DNA of 64,000 nucleotides from Campylorhamphus procurvoides (Eukaryota; Chordata; Aves; Passeriformes; Dendrocolaptidae). The stretch's first letter is position 1, and each line of letters begins with the position of its first letter. The stretch lies in assembly GCA_013396655.1 (NCBI GenBank), contig WBMV01000128.1:744001-808000 (forward strand), written 5' to 3'. Below the pieces are notes generated by a model. The model had not been told where the DNA came from, ran no database searches, and saw only the letters and a list, made by a program, of their open reading frames with translations. Both the position numbers and the translations under genes were made by a program. Positions 1 to 64,000 of this stretch are shown here, piece after piece.

Positions 1-92
1 CTAAAGGGGCTACAAGCAAGCTAGAGAGGGACTTTTTACAAGGGCATGTAGTGATAGGGGAAGAGGGAATGGCTTTAAACTTTTTGTGATAT
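1..92 (+). mobile_element. CR1 fragment, cut by the window start
   Basis: Matches the CR1 3' region (GAGAGGGACTTTTTACAAGG and AATGGCTTTAAACT words). It ends abruptly before the usual 3' terminus. Confidence 0.8.
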
Positions 93-1205
93 TTAAACAC
101 TAAGAATTGAGCACATTCCAGCAGTTCATTTAAATATGGCAGTAGCTGGTAATATCCTAGAGTTCAGCAAGATTTGATAAATCACTATCCCACTGAGCCT
201 TGGCATTCTTAAGCTCATAGATGCTACTTATGAACAGTGAAGAAATAAAAGCATCCAGAAGCCTGTGACTGTGACTTTCGAGTGTCCTTAGACTAGCTGT
301 GAATTTTTGAACAATTATTTCAAATAGTCTTTGCAGTGCTATGCAGCAGTATTTGAAAGTGGTTTTCTCCCTCTCATTAGTATAGGAAGGGCTTGTATTG
401 AGGTTAATGGTGAGTGACACTCATGCATTTATGGGGAGTGTAACAATCCGGCTAAAAAGCTAGCAATTGCTTTTTTTTTTTCCTCCTAAGGCAAACAATG
501 GATTAAGAACTTTCCTTGCCTGTGTTTTAAGAACAAAAGGGAAAGTGTCACTGAGCATTTACAAGAGGCATGATGGGGAAAACCAATTTCCTGTTCCCTT
601 CTGCTGTACTATCTTTGTCCTGTGGGGAGCAAGAAAGATCTGGTCTTTCAGACTGCAGTGTGGAAGAGTGTTATAAGTAGGACTTATAAGGACACAGCAC
701 TGCATTAAGTCCTGTGTTCATCTTAGTTGAGAATGGTTTCTAAGCTACTACAGCCCTGGTAGGTTTGTTGGTTTATTTACTGAACATAAGCTCATGTTCA
801 GCCAAATGAGGTTTTAGATCAATGAGGACTGACACTTCTTATACAGGGAAGTCACTAGTATGTTGATGAAGTCTCTGTCCATTAGAAATCACTGACTTAT
901 GTTTAGATGCCTTGATTTTTTGTTATGCAGGTGTGTACCTTTCAAAAAATACTTTGCTTTTATTTTGGTATATGTGCACACCCTCTCTTCCTCGTTCCAC
1001 TAAATATGGAATGAATATGTATCAGGTAGAGGTTCTTCAGGATTTGACAAAAAAAAACCCAAGAAAAAAAATCAGATTTCAGCTCTTCACGGGCTGATAT
1101 CGGTGAGGCATTTCTTTGCTTTAAAAAGGAATGTTTAGTTCCTTTTATTCTGATCTGTTGGAAAATACCTTTAACTTTCATAATCATTTCAAATGCCCTT
1201 TGCAG

Positions 1206-1401
1206 TATGCCTGTCTGCCAGCACGAAAAGTTATTGAAGCCAGCAAAGTTTGTCGAACCAACGTGGACTGCCAGAAGGACTTTGTTCCAAGTTTTTGTCT
1301 GACTCCTTCTTTGGAGAATCAAACAAGACTAATCAGGGTAAAACATCCACCCCATATTGACATGCTATATGTAGGACACCCCATGCATCTTCAGTACACA
1401 G
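1206..1401 (+). CDS. MBTPS2: MBTPS2 third-from-last coding exon
   Basis: The acceptor is a pyrimidine stretch ending TTTGCAG before 1206. The donor GT is at 1402, and the exon ends in phase 1. It encodes the luminal Cys-containing segment ([15 protein letters not shown]) and the conserved [15 protein letters not shown] block. Length is 196 nt, or 65 codons plus one base. Confidence 0.95.
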
Positions 1402-4400
1402 GTTGGTATTATTTATTGAAACAATTTAGCAGAAACACTCTCCAATACAGTTTCCTTTGCCTGGCTGCTTGAACAAAGTCTTGGAATGCTTGTCAGTTAA
1501 CTTGTTTAATGCAGAATCCATTTCTTGTTACAGCCAGTGGAGAGACATGGACTACTCAGGCCTAAAATGAAATGTGCACAGTGCAATGAGTTATGAAGGT
1601 AATAGAAACTATATGTGATCTGAGGTGGTTGTTTTTTCAGAAAAGTGTAAAAGGGGTATTTCTAGAACAGGTCTTACTCAGGTTAGTTATAGGAACCAGA
1701 TACCTGCATTTTGCAAACACATAAACTTCTCAAAATGCTATTGTAAAATCTCTAGGGCATCTTGCTCTATCACTTTGCCTGTAATATTAGCATCACTGCT
1801 TAAATCACACCTAAGATCCAAGTATCAGTGACAGATTTTCATGATTACTGAGCCACAAGTCTTATCACAACATAGTATTTTCCTGTTTTATTTCTTTTTT
1901 TTCATTTGACTGCCCTAAATTAAATAATATATAACAGTTTAGTTCCTTACTTTGAAATTCACTGTGTCTCATCTTCAGGCAAGCTTATATGAACTTGAGC
2001 TGCTGGACGGAGTATGAAAAGGATGAACAAACTTACCAACATCCTACTTAATACTTGAGTGGCATGGTGAAATTTAGCTTCAAATGGGCTTTCAAAGGCT
2101 TAAAGTGTTAAACTGCTATCCCTTCCTGGGAGGAACCTACCTCTTCGTCATAGACAGCTGTACCTCTTGTGGTCATTTTACTTCAGACATTTGGAAGTAT
2201 CTCCTTAGCAAGGCATTGTACTTTTCTGAATAAGCACTGAAATTAGGTACAAAAGAGCTTTATGAACAGTGATGACATCTGGTAGTGTAAAGCCATTAAC
2301 ATTCTTGCATAATATATTTTTAGTTCATCTGTCAGTCTTTATCTTTTTGTGCTGGTAATTTGATACTCTGCAAAGAGTTATTTATTTCAACTTTTTTACA
2401 ATATACCATCATTTAAACCCCAGAGATCATCTCTTCATTTGTAATTTCTGGCCTCTTGCCATTTAAAAGGAAAACATTGTGATATCAATATATTTGATGA
2501 CATGTATTCCAAGTGCAGCAACATATTTTAAGAATAGAGTTTTATAACTATATAGAACTCCTTTTCTTGGTCTCTAACAATACAAACTATCGGTACTGTA
2601 GAACAGTTGATGTTGTTCTCCTTTCCAGTATTTTGGAGCAATGAAGTTTTAGTCAGTGTTTCCTACTGAACAGTAATTTTGCAAAAGAATTGAACCTGTC
2701 AATCTATCAGAAGTCAGAAAAGAATGTTATTGCATCTTAAAAGGTAGTTATACTTTAAGAAGTTACTGTGTGAAAATACTCTTTACGTACACATCTAAAA
2801 GCTTGACTTTATTACAAACTTCGCTGCAAAGACAAACAAGCATATGTTGTTCCCCTTGGAAAAACATCAGAGCTAAAATTATAGGATCCTGGCTTGGGCA
2901 GCAGGTAATCTACTGTACCATCATAGAGTTTCATGCATTCCAATGAAACAACTTCTAAATATTTCAGACTTAACTTTGTACTGCACAATGCTGGCTGGGG
3001 CCAACAGGTTTGGTGTGGCTTTTGGGTTTGTTTTTTTCCCAAATGGGACAGACCAGCATGTGATAACCATTTCTTTCCAATTAAGAAAGGAAGATAATTT
3101 CTTCCTCTACTGTGTGTATTTTGAAATAGGAATATGTTTTAGACAAAGGCCTTATTCTTCAGTGTGATCTTTCTGCCTGCAGGAAACATTACTTTTTAGG
3201 GTGGTGCTACATTTAACACACAACATGATATGAGAGTTTCGGTAGGGTATGACCACTTTCTCTAGAAATGTCACTGAAGTAATGTTTGAATAACCTTCTA
3301 AGATTATGCATGTATTGTTTTCTACTTAGGCTTGTATTATTATGATATTCCTGATTTATGGTGAACAGTAATTATTTCATATTTCCATTTGAAGATAACT
3401 TCCAGATAACATTTTTTATGTATATCCATAATACCTACTTAGAAGTAATAATCTCTACACCTTATTTCTATTAAATGTTTCTGTTTCCTCAAATTAAAAT
3501 ATCCTAGCAAAAATATTTTTGTTGATATTGATGCATTTAGCGCTTTTTTCCAGTATTTAAAAAAACCCTGGAAAGAATCATAATCCTAAATGAACTTACA
3601 GTGCCAGAGATTTGGCCAAAACTATAAAACAGAAGGAATGATTAGGAATACATGTTGTTTGGGACAGGCACATTGATTAATCCTTTCAATTAGCATTCCT
3701 TCTGTAAAAAGTACCTAATGTAATCCAATATAAATTCATACTGTCTGTTTAAAACTTGTGGTATTACTCAAGACTTTTAAACTTTTCTTATGGCAGGCCA
3801 GTTATGCTCTAGAGGCTCTCCCTTATGTTGGACAGATGATACGTAAGGTTGAAATGGAGAGGCCCTGTCAGTACTCCCATGCAACTTTGGAAGAACTGTT
3901 TCTTCTTTATTATGTGTGAAGGTTTTCATTCCCTCATGTCATTTCTGATACTGCAAAATTTTTGCTTCTTTCTCTGGCCCTTGTTGGTTAGAAAGACTCT
4001 GGTGACTAAGATTCATATTTGGAACTTGCACTACTTGAAGAAATATCATATCCCTCAATGTTATTATTGCCCATCAGGGATCAAAAGCTGCAAGATTTCC
4101 TTCATGAAAAGAAGATGGAACTTACCTAGGAGATGATTGCCCTGAACTAGACAAGTCTACTACTTCTGTTGTATCTGAGTTTTCTTAAAACAAAAACCAA
4201 ACCAAAACAAAACAACCAAACAAAAAAAGAAAAGAAAAAAAGCCATTTCCTGGCTTTGGGGATGTTTTATGAGCAACAACAGCCATAACCCATGATGATG
4301 GTCTTTCTAGTACAGCTTGGTTTCTCGGTATTTCCATGCTTGTTTATCACTGAGGATAGTCCTTCTTTGCTTTTAACCGATATTTAAATGATTACATGTA

Positions 4401-7400
4401 TAGTTCTTCTGGAGACCACACAGAAATATCTCGTGCTATGCAGTCCATTTCTTCCATAGCATACATGCCCTTTCCCCCATGAAGAAGTTTTGAAAAGCTC
4501 TTTGGTCAGCCTAGGCTCCCAGTCACTTCTATTTAAAATTGTGTCTGTTGTGCATTCTTCTCAATATTTGCCAACACCATCTAGCATTAGCCAACAAAAG
4601 AAATGTTATTTCCAGGTCAAAGAATTGTATAATTAGAGCAAGAAAACAATGACTGTTTTCTCTGACCCGGGATCATTGCTGTTCACCTCTTCCCAGCAGT
4701 ATCTTTTTGAAGACAAGCCTAGAGAACATAATTTCTGTAGTTCTTTTGTTATTTGTCAGAGGACAAATTTGTCTACTGCAATTAGGTTTAATCTATTACA
4801 ACCACTAAATTCATTGCCTCATATTACAGTGTCTAGAACTCAGTCCACCAACTTCCTGAAGAGTTTCTTTGTGTTTGGAATTTGCTTCAGTAGCAAGGTT
4901 TGGAGGTTGGTGGCTGTTGGTGACAACAATTTGTTGTAACAAAGAGGGAAGAAGATTAGTGATCCATTCTCAGTGTTGGCACAACTTCAGGTTCAGGTTG
5001 GTGACTTAGTGGCCGTTAGGTGTTAGTCAGGAGGCAGGCAGGTTTTTAAATTACAGTATATTGCAGTGTGTGTCTTTTGAAACCTTTGGATACACTGGAT
5101 GCCTCAGTCATTTTCTTATTTTGGCTCATGAACAAGAGGTCAGATCAGATATTCTGATTTCAGCCTTCAGCATGAGGAGTTAATTGCTTTGGATATCACT
5201 TGACCTGGATGTACATATGTAACAAAAAAAACCTGGGTAATGACAGGCTGGAGAGCAGCCCCACAGGAAGAGATCTGAGTGTCTTGGTCAACAGCAGGTT
5301 GAATATGAGTCAGCAGTGCCCTGGAAGCCAGGGGGGCAACCATGTCCTGAGGGGCATCAGGCACAGCATCTCCAGCCAGTCAAGGGAATTGTCCCACTCT
5401 GCTCTGCACTGGGTGGCCTCACCTTGGATATTGTGTGCAGTTTTGGGCACTACAATATAAGAAAGACATTAAGCTATTGTAGAGTGTCCAAAGAAGGGCA
5501 ACGAAGATGGTGAAGGGCCTTGAGGGGACACCATTTGAGGAGTGACCAAGGTCACTTGTCTTGTTCATCCTGGAGGAGACCTTATCATAATCTGCAACAT
5601 CCTAATGAGGGAAGGCACTGATCCCTGTGGTAAGCAGTGACAGGACCCGAGGGAATGGCCTGAAGTTGTGTCAGGGAAGGTTTAGGTTGGATATCATGTA
5701 CCAGAGGGTGGTTGGGCACTGGAACAGGCTCCCCGGGGAAGTGGTCACAGCACCAAGCCTGACAGAGTTCAAGAAACACTCAGATGATACTCTCAGGCAC
5801 ATGATGTGACTCTTGGGTGGTCCTATGTAGGGCCAGGAGTTGGACTCGATTATGCTTGGGAGTCCCTTCCAACTTGGGATATTCCTGATACTACCAAGAC
5901 ACTTGTGTGATGATTCTGTTCCTTTTATTCCAATAAAAAGACCTGATCCCTGAAGCTGTGGGTCAGGTTTCTGTCAGCCCAAACCCTTGCCTGGCAGGCC
6001 CACCTTCAGCTCTGTCTGGAGGGCTGGGCCAGTGGGTGGAGAGGGCTGTTTCTGTTTGGCTGGTGCTGGGCAGTTTCTGCAGCTGCTGCAGGGCAGTTTC
6101 TGCAGCTGCTTCAGGGCAGCTGAGGAGGGGCTGGGGAACAGGAACAGCTCAGGGATCAGATGGGCCAGTTTCTTAGGGCTGCTACTGTGGCGGATCAGGT
6201 TCAGATAGACTGGTTGGGCTGTCTGAGCGTGAGATCAGGCCAACGCGTTCCTGCCCATCTCCAGAGAAACGCCTGTGGAGAGAAGAGGTGGCTAAGTGAG
6301 ACGCAGGGACTCTCCTTCACAGCAGGGTCCAGAGCTGGCAGAACTGACCACCATGGGTGGAGCTGGTGGCACACCTTGGTTAAGGTGAACACCTGCACCT
6401 CGAGGCACCAGCCAGCAGGGAGATTCCTTCAGGCAGGTTCAGTGGTCTGCAGCAGATGCCAGTGCGTGTCTTGCTTTTTACAGCAGTATTGTCCCCCACT
6501 CTTTCTCATCCTGACCTGTTGCTCAGAGGGCCTACTCTTGTCCAGGCAGGCACAGTTTGACCCAACACTGGCTCCAGTCCAAGCAGGCTCCCCAGAAGAA
6601 GACCCAGGAATTAAGAAGCCACTTAAAGCTGCTGACCGCAGCAGAAACCTCAGCAGAGTTTTTTGGACAACCACTAACTCACTGCTGCACAGCAGCCTGA
6701 CTAAAAATGCTTCATGGCTAAGAGTGGCCTTTGAAGGAAGCAGGGGGCATGGAGGAACCGATGACTCACCGTTTTCTTTCACACCACCAGCAGATTGCAA
6801 TAGAACACAACAATATCCCGAGTGGCACAGCAACCAGGACTATCACGATGCCTATCATACAGCCTGCTCCATTACAAAAAATACTTTCAATGTTCTCCTT
6901 GGGTTTGGGAATATGTGTGCGCATCTCTCTAGCCAGTTCTGCAGGAGCAATTCAAAGTGTTAGCCCATCATCTGCACCATTGGTAAGCTTGCAGCATGTT
7001 TGATACCACCAGAACATTGTTTCTGCCCAGTGGTGGTGCCTGGAGACACATTCCCACCCTTTGGGACAGGTTATCCCTCTGAACTAAACTCAGGTGGTCA
7101 GGAGTGCACAGAAAGGAGCACCATTACTTGATCAGTCAGGCTTTCAGGAGACATAGACAAAATCCATCCGCGCAGCAGGCAATGCTATCTGCAACTCTCC
7201 CTCCCTGGCCAGCTCCCACACCCCAAGGGGATGGAGTCAGGCCCTCTCAGGAGACACTCAAGCTGTGCTCTCTCCATCTGTCTTTTCTCGAGCATGTGCA
7301 CCCCTCGTAGCTGCTCCCAGGTTTCAGGACATGTCTTGCACTTAGGGACCCCAGCAGGACTGCTCAGTACCTGAGTGCTTTGTATCCATATGAGGAGGTT

Positions 7401-10400
7401 TTTTGGCATTTCCATTGTGTAGTCCTCCAGGCTTTAACAGCACTGCCAAAAAGCAGAGACAGGTAAAGTCTCAGATGGGCACAGAGAATGCAGGAGAATG
7501 GGGAGATTCCCTCTAGGTTTGCTGCCCAGTGTGGGAGCCAGAACACTGTTCTGGACCTCAGGTTAGAAGAAGAATCCCTCTCTGGGCTGCTGTTGCACTT
7601 TGGACCTCGGTACTATGGGCAAGCTCTGGGATGAAGCTGCAGTGGGAGCTGCATTTGTGCAAGAGTCCCATTTTTCATCATCTGTGGAATGTGATCCACA
7701 GGTCTTGAACCCAACACACTTCCAGCTTGGCTGCTGATGTGACGTGCAAGAGCAGGCACTGGGGAAGACTCATCCTGATGGCTGACACCAGCTGACCACA
7801 GGACAGCAATTGCCTGGCTGTGCCAATGGCTGGCATTGGCTGTCGAAGGAGCAACTCGCTTTTCACTTGGAAGGAAGATTAAAATGTAAATGCTCCATCC
7901 TCCGACTAACTTACCTGTGGGCTCATGCTTTTGCTTGAGAACTCGAACTGGCCGAGATTTCAGCAAGCCGCCAACATTGAGATCTTAAGGAAAATTGCTC
8001 ATTAATAAACTCTTGACACATTGTTGATCGTTATTCTTTCAGAGAAAGGGACATTGAGAACTTACCTTCAGGCTGGCCCAAGGGCTCCAAACCATCTTTT
8101 TTCCAAGCTGCCAAAGAATCTTTTAGAGAAGCAGCTAGAAACAAGCACAGAGAAATGTTTCCATTGCATGTTGGGGTCTTTTGCCTTTGTGAACAGAGGC
8201 ATTGAAAGGGGGTCAGGTAACTGGGAGCCAGATATCACTGACATGACCTGGGCACCTCTGAGCTGGCAGCGCAACACTTTTAAGGCAACATGCAACACCC
8301 TGGAGGAGCAGGTGAACCCTTGGGACTCTCTATGAGGGCGCTCGCACAGAGGAAACCCTCACTAAAGCACTGTAGGAAAAAACCATCACCCATGCTTTTC
8401 AGTGAGAAGACCCCACTGGCCCAGGAAAGGCTGCACTGGTGCTGCCAGCTTACCTGCTTCCCGCAGTTGCCCTGGAGCAGCCTGGGCAGCCCTGGCATGC
8501 AAGGCTGTCAAAAGGATAAGGAGGAGGTGGTGGACGAGGACCATGGTCCCCCTCACACTGTTCTGACGCTGCTGTCACTGCTGCTGCAGTCAGGGAAAGA
8601 GGCTGAGCAGTCAGTTCTGCAGGCCAGTGAAGCACCTTGGGGCTCTGTGACCTCACGTCCCTGGAATGAGCTGGGGCAGGGCTGTGTGAGGAGCTGCCCT
8701 CCCAAGCAGGAGAGTATATCCCACAGGGCAGCCCTCTCCAAGGGCCAGGACACAGCCCACCCCCCGTGCAGGATCAATTACACCTTCAGCAAGTTTGCAG
8801 ATAATGCCAAGCTGAATGCTGCAGTTGACACACCTGAAGGACAGGAAGCCAGCCAAAGGAACCTGGACAAGTTCAAGAAGGAGAACCCATGGGAACCTCA
8901 TGAGGTTCAGTAAGACCAAGTACAAAGTCCTGCACCTGCTTCAGGGCAACCCTCAGTATGCAGAAGGTTGTAGTGTCTTCTTGGTTAACTAGTGTAACTT
9001 TTAAAATAAGGCTAAATGGGTATTTTAGTAAAATCTTGCATTTAGTTGAATAAATTTGTGTGTAGAATAGACATCAAGGAAAAGTATTTTTTGTTTGGGT
9101 TTTTTTGCAGTTCGACTATTTTTTTTACTCTAGTGGCTTGCTACTAAATACTGCCAAACACCCAGTGTTTCAAAGATCTTCCTAGCTGTATCTCTGATAG
9201 GCTCATCGTACCGACCTTCTAGAAATAGATTAGATACAAGGAAGAAATTCTTCACTAAGCATGGTGAGGCACTGGAGCGGAAGTGGTGGATGCCCCATCC
9301 CTGGTAGTATTCAAGGCCAGGTTAGGTGGGGCTTTCAGCAGCCTGGTCTAGTGGAAGGTGTTCTTGCCTGTGCCAGGGAGGTTGGAATTAGATGATCTTT
9401 AAGGTCCCTTCCAACCCAAACCATTCTGTGATTGACTTGGATGCCTCTGACTTTGAGCTGGGTAGTGTCTTGGATTTCTGTCTGTTGTGTTCTTCACTCA
9501 GTAGTCCAACAGATTTGTTTTCTCTAAATTAAAGATCAGTCTTAAGCTGTAAGAGATAACTTGACTTTCAAGCACAGTGGCAGTTTTGGTACGGGAAAGT
9601 TCGCTGCTTGTTGCCATATCAAACCATTCTTTTTTGGGGACTCCTTGTTATACATTTCTCTCCATCCCAATGGCACAATTCCTGGCAGGACTTATCAGAA
9701 GGGCATCTATTAATGAAAGAAAATTTGTTCACGTGATTGAATGGACCAGTTCTCTGCCTTATGTGCCTTTGGAACCACTTTCCCTCACCTTTGTTTACAT
9801 GTCCTTGAATTCTTTATTGAACATGAAGAAATCTGATCTCACTCTTAACTAAGGTACATTTAGCAGCATTTTTGAATTTGAATAACATTTCTGGTATGTT
9901 ATGTTTCCAGTGTTCTCTTAGCCTACAGTTTTAAAATTTCTCTAAGCGTGGGTTAAATTGTTTCTTTCCCAAGGGATGCTTATATTGAGTGGGATTTGAA
10001 CTCTTGCTTTCACATATCTCTGTGGAGGTGGTGTTTCTTATAGCTATAGCTTTTTCCCAAGTCGGTAGGGAAAATTCAGACCATTTTGGCTGGCAACTCA
10101 CATCCTAAGATATTCTTTAGGAACAGAGAGACTATTGTTGGTACTGTACAAGTTTATTCTAATTCTGCCTTAATTTACATTAAACTCTTCCTTCTGGGGA
10201 TAAGATTCTGCTGTACCTTCAGTAGTAGACTTTTAGTAGGAAAGGTGTCTTTCTTCCAGCTGTCATAGAACTAAGATTTCCAAATGGTCCCTGGTACTGA
10301 CAGACTCAGTCTACTGTTTATTTTGAAAGACTGCAACCAGACATTTTATGAGACGACCGGGATAAAGCATCCCCATGCACTCTGGCAGGTCTCAAGCTAC

Positions 10401-12863
10401 CTCACTTCTCTGAAGAATCTCTCAGAAACATTTGACATGCAGTCAACTGAACCCTCATGTACACCTTCAAAGAACAGTGTGTAGAGTAATAAAGTATTTC
10501 AAGATCATGTGGTGCTTGACACTGCAATTTTTCAGTCACTATTTATAGGAAGGATGCCCCCCCAGTCCCACCCCCCAGGTTTTTAGGTTGCACCAAGTTA
10601 TATCTTAGAGTCACTTATCTGAACAGAGGAGAGAAGGTACTTAGCTACTGGCCTAACTGGTGGTGTGCAGTGGAGCTGTGCATCACCTCATAACCTTTGC
10701 TTTCTTAGAGGGACTCCAGAATTCTGCTCACCCATCTGCCTGCCTCCTATACACCAGGAGCCCAGCCTCAGGTCAGGGTGAGCATTTGCAGGTAATGCAA
10801 GAGAAGAATTTTTGGCCTTCAAAGAAAATAGATATGTGCACCCACGGTATACATGTGGACTGCATATGTTGAAAAAGTCTGGTAACTATAATCCCTTTTC
10901 TTTGAAAAGAAGACAGTGGGGTCTTTATGACTATAGATGCCCAGTTGCCTCTGAAAATATGTACTTTAGACCTAGTTTTACTGAAATACTAATAGTATTT
11001 TATAGAGTGATTTTACTATGATAGTGGCTGTGTTTAAGAAAGATGTAATGACTGTACTCTTGTGAAAACAAAAAATCCAAGCAAACCCATATTTAGATTG
11101 GTTTTTCCTCCTTGAAGAAGGTCATTTCACATCTGATGTATCTGCAAAATTATAATCTAAAATTCATAATGTTATAACCCTGGAATGACTTTTCATGCTT
11201 TGTGTATCTTTATATTTTCATTTCAGTAAGTCTCAGCAGTTTTGTGCCACGACAAAACTTCCTAAGCATCGATCTGCCTGTGGTGATAGAAACATTTTGC
11301 AAGTATCCTTTAAAGTATGTTTGTTCTTTTAAGGCAAGAAGAGAAATGTGTAGAATTTAGTGAACTAGCAAAATTTCAATTGGGTATCATTTTAGACAGG
11401 AAGCGTGAAATATTTCTGTAGAGTTTTGACATCTTTATCTCATCTCTGCATTGATTATTATCCGTGTGCCAGGCTCAGTCTGAGATCTCTCACTTTCTTA
11501 TGCTTAACAATATATTTTTGGTCAGTGCTTTTTTTAACTCTTGAAGGTGAGCCTTAACAAATGTGCCGAGAAAGTCAAAGTAAGTCTGAATTTACGACAG
11601 GACAAATAAGATGTTCTTGCTAGCTTTGGTATGTCAGAGTTTTATCATTTTGGTGTCATTATACTGAACTAAATAACAGGGTATGGTTGTTCTTTTTATT
11701 TTTTTCTTCAACAGAAGAGAAAACTATATTCACAAAGCAGGATAATTCAATTAACACATGCTTATTAATGAACAAGATTATATATATTTGCATACATAAA
11801 GACTAATAGGCTTGATTATGGCTAATCTAAGGACCCTTAGCCTTAGAAACTGAAATGTTTATGTGTGGCTATAGAACAATGAAACTATAGTTCAGTGCAG
11901 TCCATAGAACTAGAGCAAAGATACAACATAAGCTCCCTTCTTCTGGAAACAGAGCAAGGTTCACACTGCCCCAACTACTTTCTGAGTCACATCTTCTTGT
12001 CTGGCCATTTAAGATGGAGGTAGGTATTGCAGCTAGCAAGTCCTTACCAGCATTAAGAATTGTCTACCCATGCCTCATTCTCACGTGCACACACACGTAC
12101 AGAAGTACAGAAATACAGAACCTTTTCTGGCTAACAGGTAAGTAGGAGGGAGAGATAGGCCAGATTTCCAACTATATTCTAGTCATTTACTAGGGAGTGT
12201 TTTGGAAAATATTCCTAATCATGATTTCATAGTTGGGTCATAGGTCTAGAATACCTTCTTACTTCAGGCGTGGTGTCAGAGCTATAACCTTCCTTCAAAA
12301 CTACACAAAGCAAGGGAGGAAGATGGGCAGCATCTAGTGTGAGTTTACTGTCTCCTGCTTTTATTTAAAGTGTGAAAAGTATCCAAACAGGTTAAGTACC
12401 CAAACCTAGCGCTTAAAAAAATAAAGATCTACCCAGGCAATTCTCTGAGCAGGTATGTTATGGTGTAAGACTCATTTTACTCATATAACTTCTGTGAAAT
12501 GGAATGGTAGCTAAAAAAATAACCCTCATATGTTTCTCTCTGCATACTAGAAATAATATTATTATGTATGCTTTGTATATATATTACTTTTTTTACATTT
12601 CCTTGGATATTATTCATGAACCTTAACTAAAGTCAACCAGGTACCTAATCTCACTATCAGGAGCACTGGCAGTTATCAATGCTGTACCCTGCTTCGCTTT
12701 GGATGGTCAGTGGATATTAAATTCATTCCTTGAAGCCACACTGAGCTCCCTGATAGTAGAAAAACAAAACAGAGAACTTGTTGGCTTTTTAATTTTGCTT
12801 GCTGGTAGTGCACTTTTGGCTGCCAATGTTGCACTGGGACTTTGGATGGTGACAACACGGTAG
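1206..12863 (+). CDS. MBTPS2: MBTPS2, site-2 protease, C-terminal part (three exons: 1206-1401, 11227-11302, 12641-12863)
   Basis: Membrane-bound transcription factor site-2 protease is a polytopic zinc metalloprotease of the Golgi. It makes the second, intramembrane cut in SREBPs and ATF6 after site-1 protease. The joined exons give the C-terminal 164 residues and one stop. Recognised blocks are ACLPARK and VCRTN, then [24 protein letters not shown], and FALDGQW followed by ALGLWMV near the end. Counting back from a 519-residue human-length protein puts the Asp of LDG at 467, the known third zinc ligand. The HExxH exons lie upstream, outside the window. Phases agree at both junctions (phase 1, then phase 2). 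The 9,825-nt intron hosts an antisense gene and several CR1 copies; the second intron is 1,338 nt. No frameshift or lost key residue is seen in these exons. Confidence 0.96.
1402..5224 (+). other. MBTPS2 intron, unique AT-rich DNA
   Basis: No exon, RNA gene or clear repeat is seen apart from the A-rich tract at 4186-4241. Confidence 0.6.
4186..4241. repeat. A-rich low-complexity tract
   Basis: A run of A with scattered C and G (AAACAAAAACC type units) in the large MBTPS2 intron. Confidence 0.85.
5225..5885 (+). mobile_element. CR1 copy, 3' part
   Basis: Contains the CR1 order of motifs: a GAGAGCAGCCC-like word, GGGCACTACAATATAAG, a run near GTCCAAAGAAGGGCAACGAAG, GGTTTAGGTTGGATAT, and GTCCCTTCCAACTTGGGATATT. 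It diverges from younger copies. Its 3' end lies about 40 bp from the nested gene's poly(A) signal. Confidence 0.88.
5924..5929 (-). terminator. Poly(A) signal of the nested antisense gene
   Basis: AATAAA on the minus strand (TTTATT on +), about 255 nt after the nested gene's stop and just before the 3' end of a CR1 copy. A G/T-rich stretch follows on the minus strand. A + strand AATAAA lies at 5932-5937, so the site is symmetric. Confidence 0.6.
6068..6124. repeat. 23-bp tandem repeat in the nested gene's 3' UTR
   Basis: Two adjacent 23-base units (6068-6090 and 6091-6113) differ at one base and are followed by a partial third. The unit opens GGGCAGTTTCTGCAGCTGC. It lies between the stop codon and the poly(A) signal. 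Confidence 0.85.
6182..6272 (-). CDS. Nested gene exon 6: cytoplasmic tail and stop
   Basis: A long pyrimidine tract ending CTCCACAG leads into 6272. The exon supplies the third base of a split Arg codon and then [19 protein letters not shown] and a Ser/Pro-rich end. The stop TAG is at 6184-6182. Confidence 0.8.
6182..8544 (-). CDS. Complete nested antisense gene for an unrecognised small single-pass membrane protein (six exons, 186 aa)
   Basis: Six minus-strand exons (8454-8544, 8066-8134, 7915-7983, 7371-7442, 6770-6938, 6182-6272) join into 561 nt: 186 codons and a stop. Every junction is GT-AG and frame-compatible (phases 1,1,1,1,2). The product has a signal peptide (about 1-22, AAQA before the cut) and a basic ectodomain (about 23-121) with no Cys and no N-glycosylation sequon. 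CNGAGC (122-127) then precedes one membrane span (about 128-152). The 34-residue tail opens with CERKRR and holds several Ser/Thr-Pro-type sites. The start is in a strong Kozak context (A at -3, G at +4). A poly(A) signal lies at 5924-5929. It sits antisense inside an MBTPS2 intron and its body is GC-richer than the intron around it. I do not recognise the family; function unknown. An extra in-phase exon between 6939 and 7370 is not excluded. Confidence 0.82.
6770..6938 (-). CDS. Nested gene exon 5: juxtamembrane segment and transmembrane helix
   Basis: The acceptor is TTGCTCCTGCAG before 6938 and the donor GTGAGT starts at 6769. The exon is 169 nt and is entered in phase 1, left in phase 2. 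It encodes [19 protein letters not shown], then FCNGAGC, a span rich in I, V and L (about 25 residues) with a central Pro-Leu-Gly, then CWWCERK. Five Cys, all those in the protein, fall in this exon. The hydrophobic run followed by basic residues fits a type I orientation. Confidence 0.84.
7371..7442 (-). CDS. Nested gene exon 4 (ectodomain, 72 nt)
   Basis: The acceptor is CTGCTTTTTGGCAG before 7442. The donor is GTACTG after 7371, weaker than the other donors. It encodes [18 protein letters not shown], basic and rich in Gly and Pro. Phase 1 on both sides, so it could be skipped or joined without changing frame. Confidence 0.74.
7915..7983 (-). CDS. Nested gene exon 3 (ectodomain, 69 nt)
   Basis: The acceptor is TTTTCCTTAAG before 7983 and the donor GTAAGT follows 7915. 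It encodes [18 protein letters not shown] and HEPT, strongly basic. Phase 1 on both sides. Confidence 0.8.
8066..8134 (-). CDS. Nested gene exon 2 (ectodomain, 69 nt)
   Basis: A strong pyrimidine tract ending TTTCTAG leads into 8134, and the donor is GTAAGT at 8065-8060. Only one of the three frames is open, and it is the one dictated by exon 1. It encodes [19 protein letters not shown], probably amphipathic. Phase 1 on both sides. Confidence 0.8.
8454..8544 (-). CDS. Nested gene exon 1: start codon and signal peptide
   Basis: ATG is at 8544-8542 within GACCATGG. The exon encodes [19 protein letters not shown] and then [12 protein letters not shown]. That is a hydrophobic core followed by a small-residue A-x-A cleavage site, a typical secretory signal peptide. 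The donor is GTAAGC (8453-8448) and the exon ends in phase 1. Confidence 0.82.
8545..8770 (-). promoter_or_regulatory. Presumed 5' UTR and promoter region of the nested gene
   Basis: GC-rich DNA lies between the nested gene's ATG and a CR1 fragment. On the + strand it holds TGACCTCA at 8648-8655, one base from a CRE octamer, followed by CACGTC. There is no clear TATA box. The transcription start cannot be placed from sequence alone. Confidence 0.35.
8771..8960 (+). mobile_element. CR1 fragment (ORF2 end / 3' region)
   Basis: Matches the CR1 words AGTTTGCAGATAATGCCAAG, GGAACCTGGACAAGTTC, TGGGAACCTCATGAGGTTCA and TCCTGCACCTGCTTCAGGGC. It lies just upstream of the nested gene's promoter side. 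Confidence 0.82.
9222..9434 (+). mobile_element. CR1 3' end
   Basis: Contains AAGGAAGAAATTCTTCAC, GATGCCCCATCCCTGGTAG, GATGATCTTTAAGGTCCCTT and CCAACCCAAACCATTCTGTG, the canonical CR1 3' end. It is separate from the fragment ending near 8960, so it is a different insertion or a copy with an internal loss. Confidence 0.92.
9435..11226 (+). other. MBTPS2 intron, 3' part
   Basis: AT-rich, without a supported gene or repeat. Short open frames here have no splice context. Confidence 0.6.
11227..11302 (+). CDS. MBTPS2: MBTPS2 penultimate coding exon
   Basis: This 76-nt exon follows a TTTCAG acceptor and ends at AA before a GTATCC donor (11303). It encodes [19 protein letters not shown] and the start of the next membrane segment. 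A better-looking GTATGT donor lies about 12 bases downstream, but using it would break the frame into the next exon. Only the 11302 end rejoins as K-Y-L-I-S-L-S-G. Confidence 0.93.
12641..12863 (+). CDS. MBTPS2: MBTPS2 last coding exon with LDG zinc-ligand motif
   Basis: The acceptor is AACCAG before 12641 and the stop TAG is at 12861-12863. A second AG at 12659-12660 looks like an acceptor but would lose YLISLS, which belongs to the family. The exon carries [12 protein letters not shown], with the catalytic-site Asp, and two hydrophobic segments, ending in WMVTTR. Confidence 0.96.
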
Positions 12864-15800
12864 AACATTGGATACACTTCGTCAGTTACAAAGTACACAG
12901 AAATAATGAATTCATTGCCTTTTAAAACTTGTCCAGTACTGAGGTTGAAATAACTCCCTTAAAATGACACTGAAAGAACAATCTCTGGTGGCTGCTATTT
13001 TAGTTTAAATTGTACAACATCGTGCCTGTGGTCATGAGAAATCTAATACAAGTAAGAACCTTTTTATCTACTCTTTTAAACACTATTAATTGTGGAGTAA
13101 TTGTACTGCAGAGTTTCACAGGAAAAAGTCAGGCTTCATTAACTTAGATCTCAAAATAAGGGAATTATTTGGCCTCAAGCATTTGTAAAGTGGGAGAAAA
13201 AAACATTTCAGTTTTATAATTTGAATAATTGTTTCAGAAAATCTATGTTTGCTTTGATTATTTGTCAGTCAGCATAGTCTTGAGTGTCTTGTTTTGGTTT
13301 TTTTAATCTGGTATTCTACCAAACTAGATTCTAAGAAGCCCTAAAGTCAGATCTCAAAATGGTGAAATGCTAAGCAAATGCTTACCATGTGTTAATGGGG
13401 AGACAGTGGCAATATGGGTTAGTGGCTGTCTTTTTCAGCTCGCCAAAATGGCTGGAGGAATATTGTCCTCAGGATGCAGATGAGAAGTGCCAATATCTGT
13501 TAAAAATGAAGCATGTGGGAGGATAACAAAGCCCACATGTCCATGTTTCTTAACATATTCAGTTGTATATTAGCATACGCAGCTGAAGTTTTTATAAAGG
13601 CAATATTTGTCAGCAATAGCTACAAGATAACTGAAATATAGTTTCTGAGTGCTGAAGTATGCTGTGCACAATTTTTCCTAAGTGATATGTAATGTTTGTG
13701 TTGTTTTACTCAGAAAATAATACTGTACTCTACCTGTTTACAGTTAAAAGTGAAACCTATTGCTTTTATGGTGTCTATCTTCTGATGCTATGCATGTAAT
13801 ATGTACAGTAACTCACTGATGGTTTTCTGTATTTCAAAGGGTTGTTTTCCTTTGCCAGGATTCATTCTGTTCAAAGACAGCTAAAAAAGATACTTAGCTG
13901 AAGCTGGTCTTGAATCAGAATTATTTAGAGGAAGAATATAATTGTGAATTGAACAATTTAAATATTTAGCTTTGCTTTCTTCAATGATTACAGACCGTAT
14001 TCTTGTTCTTAAATGAACAGTAGAACAGTCAGTGTTTTGCTGACTGAAGTATGTCTGACATACTTTGAAGCTCTTTAAGTCTGTAATATTTTGTACCCAG
14101 TAGGATTATATGATTGTCATGTCCTCCTAAGATATATTGCCTAGTATATAAATCAGGTTCAATCAGAGCCTTGTCAATATAGGCTGATATTTAAACAAAA
14201 ATGCTCCAGTTTGAGAGCCTAAATATTTGAAATATGAAATTTTTGAAAAATGCATTGCAACTTCTGCCTCATACAGTGCTCCCTGTAGGAGCTGCTGCAG
14301 CCCAGACTTCCTTTACAGAAATGGCCTTTCCATCAGGAACTGAAGTGGAACCTAAGCTCATGGATACTGGCCTGCAGGGAGTACTGAAACATTCATGGCT
14401 GGGTCAAATAGATTCTTTTCGCACTAGAGGTAAAAGCCTGGGTAATTTTACAAGTGGGGCTGACCCCAATTCCCAGTGCTACTGCACGGATTCATAACTG
14501 ATGTTTGCATTTGCCCACCGATGTGTATTTTTGCACAGTTCCTTTCACACTTAATTAAGGTGTACTCCTTTCTTACGCTGACACAAGCATTAATAAGAGA
14601 TCCTGTGTGTTTATTTGTTGCTGGCTGCTTTACTTACCTCTCCAGTGCTGTCACAGGCTGGGTGGACCTCTTGGAGTTCACCTCTGTGGGGTGGCAGGCC
14701 CATGCCTCTCGCTTTCAATAATTTCATCCCAGACATGTCAGTATAGGTCCTGGTAAGAAATCCTCCAGTCAGTCCAGTGTGAGTTGGTTCCTTTAGGGGG
14801 GAGGCACAAAAGTCACACAGAGTGCAAGAAAGATAAAAAAAAAAATTATGCCCTGAAAGTCTAACTTGTAATCACTCCTGGGAACATACAGAGGTTTCAG
14901 GGTAGCAGTTCTGAGGGCCCTCTCTGCCATCTCTACGTGGGCAGCAGGACTTTTAGCATAGTGGCTCTCATTTAGATGTAGGCAACAGATTTTAAAAAGC
15001 CCAAAGTTCCTGAATTAACATACACAAATTAAATCTGCTATAATGAGGCTGGCAAGTTGTTCCTGGTTATTTAGTGTGCTACCAAACCATGAGGTTTTAT
15101 CAAAGGAAAGTAAATCCAGTTTACTTTACACAATCAGTGAAAGCCACAGTTATACTAAATATAGCTTCAGTCTATGTGTGACCTCATAATCAAGGAGAGG
15201 GTGGAGGAGAACACTGGTCATGGTTTAACAAAACAGGCACACTGGTGTACTGTAAAGACTCTAGATATCTTACATGGAAGAAAGAGTACTAGAAGCATTT
15301 AAAAATAATTCATGAGTTGATTTCTCACGTGCTGGGATTCTACTGAATAAGGGTCAGTTTAGGTATATACAGGTGCTTTGAGTCAAGACTTTAAGCAAAC
15401 TGGGCATGAATGTTGACTCAGCACATCTGAGATTGCCTGTGGACAAAGGTAATACTTAAGTTGGACCTCTGTCTGAAGAAAACATTGTTCAGTGGATCCA
15501 TTTCATTCTTCTATAATCCTAACATATGGATTACATTCTGATAAGCATGTGCTATACATACAGTTATTGGGAGAATTTTTCCTGGGGTTTTGGTTGTTTA
15601 TTTAGCAAGAGAAGGCACAAAAGGAGACTGATTTCTGCATGCTTCATTTTTACTCTGGAGTATTTGTGGCACTTCTTCTGTTTTTGTATAAATAGGAAGG
15701 AAGTCTTTCCTTAAAATGAAATCTTTCCACTTCTTATTCTAATTAGCCTCTCAGAACCTTTAATAGAAAATCCATCAATGGAATTATAGGGCATATTGAC

Positions 15801-16734
15801 TGGAATATAAAACAGAGCACTCTTAAAGATCGGATGGCTGCTACTATTTATGTATATACTATACATTTTAAATCTGTATCAGATGGAAAAAGTAATGTCT
15901 AATATTCAGAAATGTTATATGTAGCTTTTACTTGAAAATTGCCAGAAGAAGTCCATAATTATTATAATTGCTCTGCTTTGTTTTTTGTGAGAATTTTTTT
16001 ATATCAGCAAAAATTTACATAGCATGTTCTGATAATACAAAATATGACATGCAAATGGCAAACTTCTTACATGGAGGATGTTACATGCTCTTTGCTAACC
16101 TAGGAAGTCAAAACCAGCTTGCTTCTGTAGAAGTTAAATGAAAAGATGCTTCACTAGAAAAACTAGTAGACAAACTTGCAGATTAGGTAGCCTAAATTAT
16201 GAGCCACAGGGGAAAATTTGTTAACTCTTTTTTTCTAATTTAGAATGAAACAACCAACTGTATTGACAGTTACTTTTTTCAGTGATGGTTCTGCATTTGT
16301 GGACATATATGTGTACATACATTTATATAACAGATACATATACAGGTGCAGGATGTATTAACGCTTTTTTTAGGGATAATTTACAGCAGTCCTCCATATT
16401 CTGCAATGTAGGCTTTTGTTTTTCCTTCTCTCTATGAATTCTCTCTCTGGCTTTCTCTGGATTTTAAAATAGAAATTATGCTGTTCTCCCATAACTGATC
16501 TTAACCTTATTAACAGAAGATAAGTGATGGGGATGTAACAGCTGCATGAGTTTTGTTCAGTTCATGTTTATGTTTCTTAGTTTCTGTGAAGCCTCAGCTA
16601 CAAGCATGGTAAACAGATTTTTCAGGGCAACTAAAAGAGGCCAACCTTGGAATCCATCACTCTCTTAATGCTGCTGTTTATGCTGTTCTGAATGATAACT
16701 GCCATGACCAAGACTGTGTTGAGTATACTGAAGA

Positions 16735-16740
16735 AATAAA
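16735..16740 (+). terminator. Candidate MBTPS2 poly(A) signal
   Basis: AATAAA about 3.9 kb after the MBTPS2 stop, with a GGGTGTTTC stretch roughly 30 bases downstream. One of several candidates; sequence alone cannot choose between them. Confidence 0.25.
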
Positions 16741-17614
16741 GTTTTCAGGACAGGCTTCCCCATAGCAGTCAGGGTGTTTCAGCTTTCTTTTAATAATGAT
16801 GTATTTTTGCTCAGTTTAGCACATCAACAGTCCCAGTTTTCCCAATAGTTTCCTATACATTTCACATGATGGCAAAGGCTGACCTATAGGAAATGTTTTT
16901 AAAATAAATTCATATGTCTTCTATATGAAACATCTGAATTTGTATCTGGATATAATTTATGACAGATGAAGAAGGCTTATAAAGGTTTATGTAGCCCAGT
17001 CTGTATTTATTTGTTTTTAAAAGGTGTGAGTTAAACTCTAGGTATAGTTATTTGTAAAATATGCATCTGTACATTTGCATTCAGACCAGTTTCTACAACT
17101 AGTCTTGCCTCAGCTTTGTTCTTGTAAGGAATCTGAATCTTAACACAGGTAAGATCCAATATTAGCAAGTATTTTATACCCTCTTTATTCTGAATTTCAT
17201 GTAATGCTTTATATAGATTACTTATTTAATGTGACTGAGTTGCCTGGGGTATATTCCCTGTATGAGTGCAGCATTTGGGAAGCCTTGTACAAGGGACTGC
17301 CAGAAAACAGCAGCTCTGTGACTCCTGTTCCTTGGACTCCACCACTACCATCATGTGAAGAGCAGATGGCATCAATTACGGGCAGTGAAGAACTTCAGTT
17401 TATGGCAGCTTTATGAAACTTTCCCACTGCTGACCCAGTGTGAAAGGACAGGAACAAAGAGCAGGATATGACACTGCAATTCCATTCATTCCATTTACAT
17501 TGTCATGAAACCTGAAAAGAACTTGTAATTAACATTTCAGAGCATGAAGATTCCTTTTGCTGCCCTTCACTGAATCATTCAGTGATCAAACTTTTTAACA
17601 CTTTGTCTTTCCAT

Positions 17615-17620
17615 AATAAA
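17615..17620 (+). terminator. Candidate MBTPS2 poly(A) signal
   Basis: AATAAA followed by a G/T-rich stretch (TGGGTAGTTGTAG) within 35 bases. It would imply a 4.75-kb 3' UTR. Confidence 0.25.
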
Positions 17621-18197
17621 TATGTGCTGAGTAAGTCGTATGGGTAGTTGTAGCTCATTTTTTAAAATGGAATTGAATATTTCTCACCTCTAGATGTTCA
17701 TCTTGGTATGGTTTTTGCAGCATCATAGTGTGATTGACCTTCGTCTGAAAGATTGCAGGCTATTTCAAAGACATCACTAGAAAAATCTGTTTCCTTCCTT
17801 CCCAAGTTGTTTGTTAATATTTTAAATTCCTCTTTTCCTTAGATAACTTTCCTTTTAGGTTTCATATACTCAGATGATCTTATCTGAAGCCTGTCAATGG
17901 AATATGTATTGTTTTGAAATTCACTGTGGGTTTTTTTTCCTCTGCATAGCCTTATTTTTCACACTGACTCACAGCTGTGGAATGTTAGATTTCTAGACCC
18001 TTTGTTCCCACTATGTATTGTTTGTGATCATGTTTTTTTTTAAAAAAGGGGGAAAAAAAAGCTTCATTTTTAAAATGTCAGCTAACAAATATATGGAACA
18101 CTGAATAATGTATTGTGGTTTTGTTTTGCTTTTTTTTCTCTATTTAATCAACCAAACAATAAGTATTGTTTTCTATGTGTGATAAATGTATCCTGCA

Positions 18198-18203
18198 AAT
18201 AAA
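18198..18203 (+). terminator. Candidate distal MBTPS2 poly(A) signal
   Basis: AATAAA followed immediately by TTCGTTGTTTGATTGTT, the best downstream G/T element of the three. It would imply a 5.3-kb 3' UTR. Confidence 0.3.
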
Positions 18204-21200
18204 TTCGTTGTTTGATTGTTAATGTACTTAAATCTGTTTTTAAAAATAAGGTGGAGTGACATAATTCCTTATTTGTGGCAATTGCCAATTGTGTCATATA
18301 TTCTTGTTCTCTTCACATGTGCTTTGTATTCTGGATCTGGGTACTGAGAAGGTGCCCAAAGGTACGCTGCCCTTTTCAGTATTTGACCACTTCCTAAAAT
18401 TAATAATAACTATCACTTTCCTTTATTTACCAGCTTATCACAGTAATAGTTGAGATATTTGACACAGGATGCCATAGCCAAGGTAAGTGAAACTGCTCCT
18501 CTGGTCAATCCTATGTGAAGAACTAAAATGGCAGGTCTTCAATGCCATTAAGGTGCTGTTCCATATCACAGACCTGGATTTGTTTATACAGGCCAGCCCG
18601 GAGCTGGGCACATATCCCAGCTAGTTCTGAACAAGTTCCTTTTGGTATCCAGATGTATCTGGGGCTGCATTAGCACAGTGTAACCAGGTAGTTCAGCATG
18701 ATTTGAGAATGAGGAGTTACTGCTCTGTTTCTTGAGCAAGCTCATCTGCAGTCAGCCAGGTTATGAGTACTGAGAACTAAATTGTCCTTTGTTGCGTTCA
18801 GGACAAGCTGTTACTTTATACAAGCAGAGCTGTTTCATCTATTGTGGCTTTGTTAATAAAAGATTATCATGAGAAATGGGCACAAGGCACAGATTGGACA
18901 CATTAGTAGGATTTCCCAGATAGGTCACTAGGCAGTTTTTGCAATTTTCTGAATACTTGCATGAGGTTTTTTTGGTTTTGCAGAGGTAGAGACCATAGCA
19001 TGTTTTTTTGCTGAAGCATTTAAGCTTCTAGGAGAGTTCTGAGGTTTTTCAATTGATTTTGAAAATATTATCTCTTATCCTGATTATGTATGTTCTGTGG
19101 TCTGGAATAAAATTCATGATATCCTAATGTCATCTTGAGGAATGTTGCCTTAATCACTAATATAATTTCAGGATAAGATTTAAAAAGAAATACTGTACAT
19201 ATGAGTCTTACTGCTGTTAGCTTTAGAAAGAAAGCTTAATATAATTCTTCCTCTGATCATACCAGTTTGAACCACCAAGCAGAAGCATTCCTAACATCTT
19301 TAGTAGATCTGTATGCAATGAACTCACTTAAATTTTTTTAAAGAACTTATTATGATCTTTTGATGTGAACTACCCAACAAAATACAAATTAAGGTTTGAT
19401 TCTAATCTTGGGGTAGTAAGCTGGGAGAATCCACAACATTTATAACGACTAAGCACCAGTCACACAGTAAAATTTTCCCTTTTCTTACCTCAGAGAGATG
19501 TGGGTGTGGTGTTTACTTTCATATTTCTAAGGCTCTGGTGGTGTTGAAGTAGAATTGGATGTTCTTACAAATTATATGTCATATTCTCTGCATTTATGAT
19601 TAATTCTACCTCTTTTTAGTTCTTTGCAAATATATTCGTAGCTGAATACTATGTAACCACCACTTCTGACAGTCTTGACAACACATGGTTGTACATCCTT
19701 TTTAATTTCCCCTCAAAGGAATCTTTCAAACGAAAAAAACCCAGCTTTTTTCTTTTTGGTTGTTAAATGTCATCCTTTTTACTTCCTATTGCATTACAAA
19801 AGTTCCTATCTTTTTCCCCTTTCGTAGCTCTGTGAGGATCTCTATTAAAATATTACCAGATAATTTTAAAAAGTGTGAATTTCTGCAGTGCAGCTGAATT
19901 CGATTCAGTTACCCACGCAGGCATCTGGTGTGGTCTGAGATATCCTAAGGTGTTCTTAGCTTAATAACCTGACTTGAAACAACATTTTGAAACTCATCCC
20001 CCACTTGTCTCCCTTTGTCTCCTGGCAGATAAGTCTTAGGGTTTCTAAGACCTACACATGGGGCTGGCAGATGTGGGTGAGGCCCTATTGGAGATCAAAG
20101 ACATTCTGGACCAGCAGCTGGATACTTGGAAGGGTACCTGAGGGCATTTTTTATCACACCAGATGCTTATATGTGGGCAACAAATCAAGCCACACTGACT
20201 CCTTTTCTCTCCTTGCATTCTTTTTCTTTTTGACTTATGGATTATAGTAGAATATAAGGCTTTTTGAGTGAGTTAATTTTACAAAAAGATATATCTAAGC
20301 TTTTCTCCTTATGCATAATAGTGTGATGCAGGCTGTTTTATAAAAAGCTTGCAGAAGACATCCATTCTTCTCTGCACCTTAGGCCTGGGAGTAGCAGAAA
20401 TGAGTGTTCCTGCCTTACCTACAGCAAGGAAAAAGGAAGGCTTGTCTTTTAAGGAAAATTCCATCTGTCTCTAGCTGTGGAGGCACCAGGTGGAGACAAG
20501 GCTTTGTGAGGGGATTGTGATCATCTTGGCCAAATGCCATGATTGTGTATTTGACTGTTTTTTCTCCCTTGCAGGAGAAAAGAAATCGTGAGACTTAGGA
20601 ATAGGATAAAGTCAGGGATGGAGTGTGATAGGGAGACATGATATGTTCGTTTACAGATTCATTAATAACTCTACAATAGGCATTTTTACTACTTTTTTCC
20701 CCCTTGAAGCATTTAAAGCATTTATAGAGCTGACCTGCAACTAGAACCAACAAACTTCTGTCATTGGTAGAAACACCCCATTTAGTAAAATCAGAAAGGT
20801 ATTAAAAGCCTGCCTTTCTAGATAGTTCAGGATGTTTAGAACCCAGAGTCTTATCTCTCTCCCTGTTTGAGGACTGGGACCAATCTGACTTTGAGTTAGT
20901 TTCGATGCAGTCAGAACTTTTCTCCTCTTGTTTTCACATTCCCCCTTCAGCATGAGTTGACCTTACAGATGCAATTATTAAGAAAAGTTAATCAATCCAT
21001 TTTTATAATGTTTTGCCCCTTGGCTTTATTTTCATTCCTGCAACTATTTGAATAACTAGCAGAAACTTGGCCAAACCACCTGTATCTCTACCATCGCTGC
21101 AAAATCAACAAAGACAGATTATGAACGTGCATTATAAACCACAAATTCCTGGGTACTTACCACTTGTTATACCAACACACTTTTTTTTTCCCCTTTGCTG

Positions 21201-24200
21201 CCACTGTTTACTGTTCTTTATTAGAAGATTGAATTTATTCCCTGGAAATGTTCCGTGAGGTGCTTGCAATGCTCAACGTGCTGCAGTGCTCAAGGAAAAA
21301 AACAGGCAAACCAAAATTTGTATAGTATGATTTTTACAACCAAAATTCACTCTTTCATTTACTGAAGTGGTGCATATAAGATTATTTTCTTGTGTATGAA
21401 GGCTCTGGTTATTTTTCCAGAATTTATATTCAAAGTTACTCCTAAGGAGAGCACTTCAGTAGTTAAGCTAACTGACCTCTGCAATTAAAAGTAGCTGAAC
21501 AAGAAGTTAAAACAGAGGTTAAAATATTAACTATGACAACTGTCATAGTTGTGAATTTTTCAGCATATTATCAAATAGTATTTTTCATAGACATGCAGAA
21601 ACCTATTGTTCATTTGAGACTTTACCTAACTGGCAACAGCACAATCTTTTTTTAACCTTTTCTTTTACTTTGACATGAAAATACCAAAAGCAATTCTGAG
21701 GAGAACATCTCAGCTTTCACTTTTAGCATGTGCTAATGATGGTATAAAAATTAAACTATCATTTAACAAAGTGATAATATGATACTAAACATGATGAATC
21801 ACTCTGTTCTCACATATGTGATTCTGTGGTTTGTTCCTTGTGCTCTATACTAAATCAAATGCAAGTGCAAAGCAGTTTGTGTTAATTTTTATAGCCGTAC
21901 AATGTACCTGAAGACATTAAGGCTGCAGAAGACCAAAGAGTCCAGGTTTGGTGATCTTAGTTCATGACAATAACATGGAAAAAAAAATCCATATAGTGAA
22001 CATAACTGATTAAGGAGTCATGAAACCAAACCTGTCATATTTTAATGAAAAATAGCAAAAATAATGGTCATGCAGGTTTAAAAAATAATTTTACTTATTA
22101 ATTAAAAATAAGTATATCAATTGGAAAAAAAGTAAAGCACCCCTTAAATGTATGCACTCTTCTAGATCAAAAAGGTGATTTGAAAGGCAAAATAAACCTC
22201 TTTTCTTCTGCCATGAGTTCATGTGTACACACAGATGTTAATTTGGTAAACACTTGGTTAACTTCTGCTGGCCTGCATTAGCATCAGTTAAGATAAAAAT
22301 AGCGACTGTTGGTGAAGGAAACTGCAGTGCCGCTGTCAGATCCATAAATCAGAACTTACAGTGAAGAAAGTGGTTCAGCAGCTCTGCGTGGGCTTGGGCT
22401 GTGAGACCACCCAGCGGGGCAGAGCTCCATCCTGCTGTGCTGCAGCTTCCCTGTGTGACCTGAGCAGCCCGTCAGGGCCAGCCTCACCTTGGGCCAGTGG
22501 GGCTCACTGTGCTCCACCACTAGGACCTTGCTTACCCTGAAGTCAGCAGGCCTCCAAAACTAGCTCAGATTTTTTGTCAGTCTTGCACGTGCCCAGCGCT
22601 GCTGCAGCAGAAGAGCTCACGCACAACACCCAGCCTGGGGGCTGGCAAAGACATGTGTGCTTCCTCTTGCCCACCTGGCCTCAGTGGGGAATTTTTACAT
22701 CCAGCATCTCACAGAATGCAGCAGGGGTTAGTTCTGCCTTTGCAAATGCTGTGTGTAGGGGTGGGAGCAGGATACAGCAGATGGGAAACAGCCTGGATGC
22801 AATCCAATGTCTGCTCAGTGAACCAGTAAACAGACAGTTCATGTAAACTATAAGTGAGTTTCAGGTCTTCGCCACAACCTACTTAAAATCTCCAAGGCAG
22901 AGCCACAAAGTTTCCAAGGATGTTTTAAATTGTGTCTTGGTTGTTGGGCTTTTTTAATCCAGCACCATAAGCATGCAGCAGTCTGTGTGGGGAGGTGTCC
23001 TCTGCTGATGTGCACAAACATTGTAAAAATAAGGTGTTTTCATGCTTGAGAGGAATATTAAAGAGATGCTGTCAATTTTAAGCTTTGGAGGGAAAAACTA
23101 CTATTATTTTAAAGAAAAAAAGTGCTTTAACCTTTCAATAGCTGTTCTGCTTTTCTACAGTATTTGCTGAAATACCTTCTCAATGTTTAAAAAAACTAAC
23201 CTTTTTCAGCATCTAGGAAGTGTACAGCTTTGGAAGTGGAAGCTTAGGAACAAAGGAGCTTTGAAATGGGCTGTCTCCTCTTCAACTGCTCCAAATGTTT
23301 GACGTTGCTGTATCAGTTTGGTGCTGATAAAAGCTTACTGTTGTCTAGCCATAAGGAAAGTCATCTCTCTAAAGAACAGCTTAAATTATTAGTCAGTTGG
23401 GCATCTGAAATTAGAAATTTCTGCTGGTGCATCCCAGGCTTTGGAATGCTGTCCTATGAAATCCAACACTGCAGCCAGACAATTAGACCTGATACCAGGA
23501 AATTGCACATCCAAATTAAACGGAGTCCATGAAGTAAACCTTGAATATGATACGCACATGAAAACAGAGCCAAATTATGCACAAGTAATAAGACTTCATA
23601 TAAGACAATATGAAAATAAAAAGGACTCCTTTTTTCCATCCTTATTCACCACAAACATGATCTGGCTACATTGATATTAGGGGAAATATCCTGCCTCTAT
23701 GTGGAGAGGAATATCGTGCTAAAGTAGTAACAGAATAAGGTGGCATAGCCTAAAGAACAGTGAAGGAACTGGATCTGCTGAAGTAGGAAAACAGTTACTT
23801 CAACCTATAGAAAGAAGCAAGGAGTTTCCCTCATTATAGTTAGTGCATTTTGCAAAGTTCCTTACTTGTGTAGTGTAAGGCATAGCTCTATGCTTCTTCA
23901 AGCACATCTTGTAAAAGTTACTTTGTCTTGAAGCATAAGGATGTAGCAATCAAATGGAATTTGGAAGCATTTTTTGCTTTGGGCGGTAAGAAGCTTTCAA
24001 GGCTGGTTGTTGATTGAACAGGATGCTGCTATGAGGGGAGAAATTCAGGGATTCAACCCCACCTAGCTTGAGTCACTTGCTTTAGGCATTTGGATTGTCA
24101 CCTTAGCCTCTCTCTACAGTCAATAAAGACAGACATACCACCACAGATAGCCATCTGAGGAGCAATCACACTGTGCAACACATATGCACACAGCCTGGGT

Positions 24201-25002
24201 ACAGTCTGCTCCACAGCCATGTTGCAGAAGGACTACACCAGTAAGTGGGATGCCTCAGAGCACCTACACAGTATATAGTGCAACAGGACAATACAGTGTC
24301 CCACAAAACACACGAGTATTGTTTTCTGCACTGCGTTATTTGTTCTTTTTTTTTCTTTGGCCCATAGCACGGTAATGAATAGAAAGCTTTGCACGACCAA
24401 ACACCAATTTGTGGCTGATTACCTTACTCTAAAGGTCTTTATTCATGCACACCACATTCCTCTAAGGAATGTTTTAGGACCTGTTATAAAAATCATAAGT
24501 ATTGGTCTGAATCATTCCCAATTTTAAAATATTTTAGTTTAGTAACAGAATATCTCTTCTTATATATGCATGTGTCATTAAGATCACTGAAACATGATGA
24601 TGAACAATTTTGCAGTTCCTGGGTATCTGGAATTAGCAATCTCTCCTTATTTTTTGAAGTAACAATTACAATAAAAAGAGTTAGAAAAGTCAACAGTAAT
24701 GCTTAAAAATACTAATCATAAGACAGTGACTTAGAAATCAACCTATCTAGGATAGGCTTAGAAATAAGCCAAATGTATGCTTGCAGATAGGCATTCTCAA
24801 TTAGAAGTGTGGCCTCAAATGGTCCCTTTCCACGTCCCACACTGTATATCTCTCCTGTAGTTGTAAATAATTATGTTTTTATTTACAGAACTGTTCACTT
24901 CAGAAGCCTCTCCTCCATCTTTCTTCCAAGATCAAGACTGGAGACTGGAAAGCCAGTCAGAAATAAATCTTCCCTGTCATAGCTGACCATCACATTGATT
25001 CA
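18204..25002. other. Intergenic DNA between MBTPS2 and SMS
   Basis: AT-rich except for a GC-richer patch at about 22,320-22,840 in which I could not build a gene on either strand. Contains the 21,529 hairpin. Confidence 0.5.
21529..21550. repeat. 10-bp inverted repeat with 2-nt loop
   Basis: AACTATGACA, AC, TGTCATAGTT: a perfect 22-base near-palindrome in AT-rich intergenic DNA. Confidence 0.7.
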
Positions 25003-25306
25003 TTGGAGAGGGACTTTTCACAAGGGCACAAAGTGACGGGACAAGCAGAAACGGCTTTAAGATGAAAGAGGACAGGTTTGGGTTATGTAATAGGAAGGAA
25101 TTCTTTTCTGTGAGAGTGGTGAGGCCCTGGCACAGGTTGCCCAGAGAAGTTGTGGATGCCCCATCGCTGCAAGTGTTCAAGGCCAGGCTGGATGGGACTT
25201 TGAGCAACCTGACCTAGGGGAAGGTGCCCCTGCCAACAGCAGGGGTTGGAACTGGATGATCTTTAAAGTCCCTTTCAACCCGAACTATTCTAGAATCCTA
25301 TGATTA
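25003..25306 (+). mobile_element. CR1 3' end
   Basis: Runs from GGAGAGGGACTTTTCACAAG through GAGGCCCTGGCACAGGTTGC and GATGATCTTTAAAGTCCC to a terminal AGAATCCTATGATT. A 5'-truncated CR1 in + orientation. Confidence 0.93.
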
Positions 25307-28300
25307 CCAATTTGACATTGGATTCACAATCTGTATTTCTTCTACCTTCTGCCTTTTCCAGCACCTCTCCCACCTACCCACTTCAACTGCAGAGTTATTA
25401 GTATCTGCCTGCCTTTGTTTGGTCTGTAAATGCATGTTTTTTAAAATAAAAAGTGGGAATTTCTCAGCAAACCATTCCTATGAAGTCAGGAGGAAGGAAA
25501 GGAGGCAAACATCTGTGTGTTTTACTTTTGATTTAGCTGGGGACTTAATTAGTAAATATATTGGTCAAACTTTCTGGGGTTTTACATGCCTTTAAAAGGA
25601 ATTACTGTGGTGATATGATTGACAAGGACTGCTTATAGAATTATGACTCCCCACCTAATTATGTTCAGTTTGCCAGCTGTGGCAATTATTTGAAAGGCTG
25701 CACTTCTGGCCAGGGATTATTAGCATCTTATATATATATGCCAGGCTACATGTTTTCATACAATCTATTGCTTAATGCATTATCTGCCCTGAGGGCATTA
25801 GAGATGTTAGGGAAAAACCTGGATTCACATTGAAGGATAATTTGCTTTATGAAGAAAGACATTTTAACAGTGAGTAAGTGTTACTTGCACCATATAAAGA
25901 TGCGGCCAAGATTCTGGAAAGGGACTACTGAATCTGGGTACACTTTTAGGATTCCCAGTCTAAAGGATTTATTTTTTCAATGCAACAGAGCAGAAAATCA
26001 AGTCCTTTCAAAAGAGCCAACTTGCACACCAGAACCATTACTTACCACATACAAACATTTGTGTTTATATCTGTGGCTGTTTGTGACTTACTTCTCACTG
26101 AAATAAAAACCAAAAAGGTTGGAAAAACTGAAGACAGTTGCTACTAAGGGCACTAATTATATTATTACATACAATCATACTTGTTTTCAGGACAGCTGAA
26201 ATAATAGCAGCCTGGTTTAGTGCCCTTGAACCACTTTCTACTGGGTAATGGCACTTCACAGTAAAGTCTGCAATACATCTATTATCAAAATCAGCAGCAC
26301 CCTAAATATGACACTGAATAACCACATCAGGTGCTGAGAAAATCTTCACATCTGCCCACGCTTGGTTTCACTTCTTGGAGAACCAGGGAGATGATGGTCC
26401 AAGTCTCAGAATATTCCGGATTTTAAAAAACTGAACTAAGTTTTACAAGATCTGAATTAAAATCTTGGCTTGGCCACTGTACAACAGGAACAATATTTTT
26501 ATGATGTTTTGCTGATCTCTTTTATTTTCAGTATTTGGACCATAAACTCTCTGTGTAGAGACTCCCTTTCCTGAGTACAGTGATGTGAGGATATAACTCA
26601 GTTTGGAGAGGGGGGCCTCCAGGTATTCATACAAAGAGGGCTTGACAGTAGTGTGCACTGAAAAGACTTTCTAGAAATGAGGTTCTAGGTCTTGAACATG
26701 ATCTCTGTTACACAGTCCAAACCCCAAGAGCAGTATATGCATTTTGACAATTAACTCAGTCAAGAAGTCAGCAACCATGCAGGCAGAGCAAGAAAAAGCA
26801 GCTGTAAACAGCAGAGAAATCAGAAACTGGGGTGAATGAACATCATACAAAGGACTCGCAGCAGGAAGGGATGCAAATGACTAGTATCAAACTGAATAAA
26901 GTATGGTTTAGAAAAGAAAAAGGAAGGAAGAAGCACTAAGAACAGACAGTAGTTCTTTCAGAACAGGTTGAGCAAATAACTGTGCAGTTTGAATGGGGAG
27001 ATGGAGAAAGCTCCACTGATTTCTAAATAACAGGCAAAGATGCCCAGATAAATGAAAGATAATAAGATGAATTAAGTATCAAAGACAGAAGCAGGGCTAA
27101 AGTAGCATGCAGCAAATGAAAGACCAAGGTAACAAAGGGGAAATAATTGGGAGAGCATTGAAGAGGGAAGCCTCCAGTCAGCAAACATATTAAGTGATGA
27201 TCACAGGAAAGAAAGAAGAGAGAATGGAACTGAGGAGACAGGATGTTCAAAGGGGGAATGGGAGAGATGACTGGGGCCTGAAACTGCAAAAAGAGTGCAA
27301 GGATTAAAGAGAGGTAATACAAATAGCCATTGCTTTTCCGTCATTCAGAGGTCTCTCATCTTTTTTATTTCTTTTTAATCTCCCTGTCTTAGTCAGGCAC
27401 CACTTTTTGCATTTACACCAATTGCGTGCTGCATTACATATTCATAACATTTGTTTTTTCAAGCACCTTGCAATATGACCTTAGGTGAGGTTTAAGGTTT
27501 TATAGCAACCTTTTACCTACCCACCACCTCTGCTCAGGAAATTTCCAGTTCATTCCTGCCATGACTGAAATGCTACATGATAGCATCTTTGCAAAGCCTT
27601 CAGACGCAGCACAGGGCCAAAGCATCTTATTGCTTCTCAGTTAGCATTCTCTCAAAGTCAGTTTAATCCCAAATATTTAGTGCTGTAAGCAAGCAATTTC
27701 AGGAAATTAAATTGGAATTTCCCTATCTGTTTATGACATGGCAGTAATGACGGATTTTTATTTGTAGTTAAATATTTTCCTGCGGTGTTTACTAATTAAA
27801 CACTCAAGGCACACAGAGAAAGTGATTGTGGGCTTGACTGGAAGCCAGATGAAGGGAGAAAATTTCATTGATTCAGCTGTGTTTTAGAATTGATAAAACC
27901 AATCCTGATAGTGATTTGCAAATAAATGTGTGCATTTCACTAGTACATTGGAAGTGGGAACTCCTGCTTCTAAGGACAGGAACATTTACAAGACACTGAA
28001 CTCCTAAACAGTTTATAAATAGAGCTCTGAACAGTTGTGTTCAACAGAAGGATATACTGTAAACGTGTTACTTGAGGCTACTGTTCAGACAGACTGTATA
28101 GAATCCAGGCAATGAAATATGCCATGCATGATGGATGTCATATGAATAGGACTAGTCAGGCACTATCCCTTAAAGTAGAGCTCCATAAATTATTATAAGG
28201 GTAGAAGTGAGACTCACTAACAGAAGTAAGCCTAAAGCTAATGCTACTGACAACATGTAATTTGACTAGAAATATTGCCTATGAGCAGAAAACTATGGTC

Positions 28301-28417
28301 TATTTTCCCATCAAAAAAGTACCATTTTCATTTTGAACAAAACATAGGAAAAAAAATTAATGTGTTTTTAGTTTTACATTATTCATGAATGAAAAAGAAA
28401 AACAATAGGAAAATTGT
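25307..28417. other. Intergenic DNA
   Basis: No gene seen. Purine-rich on the + strand at about 26,900-27,300, which produces a long minus-strand frame of low complexity. Confidence 0.5.
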
Positions 28418-28866
28418 AGAATCAGAGTCATTAAGAATGGAAAAGACCTTTAAGATCAAGCAGTCCAACAGTCAACCCAGCACCACCACCGCGTTCAACG
28501 TTAAACCATGTCCTCCAGTGCCCTACCCACACGTTTTTGAACACTTCCAGGCATAGTGGCTTCAACGCTTCCCTGGCCAATGCCTTACAACCCTTTCTGT
28601 GAAGAAATTTTTCCTAATATCCAAACTAAACCTCCCCTGGTGCAACTCAAGGCCATTTCCTCTTGTCCTGTCAGTTGTTGTGTGGGAGAAGAGACTGATG
28701 CCCCCCTCTCTACACCCTCCTTTCAGGTAGCTGTAGAGTCAACCCAAGCCTGTTTTTTCTCCAGACTAAACAGCCCCACCTCCCTCAATTGCTCCTCATC
28801 AGACTTGTGCTCCAGCCTCTTCACCAGCTCCCTTTCCCTTCTCTGCACCCACTCCAGCACCTCAAA
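28418..28866 (-). mobile_element. CR1 copy, reverse orientation
   Basis: Reads as the reverse complement of a CR1 3' end: AATCAGAGTCATTAAGAATG at the left, then AAATTTTTCCTAATATCCAA, CTCAAGGCCATTTCCTCTTG and, at the right, CTTCTCTGCACCCACTCCAG. Confidence 0.93.
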
Positions 28867-30609
28867 TAAATCTAATTGAAAGTAAAGTCAACTTGTTGCC
28901 AAGTGATCAGTAATCTAAACAGTCCTATATACATAGTAATAATGGACTTGCTCTCTTGTCAGGAAATTGAAGAAATTTTTAAGAGTCCCTTAAGTTTACC
29001 CTGCAAAATCATAATCACGTGGTCTCATAACTAGGAGGGATCCAACAGCAGGAATGCTGACAAGAACATATTTTCAGGGAAGTGGAATGCCTAAAGAGTA
29101 AGGTGCTTACTACTGTTTTCTCCAACCATCTTTGCTTCCTCCTGCAACTCTCCTGTGGCTGCTCCCACTGTGGTCCCGTGGAGCTTGTTCCAATACATTA
29201 GAAAGTGCTGCAGCAGGTACCGTGTCTGCAGCTCAGACAGGCAGGAGGCCTCCAACATCATTACTCAGCTCCAGTTTATGACAGAATAAGCTTTTATCTT
29301 TAAGGGTCAGGCCTTTTGATCCAGCTAAATAGTTTCAACACAGGACAGTGTGTGGGAAAGCAGAGCTCTCTGCTGCTTCCACACTCTTGCAGTGCTGCAG
29401 CCAGCACAGGCTCCACACCAGGTCTGGCTGCACCGAGCTGCCCACATCACAAAGGACAACAAGTCCCATCCACCAGGAGTGCCCTGTGCTCCTTGTGTCA
29501 GTGACTCTCACTGGCAGAGTGTAACCATGTCACAGTGTAATAAAATCTGTGGGAAAGTTTTCTGAAAGAATAGAATCAGGCAACTGCATAATTATTTTTT
29601 TTTTAATCTGCATGACATATTGGCTAAAGTTAAGTTTTACGGCTTTTGTTTGACATAATCAAGAGTGGCTGTCACGCAGAAAACGAATTTTGTCTTTTCC
29701 TGAAATATTTTTATTGCAAAATCTGTTACTCAGCATTTGTTGGTGAAAAAATGAATTCATATGCTTTCTCCTTAGCTGTCGCACACTTCCTAAGCAAACA
29801 GCAAAAGTTAAAGGCTGGCAGTGCAGTATTGTTTATTGTTACATGGGTCTGTGTCAATTGGGGTATGTGCTGAAGAGAAATACAATAGTAAACACTTTAA
29901 AAGGAAATAAAGAGGAAAATGCAATCCAAGACTTTCATTTCAGCAATCTCAAATGTCTTTTTGAGTCAATGTCTTTTGGCATTGGCAGGACACCAATTTG
30001 AGCTCTTTTGGCACAACGAGACGCAGTATCATTGATTACAGCAGATGGAGCCCTTGAAACCAGGGCAAAACAGAAAAAGAAGTCGGGAAGTAGTGAGCAC
30101 TCAGAACACAGCAGCTCGAATTCATCAGAGTACAAGCACAATGCCATCCTATCCCTGCCTAGATCAGAAGAGATTTCATGATTTTTAGTACCCTGCAGGT
30201 AGGACAACACATTCTTTTCTTCTTACAACTTTACCCCTGCATAGTAACCATCCAAAAAAAACAGTGAAAGCATAGGAGCCAGACCAAACTAAATTACCCA
30301 CCATTTGCTTTAGGTCATAAAACCAATGTTTCTATCAAGTTTTAATTGAAAAATTAAAATGTTTCTACACCAGGAATTCTAATGCCTATTCATTGACATT
30401 TTTAATTTTGCATGTCATGCTACTGAAGTTGGGATTGCAAAATAACAGGAAATAAAATAGCTACTTGCTTTTTGTCGGAATTCACACACTCACAAACGTA
30501 AGACCCTGAATTAATAAACTTTAAAATACAGAAAATACAATTGCGTGCTATTGCATAAGATATTTGAAGTCCTTACATTACAGAACCCTGTATGAATAGC
30601 CTGCCTTCA

Positions 30610-30660
30610 TGTATATGCTTATTGAAGCATATATTCACCTTTGCTTATTGAAGCAACCGG
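30610..30660. repeat. Two copies of a small hairpin, TGCTTATTGAAGCA
   Basis: The 14-base self-complementary word (stem TGCTT/AAGCA, loop ATTG) occurs twice within about 35 bases. In the first copy the stem extends to ATATGCTT/AAGCATAT. Confidence 0.7.
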
Positions 30661-33600
30661 CACCTTCAATGCATATGCTTTGACAAAAAACTCAAGGGAG
30701 TTTTTTCCTTCTAATTTTGTCCAGGCAGAGGAAATTAATGAAGATTTAAATTTTGTATATGGAATTCTTTTGCTCTGCCTCTTTTAAGCCATTTTCAGAG
30801 TAAAAGTCAAAATAGATCCAGTACTCAAAAGTCCTGCCTTGGAAAATTATACTCAGGTGTTACAAGTACAACATAGCTGCAGGTTCTATTGGAAATCCCC
30901 TTAAAAATCTGAAAATTTTCCCTGTCAAGATTTTCACCTCTCACCTATTTTAAGAAAACCTTCCAGAATTCTGATGCTGGAAGGAAAAAAAAGCACCTAC
31001 ATTTGAACTTTGCATATGGTAAGTATTCCTATCTGATTACTTCTCCGATTTTCTTGTATTCTAGGTTAATGGTGCTGGCAATAATAGTTATTATATAAGT
31101 GTTGCATCCAAAACCTCCAAGCAAACTACATGTTATCTTTTCAACAACTGCTCGATCCTTGACGATATCTACACATACCATTTTGTGTTCATCAGAAGTT
31201 CTTTTTGTTTAAAATTTACAGAGTAAAGAAGAAAATTTAAAAAAAACAAACCTCAAAAGAACCAATGGTTAAATAACTGGAGAATATACTAAAGACTGTG
31301 TAAGGGATTACTCAAATAATATAAGGCAAGTAATAAAGAATCATTATGGAACACTGATGTAGAATATCATACACACTGTTCACAAGAGAAATTTATAGTT
31401 GGATTTGTATTTTTTAAAATGTCACAGCTGAAACAGTTTCTCTCCTCGTGGATTTACAAACTAATAGAAAAAGAAAATACTGTTACCACCACTTTTCAGG
31501 TGGAATAATCATGAGCAGTTTAAGAATTAAAACACTGATCTCCCTACTCCTTACCTACTGCTCTAGTTAGAAGACATTTCTTTCTCTCAAAGTATCAACT
31601 GAAATATTTTTGTCAATTCAAAAAGTCACTTTGCTGTAATTAGTGCCAGTTATTACTTTATTGAGTTCTGGTGAAGTTTTGGTAACAGATTGCAAGACAT
31701 TAATATCTTACCTTATCAACAGGGTTAGTATTTATATGTAGGTTTTGAAAGATTAATTACATTTTCTCTAAAATTTTTTTCTCTAAATTTGGTTTATTCA
31801 CTGTAGCTTTAATTGTGAAAGTATTTAGGTGAGCTATAGATCAGCCCCTTTGAATTATATTTTTGATTCTACATTCTGATTTAATTACCTTGCATTTAAA
31901 AAACATACAAATTTATAAATAGATGTTACCTGGCAACTTTTTAGAGGAACTGGCTGTGAATAACCACAAAGTCTTTCACAAGTTCTTTCAACATTTGTTC
32001 TGTAATGCCTTTAATGAACTCAAAGATGGTCTGACAGCCAATAAAATGAGATCATGGCCAGCTGAGTTGATCAGTATTGTCTTACTGTATTGTTTTGTCC
32101 CTTGGAAAACTCATCTCTCTTTCCTAAGCACATGCTGTTTCTTATCTACAATAGAAAAAATTTGTGCAAAAGTTTCTACTAAGGAGAAAACTTAAAAAAA
32201 GTAATCATGTCTCTAACTCCCCACATGGAAACCCTTATTTCATGTTGAGATATCTCTGAATAGAAGGAAATTAATTTCATTTGTGCAAAGCACTTCACTG
32301 ATGTGGAGTTCACCTGAACTATTCATAGTCAACAGATAGAAGTCTGCTCTGGTTTGGGTGAAATTAATCATGTCCTAAAACTGGCTCTCTGCTGGTTCTG
32401 AATGCAGTCAAGACAACCAGATCAAATACAGACTTCTGGACTGTAGACATCTGAGGTTAGATGAGATGAGCTTCATGCCCGGGACTCACAGGAGAGCCTG
32501 ATGTGGAACAGCTGTTCTGCACTGACACCTTGGCCTATTTAGACAGGCACCTTTATTTAATCTGGATTTCCCTTTGAGAAAGAGACCATTTTCTGCCATG
32601 GAATTTGCATTGCACTTGCAATCAAAGGGCTCACTCCTGACAGGCAAGATGGTAATACCTCATCTCATAGTAAAAAAACTGACCTTGTGAACATAAACCA
32701 ATAGCCCTTATAGAGTTATGAAGACATGTTTATAGTTTAATTGCAGCTAGTATGATTTATTAGCATGTATTTAAGCATTTTTTTCATTCTCCTTGGTTTT
32801 ATATTTTGAATGTAGTTACATACAATTCTGCCTGGAGAGTCAAATGACCCTCTAACAAAGAGTATTAGTCTAATCTTGTCTGCAGTGCACCAAACAAATT
32901 CTGGAATTCTGGCTCCCTTGAAGTCAGCAGTAAGACTGTCTTTGACTTTGGTGGCAACAGAATTTCATTTAAGAAATCCTGTATCCAGTATATAATACAG
33001 GTACAAGAATAAAATTCACATTATCATTTATCAGCATTTCTCACAGAGTGCACACTGAGGCATCATCACTCAAAAGGGAACTACAGAAGGTAACTAAAAG
33101 GAACAATTTTATGAGAAACAGCATTGTAAAACATGCATATGAAGTAAGGTATGTGCTACTGTCTCTAGTTCAGGTAAAACATCTTTTTCATTGTCTTTTT
33201 TTTATGCTACCTCTCTTTTTCTCATCTGCTTTACAGCCTCCTATGCTGCCTGGGTGAATTGTTCTAATTTTAATCAATTTGCTATCCATTCTTCTCTGTG
33301 CACAGTTTCCCTCCCTTCATATAAATGCTTTGATCAGAAAGAATATTATTTCCTTTATGTTATGAGAGACTAGGGTTACAAATTATCATCCCACGTATAT
33401 TTTTTACAAGGTATGAAAAGATATTCTCTCTCCCTGACCGGGTTGTTTTGTTTCGGATTAATTTTTTTTTTAAGATTTCATTGGTCTGATTTAATTTTTA
33501 CATTATTTCAACTATAGCTGCTAATGTTGTTCAGAAGAAAGGAGAATGGTGTCCACTGGATACAGAGCACTGTGATGAAAAAGAGGGGATTTACCTGTTC

Positions 33601-34224
33601 AGTGTGTTTTTTGATATCTAAGTTAATGTCTTCCTGAAGTCAAGTGCATAACATGGGAAATGATAACCAATAGACGAGATGTTGTGACTTGACTGGATTG
33701 GGGAAATCTGTGCATTACTGGTTTTTCAACAGCAGTCATTAGGAAATAGAGGTAAAACAGAAGAACAGAAAATAAACACACAAAACCAGCTCATGGTAAT
33801 AGAAGCATGATTCTGTTGTATTGATGATGGAGACAAGGGGAGGATTATCCTGAAGTCCCAACCATATTGCACATAGCCACCCCAAGCACTGGTTTTCTGA
33901 CCTCACCTAAGCTTGCCAACATTTTGCTTTGCGTGCAGGGAAACAAGGCATCAGAATCCAATTTTTTTCTGTTATGTTCCTTTTGATCGTGAACCACAAG
34001 TCCTGTCCTGTGCCTGGGTCTGTAAGTCACCACCTGGGAGTGGTTAAGATATTCTAACAAGCTGATGCAGCCATCAGACCTAACTTCTGTAGCTTAGGTC
34101 ATAAAGGAAGACTAGTGCTAGCAGGCCCTATTGATGCCTGAGGAGGTGTATGCAGACTATGTGACATTCATGATAAAGAGGTGGACAAACCAGGAAAGTA
34201 TTTTTGTTGTTGTCCAAGATCATG

Positions 34225-34330
34225 ATCATCTGATGTGGTACTGGGAATCACCTGATGAGCTGCCCATGGGATCAGATGATGACTGAGGATGAAGAGGGAG
34301 TGGGGGAGGTCATCTGATAGAAGATATAAA
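34225..34330 (+). promoter_or_regulatory. E-box cluster followed by a TATA-like box
   Basis: Four E-boxes (CATCTG 34227, CACCTG 34249, CAGATG 34273, CATCTG 34311) lie within 90 bases, and TATAAAAAG follows at 34325. ATCATCTGAT (34225-34234) and ATCAGATGAT (34271-34280) are exact inverted copies. No open frame of note lies downstream, so any transcript would be non-coding or LTR-derived. Confidence 0.3.
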
Positions 34331-36919
34331 AAGGCTATTTTCAAACTCAAAAAGAGAGTGCTTATAGGATGTAATTGTTCTGAGCGATGATACAGATGTC
34401 AAGGAAGAGCTCGATCCCGTTTTGCTGCATCATGTGATGAGTTCACAGGCAAGACTGTGGTTGGGGTGGAAAAGCAGTGTTCATCTAGCCTTTCCTTGTA
34501 CTTGGTTTAGGAATTGAGAAAATACTCATTTGGATTCTGGGGAATTCTGTTGAGTGGTCAAACATCTACAGAGAAACACAGAAAGAAACTGCCAGGCCTG
34601 AGGCATTTTGGCAGTGAGGGAAAAAAACCCCAAACCTCCCATTATGTGCAAGTTAGAGCTACAACCCTAGGCTAAGCTTAGAGGGTGTTGGTGGGGAGGC
34701 AAAGGTAAGGAATGGTCTGCCCATGGTTTCTGTGGCTACTTCTCAGTGTTATCAAAATAATTTGTTTGTTTTTGTCAAAACTGAAACCTGATTAGTGAGT
34801 GTGCTAACACAAGTAAGGTGACCCTGAAGGTATTCAGGATACCCAGAATTCTGGGATGACTGGACTTGAGGTCTCACTTCTTTGGTAAATAACTTCTGAC
34901 CAAAAGAAACAGACTAGAGTCTGTTTGGACCAAAGGAAATCCCAAGGGTTCAAAAACAGCACTCTGGCTGAAATCCAGCAGAGGGATCTCAAAAAGCAGA
35001 GAGTATAATAGCTGCTATAATTTATGGTAGCACTTATTTAAGTAATTAACTCTTATCTGAGTTTGCTAAAACTTCCTGATATTGTTCTCTTGTTCTGTGA
35101 AAAGTCTTACATCCTATGATATAATTTGAATCTCCAAGGTCTTTCTTTGCAGAACTTTAAAAAAAAAAATAAGAAATCAGAAAGAAAAAAAGGAGTCTTT
35201 ACTCATCTTGTGATCTACCTGAATATGTTTCCATGTTGAAGTCAATAGGCTTGTTTTTAAAGTTAGAGATTTTTTTCATGATTTCCAGTAAGATGTAGGC
35301 TCCACACTGCCTAAATTTAATTTAAAACAGGCAGTTTGCTATCTTTTTTTAAGCCCCCAGAGCTATGCCCCAGCAAGCCTACATAGTAGATTGCAAGCGT
35401 CCAAAAAGGGGGAGATAATTTTGTTTTAGTAAACAGTAACATGCTCAGGCACAAAAGAAGAAATACGAATTAAAGAAGTAAATTCATTAGAATACTCAGT
35501 TCTAGTTTTCTTATCTGTATGAAACAGACATTCACCTCTAGAAAACATGGATTTGTTCTATATAATAAGATAATGCTGTTTTCCAAAGTGGTGATTTTTA
35601 TGGTTGGCCATAATTGTGGCACCACATTGTTACCTCAAATCATTTCTAAAACAACCACTAACTCATAAGAGCCTTTCCAGTGCATGCTACTTTTCTAAAA
35701 CCAAATATTATCTTCCCCCTCCTACCCCTCAAAATTTACCATGACTTCTATCAATTATAAGCAAGTACTAAAGGACTAGAGCTGTGTTTAAAAACTAAAA
35801 TTCCTAGGGAAATTCCTGACCCAGTAACATGCAAAAATGGTGAAGATGATGAAAGCACAATCAGGGGTTTGCATCAAACTAACCCTTATTTGTTTCCAGC
35901 CCCTGCTTTACCCATTTTGGTACTATCTTCTAGCAGGCATTTTAGCATGGGGTTACATGTTTGCACGTTATTCTGCTTATTTAACTGTAGTGCATTAATG
36001 TTTAACAATACTTTGAATATACAGAACCAGGCATGGGGAGAGAACATGTGTGAGTATTTTAAATAGCTATGTTTGATTTCAAGGTTTCAATTAGCATTGT
36101 GAGATGGCCACATTATTCATGAGTGATAGAGCCATGAGACATACAAGTATTCCTAAAAAAGGCCTAACACAACCTTTGGGAACTCCTGTCTTAAATGTGT
36201 CATCACTTTAGAAACTTCTTTAGCCATTTGGGAAAAAAAGTCTAGTATTGTTAAGTACACTAGTGCACCCTTAGGCAGGACTCAGAAGGACCTGAAGTTA
36301 ATTCAGAACGAATTTCTGAACAGGTCATAAACATGAGGAAAAAAATCTTTTCTTTTAAAAGGGTATTTCTTAGCTGTCTATGAGAAGAAGTAGATTTTAA
36401 CTTTAATTCCCAACGTGAACTTTGTATTGTGGCAGTTTTAAGTGAAGTATTTTCAGACCAATGAACACAGGTGGATGTAGTCAGAAAAGATGAACTGGGA
36501 GCTTGTGGTTAAAAATGCTATTACACTCTGCTTAAAATAAACTTTAAGACTTGAAACATTTGGTATTTCAACCTGCCATGGTCCTGTTTGAAGGACAGAG
36601 GTTATGCAGACTAAAACACACATCTAGTGCACATCTATTGCATACTGTGCAAGGCCTTTGTCCCAGCTATTTTCTGTTGTAAGATTGTTCCCATCAGCTA
36701 CTGTCTTTCATCTAATCTGTCCAATATACCTGCAGAGGGTAGGGTCTCTGCCCTCGATTTCCAGCACAAAGATTTCCATCACCTGGCAAACACCAGTGCC
36801 TCAACCTTTTCTTTCCCATTGAACCCCCTTTTGCAGCCTGTATTGGCTTCAAAATATGCACGTAATCTTACACTGAATAGACTCTTCCATATAGTCTGTG
36901 CTAATCTTAACAACATGAT

Positions 36920-37130
36920 GTCATTCAAACACCACAGCATTTGTGAAACATGTTTTAATATTCCAGATCTTTTGATCTCATCTCATAAATCAATCCCTTC
37001 ATGTCTTTAATTATTTTAATTGCTCTTTTTTAAATTCCCTTCAATGTAATTTTCTAACAGTGAGATTCCCAAAAATATCCCAGGCATGACCTATTTAAGT
37101 AGCACGCACAGAGCAGTCATGCCAAAGAAG
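36920..37130 (-). mobile_element. Possible very old CR1/L3-like fragment, reverse orientation
   Basis: The order of words such as ATTATTTTAATTGCTCTTTT, a degenerate 'first-exon of CR1 3' UTR' block and CAGGCATGACCTATTTAAGT follows the reverse CR1 pattern, but the divergence is high. A repeat search is needed to be sure. Confidence 0.35.
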
Positions 37131-37714
37131 CGGAAGAGAAAGTCTACCAGTTCCTTCTTTCTTGATGGGATTCTTCACATGGAGGCTTAAATTCTGTGGG
37201 CTTTGCAATTATGCTTTTCTGTAAAGCCATATGTAATTTACTGTCCTCTTTCACTCCTACATGTTGATATTGCACGTTTCTTCCTCTCATTGAATGTTTT
37301 CCTACAGCTCTACCAAATTTTCTAAGATGAACCTCTTCTTTTCTACCCTTTATTGAATTTGCCTTTATTTTGCCAGATTTCTGAGTTCCACCTAACTTAA
37401 TGTACAGCTGCAAAAGCCATTTATGGCTAGTAACTGTCCTTCAATTCAAAATTTAAGAAAGAAAGATTTCATACTGTTCTCTGAAATAATTCATTAGCCT
37501 TTTCAGCTCTTCAGCTGAAGTCCACTACTAATCCATAAAATTCTTATCCATACAAAAAAGGACATGGTAACACCACTGTTCTTTTTCCAGCAGCACATTT
37601 AATTAAGAAGATGATGCTCCACCTCTCTTCAAGTGCCAGTCTGGAATGGGCAGCCTTAAAATTAATTGCAAAATTAATGCCAGGAAAAGATTTGCATGAC
37701 ATATCGATGTTCTT

Positions 37715-37725
37715 CCCCCCCCCCC
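37715..37725. repeat. C homopolymer, 11 bases
   Basis: A pure C run in intergenic DNA. Length is likely unreliable in the assembly. Confidence 0.9.
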
Positions 37726-38111
37726 GGAAACCCACCAAAGCTGTTTGTGTGTATGTAAGGGCATAATTTAGGTAGGCACCTGGCACGTATGAACAAATAC
37801 ACTTGAAGGTACTTAGGTGACAACATCGCTATTACCTTCTTCCAAGTATTCCACAATGGAAAGATAATGTAATAGGTTGAACTGAACACAAGGTGTTGCT
37901 CTCATTGAAGAGTGCAAAAATCAATCCAGTAAACTCCTTTATGGAATGAGGTAACTGAAACCACTGCAGCCACCACAAGCAAAGGTGAGAGATGTAAGAG
38001 ATTTTAAAGTGTAAGGATTTTCATGGTGGTTTCATGGCACCTGCATGTCTGAAAAAAAGAATGGTAGGAAGATCAAAGACAACAGAAAGACAGCATAGAT
38101 TTTGGGTTGGG

Positions 38112-38142
38112 TTTTTTTTTGTTTTCTTTTTTTTTTTTTTTT
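38112..38142. repeat. Poly-T tract
   Basis: Thirty-one bases that are T except for one G and one C. On the minus strand this is an A-tail-like run, but I see no retroposed gene attached. Confidence 0.85.
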
Positions 38143-38679
38143 AAAAGACATGGCACTAAGAAAAATAAGAATTCCTAACAGAATGGCAACAAGCATACAC
38201 AAGCCACCTAAACAGAACTGTGTAATTCAGTATTCCATCAAAGATGTTGAATGGGAATCTCCAGAGCAGTTATTTTTTAGCTAATTAATCATAAAAAAGG
38301 CCTCTCATGCATGAGCTGTCTCAAATGAACACCAGCTGATGAAAGTGTAGTTACTACAGAACTGCAGATGTCTGTCTCTTCTGATGCGTATCTCCACAGA
38401 ATATTTTTGCTTTGCACAGAGTGCCTATGTGGACCTATAGCTGTTCAGAAGGAGGATACTGGATGTTTGCCCTGAACAAATCTTATTGTAAGTTCTAGAA
38501 AAAAGCATGGTAGCATGTTGGATTACACAATAACGATTACTTGTAAATCTCTTCATTTAGTTGTGGAATCATGTGAAACCACTGATGCCATGGCATTGTG
38601 CAAATCTGCTGTCAATCCTGCAATAAAATTAAAGGAACTAAGTGCTGGCAGAACTCGCAGGAACTGACAGTCAAACATC

Positions 38680-39215
38680 TTCCCCTGTACTCAGCACAGG
38701 TGAGGCCACACCTCGAGTGCCGTGTCCAGTTCTGGGTCCTTCAATTCAGGAAGGACACTGAGGGGCTGGAGCGTGTCCAGAGAAGGGCAACAAAACGGGT
38801 GGAGGGTCTGTAGCACAGGTGTCCTGTGAGGGGCAGCTGAGGGAGCTGGGGCTGTTCAGCCTGGAGAAGAGGAGGCGCAGGGGAGATTTTATGGCTCGAC
38901 AACCCCCTGAAAGGAGGGTGTAGCCAGGTGGGGGTCGGTCTCTTCTCCCAGGTAACCAGCGATAGGACAAGAGGACAGTCTTCAGGGGAGGTTTAGGTTG
39001 GAAATTGAGGGGAATTTCTTCACGGAATGGAGTGATTACACATTGGAATGGGCTGCCCGGGGACGTGCTGGAGTCACTGTGCCCGGAGGTGTTTAAGGCA
39101 AGGCTGGATGTGGCTCTGAGTGCCGGGTCTGGCTGACAGGGGGGTGTCCGGTCACAGGGGGGCCTCGATGATCTCACAGGTCTTTCCCAACGTAACAGAT
39201 TCTGTGATTTTTTGC
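38680..39215 (+). mobile_element. CR1 copy directly upstream of the SMS CpG island
   Basis: Contains GGTGAGGCCACACCTCGAGT, GCGTGTCCAGAGAAGGGCAA, GTTCAGCCTGGAGAAGAGGA, GGATAGGACAAGAGG-like words and a terminal ACAGATTCTGTGATTTT. GC-rich for a CR1 copy, probably a young subfamily or one sitting in GC-rich surroundings. Confidence 0.92.
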
Positions 39216-39232
39216 TTCTGTGATCACTCCCG

Positions 39233-39808
39233 NNNNNNNNNNNNNNNNNNNNNNNNNNNNNNNNNNNNNNNNNNNNNNNNNNNNNNNNNNNNNNNNNNNN
39301 NNNNNNNNNNNNNNNNNNNNNNNNNNNNNNNNNNNNNNNNNNNNNNNNNNNNNNNNNNNNNNNNNNNNNNNNNNNNNNNNNNNNNNNNNNNNNNNNNNNN
39401 NNNNNNNNNNNNNNNNNNNNNNNNNNNNNNNNNNNNNNNNNNNNNNNNNNNNNNNNNNNNNNNNNNNNNNNNNNNNNNNNNNNNNNNNNNNNNNNNNNNN
39501 NNNNNNNNNNNNNNNNNNNNNNNNNNNNNNNNNNNNNNNNNNNNNNNNNNNNNNNNNNNNNNNNNNNNNNNNNNNNNNNNNNNNNNNNNNNNNNNNNNNN
39601 NNNNNNNNNNNNNNNNNNNNNNNNNNNNNNNNNNNNNNNNNNNNNNNNNNNNNNNNNNNNNNNNNNNNNNNNNNNNNNNNNNNNNNNNNNNNNNNNNNNN
39701 NNNNNNNNNNNNNNNNNNNNNNNNNNNNNNNNNNNNNNNNNNNNNNNNNNNNNNNNNNNNNNNNNNNNNNNNNNNNNNNNNNNNNNNNNNNNNNNNNNNN
39801 NNNNNNNN
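39233..39808. other. Assembly gap, 576 N, probably hiding SMS exon 1 and core promoter
   Basis: The run of N is bounded by a CR1 3' end on the left and CpG-dense sequence on the right. Extreme GC content is a usual cause of such gaps in bird assemblies. SMS exon 1 (about 50 coding bases) is not found on either side. Confidence 0.95.
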
Positions 39809-40090
39809 GCCGGAGCCGCGGGCCATGAGCGGGGCCGTGCGGGAGCGCCGTGTGCCCGCGGGCCGCTCGGAGCTGGCGGCGGGGCCTGGCCCAGCCGGGG
39901 GCTGAGGGGGCCACGTTCGGGCCGGAGGCCGCGGGGAAAGCCGCGGTGGGTGGGAAGGTTTGGTGCGGGAAGGGGGAGCTGCCGTGGGCGCCAAAGCCGC
40001 TCGGTGAGGGCTGAGCAAGGCCGCGGGCTCGGTCCGGCCTTCCCGCCCCTGGGGCCCGCCTGCGCCGGGGTGTCGGACCCCTTTCTTCCT
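39809..40090 (+). promoter_or_regulatory. SMS: CpG island edge, presumed SMS promoter / start of intron 1
   Basis: This is the only strongly CpG-dense stretch in the window, with many CGG/GCG words. It directly follows the gap and lies about 15 kb upstream of SMS exon 2 in the same orientation. A short ATG frame (39825-39905) here does not resemble the SMS N-terminus, so this part is most likely the beginning of intron 1. Promoter assignment is inference from position and composition. Confidence 0.7.
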
Positions 40091-41397
40091 CCCTCTTGGA
40101 GGGAGGGAGGTGTCAAGGTGAAGGCAGTTCCCGGCATCTGCAGGCAAAATCTGTTGGTGTTTTGGTTTGAGAAAGAGGTTCCTGAGCACGGGGGGTTTGC
40201 TGCGTGCCGTGCCCTTTGTGGCATTGCTGCGCGTGCACTTGGGAAAGCCAGGAGCGGGAGGGGAAGGTAATAGTGGAGCTGTTCCCGAACAGTGCACTTT
40301 AGGATGGTGGGCAGCGTTTCACAGTGAAAGTCTTTCAGTTTCCATTTTACAGGGAGATTTTTATAGAGCAGCGTAGCCACTCTAATGGTGACTAAATGGC
40401 CAATGAGATAGTTCTGCTACTTTCTTTGGACCTTGTGCTTGACTGATCTAGTGTGAGCAGAATTGGGAAGTTAATCACTATAAAAACTGTATTTGTAGAT
40501 ACCATCCAGCCTCTGCAATGAGCTCTCTTTGCCGCTGTAATTTTGTGGATTATTACAGGTTAAAGAGTTGACTGGCTCTGCAGAAGAGTCAGAATTGCCA
40601 GGGATAAAAGTAGGACTAGATGTATTGCTAATAAACCACAGGTATGTTAGCCGCTCAGTGATACGAAAGCGATGCCATTAATTAGAGAATGTGGTTATAG
40701 TCTTAACTATTGTCTAGGTTTCAGGTAGGCTTTTCTCTTCATTTCCCTGTACTTTTGAAGATAATGTTTGCATCTTTCTACAACCAAGATGGTTGTGTCT
40801 GAATGGGGGTGGGTTGAGGGACCAGCTGTAGAAGTGTTGCCCTGTAGATCAGAGAACGGGAAGAAGGCTTTTTCCCTTTTTATCTTTGGTTCAGCACAAT
40901 AGACATCTTCAGTGAGATGTGAGGAACTTTCTTCCACCCATGACAGCTTGGAAGTTGACTTGTACTTTTTATGTGGAGTTTGTTTTCTTGTCTAGTGTGT
41001 GTAGCCCAAAGCATGAAGAGTCGCCTAAAAAGAAAAACTGGTGAATGTACATGTGTAGTTTGTGTTACAGGAGTTTAATGCTGAATTATGGATCATCCAC
41101 TAGTTGAGGTTTTTACTGCTAGTTATGTGGGCAGTGAAACTTCTGAATGGTCTGGAATGCCATGAAATGCCATTTAGTAACATTAAATGTGTGGTTTTGG
41201 ACCTTCAGATCTTGTGAAGATAAGTTATTTCTATGTCTCAGCTGAAGCTGTTGCATCTTTGTTTGCATTCTGGAGAAGGCAGAATCTGCAGACTTGGTTA
41301 ATGCACACTCCTTCTTCCTCAGAACATTAGGGGTGTCCTCTTTTTTTGACGAATATTTATTTTTGAGTAGGTATTAGCTGTTGCCAGCTTATTATGG
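40091..41397 (+). other. SMS intron 1, 5' part
   Basis: Composition falls quickly from the CpG island to AT-rich DNA. No other feature seen. Confidence 0.5.
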
Positions 41398-42071
41398 GAT
41401 CATAGAATGGCCTGGGTTAGAAGGGAACTTAAAGATCAGCTAGTTCCAACAACCCTGCCATGGGCAGGGACACCTGCTAGACCAGGTTGCTCAGAGGCCT
41501 ATCCAGTGAGGTGTTGTACAAGCTGGCCTTGAACACCTCTGGGGATGGAGCATCCACTGCTTCTCTGGGCAATCTATCCAGTGCCTCACCACCCTCACAT
41601 TAAAGAATTCCTTCCTAGTACTAAGCCTCTGTTTGAAGTCATTCTCCCTTGTCCTATCACTCCAGGCCCTTGTAAATAGTCCCTCTCCAGCTTTTTCATA
41701 AGTTCCCTTCAGGTCCTGGAAGGCTGCAATTAGGTTACCTCAAAGCCTTCTCTTTTCCAGGTTGAACAATCCCAGTTTTGTCCAGTCTTTCCCCATACAA
41801 GAGATGCTCCATCTTTCTGATCATCTTGGTGGCCTCCTCTTGGGCCCTCTGGACTCACTGCAGCAGATCAATGTGCTTCCTGTGCTGGGGATGCCAGAGG
41901 TGAACACAGTATTCCAGGCGGGGGCAGAGGACGGGGCAGAATCCCCACCCATGACCTGCTGCCCACACTGCTTTGGATGCAGCCCAGGACAGTTGGTTTC
42001 TCAGCTCTGAGTGCACATGGCTGGGTCATGTTCAGCCTCTCATCCACCAGCACCCCCAAGTCCTTCTTGCC

Positions 42072-42596
42072 TGGATTTATACCAGGAGTTACCCTGGCTC
42101 AGGTGCAGAATCTTGGTCTTGTGAAGCCTCATGAGATTCCCACGGGCATGCTTCTGAAGCTTGTCCAGATCCTGCTGAGTGGCATCCCATTAAGGTATGG
42201 CACTAGCAAAACTCAGCTTGGTGTCACCTGCAGACTTCATGAGGGTGCACTCAATTGCTTTGTCTGTGTCACTAATAAAGGTATTAAATAACACTAGTTC
42301 CAATACAAGCCCCTGAGGGACACCACTTGTCCCNTGGATTTATACCAGGAGTTACCCTGGCTCAGGTGCAGAATCTTGGTCTTGTGAAGCCTCATGAGAT
42401 TCCCACGGGCATGCTTCTGAAGCTTGTCCAGATCCTGCTGAGTGGCATCCCATTAAGGTATGGCACTAGCAAAACTCAGCTTGGTGTCACCTGCAGACTT
42501 CATGAGGGTGCACTCAATTGCTTTGTCTGTGTCACTAATAAAGGTATTAAATAACACTAGTTCCAATACAAGCCCCTGAGGGACACCACTTGTCCC
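42072..42596. repeat. 262-base direct duplication around a single N (42334), likely assembly artefact
   Basis: Bases 42072-42333 reappear as 42335-42596 with the same start and end, and the translated frames agree across the copy. One N separates them, as happens when overlapping contig ends are joined without merging. Confidence 0.9.
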
Positions 42597-43073
42597 TGAT
42601 GTCCATTGGAACTGTGAGCCACTGATCACTGCCTCCTGGGTGGGACTGTCCAACCACTTTACTATCCACCTAACATTTCACTCACTGACTCTATCTCTCT
42701 CGGATTTAGGGAGAAGAGTGTTGTGGGGGACTGTGTCAAAGNATGCTTCTGAAGCTTGTCCAGATCCTGCTGAGTGGCATCCCATTAAGGTATGGCACTA
42801 GCAAAACTCAGCTTGGTGTCACCTGCAGACTTCATGAGGGTGCACTCAATTGCTTTGTCTGTGTCACTAATAAAGGTATTAAATAACACTAGTTCCAATA
42901 CAAGCCCCTGAGGGACACCACTTGTCCCTGATGTCCATTGGAACTGTGAGCCACTGATCACTGCCTCCTGGGTGGGACTGTCCAACCACTTTACTATCCA
43001 CCTAACATTTCACTCACTGACTCTATCTCTCTCGGATTTAGGGAGAAGAGTGTTGTGGGGGACTGTGTCAAAG
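42411..43073. repeat. 331-base direct duplication around a single N (42742), likely assembly artefact
   Basis: Bases 42411-42741 reappear as 42743-43073. The two minus-strand 66-codon frames inside them are identical. Same cause as the join at 42334. Confidence 0.9.
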
Positions 43074-43105
43074 GCTTTAGAGAAGTCCAGATAAATTTCA
43101 TCTGT

Positions 43106-46100
43106 AGCTCGTAGGAAGGCAAGATTTTAGGTGATGAAAGTGAGTTTGTACAGCAGTTTGTTTCATTGCAATGCATCTTTCAACAACTGCGTATGGTTAT
43201 GGTGGCATTTAAGAATCTGCTTTTATGAGAATGTGTGGTTGAAATAATTTGTATGTATTTCTCAGTGTTCATTTTTAACGTAGCAGTTACCCAAAGGCTT
43301 CAGTGTTACTGTTGAGCATTAAGACTGAGCATGACTACAAAGGATGGGTTAGTATTTCTGAGATGTGAAGTTTCCCGTGACCTGTTTATTCCTTTGTTCT
43401 CTGTTGTGTGTTACTTGTCTTCATCCTCAGTCTTCTGAGGTTCTCTCTGAGTAGAGCAGGGAGACTGCCTTTGGGTGGCAGTGGAAGGATTCAGAGGACA
43501 CATTTCTCAATGAGGAAGGTGGGATTTTGTCATGTGTGCAGCTGTTGGCTTGCAACTGTTTGTGCTGCAGAGTGATGTAGGTTCTGGTGTGGTGTTCCCA
43601 CTGGCTGACTTGGCATGTGACAAACCCTTTCAGTAACAGCCCTGTTTTCTTCAGGCAGTCTAGTTCTCTTGGATGGTTGGACTGTGGTGTGTGTCATATA
43701 TGTTCTTTAGGATTCAAATGTGTACACAGCAAGGATCTTGAGAATGATAACTGTAATAGTAGGCATATCTTAGTATTTATTATCATCACTTTCATATGGT
43801 GGTTGGATATACTGAGAGAAGCCAGCAGTCTCAATAAAAACATGAATCTGAGGAGTTACAGGACAAAACAGGTCCTCTTGTGTTGGTTTAAAACGGTGAG
43901 AACACAACACTATCTTGCGAATGGGTCTGAGTGAGCTGAATGTAAGCTGCCAGTTTTTATAAAACTTGAGAAAGTTTATTGAAATGTACTGCAAAAATCT
44001 GTTAGTCAAAAAAAAATAGGTCCTTTTGCCTGTCTTTATAATTGTAACTCTAATTAGTGATCCCATTAGTTTTTAAAAATGTCAGTTAAATATAAGCGAG
44101 GTTGAATCTCTGATAGCTGGCTAGCATAGCCTGACTTTCAGTGACGGTCTTTTCAAGAGCTGATTAAATTAGCAGCTGTAGAGCTCAGCCTTTTGAGTAG
44201 AAGTATCTTGCTTATCTGTGACCCTGGAGATAAACAGACAACTTTATCAGGCAAACAGCATAGTGTTCCCTATCCTAAAATACAATAAGTCTACTTTAAC
44301 ATTTATGAAAATGGATACAGATTGCTGGCCTTCCTTAAATGGGGCATAGAAGGCCTTAGTTGTGTCTTTTTGTTGGTCAATCAGAAGTGATAAATTTGAG
44401 AATCCTCAAGTTGTTTAGTTTATGAACTTTATTATGAAAGTATGTAGATAATTGATGCCTTATACCTGTACAGAATTGATTTAGATTTACTGTATGTTGT
44501 AAGTCTGCTTGTGCATTGGTTTGCTGCCATCCATTCATGAATGAGTCATATGAGCTTAGTTTTCTTGGCTGTTGAGTATTGAGCTGATTAATGTTCTTCA
44601 GGTTTCTCTAAGGGTGGGAGGGGAGATAATACAGAGACTCTTGTTGAGATTTGGGTTCTTCTGTTTGCTTCAGAAATTTACTTTGAAAAGAAATGTAGTT
44701 GGAAATTAGTTTTAACTGTCTCCAGGTTTACTGTTGGGGGCGACTATATGTAATTCATGGTGCAGTGGCACAGACGGTTGTGCCAGTGATATTCAGGTTC
44801 AGGGCACACATGATCAAGCTGGTGAAGAGGAGGGCAGTGATGAGCTGAGCTAGCACAGTTGTGGAAAGAAATCCTTACAAAAGTCTTATATGAATTAGCA
44901 CACAACAGGAATGCTGGGGTTGGAGTACAGGCAATGCATCAGTTTTTAAGAAAAATGGTAAGTTGATGCGTATGCACGTGGTCTGTCTTTCCTCAAATTA
45001 ATACTTTTGTGGAGATAGGATTGCGTTTTGTTGGCTGAGCGTTCTGTCAGTGGCTTTGTTCCTGTCTGCAGGGTCCACTGCTTCATTCTGAATCTGTATG
45101 TGGAGAAAAAACATCTTAAAATTTTAGGTTACTCTACTAGATATTCTTTCAGCATTGAAGTTTTTACTTGGGCTCTCAAATTGTTAAATATTTGAGCTGC
45201 ATGCTGTTCAACCAGTATTTTCATTCTTGTCATTGTTTTGGTTGGAAGTCTTAATGTTCTTTATAGAGCACTACCACAATTTTATGTGCTCATTTTTGCT
45301 GTACTAATTAAATTTTTGAGGGGCAGAAAGAGTTGAAAAGGTTGAGTTTTGAATCCTTTCAGAGTCTTGTAGTTGAGTTTTCTTTACTTGAAGGACTAAT
45401 TAAAAAAAATGGTTTTCTGAAGGGATGATCTCCCAGAGAGTGCTCAACAGAACTAGATGATGATGAGGGGTGTTCTATTGGCCCTTTCTTGCTACCATTT
45501 CTGAAACTTCTACCTGAATTTCTATCTGTGAAAACACTGCATGAGTGAAAGCTCTAAACACGTGAGCAGCTGATCTTGCCGTAGTAAAGACAATTTGAAG
45601 CTGGTGCTGGGTTTGGTTTATTTAGCAGTTAATCAGCAGTTTTAGCTGTTGAATTGTGGTTCATCAAGTACTAAGTGTGGCAATATCAGAGAAAGCAGAA
45701 GGAGATGGCTGGCATTGAAAAGCTGATGTTTTTTGTGAAAACTTGCAGAGTTGTTTTTCAAGTAAGTAAAAAAAGGCTTGAACTAATGCTAAATACTTGG
45801 AAGTTACTAACATTATAAATGGAAAACTTAAAAAATAAACCCTTAGAGCACTTGACTATATTTTTAATTTCATGTTCTCTGTGATGGGTGCCTTTGTTTC
45901 CTGGTGTACTAGAGATGCTGGCGCTTTGTTTTTCTTACGAGGCAGATTCTGCTTTTTTTGGCAGGAGCTGGCTGCAGTTAGCTTTAAAAACACATTAAGT
46001 TTATTTTGAACATATTGTGGGGGAATGGCATCTCTGATCCTTGTAGCTAAATTTGACCGGTTCTGTCAAGTATTGGATTGTCTGAAGTGCTGAAACATCT

Positions 46101-48999
46101 GATTGCAGTGGTAACATGCAGATGACATGCTTATCTCTCCACCTTATTGATTTAGGGTATGCTAGCAAAATTTGCTGGCTCTTTTGGCTGCGATCTGTAT
46201 GTGAAGACCATGTAAATAAAGATTAAAGTAAATGTCTGTGGACTTGCAACTGTGTTATCAGTCTTGGCTGAAGGTGTATTTGGAGGTACTTTGCAGCTGC
46301 ATTTCAGGAATGGGTCTGTTTTAGTTATGTACCCTTAGCAGCTTCCCTCAGTGGTGTGGGCTCAGCCTGTGCTTTTGGCTGGGCTGTTCTGAGCTGAGCC
46401 TTGCAGGTCTCCACAGTCTAGTTCTGACAGGTCTGGACTGAGAACTGGCCTGCTGTGTGTCAGAGCACAAATGGGGCTTGTCAGGAGGTGTTAATACAGG
46501 AATTAATAGCTTTCCATTTTTAGTAGTAAGGTCTGCTATGAACTCATTCCCTGCTTTTGCTGGTTTCTAGTTTTGAAGATGAAAATGCCTTATGATGAGC
46601 TCTGAAAATATATCTGATTCTCCAGCATAGTGTCAAATTCTCAGTGCCTGCTCGCTCAGGCTTGAAGGAACTGTCACCTGCAAAGGTGAAGGTGGGCAGC
46701 ATGGGAGATATTTTTCATGAGTCTGGTTAGAGGCTGTGGAGCAAATTCCTGTAAGAAATGAAGACTGCTTTTAACACATCAGTATTTCCTGTTTCAGGGA
46801 CACTTCTCTGACTATGCCTTTTAAAAAGCAAAATCCTTGGAAGGAGAGGGTAGTACACATGACAAGTACTAATCACTTTGCTTAATGTTTCTAGAGATGA
46901 TCAGGTACTAGGTAATGAAAATGATTTGAGAGATGTAAGTGAACAGGAGAGCTGGTATTATTTAAGTATGCTAATGTTACTGAGTGCATCTTCTTTTACT
47001 GCCTTTTTTTTTTTAAATGCAAGGGCTACAGATATTTCAATAGGTGCTAAGATTTGAAATGTGAGCAGTCTTTATGTGCCAGCTGATGGACAGTTGATGC
47101 ATTACTCAAGTGATTGTAACTACTGAAAGTTGTAACATCGGAGAGAGTGAAGTTAGTGGAGTTGAGGCATTGAAACCACATTTGTTGATATTAAGGCTTG
47201 AGCTACACATCATAAGAAGGAAGTTTTCTGAGAGCATAAGTATTCTGTGTAAAGGTGGTATGCCAAAATTACATATGAGAATGTTAGTTTGCAAATACCT
47301 TTGGTTTACCTCTAGGCCTGCTGCTCAGCTCTGATAATCTGTTGAGCGGAAGTATAACAAGCAGCTTAATGAAGTGCTGTCATTCCATAGCAAAGTTAAA
47401 CTTAACTTAACAGTAAGTCTGAAAGGGTATGTTGTGAGACTTAGATGCTTAAAAGGAAAATGATACTGTTTGTGGGTTGTCCAGAACAGTGCGACAAATA
47501 CTTTCGTTCTGTCTCTCAACAAATATTGCTTCTATATTAAAGAACAGTGAACTTGTATGAAGTGGAAAAACCTTTAAGACTCTATAGGGCAAAGTAACAA
47601 TTAGGGAAAGGAAAAAGATTTAAAAGCTTTTTTAACTGAACTTTGTGTGAATATTGAACAGCAGTGAGACTTCTAGAATGCAAAGTCACTGTTACTTGTG
47701 GATGCCAAAAATGTCTTTTCTTTTGGAGTTACCAGAGCATGGCAGGACTTTGTCATCTGTAGTTCTCTGCTGCAAAAGAGGCATTGAAAAAGTTGTTAAC
47801 CTGAATAGGATGTCACATCATAACTAGCTGCAATGAGATGTCAGGTATAGGAAAAATACTTCAAAGGTGTATGTTTTATCAAATAAAGGAGAAATAATTT
47901 ATAAATGTCAGGATGAATGGGAGAGACTTTTAAAATATTATTTTAGTCTGCATGTGATTACTGTGAAAGGTATAGTAATGTGCAGTTCTTTGCTGCTTTT
48001 CTCCTCTTTGACTTTTTTTTTTTTGAAGGGGCAGTATTCAAATAGCTTCTCCTTCACAGCTGTCCTGGCTTTCACAATTTGACATGCTTGGTGTCTTAAT
48101 TTTTTTTTTTTGTGTTATGGAATGTTCTTGTAGGGCTTGCCCTCTCTAACTGAAAAACATAATATTGTCCCTCAGGTGCTGCTGGAACAGCAGCAGTGAG
48201 AATTTTCTAAAAGCATTGCCAAAAACTAACAAGGAAAACCCCTCTTATGGTTCCCTGTAGTGGGTTCTTTTTAATTTTCTTTAGTGCATTATGCTGCAGG
48301 AGTCATTGGGAGTGAGCCTTCAGGTATTGATGGACCCCTGTACTTTTGCAATAAGCAAGCCAGGACAAGTGTGCTTACAGTGCTTGATTTCCCAAATAAC
48401 TCCCAAGCAGAGCCATTCCTGTTCACTATATATCCTCACTTTTGTTAAATTCTTGCTAGTTTTTTAAGCAGCAAGTTGCTGGTTGCGTACCTGAATTTGA
48501 ATTTTTGTTGCATAGGAAAGACTAGGGGCAAGTGTCTGTGTAACTCTGTTCTCTTTACATTAATATTGGGGACTTGAACAGAGATTATTCCATAAAGGTG
48601 ATACACGACTTTATGAGCTATTTTAGAAAATGTGTTTGTGTGCTGGTGCCAACTGAAAGCTCCTCTACTAATTTTGTTATTTTGGTCACCCTTATTACTA
48701 AAGTTGTAGCGTCTTTTGAAACAACAAGAAAATGTTCAGCTTTAAAAAGGCAGTCATAGCAATGTTGAAATGGCTTTTCTTTTTTCCCCTTGCATTTTTA
48801 CCTTTGCTTCCTCAGACCTCATTCTGGTGAGTGGCAAAGGGAAGACCAGTCATCTTTCTGAGATCCTTTCCTGAGGGGGGAAGGTCAGGGAAGAAGGTGG
48901 GTATAGATTATTGGAAGGTGTGTGGTACTCTTTATCCAGAACCACTTTCCCTGTTGATGTGTGACCCTCCAAAAAAGTGGTTTTCTTGGTGCATCTAAG
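43106..48999 (+). other. SMS intron 1, middle part
   Basis: Unique AT-rich DNA with T-runs. No exon or RNA gene supported. Confidence 0.5.
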
Positions 49000-49420
49000 C
49001 AAAAAAATCTGGGACTGAAAGAAAATCAGTATCACTCCTATCTTCAAAAGAGCGAGAAGGAAGATTCTGGAAACTACAGGCCAGTCAGCTTTACCTTGGT
49101 TCCTGGGAAGGTGATAAAGCTATGGAAATTATTTCCAAACATATCAAGGTCTTGAGAGTAGGTGTAGCTGACATGTGTTTCCAAAGGGGAGATCATGCTT
49201 GGCCCACCTGATAGCCTTCTGTGGTCAAAAGACTGGGTAGTGATTGCTGTTAATCCAGAGTTCAGCAGGACTTTCCATACTTTCCAGTAACATCTTCATG
49301 GGCTAAGTGGTGAAGCACAAGTTATCGAAATCTAAAATGAGGTGGATTGAAAACTGATCTGCTGGGCCCACCCAAGAAGTGATCAGCCACAAGAAGTCCA
49401 CTGTGAAACCATGTTCCTAA
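49000..49420 (+). mobile_element. CR1 ORF2 (reverse transcriptase) fragment, decayed
   Basis: Matches the CR1 reverse transcriptase region. A short open stretch ends with G-N-Y-R-P-V-S, the CR1/LINE motif. It is followed by GGGAGATCATGCTTGGCCCA, CTGATAGCCTTCTGTGGTCA and AGGTGGATTGAAAACTGATC. Frames are broken and it has no CR1 3' end, so it is a dead internal fragment. Confidence 0.85.
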
Positions 49421-52400
49421 GCACCATGTCAGTGTTTCAAAAATACATATATTAACATATATATATAAAAAAATACCTGATAGAGTGAGTAGAGAAGACA
49501 GAGCTGAATTTTCCTCAGTGGTGCCCTATGACAGGAGGCAGTGGGCACTAACTGAAACATGAGACTTGGTCTGAGCACGTGTTAGATATGTTATATATCT
49601 AGCATATACAGCTAGAGCATTGCCTGATGTGGCTGTGACAGAGGGATGCATACAGAATTGATCTTAAGTAGAAAAATTGAGTGTCTGGGAAGAGGCTCTC
49701 GGAAATACTGCATTGAAGACTTTTAGTGTTTGGCAGAGTGCTTTGTTATCTCATGTGAGTGTGGGTTTTTTGTGTGTGTTCCTCTTGGCAATTTGAACTG
49801 ACATGAAGGTGGTAGTGCAGGGGGGGAGTGAGGGTTGAGTTCTCCTGTTTGTAGCTGGGTATCTTTAATACTTCAAGAGCTCATTCTGATTCACGATTGT
49901 GTTACTTATTATTTCCCAAAGGACACTTGGGTGCACAGAGTGATTTATTGGCTGGGGTGATTACTTGGATGTGCCAGTAAGTTCATGCACTTGCTGTTGT
50001 GACACAGTATAGGTGGTTCTGCCTGTATTCACTGTGTAGCTGAAGTGTGGGAGGTGTTCTGTGCAAACTCTTTAGGAAAGACAGTCTGTACAATTAACCT
50101 GGTGTAATACATGATGAAATTGAGTAAGTGCACTAGAAAACTCGATGATCTATTTTCTCATGGCTGAGTGAATAGTAGGTGAATGTTTCCACTTGCTGCC
50201 CCTTTAAGCCTGATACCATGCATAATTTGTTGACTTCTGTGTAGAAGTCAACATGATGAGGATGATCCTCACAGAGGCAAATTGATTGAAAGGAGTAATT
50301 TTATTTCAGTTTTCAGATTCCTGCTGTTTTCTGCTTTGCAGAGCTGGCAAGGACAAAACAAAAGATTTTTCCTGTGGATTTTCTGGGTTCTGATGTGAGA
50401 CTTTCTAACCTAATACCCAGGAGGTGTTTGTTGCTAAACCCAGTTGTTTTTCATTTGCATCTGTTAACATGTCAGGAAAAAGCAACCTGCTTTGTTCTGG
50501 ATGGTAATGAAAGGAGGGGCTTTGGAGTGTACTCAGAGAGGGTACTTTGTCTTGTGAGGCCCTAGGTTATTTTGTTGTTGAAGGACAAGGACCAGTTTAG
50601 GCAACTGTTGGCGTTCCAAGTTCTTACTCTGAGCTGGTGATATTTCTGTGGAGACCTCTCTGGATAGTCCATTTCAAAACACCTGTGTGCACGTGCACTC
50701 ACTTTCCATGCAGGCAGATCCTTTTACCACAAAAGGAGTAGGAGTATAATTCCTAAGGTTTTAAGTTTAAGATTACGGTGGAGGTGTTGATGACTAAATG
50801 ATAACCAGTTATCTGCAAATTAGTATGTACTGCTCTATCCTCTTATGTACAGTGGAGAGGGGGAGCTAGTAGGATGAGGCTGTTGACTTTCCATAAACTA
50901 TTGTGACTTTTAGCTCTCCATTATTTTTTGTAATTATTTCTCTTAATGGCCTAACTTGACTCTGATGGGCTCAGTGCCAGATTAGTCAGGTGTGCTGCTG
51001 TAAGAGACTGAAGGCACAGCCTTCTCCTGCTCTTCTTGAACTGCCCCTAGGACCTCACCTGCTTAGAAATGAATCTCTTCTCTCAGGTGTGCTCCCTGCA
51101 TCACTTGTACCTGACACCCTCTCTGCTTGTCTCTGTGTATTTCCTTTTTTGCAATATTTTTCAAGAATTGGAGTTGACAGGTAGGGTGCCTGTGTGCAAG
51201 AATATCAGACTTGCATAACAATGATTTAATATATTGAAACAAATCTGCTCTGAACCGAAACAGTATACCAGCTGTTCAGGTTGCTGTTTGATATTAGCAT
51301 ATTCTGCATTTTGTTTCCTAATGTGTTCTAAGTCTTCAGTGTATTCTTAATGAAGCACTTAATTTGATTTTGTTCACCTTTCTCTATTGAAAATGTAGCC
51401 ACCAAATGAAAAATGCATCAGATGCAGAAGCACATACAAGTGCTTTGATGTGTCCTATTAATTTGGTTATGTTACATTCTCACTTGTTAGATGAAAGTAT
51501 TTAAAATTTGGAGTTGGAAATAGTGTGAATGTTTTCAAATGACACTAATAAGTTCCCATAGCTTAAGAAGATTTTGTCAATCATCTGGTATGTCTTAAAT
51601 CAAAATATTTTTAGAGATAGTCTGGCTCAGTAGTAGATTACTTGAACTCCTTGTTGGGGTATCTAGGTGAAACTAGCCAGTGTTAAGCATGAGGCCAGAC
51701 TGGATGCTTACAGTAACTGAACTTTGAATGCTCTCATGTTCACAGATTACTGTCAAGTAATGGCTGCTTTGCTGCTCAGATGTCACAGGAATGTCTACAA
51801 CTGCTGCAAATGGTCTCCCAAGTGTGCTGGGATTCGGAATCTTTCTGGCTAAACTGAGCATTAACTCCTGAAAAATATGTATATCTCAAATTTTATACAG
51901 TGTTTGTTGTTTCTGTTCTCTACAGTTGAAACTCTGGTCATTTTTCATTCCTTCTGCCAAAAAATTATCAAATACTTAAAACAATATTTCGTGTTTGATA
52001 ACAGGAGTTTGTTTCCTTTGCTCCTGAATAGGAAAAAGAAAAAGTAATAACTGCCGGAATGAACGTTTTGATATAGATTTAAAGATGTTTCTATTCTAAT
52101 CACCATTGTCCTTTTTGCTTATCTGTGCATGATAGAGCTATCTGAGCTGGGAGTTAGGTGGTGGCAAATGGATTTGGGTGAGAGATCCTGAGATTGCTGA
52201 AACTTCCTGATGCCTTCAAGCAACCACTTATGCCTCGGACACTTTATAAAGGAGTCTTCAACTTGGGAGAATTAATTATCCCTCCAAGACAAATCTTGTG
52301 TGGTATAAATAAAAAGAGCTGATGAAAGAGCATGTTGTTTTAATTTCCTAAAGTTAATAGCGTAATAGGAAGACCTTAATCAAGCTTTGCCTGGGTGCTC

Positions 52401-54848
52401 AGCAAAGAAATCTGCTGCTGAGTGATGAACAGGTTGAGGAGTCTTTCAATCTGTTGAAAACAGGCCAAATGTGGCACAAGCACTTCAGTTTTCCAGTCTG
52501 TTTTTCATCTTACTACTGTCTTGCAGCAGCTGTGGAAGTGAAGTGGTCTAGGAGTTAGTTGCATACTAGTTCAGCTTGGGTTTCATGCTATTTTACTGTC
52601 CTGGAAGGGTATGGGATGCATTATTAAACTCAGTTCTTGTTTAGCACTGTGGTGACTTAAGAAGTAAGGAAGGGATGGAAATGAGTACGTGTCTTGAAAG
52701 AAGTGAAGGAGAAGGTAAAAGAGTGGGACAAGGAAGCAAATGCCAGGCAGAAAGAGTGGATCACGTGTCTAAAGTGACAACAATTGATCATGAATGTACT
52801 GACCTCGGAGCCAGAATCTGCAGATTTAAGGTGAGCATTGCAAAGTTCTCTTGTCAGTGCAAAGCTGCAAAGATTAGAACCCATTTAAGAACCGTGGCTC
52901 TTAATTATGGCCCCATTTCATCTATGCTTTCGATGTCTGAAAAACACCATTGGCTTGATTGTTGGGTAGACAAGCTGTGTACTCTGAGTCTGAATTACTG
53001 TCTGTGCCTTGGTAGTACCTGATGCTGGATAGGAAGCCTGGAAACTTACTGGCACAAAGGATGCAGAATTTTACAAGAAGGTGAAGGGGGAGGAGAAATC
53101 TTATAGTGGTAGTGGACTGTGTGTGGTGTTTCATCAGTGGTGCTACTGACTGAGAAGGGGCTAGCAGTTAAATCTCTCACTGTTGTCCAACAGAATTTAA
53201 TTTTGTTGGTTCTATTTTACCTTGATCTGCCACGTGGGGAGTCAATAAGTGAGGTGCAGAAGGTGAAAAGTAAATATGTCAGAACATGCATCAAGATTGG
53301 ATAATTTGGGCAATAAGAAGCAAAGCCTTTCCATTTTTACTAAATATCCTTGGCTAATGGGGAATTGGCTTGCTCTTGACTTTGTGTTTGAGGAAGATTA
53401 AACACTTTCTCAGTTACTTCAGTCTGTCTGGCTAAAACATCCGGAGGTAATTGAATCCAGAGTTTGCAGATGGGCAAACATACGTTTCAAGTAATCAGAT
53501 TTTTGACTTAGACTACTGTAGAGTTTCAGAGATGATAGATGAGCTGAATTTGGATTCATTTGGCATGGATTTTTTTGTTGTTGTTTCTCTGTAGCTTGTA
53601 CAGCGTGGTAGCATTCTGGAAACTATTGCTGATTATGCCTGCAGGCTACTCTTACTGGTTTCCAATGTGTATGCATTTATATGCATTTTGGAGGTGGGGT
53701 TAAGCAAAATAACTACCTTAGGAAGAGCTCTTTTACTAAAGTTGTGATGGGGAGGAACGTCTGTGCTGAAGCACTTGATTGTAAACTGTCTCCATAGTGT
53801 GGCTGTGCCAGGTGATTTCTCTGAGAGACTTTTAAATCCTGGTTCCATTACTAACATACTGCATGACCACAGTGGCTTAAATCTGTGTTTATGAGGCAAA
53901 AAAGATGATACATGCCTCACTAGGATAGCCTGTAGATAAATATTTTGTTAATCTCTTCACTGATACTGATGTGACAATCTTCCAAGTATCGTTCCTCTTC
54001 TGGCAGGTGCAGCCTAACTAGGATCCTTCGTTAACTCTCACTTTGTCAGTTCCACAATAAATAGCCGAAATTGCAACTTTTTTTGAGAAACTTGTTTGGA
54101 GAATTTTAAGTAGTTGTAATGAACAATGTTGTGGGTAGAAAAACCCTCACGAAACTGTGTACAGCAAACTTGAGGCTTCTGAAATGATTATATTCTTACT
54201 GAAGAAATACTTGTATAGACAAATCATGAGCTTGCTTCTGAAGATAATTGCCAGGGTAACCTCAGTTATTTCCAGGTGAGTTTTTGTGTGTTTTTTCTGG
54301 AGATCTCTTCCATGATGTCATGAAGATTTCAACTGGAGACCTGCCTGGATGTCAGAAAAAGCATGTGTAGGGTTAGAATGAATATGTTGGTTTGCCATCT
54401 CTGGTTTTCAGTGCCCTAGAAGTCTCCCTGTCCTACAGCTCAACATTTTTTCAAAGTTTCATGTCAGTGCTGTAGGTTTTTTGGGATTATTGTCTCTGTG
54501 TTAAGTGATTTTAAAAGTAATTATGTGAGTAGGGACTTGACTGGATTGTGATACAGTAGATGATTAGCAGTAGCCATAATAAAGGTACTTGTACTGTGTC
54601 TGTAGTAGATAACCACTTCTCTTCAGGTGTGAAAACTGATCTAAAAGAAAACTGTTTGGACCCCCATGCACTAAGAAACATTTCTGTGGATGGAGGGAGG
54701 ACAAGATACATGGTAGATGTTGTTTAAATGGTACTCAAAGAAATATTAATCCAGGCTGCCAGGAAAAACTGCTCAGCCTATCAAAAAGGGCAGAAGTGAC
54801 TTGAGTGGAAATCCCTTACTGATTATTATGTCTCTTTTAATCTTGCAG
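49421..54848 (+). other. SMS intron 1, 3' part
   Basis: Unique DNA apart from the hairpin at 50,228. A donor-like AAG/GTGAGC near 52,829 has no matching acceptor upstream. Confidence 0.5.
50228..50253. repeat. 11-bp inverted repeat with 4-nt loop
   Basis: TGTTGACTTCT and its reverse complement are separated by GTGT. A shorter perfect palindrome (GAGGAT-G-ATCCTC) follows within 10 bases. It lies in SMS intron 1. Confidence 0.7.
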
Positions 54849-54969
54849 CTGATTGCAATGCCGTTCTTAAAGCTCTACAGCCCATTTTTCAGGAGCAGGG
54901 AATGACAGAAACAGTTCATAACTGGGAAGACCATGGTTATTTAGCAACCTACATCAAAAAAAATGGCAG
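54849..54969 (+). CDS. SMS: SMS coding exon 2
   Basis: The acceptor is AATCTTGCAG before 54849 and the donor GTGAGT starts at 54970. The exon is 121 nt: two bases completing Ala, 39 codons, and AG of a split Ser. It encodes [18 protein letters not shown] and then [15 protein letters not shown]. Confidence 0.95.
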
Positions 54970-57900
54970 GTGAGTGGATTTTCTTCCTGTAGATTATATT
55001 CCCACTATCCTCCCATACAATATATGTTTTTCCCTTTATTGGATCTCCTGTGGTGTTGACAGGGCAAGCTATTGTATATGAAGTAGCTAAAATAAAGCAG
55101 AATATCTAGACTATGTCATCTTGCAGTTTGGATATCAGAACAGTTGAACTGGCCAGTCTGGCCTTTACCTGTACTATGGTGCCTTGGTCTCAGGACTAGA
55201 CAGCTCAAGTCAGTTAAATGTGTTTGTAATTCTTTTGGCCATAAAATAAGTCTAAATGTGTTCTAGTCTAACCTTGGGATGTGAATAATGAAAGTTTTCC
55301 TGTCCCTGTCTTGTCGTATATGTGTTCAGGTGCTTTATTATATATTTCAAGTTCTCAAGCAGCTGCTGAAGTAACTAACAGCATGATAAGGGTGTCATTA
55401 GTGACACATATTAAGCTGAGTGTGCTGGGTCAAATTGGTAAGAAAACCCACACAATTCACTGTATTTCCTGATGCTGCTTTACAGTGTGAGGGTTAGTTG
55501 ATTACAGTATACAGCAGTCTCTGAACTACCATAATTTTATTGCACTTCATTTGTTTACAGTTATTGAGTTACTTGTTCTTCACATTCATTGTGGCAGTGG
55601 CTGTGTTTAGGTTCTTTTCCTTTGGTGGTTGGGTGGGATTTCTTTTGTTTGTTTTTAAATCTCCACTTACTTTGTTCTCCAGGACTGGAGTTCAGCTAAA
55701 TAAGCTTTAATTTGTTGGCTATCTTCTGCTGGGTGTTCTGTTAAGTAGTTTGTTTGGCCACACTCCTAAGCATATGAGAACTGCCTAAGGATTTTTAAGT
55801 TCTCTCTGTAATAAGAGAAAACAGATATCTCTAGAAGGAAAATTATATCCTTGGTTAGTGTTTTGCCTGCTGGAATTTCTTTCTGTATGCTTACTGTGTG
55901 TGAACATACATAGATACAGAGATGTATATACAAATATTTTATATATGAAGTAGCATAGAGAACTACACTGGCAAACTTGGGACCTAAATTAAGGTAACAA
56001 GTAAGCTGACATGAGTCTAAGTCTAAGTTTTATGTTTATGGGTTCCCATTTGTGCCCCTTGAAGTGCTTAGTATATCTCAGGTTTTCAAATGTGGAACTG
56101 TTTTTTCTCATCTAAATTATTTGATTTTTATAATTGTGCCTAGGAAAACCTGTTGCTTATATCTTGTTTTTATATAGCCCTGCTTATTCTGTCTTTAGTT
56201 TCATGTGCTTTTATATTCTTCCTGACTAATTTGACCAAGATTCCAGTTCTGAGTAACTTTGTTTCTAATGTCAACAGCGAAGTTCACTACTCTGGTGCTA
56301 TCCTTCCTCTAAGTCAGGATGAGCTTGTAAGCTTGGTTAAGTTTGTAATCAATTCTCCTAAAAATAGTATCAAGAATATGCAACCTCTGAACAATTAAAA
56401 GACAAAATACCTAAAAGTAAAAAACGTCTTCAAAGGTTGGCTATCTTTGATTACATGGGCTCATTTTGCTTTCCTGTTTCCTTGAGTTTGAAAGTGATAT
56501 GAGATGTGAATTCTCAAATTGGGTTTCCCCACTGCAAGTTCATCTGATTATTCCACTTAAGATGATAGCCTCTTTTAAAGGAGTGGTTTCCAAAGTTAAA
56601 TTACCTGTCTTTTGATGTGTTCCAGCAACCTTACATAAAACAGTCTTTAGTTATGTAACTTTTCCAGGAGGTAACTGAACTGGCTCCTGGAAGCATCTCA
56701 ATAAAATGTCCTTATACAACTCTAAATTTTAAAATATCCATCTTAATTTCTCTTGCTACATTGTCGTCTGGAAATACTTGGTGCAAATTCCATTGTCTTT
56801 GTCAAGTGATGGAGTATAATACTAATGAATGGGTGGAGAAGATGTAAAAGTTGATTTCTCTGTTGTAGGAGAGGTTGGGAGAGACCAACCAGTGCAGTGG
56901 TGTACAGTGCACTCATAGTTACAGAGAATTTGATCAAGTTGCTCCTTTCCTTGGTAAAGCACAGGCCCTGTGTGGATATCCTTGTTGTTTGGAGTATAGG
57001 CTCGGCAATGTATTGGAGAACTATAAATTATAAATACTTTGGTCAGTTTTTCAGAACTGTCCTCATGTGGATAGTGTACTGTTCTCCCCACTTCCCCGCC
57101 TTTTTCCTACCATGCTGTTTTCTGAAAGTCATGTGGGATAAATGAACTTCAGCAATTACTAAGCTTTGGCACAGATTCCTAAGTGTGTTATTTCCTGTGT
57201 GTTTTACTTTTGTTAACTTTGTACCTTCCAGCATCATGACGCTTGGAATAGTCCAGCTGTTTGCTATGCAGCTAAATACAGCTTCTGCTTTTGCACCAGA
57301 GGATGGTTCACAATATTCTTAACTGCAGTGGGAAGGTGAAGATGGGCAAGTGGGCCTAGTGGCCTTCCTGTTGGGAAAGAAAGGGAGGGTCTGTTTGCTG
57401 GGTTGTGTTTCTGCATATCTCTGGCCACTGTTTGCTGTTGAGCTTCCAAGAAAAGCTGTCCAGGAGACCATGCTAAACATACTAATGAACTCCAGTTTGG
57501 GATACAGCCTCAGAACTGAAGATTGAAGAACAAGAGGCATGCAAGAGTTGAATATTAAGGAGATCGGCTAGTTTTTTCTGGTACAATGTCAAGTGTAAAT
57601 TAATAACAAATGGTTATTGCTTTCTCCTGGTGTATTCATTGCTATCTGAACTCCAGTGTACACTGGATCTGTCTTCCTTGAAAATTACTCAGTTCAGCTT
57701 GACAACTTACTGTGTGTAGTGGTGGTGGTTAAAGTACTTCCTGTGCTTTGCCAGCCCCGTTACATTATGAATTGAGGAATACATATGCAGGAGAACTCTG
57801 TAAGTTTTGGGACCTCAGCCTTGTTCCCTCTGGTTATAGAAACTGTGTATAGTTTTTAAGTCTTAAACAGCATGTTTCTGTTAGCCTTAAGGTAGATTGT

Positions 57901-60900
57901 GCTTCTGTTTGATGTAGTTTCAGTTAATTGAAACAAATGAAAGTGTAAACCTGTAAAACCCTAATAGACTGGACAGTTAAACACCTGCAAAACAAACATA
58001 TTTCTTGAGTTGTAAGAATGAACTGATGAGCACATGGAGGATTTGATACCAACTAAATAGGCTTTATCTTAATACTAACAAATTTGTCTGCTTTTTATCT
58101 TAGTGACTTCAAATACCACACACTTTCTATTGGCATAAAAATATCTACCTATTACCTAGGAAGAAGTTAGGCATGCAGATTTTTCCTTTTTCTTCCCTGT
58201 GAAACGGTGTACTTCATTTCTAAAAGCAGCTCATAGTAAAAACCACAAAAAACTGTGAGGAGCAGGTGTGCCATGAGCAGTTTCCTCTCAGGATGGCTGG
58301 GTGTAGCTTGTCACAAGTTCCTGAGGATGAAAGATGCAGAAGTTGGTGCTGAATGTGAGTAGGGGGGTTGTGAGTATGTGCACACAAACACATTTTTAGC
58401 CAGCCAAAGGTGACTGAGCCATTTCATGACAAGGATGCGCAGCTGATGTAACGAGCTGCGTAGTAATCCCTGGAAAAAATGTTTGCAGTAAGATAGTAAT
58501 ATATTGCTAAACAGTGTCTACACTCCAAAGTCTGCAGAGATAACCCCCACAGCCTGCAGTGTGCCCTGTGCTAGACTGTCGAATTGTAGACACCGCTGTT
58601 GACAAAAGTTTGTCTCTGACAGAGACACCACGTGAGCAGCCCCATGGAGGGCTTCGGTCGTGAAACCAATTTGAGCTGATTTGGGGATTAAGACATGCGT
58701 CCCTGTAGTCATTACCGAAGCAACAGATCCCTGTTCTCCTTTGTCCGGAGCTAAGCAAGCAAAATCACATGTGGCAACTCTACCTGCTCCGTTTACTTGG
58801 TGATTTACCCTGACAAAGGACCTAATTGAGGGAGGTCCAGCTGAAAACATTTGCTGATGGGGGCTGTCGACACAGGGCTCTAGAGTCGGGCAGGAAATGG
58901 GTCACTGGAGCCGCTCCAGTTCTCTTCTGTAGTGGTGGGGATGGATGCAGTGCTCTCTGGCAGCCCCCTTGCCCAGCGCTGGCATATGCAGGAGAGGAGC
59001 TCTCTGTCTCAGTTGTGGGGCCCCAGCAGCCTCGTTTTTTTTCTGAATTGTGTGTTTTCAGGTTATTTCCAGAATGTTTTCAGGGTCTCTTAAAGCAGCA
59101 TGCTTTTACTGAAGTGCCACTTGCCTATCTGGATTGGACAGTTAAAAGTTTGGTTTAAAAAATGTTATTTATGTGGTACTTTGTATACAGTCATAGCACT
59201 TAGTATATTTTAACAGATTGACAAGAGTTGTTAAAGCTAGGGCAAGGAGAAAATAATTAAAATATAGTGTTAATTGAGAAGATACTAATTTCCAAATATT
59301 AGCTTTAATGTCATCACTGCTTGTGAGCATGTGCTTTCCTGTTACACTCTCCTGTTGCAGCTAACAGGATTTTCCTTTCCTTTGTGCATCTCTGCTCCCT
59401 CTTTTGTCATGTTCCACCTGGAATTTCTTCAAAAACCCAAACAGTCTGAACTATTCAGAGTCAATGTTTCTACAGAAGACAGTCTTTTCTTTTAAAAAAG
59501 TTTTGGCATCCCCTATACACATACCCATTTTTAACTTCTGTGTCTGAATTCTTGTTTAGAGAAGTATAATCCTACTGGTGCTTGACTTCACAGCACTGCA
59601 AGATTTACCCAGTTGAATTTGGTTTGTATGTCAGAGAGATGATGACAAATATGTTAACACAGTGAAGGGGAGGGGTGAGTGTTTACTTTTTTCTTTTCTG
59701 TGTTAGTCTTTTGCTAACCACTCTGTATGCTAGTCAGCATATTTTAAAGGAGCAGGATGAACATTCCTTAGCTCTTTGTTTCAGGCTAAAATGTTGTAGT
59801 TTATTCATGGAGTTACCCAGAGTGTAAAAGTGGGCTGAAGAATAGGAAGCAGCTGGTAGGAATCAGCAACAGTTTAGAACTGTGGTAGGTTTTCTTTGTT
59901 TAATTTTCTTATTTTGTAAAAAGAGAACAGAATAATGGTATAGTGAAAAAAATGTGATTACTTAGTTCCTTAAGGTCCCTAAGTACTTCATAATTATGAT
60001 TAACACTTAGAAAGAAAAGTATGCTTTAAAGAAATAACATTGTGACTTTTTAAAAAAAATTATAGCTTTCTGGTATAAGCAGGTTTTAATTTCTTTTGTC
60101 ATTGAGTAATTTGACAGGTGATACATTTACTAGCAAGCTATTTTTCAAATACCTGAACTGTTTTATCTATTTTATAGTGACTCAAAGTTAGTGTCAGCAG
60201 ATAAAAGCTTTGATGGGTAAAGATGAGTTAGTAGGCACCTGTCTATTCTTTGGGTGGGGTGCTGTGGGGAAATCCTTTCTCAGATATATGGGATTGCAAT
60301 TTTTCTTACTCTTCAGTACAAGTGCCTAAGGTAGGATACATATTTTGGCTTAGAATATGTTGATCTCTCTGCTCTTAGTTCTTTTTAAATAAAGAGGCTG
60401 CTCATGCAAAACCTTTCTGTTTCAAGCAGTTACTTTTTGTTTTGTGCAGTGGAGAATTATTTGTTAACATCCAGTGTTCCCTGTTGTTCAAGTAGCAAGA
60501 TGGAGCACTCCAGGTTCAGCACTCAGCAGAATTATTGCTGTTGTTGACACTTGTTTAAAAGCACAAAATCTTGAGTACTGCCTTCAAAGACATGGAACCT
60601 CTGCTGATGCAGCAAATGGAGCCTTGTTACAGTGAGGGCTGCTTTTTGGATGCATTTTCCTTGCCTAATGGAAAGGAAGAGGATACCTCTTCACTGAGCT
60701 TTTTTCCTCGCTGCTTTTATGAAACTACATGCAAACATGGTCCAGAAATGTGGCAGGTGTTTTATTTTTAAAACAGGAGTTATATTTTGCAGAAAGACAA
60801 GAGGCAGGAGGGGAGATTCCTGAAGAAAACAGGTTTTTTCATATTTTTTCCCCTTATTTGGATTCTAAAATTCTAAAATAATCTTTGCTATATTTTCATA

Positions 60901-63841
60901 GGTAGCAAATGGAAACTATTACTATTGTTCTTAAGAACCCTATTCCACGTATTAAAAGGGCTGCTGCTAACCAGTGTTCACGAGCCATGTTCTGCCAAGC
61001 AGACAAATGTAACAAAAGCCAGCATAGCCTTTGCTCTCTGCTCATTGAAGCTAATAAGTCTTTTGTGGGTTCAGCTTTGGCCTGCTGCTACTGCCTTAAT
61101 ACTACTAGACTGGTCACTTTTCTGTGTAGACTTCTACTGTTTGCTGTGTGTTTAAATCTTTACAGGCATTTTAGCCTACTTTGGGTGTTCATTTTCAGGT
61201 ACGGGATTTAAACGGAAGGTATAACCAACCTGGATATGTATTGCCTTTGAGAATTTTGAATTTCATTCAGGTTTTTTTTTACCATAAATTAGCTGTCTGA
61301 GAATGCCAGCCAGACACTTGAAACTTGAATTTCTGTCCCACTACACTCCTTCAGCCTGGTGCCATCCATCGCTTTCCCCTCTGCCTCAGATGTCAGGACT
61401 GCTGTTCTGGTGGAAGTAACAATTTGATGGAATGAGTGATGGTTCAGCAGTGTTACTGTCTCTGTATTGTAATGCTATGATCTTAATAAATCTGAAGTTC
61501 TGTGTTGTGCTTTTCAGAGCAACTGTCCTGTCCCCTTTGCCTCTCCTTGCCTCCCACCCCAAGGCAGGGACAGTAAAATCCCCTACTGAGGAGCTCATGC
61601 CATCACAGGGGAAGTGAAGACTGTGTCAGCTGTCAAATCTTATGACAAGTATGGAATTCATGTAGGGAAGGACTTTAAAGGAAAAATTGAGTCATGGGGC
61701 AATCAGTCTGTTGCTCATGTGTGCCAACAGCAACTCCTGGAATATGGGAATAAAATAATTAAAAGGTTTTTGAACAGTGGAAACACTTCCATGCTGTACC
61801 AGTTTTCAGGGAATTTAATAACGGTGCTGTCTCATGAACTGCATATACTCAGTTGGGCTGTAGTGTCACAGCTCTGAGGGCCTGGAGCATGTCTACAGAC
61901 TTGACAAGAAATGTCCCTTTTCACTATGAATAGTTGTGTCTAAAATGTGCTGGAGTGACCAGTACTTCCATCTAGAGAGCTCTACTCTGTCTTTCTCTCC
62001 TTTGGGAAAAAATCCACAAAAGATTTTACCTCCTGGAGTCTTGCAGTGAAGCTGTTTGTTCTTATGCTGCGCTGTGTGTGGGAGGTTTTTTTTTGTTTGT
62101 GGTGTTGGTTTTTTTGTTTTGTTTTTTTTCTGTTTAATGTTAGCCACGTTGCAAAATAGATTGATTGATATGAAAATTATGTAAACGGAGTCCTGGTAGG
62201 TTTTTGTGTTCCCTAACCAAAATCCCTTGTTGTGAGGACACCTTGTGGGCCAGCACTGGGATGGAGAGAGGATCGCTCGAAGATGGTGACAGTCTGTGGA
62301 CACTGGGGAGAGGGAAGCAGGGTGAGCAAGTGTCTGTTGTATAGAAACACCTTTCCTCCTGAAGGCAAGACTGATGTGCAGAGTCCTGAGGAAAGCCTCA
62401 GCCTTCCCAGACTCATCTTTCAAAGAGAAGTGGGTGACAGTAGTTTCACTGCCAACTGCAGATATGGCACAGCTACATTTGATCATTTTACAGTTACCAA
62501 AAATTATCATCTTCAGCTAACACAGAACACTCAGGGTTTTATCTCTTGACTGTAGCTAAGGGCCAAGGTTTCCAGCACCATGTGTTCATGCTGAGGCTGA
62601 CATTTAACAGAGGGAGCTCTGGAAAGGACTAAAAAAAGTGGGGAGCTAGGAGTTCAACTAAACTTTTTGTTATAACAGGAGTTGGTTTGTGTTTTGCCTT
62701 TGAGGCTGAGTGGGGTGATAAGAACAAACAAATAAAGGAGCATTCAGCCTTATCTGCGGTTTCTCTGTGTTTTACTAATGAACTTCTATCCCTGGATACC
62801 ATTCTTTCCTTACTCAGCTGTTCCTGTTCTCATCCCCTCTTCTGCTCTCTTTTTTCTCCGTGTGTTTCTCCCTCCCTTTATGTAATCCCCTTGTAGCCTT
62901 TCTGTTTCTTTTTGTCTTCTCCCTAGTCTGGAAAGGATATTGCCTCTGGTGCACTGTTTCTATGTTCTTGCGCCCTTCCCCAATATAGTTAGCTCTTGTT
63001 TTGTTTGTTGCAAGTTCTCCATGGTCCACTGCTTGTTTACCAAACACTGAGCATGGTGAAGCCCTGATCTTTGGTCTTTAAAAGCTTCTATAGTAAAAAC
63101 GGTAGTAGTTTTGTCTACCTTGCATCTGTATTCATGAGAGTGTGCTACTGCAAGTTCTTCACCAGTCAAAGCCATGGTTTGCTCCAGCATGCTTATTGTT
63201 TTTTCACTTAAAAATTTTGACTCAGCTCTGAATGTGAATAGTGTTTCTAAATACATGCTGTAAAGTTAAAAAACCCAAACCACTCCAACAACCTCCTTCC
63301 CCCCNNNNNNNNNNNNNNNNNNNNNNNNNNTCAGAAGGAAATACATAGATGAAGTAAAGTCTCCAGTTATTTTCTTAGGGGTGGATTTCAATTGAAAAGC
63401 CCAAACCAACATAACACAGCTGTTCCACCAGGCCTTTTTTAAAGAACTGGGACTAGTAGTTCAGCATTATTTTCTGGTTATACCATGGTTGTTATGGCTG
63501 AGGTGTCCTGTTTCACTGCTTTGCTGCCTTCTGATTTTATTAGTTGTGTAGTGATAGGCAAGTTCCTGCAACTGTGTGCTGTTTAGTGACTAGCAGAGGA
63601 CTGAAGCTGGCACTGCCAACAGTTACAGATGCTGGAACAAAAAACATGCTGTATGAATTTAATATAATTCCATTTTATATTTTCTTTCCTCAGTCACTGT
63701 GATTTTTGATAATAAATTCATCATTGCTGTCTCTCTCTCTGTTGTAGTTTTGCCAATTTGAGAATTCACCCTCATGGATTGGTGTTGGTGGATCTGCAGA
63801 GCTACAATGATCATATGAAAGGAAGAGAGGAAGTTGATCAG
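54849..63841 (+). CDS. SMS: SMS, spermine synthase, coding exons 2 and 3 (54849-54969, 63748-63841)
   Basis: Spermine synthase transfers an aminopropyl group from decarboxylated AdoMet to spermidine, the last step of polyamine synthesis, in the cytosol. The visible exons cover about residues 17-88 of a 366-residue protein. This is part of the N-terminal dimerisation domain (related to AdoMet decarboxylase), not the catalytic Rossmann-like domain. Recognised blocks are [21 protein letters not shown] and [18 protein letters not shown]. The split Ala at the exon 2 start (phase 1) and split Ser at the junction (phase 2) fit the human protein at Ala17 and Ser57. Exon 1 should fall in the N gap at 39233-39808 and later exons lie beyond 64,000. 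Intron 2 is 8,778 nt. Confidence 0.95.
58515..58830. other. Unexplained GC-richer block with several short inverted repeats
   Basis: Within SMS intron 1 or 2 space (intron 2), this block holds three perfect or near-perfect inverted pairs: GTGTCTACA/TGTAGACAC, TGTCTCTG-A-CAGAGACA, and GCTTCGGT/ACCGAAGC. It also has minus-strand frames of 83 and 110 codons. It matches none of the CR1 copies. It may be an old DNA transposon or a conserved non-coding element. Confidence 0.3.
62085..62131. repeat. T-rich low-complexity tract
   Basis: T runs broken by single G or GTG, in SMS intron 2. Confidence 0.8.
63305..63330. other. Assembly gap, 26 N
   Basis: A short N run follows a C-rich stretch within SMS intron 2. 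It does not affect a visible exon. Confidence 0.97.
63748..63841 (+). CDS. SMS: SMS coding exon 3
   Basis: A CT-repeat pyrimidine tract (63731-63740) leads into GTTGTAG before 63748, and the donor GTATGA starts at 63842. The exon is 94 nt, completing Ser and adding 31 codons, and ends in phase 0 at the Gln of EEVDQ. Confidence 0.95.
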
Positions 63842-64000
63842 GTATGAGTGCTGCTTGTCTTGCTAGGCTTACCCAGCTGCATGGGGAGACCCTTCTTTTC
63901 TTCAGGTCTATCAAAGTGTATCTCGGTGAGAGATTTTAAAATATTAAAATCAGTTCAAACCTAAATGTTTACGGATGAGGAACAGTGACACGTGTTGAAA

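Follow-up and report, generated by a model that had tools for sequence, protein, structure and literature searches.

Nested genes have been counted in human (972) and in chicken (474), and gene duplication is among the routes to nesting that the same report lists (PMC2151771). For MBTPS2, the intronless YY2 is described as lying between its exons 5 and 6 in mouse (PMC2724487). The window analysed here, a stretch of 64,000 nucleotides from the passerine Campylorhamphus procurvoides, holds another gene nested in an MBTPS2 intron, but where YY2 is intronless this is a multi-exon gene for a predicted membrane protein, placed antisense in the penultimate intron. Like vertebrate nested genes it sits wholly inside its host intron and is lineage-restricted; it differs from nested genes generally as an apparent intron-bearing, DNA-level copy from a family that, among the matches listed, is found only in birds. 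We consider it very probable that positions 5915 to ~8760 represent a complete unit of this family, copied at the DNA level into the penultimate MBTPS2 intron in antisense orientation; the unit would comprise an upstream side, six exons, five introns and a 3' UTR.

The exons of MBTPS2 were located using the human protein as the query. The exon preceding the host intron lies at 1155-1401 (left end approximate), the exon following it at 11227-11306 (right end approximate) and the coding part of the final exon at 12641-12860, all on the plus strand. Because the boundaries at 1401, 11227 and 12641 belong to plus-strand exons, the minus-strand gene is antisense within 1402-11226, the 9.8-kb penultimate intron, in agreement with the original prediction of an antisense gene in an MBTPS2 intron. 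Being entirely intronic, it can be expressed without altering the mature MBTPS2 mRNA. Its antisense, intronic position would also suit an RNA that regulates MBTPS2 by disturbing its transcription, the encoded protein being irrelevant; we regard this as highly improbable, given that no MBTPS2 exon is overlapped and that the coding features are complete and recur in family members located on other contigs of this genome. The unit has a GC content of 0.529 (0.520 for its introns taken separately) against 0.389 in the remainder of the host intron; GC also rises to 0.465 outside the unit, at 10400-10799. The unit is flanked by interspersed repeats that we take to be CR1-like, one at 5394-5520 (recurring at 38682-38809) and the other at 9230-9432 (recurring at 25146-25291 and 41399-41624). 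No direct or inverted repeat of at least 25 bases that would point to a mechanism of insertion was found in 1400-11300.

The gene consists of six minus-strand exons with GT-AG borders that join into one open frame of 561 nt, encoding 186 amino acids plus the stop codon, as had been predicted. Exon 1 (8454-8544, 91 nt) carries the start codon and the signal peptide (residues 1-30), and is matched by 42 of the 78 family proteins in tblastn searches. Exons 2 (8066-8134, 69 nt), 3 (7915-7983, 69 nt) and 4 (7371-7442, 72 nt) are short phase-1 ectodomain modules. Exon 5 (6770-6938, 169 nt), matched by 30/78 family proteins (tblastn), encodes a juxtamembrane Cys-x4-Cys motif and the transmembrane span, and exon 6 (6182-6272, 91 nt) the cytoplasmic tail, with its acidic dileucine-like ERVGLI sequence, and the stop codon. 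The intron phases are, in order, 1, 1, 1, 1 and 2; the five donors read gtaagc, gtaagt, gtaagt, gtactg and gtgagt, and all five acceptors end in AG. The start codon context, GACCATGG, has A at -3 and G at +4. Downstream, the 3' flank or UTR (5915-6181, minus strand) contains AATAAA at 5924-5929, ~250 nt past the stop, and its portion at 5915-6010 is similar to three penguin family models. The 5' flank (8545-8758, minus strand) resembles the sequence upstream of other family models and probably includes the 5' UTR and promoter side; transcription would start from this upstream region of the gene itself and be followed by splicing.

Hydropathy averaged over 19 residues peaked at 3.04 over residues 131-149, and residues 1-20 form another hydrophobic stretch (1.68), in keeping with the membrane span and signal peptide of the original prediction. 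The gene is predicted to encode a type I single-pass membrane protein from which the signal peptide is cut off, leaving a short, mostly disordered ectodomain facing outside. The two cysteines next to the membrane may form a pair or mediate dimerisation, and the dileucine-like signal in the short tail would route the protein between the surface and endosomes. The AlphaFold2 model of a relative, P0001, is weak (pLDDT 65, pTM 0.30, with low confidence over most of residues 50-111); it contains a signal helix, a helix at 24-43 and a long helix at 124-169, and the stretch matching exon 2 is helical. Read-through of exon 4 into intron 4 adds 10 residues before a stop, and this peptide and stop are nearly retained between condor, ibis and owl models and the window; such a transcript may give a secreted form of the protein.

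Short open stretches flanked by GT and AG are common in any sequence, and a chance chain of them was therefore one reading of the six exons. Homologues down to E 1.3e-88 and a supported clade refute it, leaving it a negligible probability. Among the matches listed in the single-sequence protein search, six of seven cover 84-99% of the length (E 5.2e-30 to 1.3e-88), confirming the earlier judgement that the exon run exceeds chance; the remaining match is a more distant relative, from an owl. Identity to the window protein is 77% in Willisornis, 73% in Pitangus and 49-56% in four oscine-type rows. In a phylogenetic tree of 27 rows, the window protein grouped with Willisornis and Pitangus (support 97/88), the four oscine-type rows were sister to this group (100/98), and all seven passerine-type rows formed one clade (100/100), with two Manacus paralogues outside it. 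On this tree of sequences, the passerine type is older than the oscine-suboscine split. The motif ExxxL(I/M) occurs in the tail of five of the six passerine relatives as well as in the window protein. Five named passerine matches are recorded as 'hypothetical protein' and look like automatic predictions; the gene had been expected to be undescribed and missed by single-frame predictors, but it is present in databases in the form of these records.

Profile searches tie the gene to a modular membrane-protein family, and 72 of the 78 matches listed carry names, all of them birds. Members include LOC116962373 (Tyto), LOC115337546 and LOC115337547 (Aquila), LJ206_014466, 014470, 014479, 014480 and 014482 (Theristicus), LOC127473534 (Manacus) and LOC142415701 (Mycteria). 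No reptile relative was among the matches listed in the single-sequence and profile searches; the suggestion of a bird or sauropsid gene is thus supported for birds but not for sauropsids. The supposed independence of the gene gives way to membership of a multigene family that has further copies at other places in this genome. The window gene and the family have in common the signal-peptide exon, short modules, a Cys-flanked transmembrane exon, and homologous introns and flanks. The signal-peptide exon can be aligned across the family, with 672 of 1077 aligned residues identical and matches for 39 of 56 queries (8 MBTPS2-type rows excluded), and a C-x(2-8)-C motif occurs in 36/78 family proteins, fragments included. 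The window gene differs in its MBTPS2 location and in its short ERVGLI tail, where many family members have a proline-rich tail instead; that tail and four ectodomain modules are missing from the window protein and its passerine clade. As family members vary in modules and tail, these losses, which would set the window protein apart from its relatives, mark a subtype and are no bar to membership.

The Pfam scan returned no family above its cut-off for the window protein or the ten relatives scanned, NCBIfam likewise gave nothing above cut-off, and PDB gave nothing significant. The short phase-1 exons had raised the idea of a CD99-like protein, but neither that name nor such a domain appeared among the matches listed or in the Pfam scan. 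CD2 has immunoglobulin domains, and none was found by the Pfam scan of the window protein; nor did that protein match PF15817 (TMEM40), although one Grus model (P0032) carries this domain. CD2, TMEM40 and prophenin are automatic-annotation names on single relatives and imply a likeness in name only; some relatives have a proline-rich tail. Literature searches by family locus names, and by MBTPS2 with passerine, found no paper, and none of the titles listed by further searches concerns the family. Sequence comparison places the window gene in a previously undescribed bird multigene family that lacks a Pfam entry.

Non-coding similarity bears on how the gene arrived. Other birds' family models match introns 1, 3 and 4, and the similarity reaches 8758 on the upstream side and 5915 on the downstream side; intron 5 matches the oscine-type relative P0076. 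The same genome carries further family copies on separate contigs, one of which lies ~9 kb from EFCC1, a region in which the contigs break; TMEM40, RPL32 and RAF1 were not found as neighbours of other family copies in 217,505 bases. Identity to the same-genome copies was 358/485 in intron 5, 113/145 and 56/63 in intron 4, 74/104 and 51/63 in intron 1, 42/51 in intron 2 and 37/45 in the 3' UTR; intron 3 had no match to them. In the alignments, the window gene and these copies share the donor site of exon 1 and the two borders of intron 5. Homology of introns and flanks indicates a copy made at the DNA level and no retrocopy. A retrogene comparable to YY2, which likewise occupies an MBTPS2 intron (PMC2724487), is refuted by the five introns, of which 1, 2, 4 and 5 are homologous to the same-genome copies, and its probability is vanishingly small; the expected dissimilarity to YY2 also extends to the Pfam scan, which found no zinc finger. 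The DNA-level copy would have come from the other family locus, that near EFCC1, before the oscine-suboscine split if relatives share the MBTPS2 location, which was observed in the window only and is assumed for them.

An unlikely alternative, though the foremost of those weighed here, is that the duplicate, copied together with its introns and intact in appearance, is decaying or unexpressed and yields no protein of consequence. Against the same-genome copies, exons (130/177 identical) are no better conserved than non-coding sequence (731/956). Estimates over 43 codons from exons 1 and 5 were dN 0.29 and dS 0.60 by NG86 but dN 0.46 and dS 0.28 by YN00, with an intron K of 0.30; as the two disagree, dN/dS depends on the method and makes no case for purifying selection on residues. 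Such similar divergence is what decay would give, as are the different tail of the Zosterops model, the missing exon 4 module in the Hirundo and Zosterops models, and the lack of a 'LOC' (RefSeq-style) name for the passerine gene among the matches listed in the single-sequence and profile searches. However, the window keeps an open frame, as do relatives on either side of the oscine-suboscine split, judged from their protein models, in which P0003 has no start and P0005 and P0006 have no exon 4. In a neutral simulation that ignored start and splice-site loss and took its indel rate from one intron, an intact frame remained at K=0.10 in 0.4% of the 4000 runs and at K=0.15 in 1 of 4000; under this model, neutral decay would be expected to have disrupted the frame, which is nevertheless intact. 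Also against decay, P0003, one of the passerine matches, runs across all five junctions on a contig of 962 bases, too short for introns and thus a hint of spliced RNA, although this contig could be a retrocopy.

For the relocated, DNA-level copy, our guess at a role is that of a fast-evolving receptor or ligand on the surface of immune or reproductive cells. A wider scenario, possible but rather doubtful, is that the gene represents the passerine branch of a Neoaves-born receptor family whose ectodomain exons outpace neighbouring introns in an arms race of immune or gamete recognition, one copy having left the family locus for MBTPS2 before passerine diversification and gained a distinct sorting tail. 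Passerines make up more than half of bird species. A family lacking a Pfam entry occurs in two settings, a locus close to EFCC1 and a relocated copy nested in another gene. With its age in passerines, fast coding change and lack of 'LOC' models among the listed matches, the gene is well suited to studying how new surface-protein families originate and change place, and what escapes annotation. Diversifying selection on the ectodomain, if present, would indicate an unstudied recognition system in passerines.

The six-exon gene on the minus strand at 6182–8544 is real and belongs, as a relocated member, to an undescribed family of bird membrane proteins. The original prediction of an independent bird gene therefore holds for its being a protein gene and for its placement in MBTPS2, but not for its isolation. 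As predicted, six exons with GT-AG borders join in phase into a 561-nt frame (186 residues plus stop), with the start codon in the context GACCATGG. The anticipated signal-peptide-like leader, membrane span and poly(A) signal were all found: hydropathy gives a hydrophobic leader at residues 1–20 and a strong hydrophobic span peaking at residues 131–149, and AATAAA lies on the 3′ side at 5924–5929. The 3′ flank also contains a 23-base tandem repeat (2.7 copies, 6059–6119). MBTPS2 exons, located with a human query, lie on the opposite (plus) strand, and their borders place the gene in the intron at 1402–11226, which two coding exons follow. Plus-strand exons matching a human SMS query occur at 54848–54967 and 63746–63844; the MBTPS2–SMS order is thus kept, and fits that of mammals.

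Two profile searches (E up to 10) returned 45 and 69 proteins, 78 identifiers combined, and all 72 with a named organism are from birds, including owls, eagles, condors, storks, ibises, cranes, penguins, parrots, pigeons and passerines. Landfowl, ratites and reptiles gave no family match among the ~8000 candidates scored in each search, which only suggests absence from these groups. Neighbouring locus tags on contigs of identical size suggest that the Theristicus members lie in arrays. Of 46 rows, 30 were aligned after removal of 16 that were fragments, fusions or near-duplicates; in this alignment the window exons match the signal peptide, DVGLEPLGHPG, GFPTSWPLPVLEPESNPT, VLSKPGEDHRGSVYEF and CPQDVRRRCMIG membrane-exon modules, and the window protein lacks four modules and a proline-rich tail found in many members. 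Pfam scans of the window protein and ten relatives gave no family above cut-off.

When all 78 proteins were compared with the window by tblastn, the matches went past the exons, since the gene models of some relatives continue into introns. For non-passerine relatives they cover introns 1, 3 and 4 and reach ~8758 on the upstream side and 5915 on the downstream side; intron 5 was matched chiefly by P0076, an oscine-type protein. One family protein, P0027, located same-genome copies at the ends of contigs C2453 and C1452 and the start of C1743. DNA identity to these copies extends over intron 5 (358/485, 46 gap columns), intron 4 (113/145 and 56/63), intron 1 (74/104 and 51/63), intron 2 (42/51), the 3′ UTR (37/45), exon 1 (69/91) and parts of exons 2 (20/25) and 5 (41/61); intron 3 gave no DNA alignment with them. 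GC content is 0.529 in the unit and 0.520 in its introns, against 0.389 in the rest of the host intron, although it also rises to 0.465 at 10400–10799, outside the unit; an interspersed repeat lies on each side of the unit. The homology of introns, exons and UTR, the GC content and the flanking repeats all fit a whole-unit copy into MBTPS2, for which we infer both the direction and the mechanism of copying. All three contigs break at or near the family copies, a pattern to be expected where assembly fails to resolve a tandem array. On C1743, the only one whose neighbouring genes were named, family exons (3–863) are followed by EFCC1 (from 9890; PF15799, 2.7e-61) and, from 86208, by a GP9-like gene whose best match in the PDB is platelet glycoprotein IX (2.4e-36); PMC6562611 places chicken EFCC1 on chromosome 12. 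A family membrane exon on C2453 (L014, 6144–6344) has two in-frame stops and is probably a pseudogene copy.

A single-sequence protein search gave seven matches among 521 candidates: Willisornis (77% identity), Pitangus (73%), P0003 (56%), Turdus (50%), Hirundo (50%), Zosterops (49%) and a distant owl protein. Their alignments cross the exon junctions without a break; the Hirundo and Zosterops proteins lack only the stretch that forms the module of exon 4, and the tail of the Zosterops protein is unlike that of the window protein. P0003 aligns with window residues 14 to 182, across all five junctions, on a contig of 962 bases, and since the same exons occupy 2363 bases in the window, this contig should derive from spliced RNA or a retrocopy. 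P0039 (exon 1 into intron 1, on 4344 bases) and P0076 (exon 5 into intron 5, on 13412 bases) look genomic, as both extend from exon into intron. No 'LOC' name for this passerine gene occurs among the matches of this search and the two profile searches, which counts against broad expression.

In a tree built from 27 selected rows (of 24 inner branches, nine well supported and nine open), the window protein groups with Willisornis and Pitangus (97/88), and a wider group that adds four rows of oscine type has 100/100 support for all its seven members; two Manacus proteins lie outside it and represent a separate line of paralogues. By this grouping the bird of the window is probably a suboscine, and the passerine type predates the oscine–suboscine split; we assume that all seven clade members share the MBTPS2 location. 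P0068 (crane), P0070 (bustard) and P0074 (1245-base contig) form a divergent further branch (100/100, stem 0.64).

The product is predicted to be a type I membrane protein with a cleaved leader and a long membrane helix. A structure model of P0001 has a helix at 24–43, a low-confidence ectodomain, probably disordered, and a long membrane helix. The tails of the window protein and five of six passerine relatives carry ExxxL(I/M), a pattern similar to acidic dileucine sorting signals. If exon 4 were read through, 10 residues would be added before a stop; P0029, P0030 and P0020 end almost identically, making a soluble form conceivable, and P0031 and P0066 diverge after the first residues.

Translated identity to family proteins (56 queries with matches, eight MBTPS2-type rows left out), counted over BLAST-matched stretches, which raises both classes, is lower in exons 2–5 (57/133, 8/22, 15/41 and 381/888) than in introns 3 and 4 and the 3′ flank (295/465, 105/193 and 63/96); the picture is mixed, as exon 1, at 672/1077, reaches the level of intron 3, and lower values come from introns 1, 2 and 5 (185/416, 1/5 and 9/26) and the region upstream (130/248). 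DNA identity to the same-genome copies is 130/177 in coding and 731/956 in non-coding sequence. Over 43 codons from exons 1 and 5, aligned locally without the first residues of exon 1, dN and dS were 0.29 and 0.60 by NG86 and 0.46 and 0.28 by YN00, with an intron K of 0.30. From these comparisons, residue replacement runs near the neutral rate. The frame has nevertheless remained open, whereas in neutral simulations (4000 runs, indel rate of intron 5) it was kept in 6.0% of runs at K = 0.05, 0.4% at 0.10, 1/4000 at 0.15 and 0/4000 at 0.20. A kept frame that evolves fast fits best, possibly under diversifying selection.
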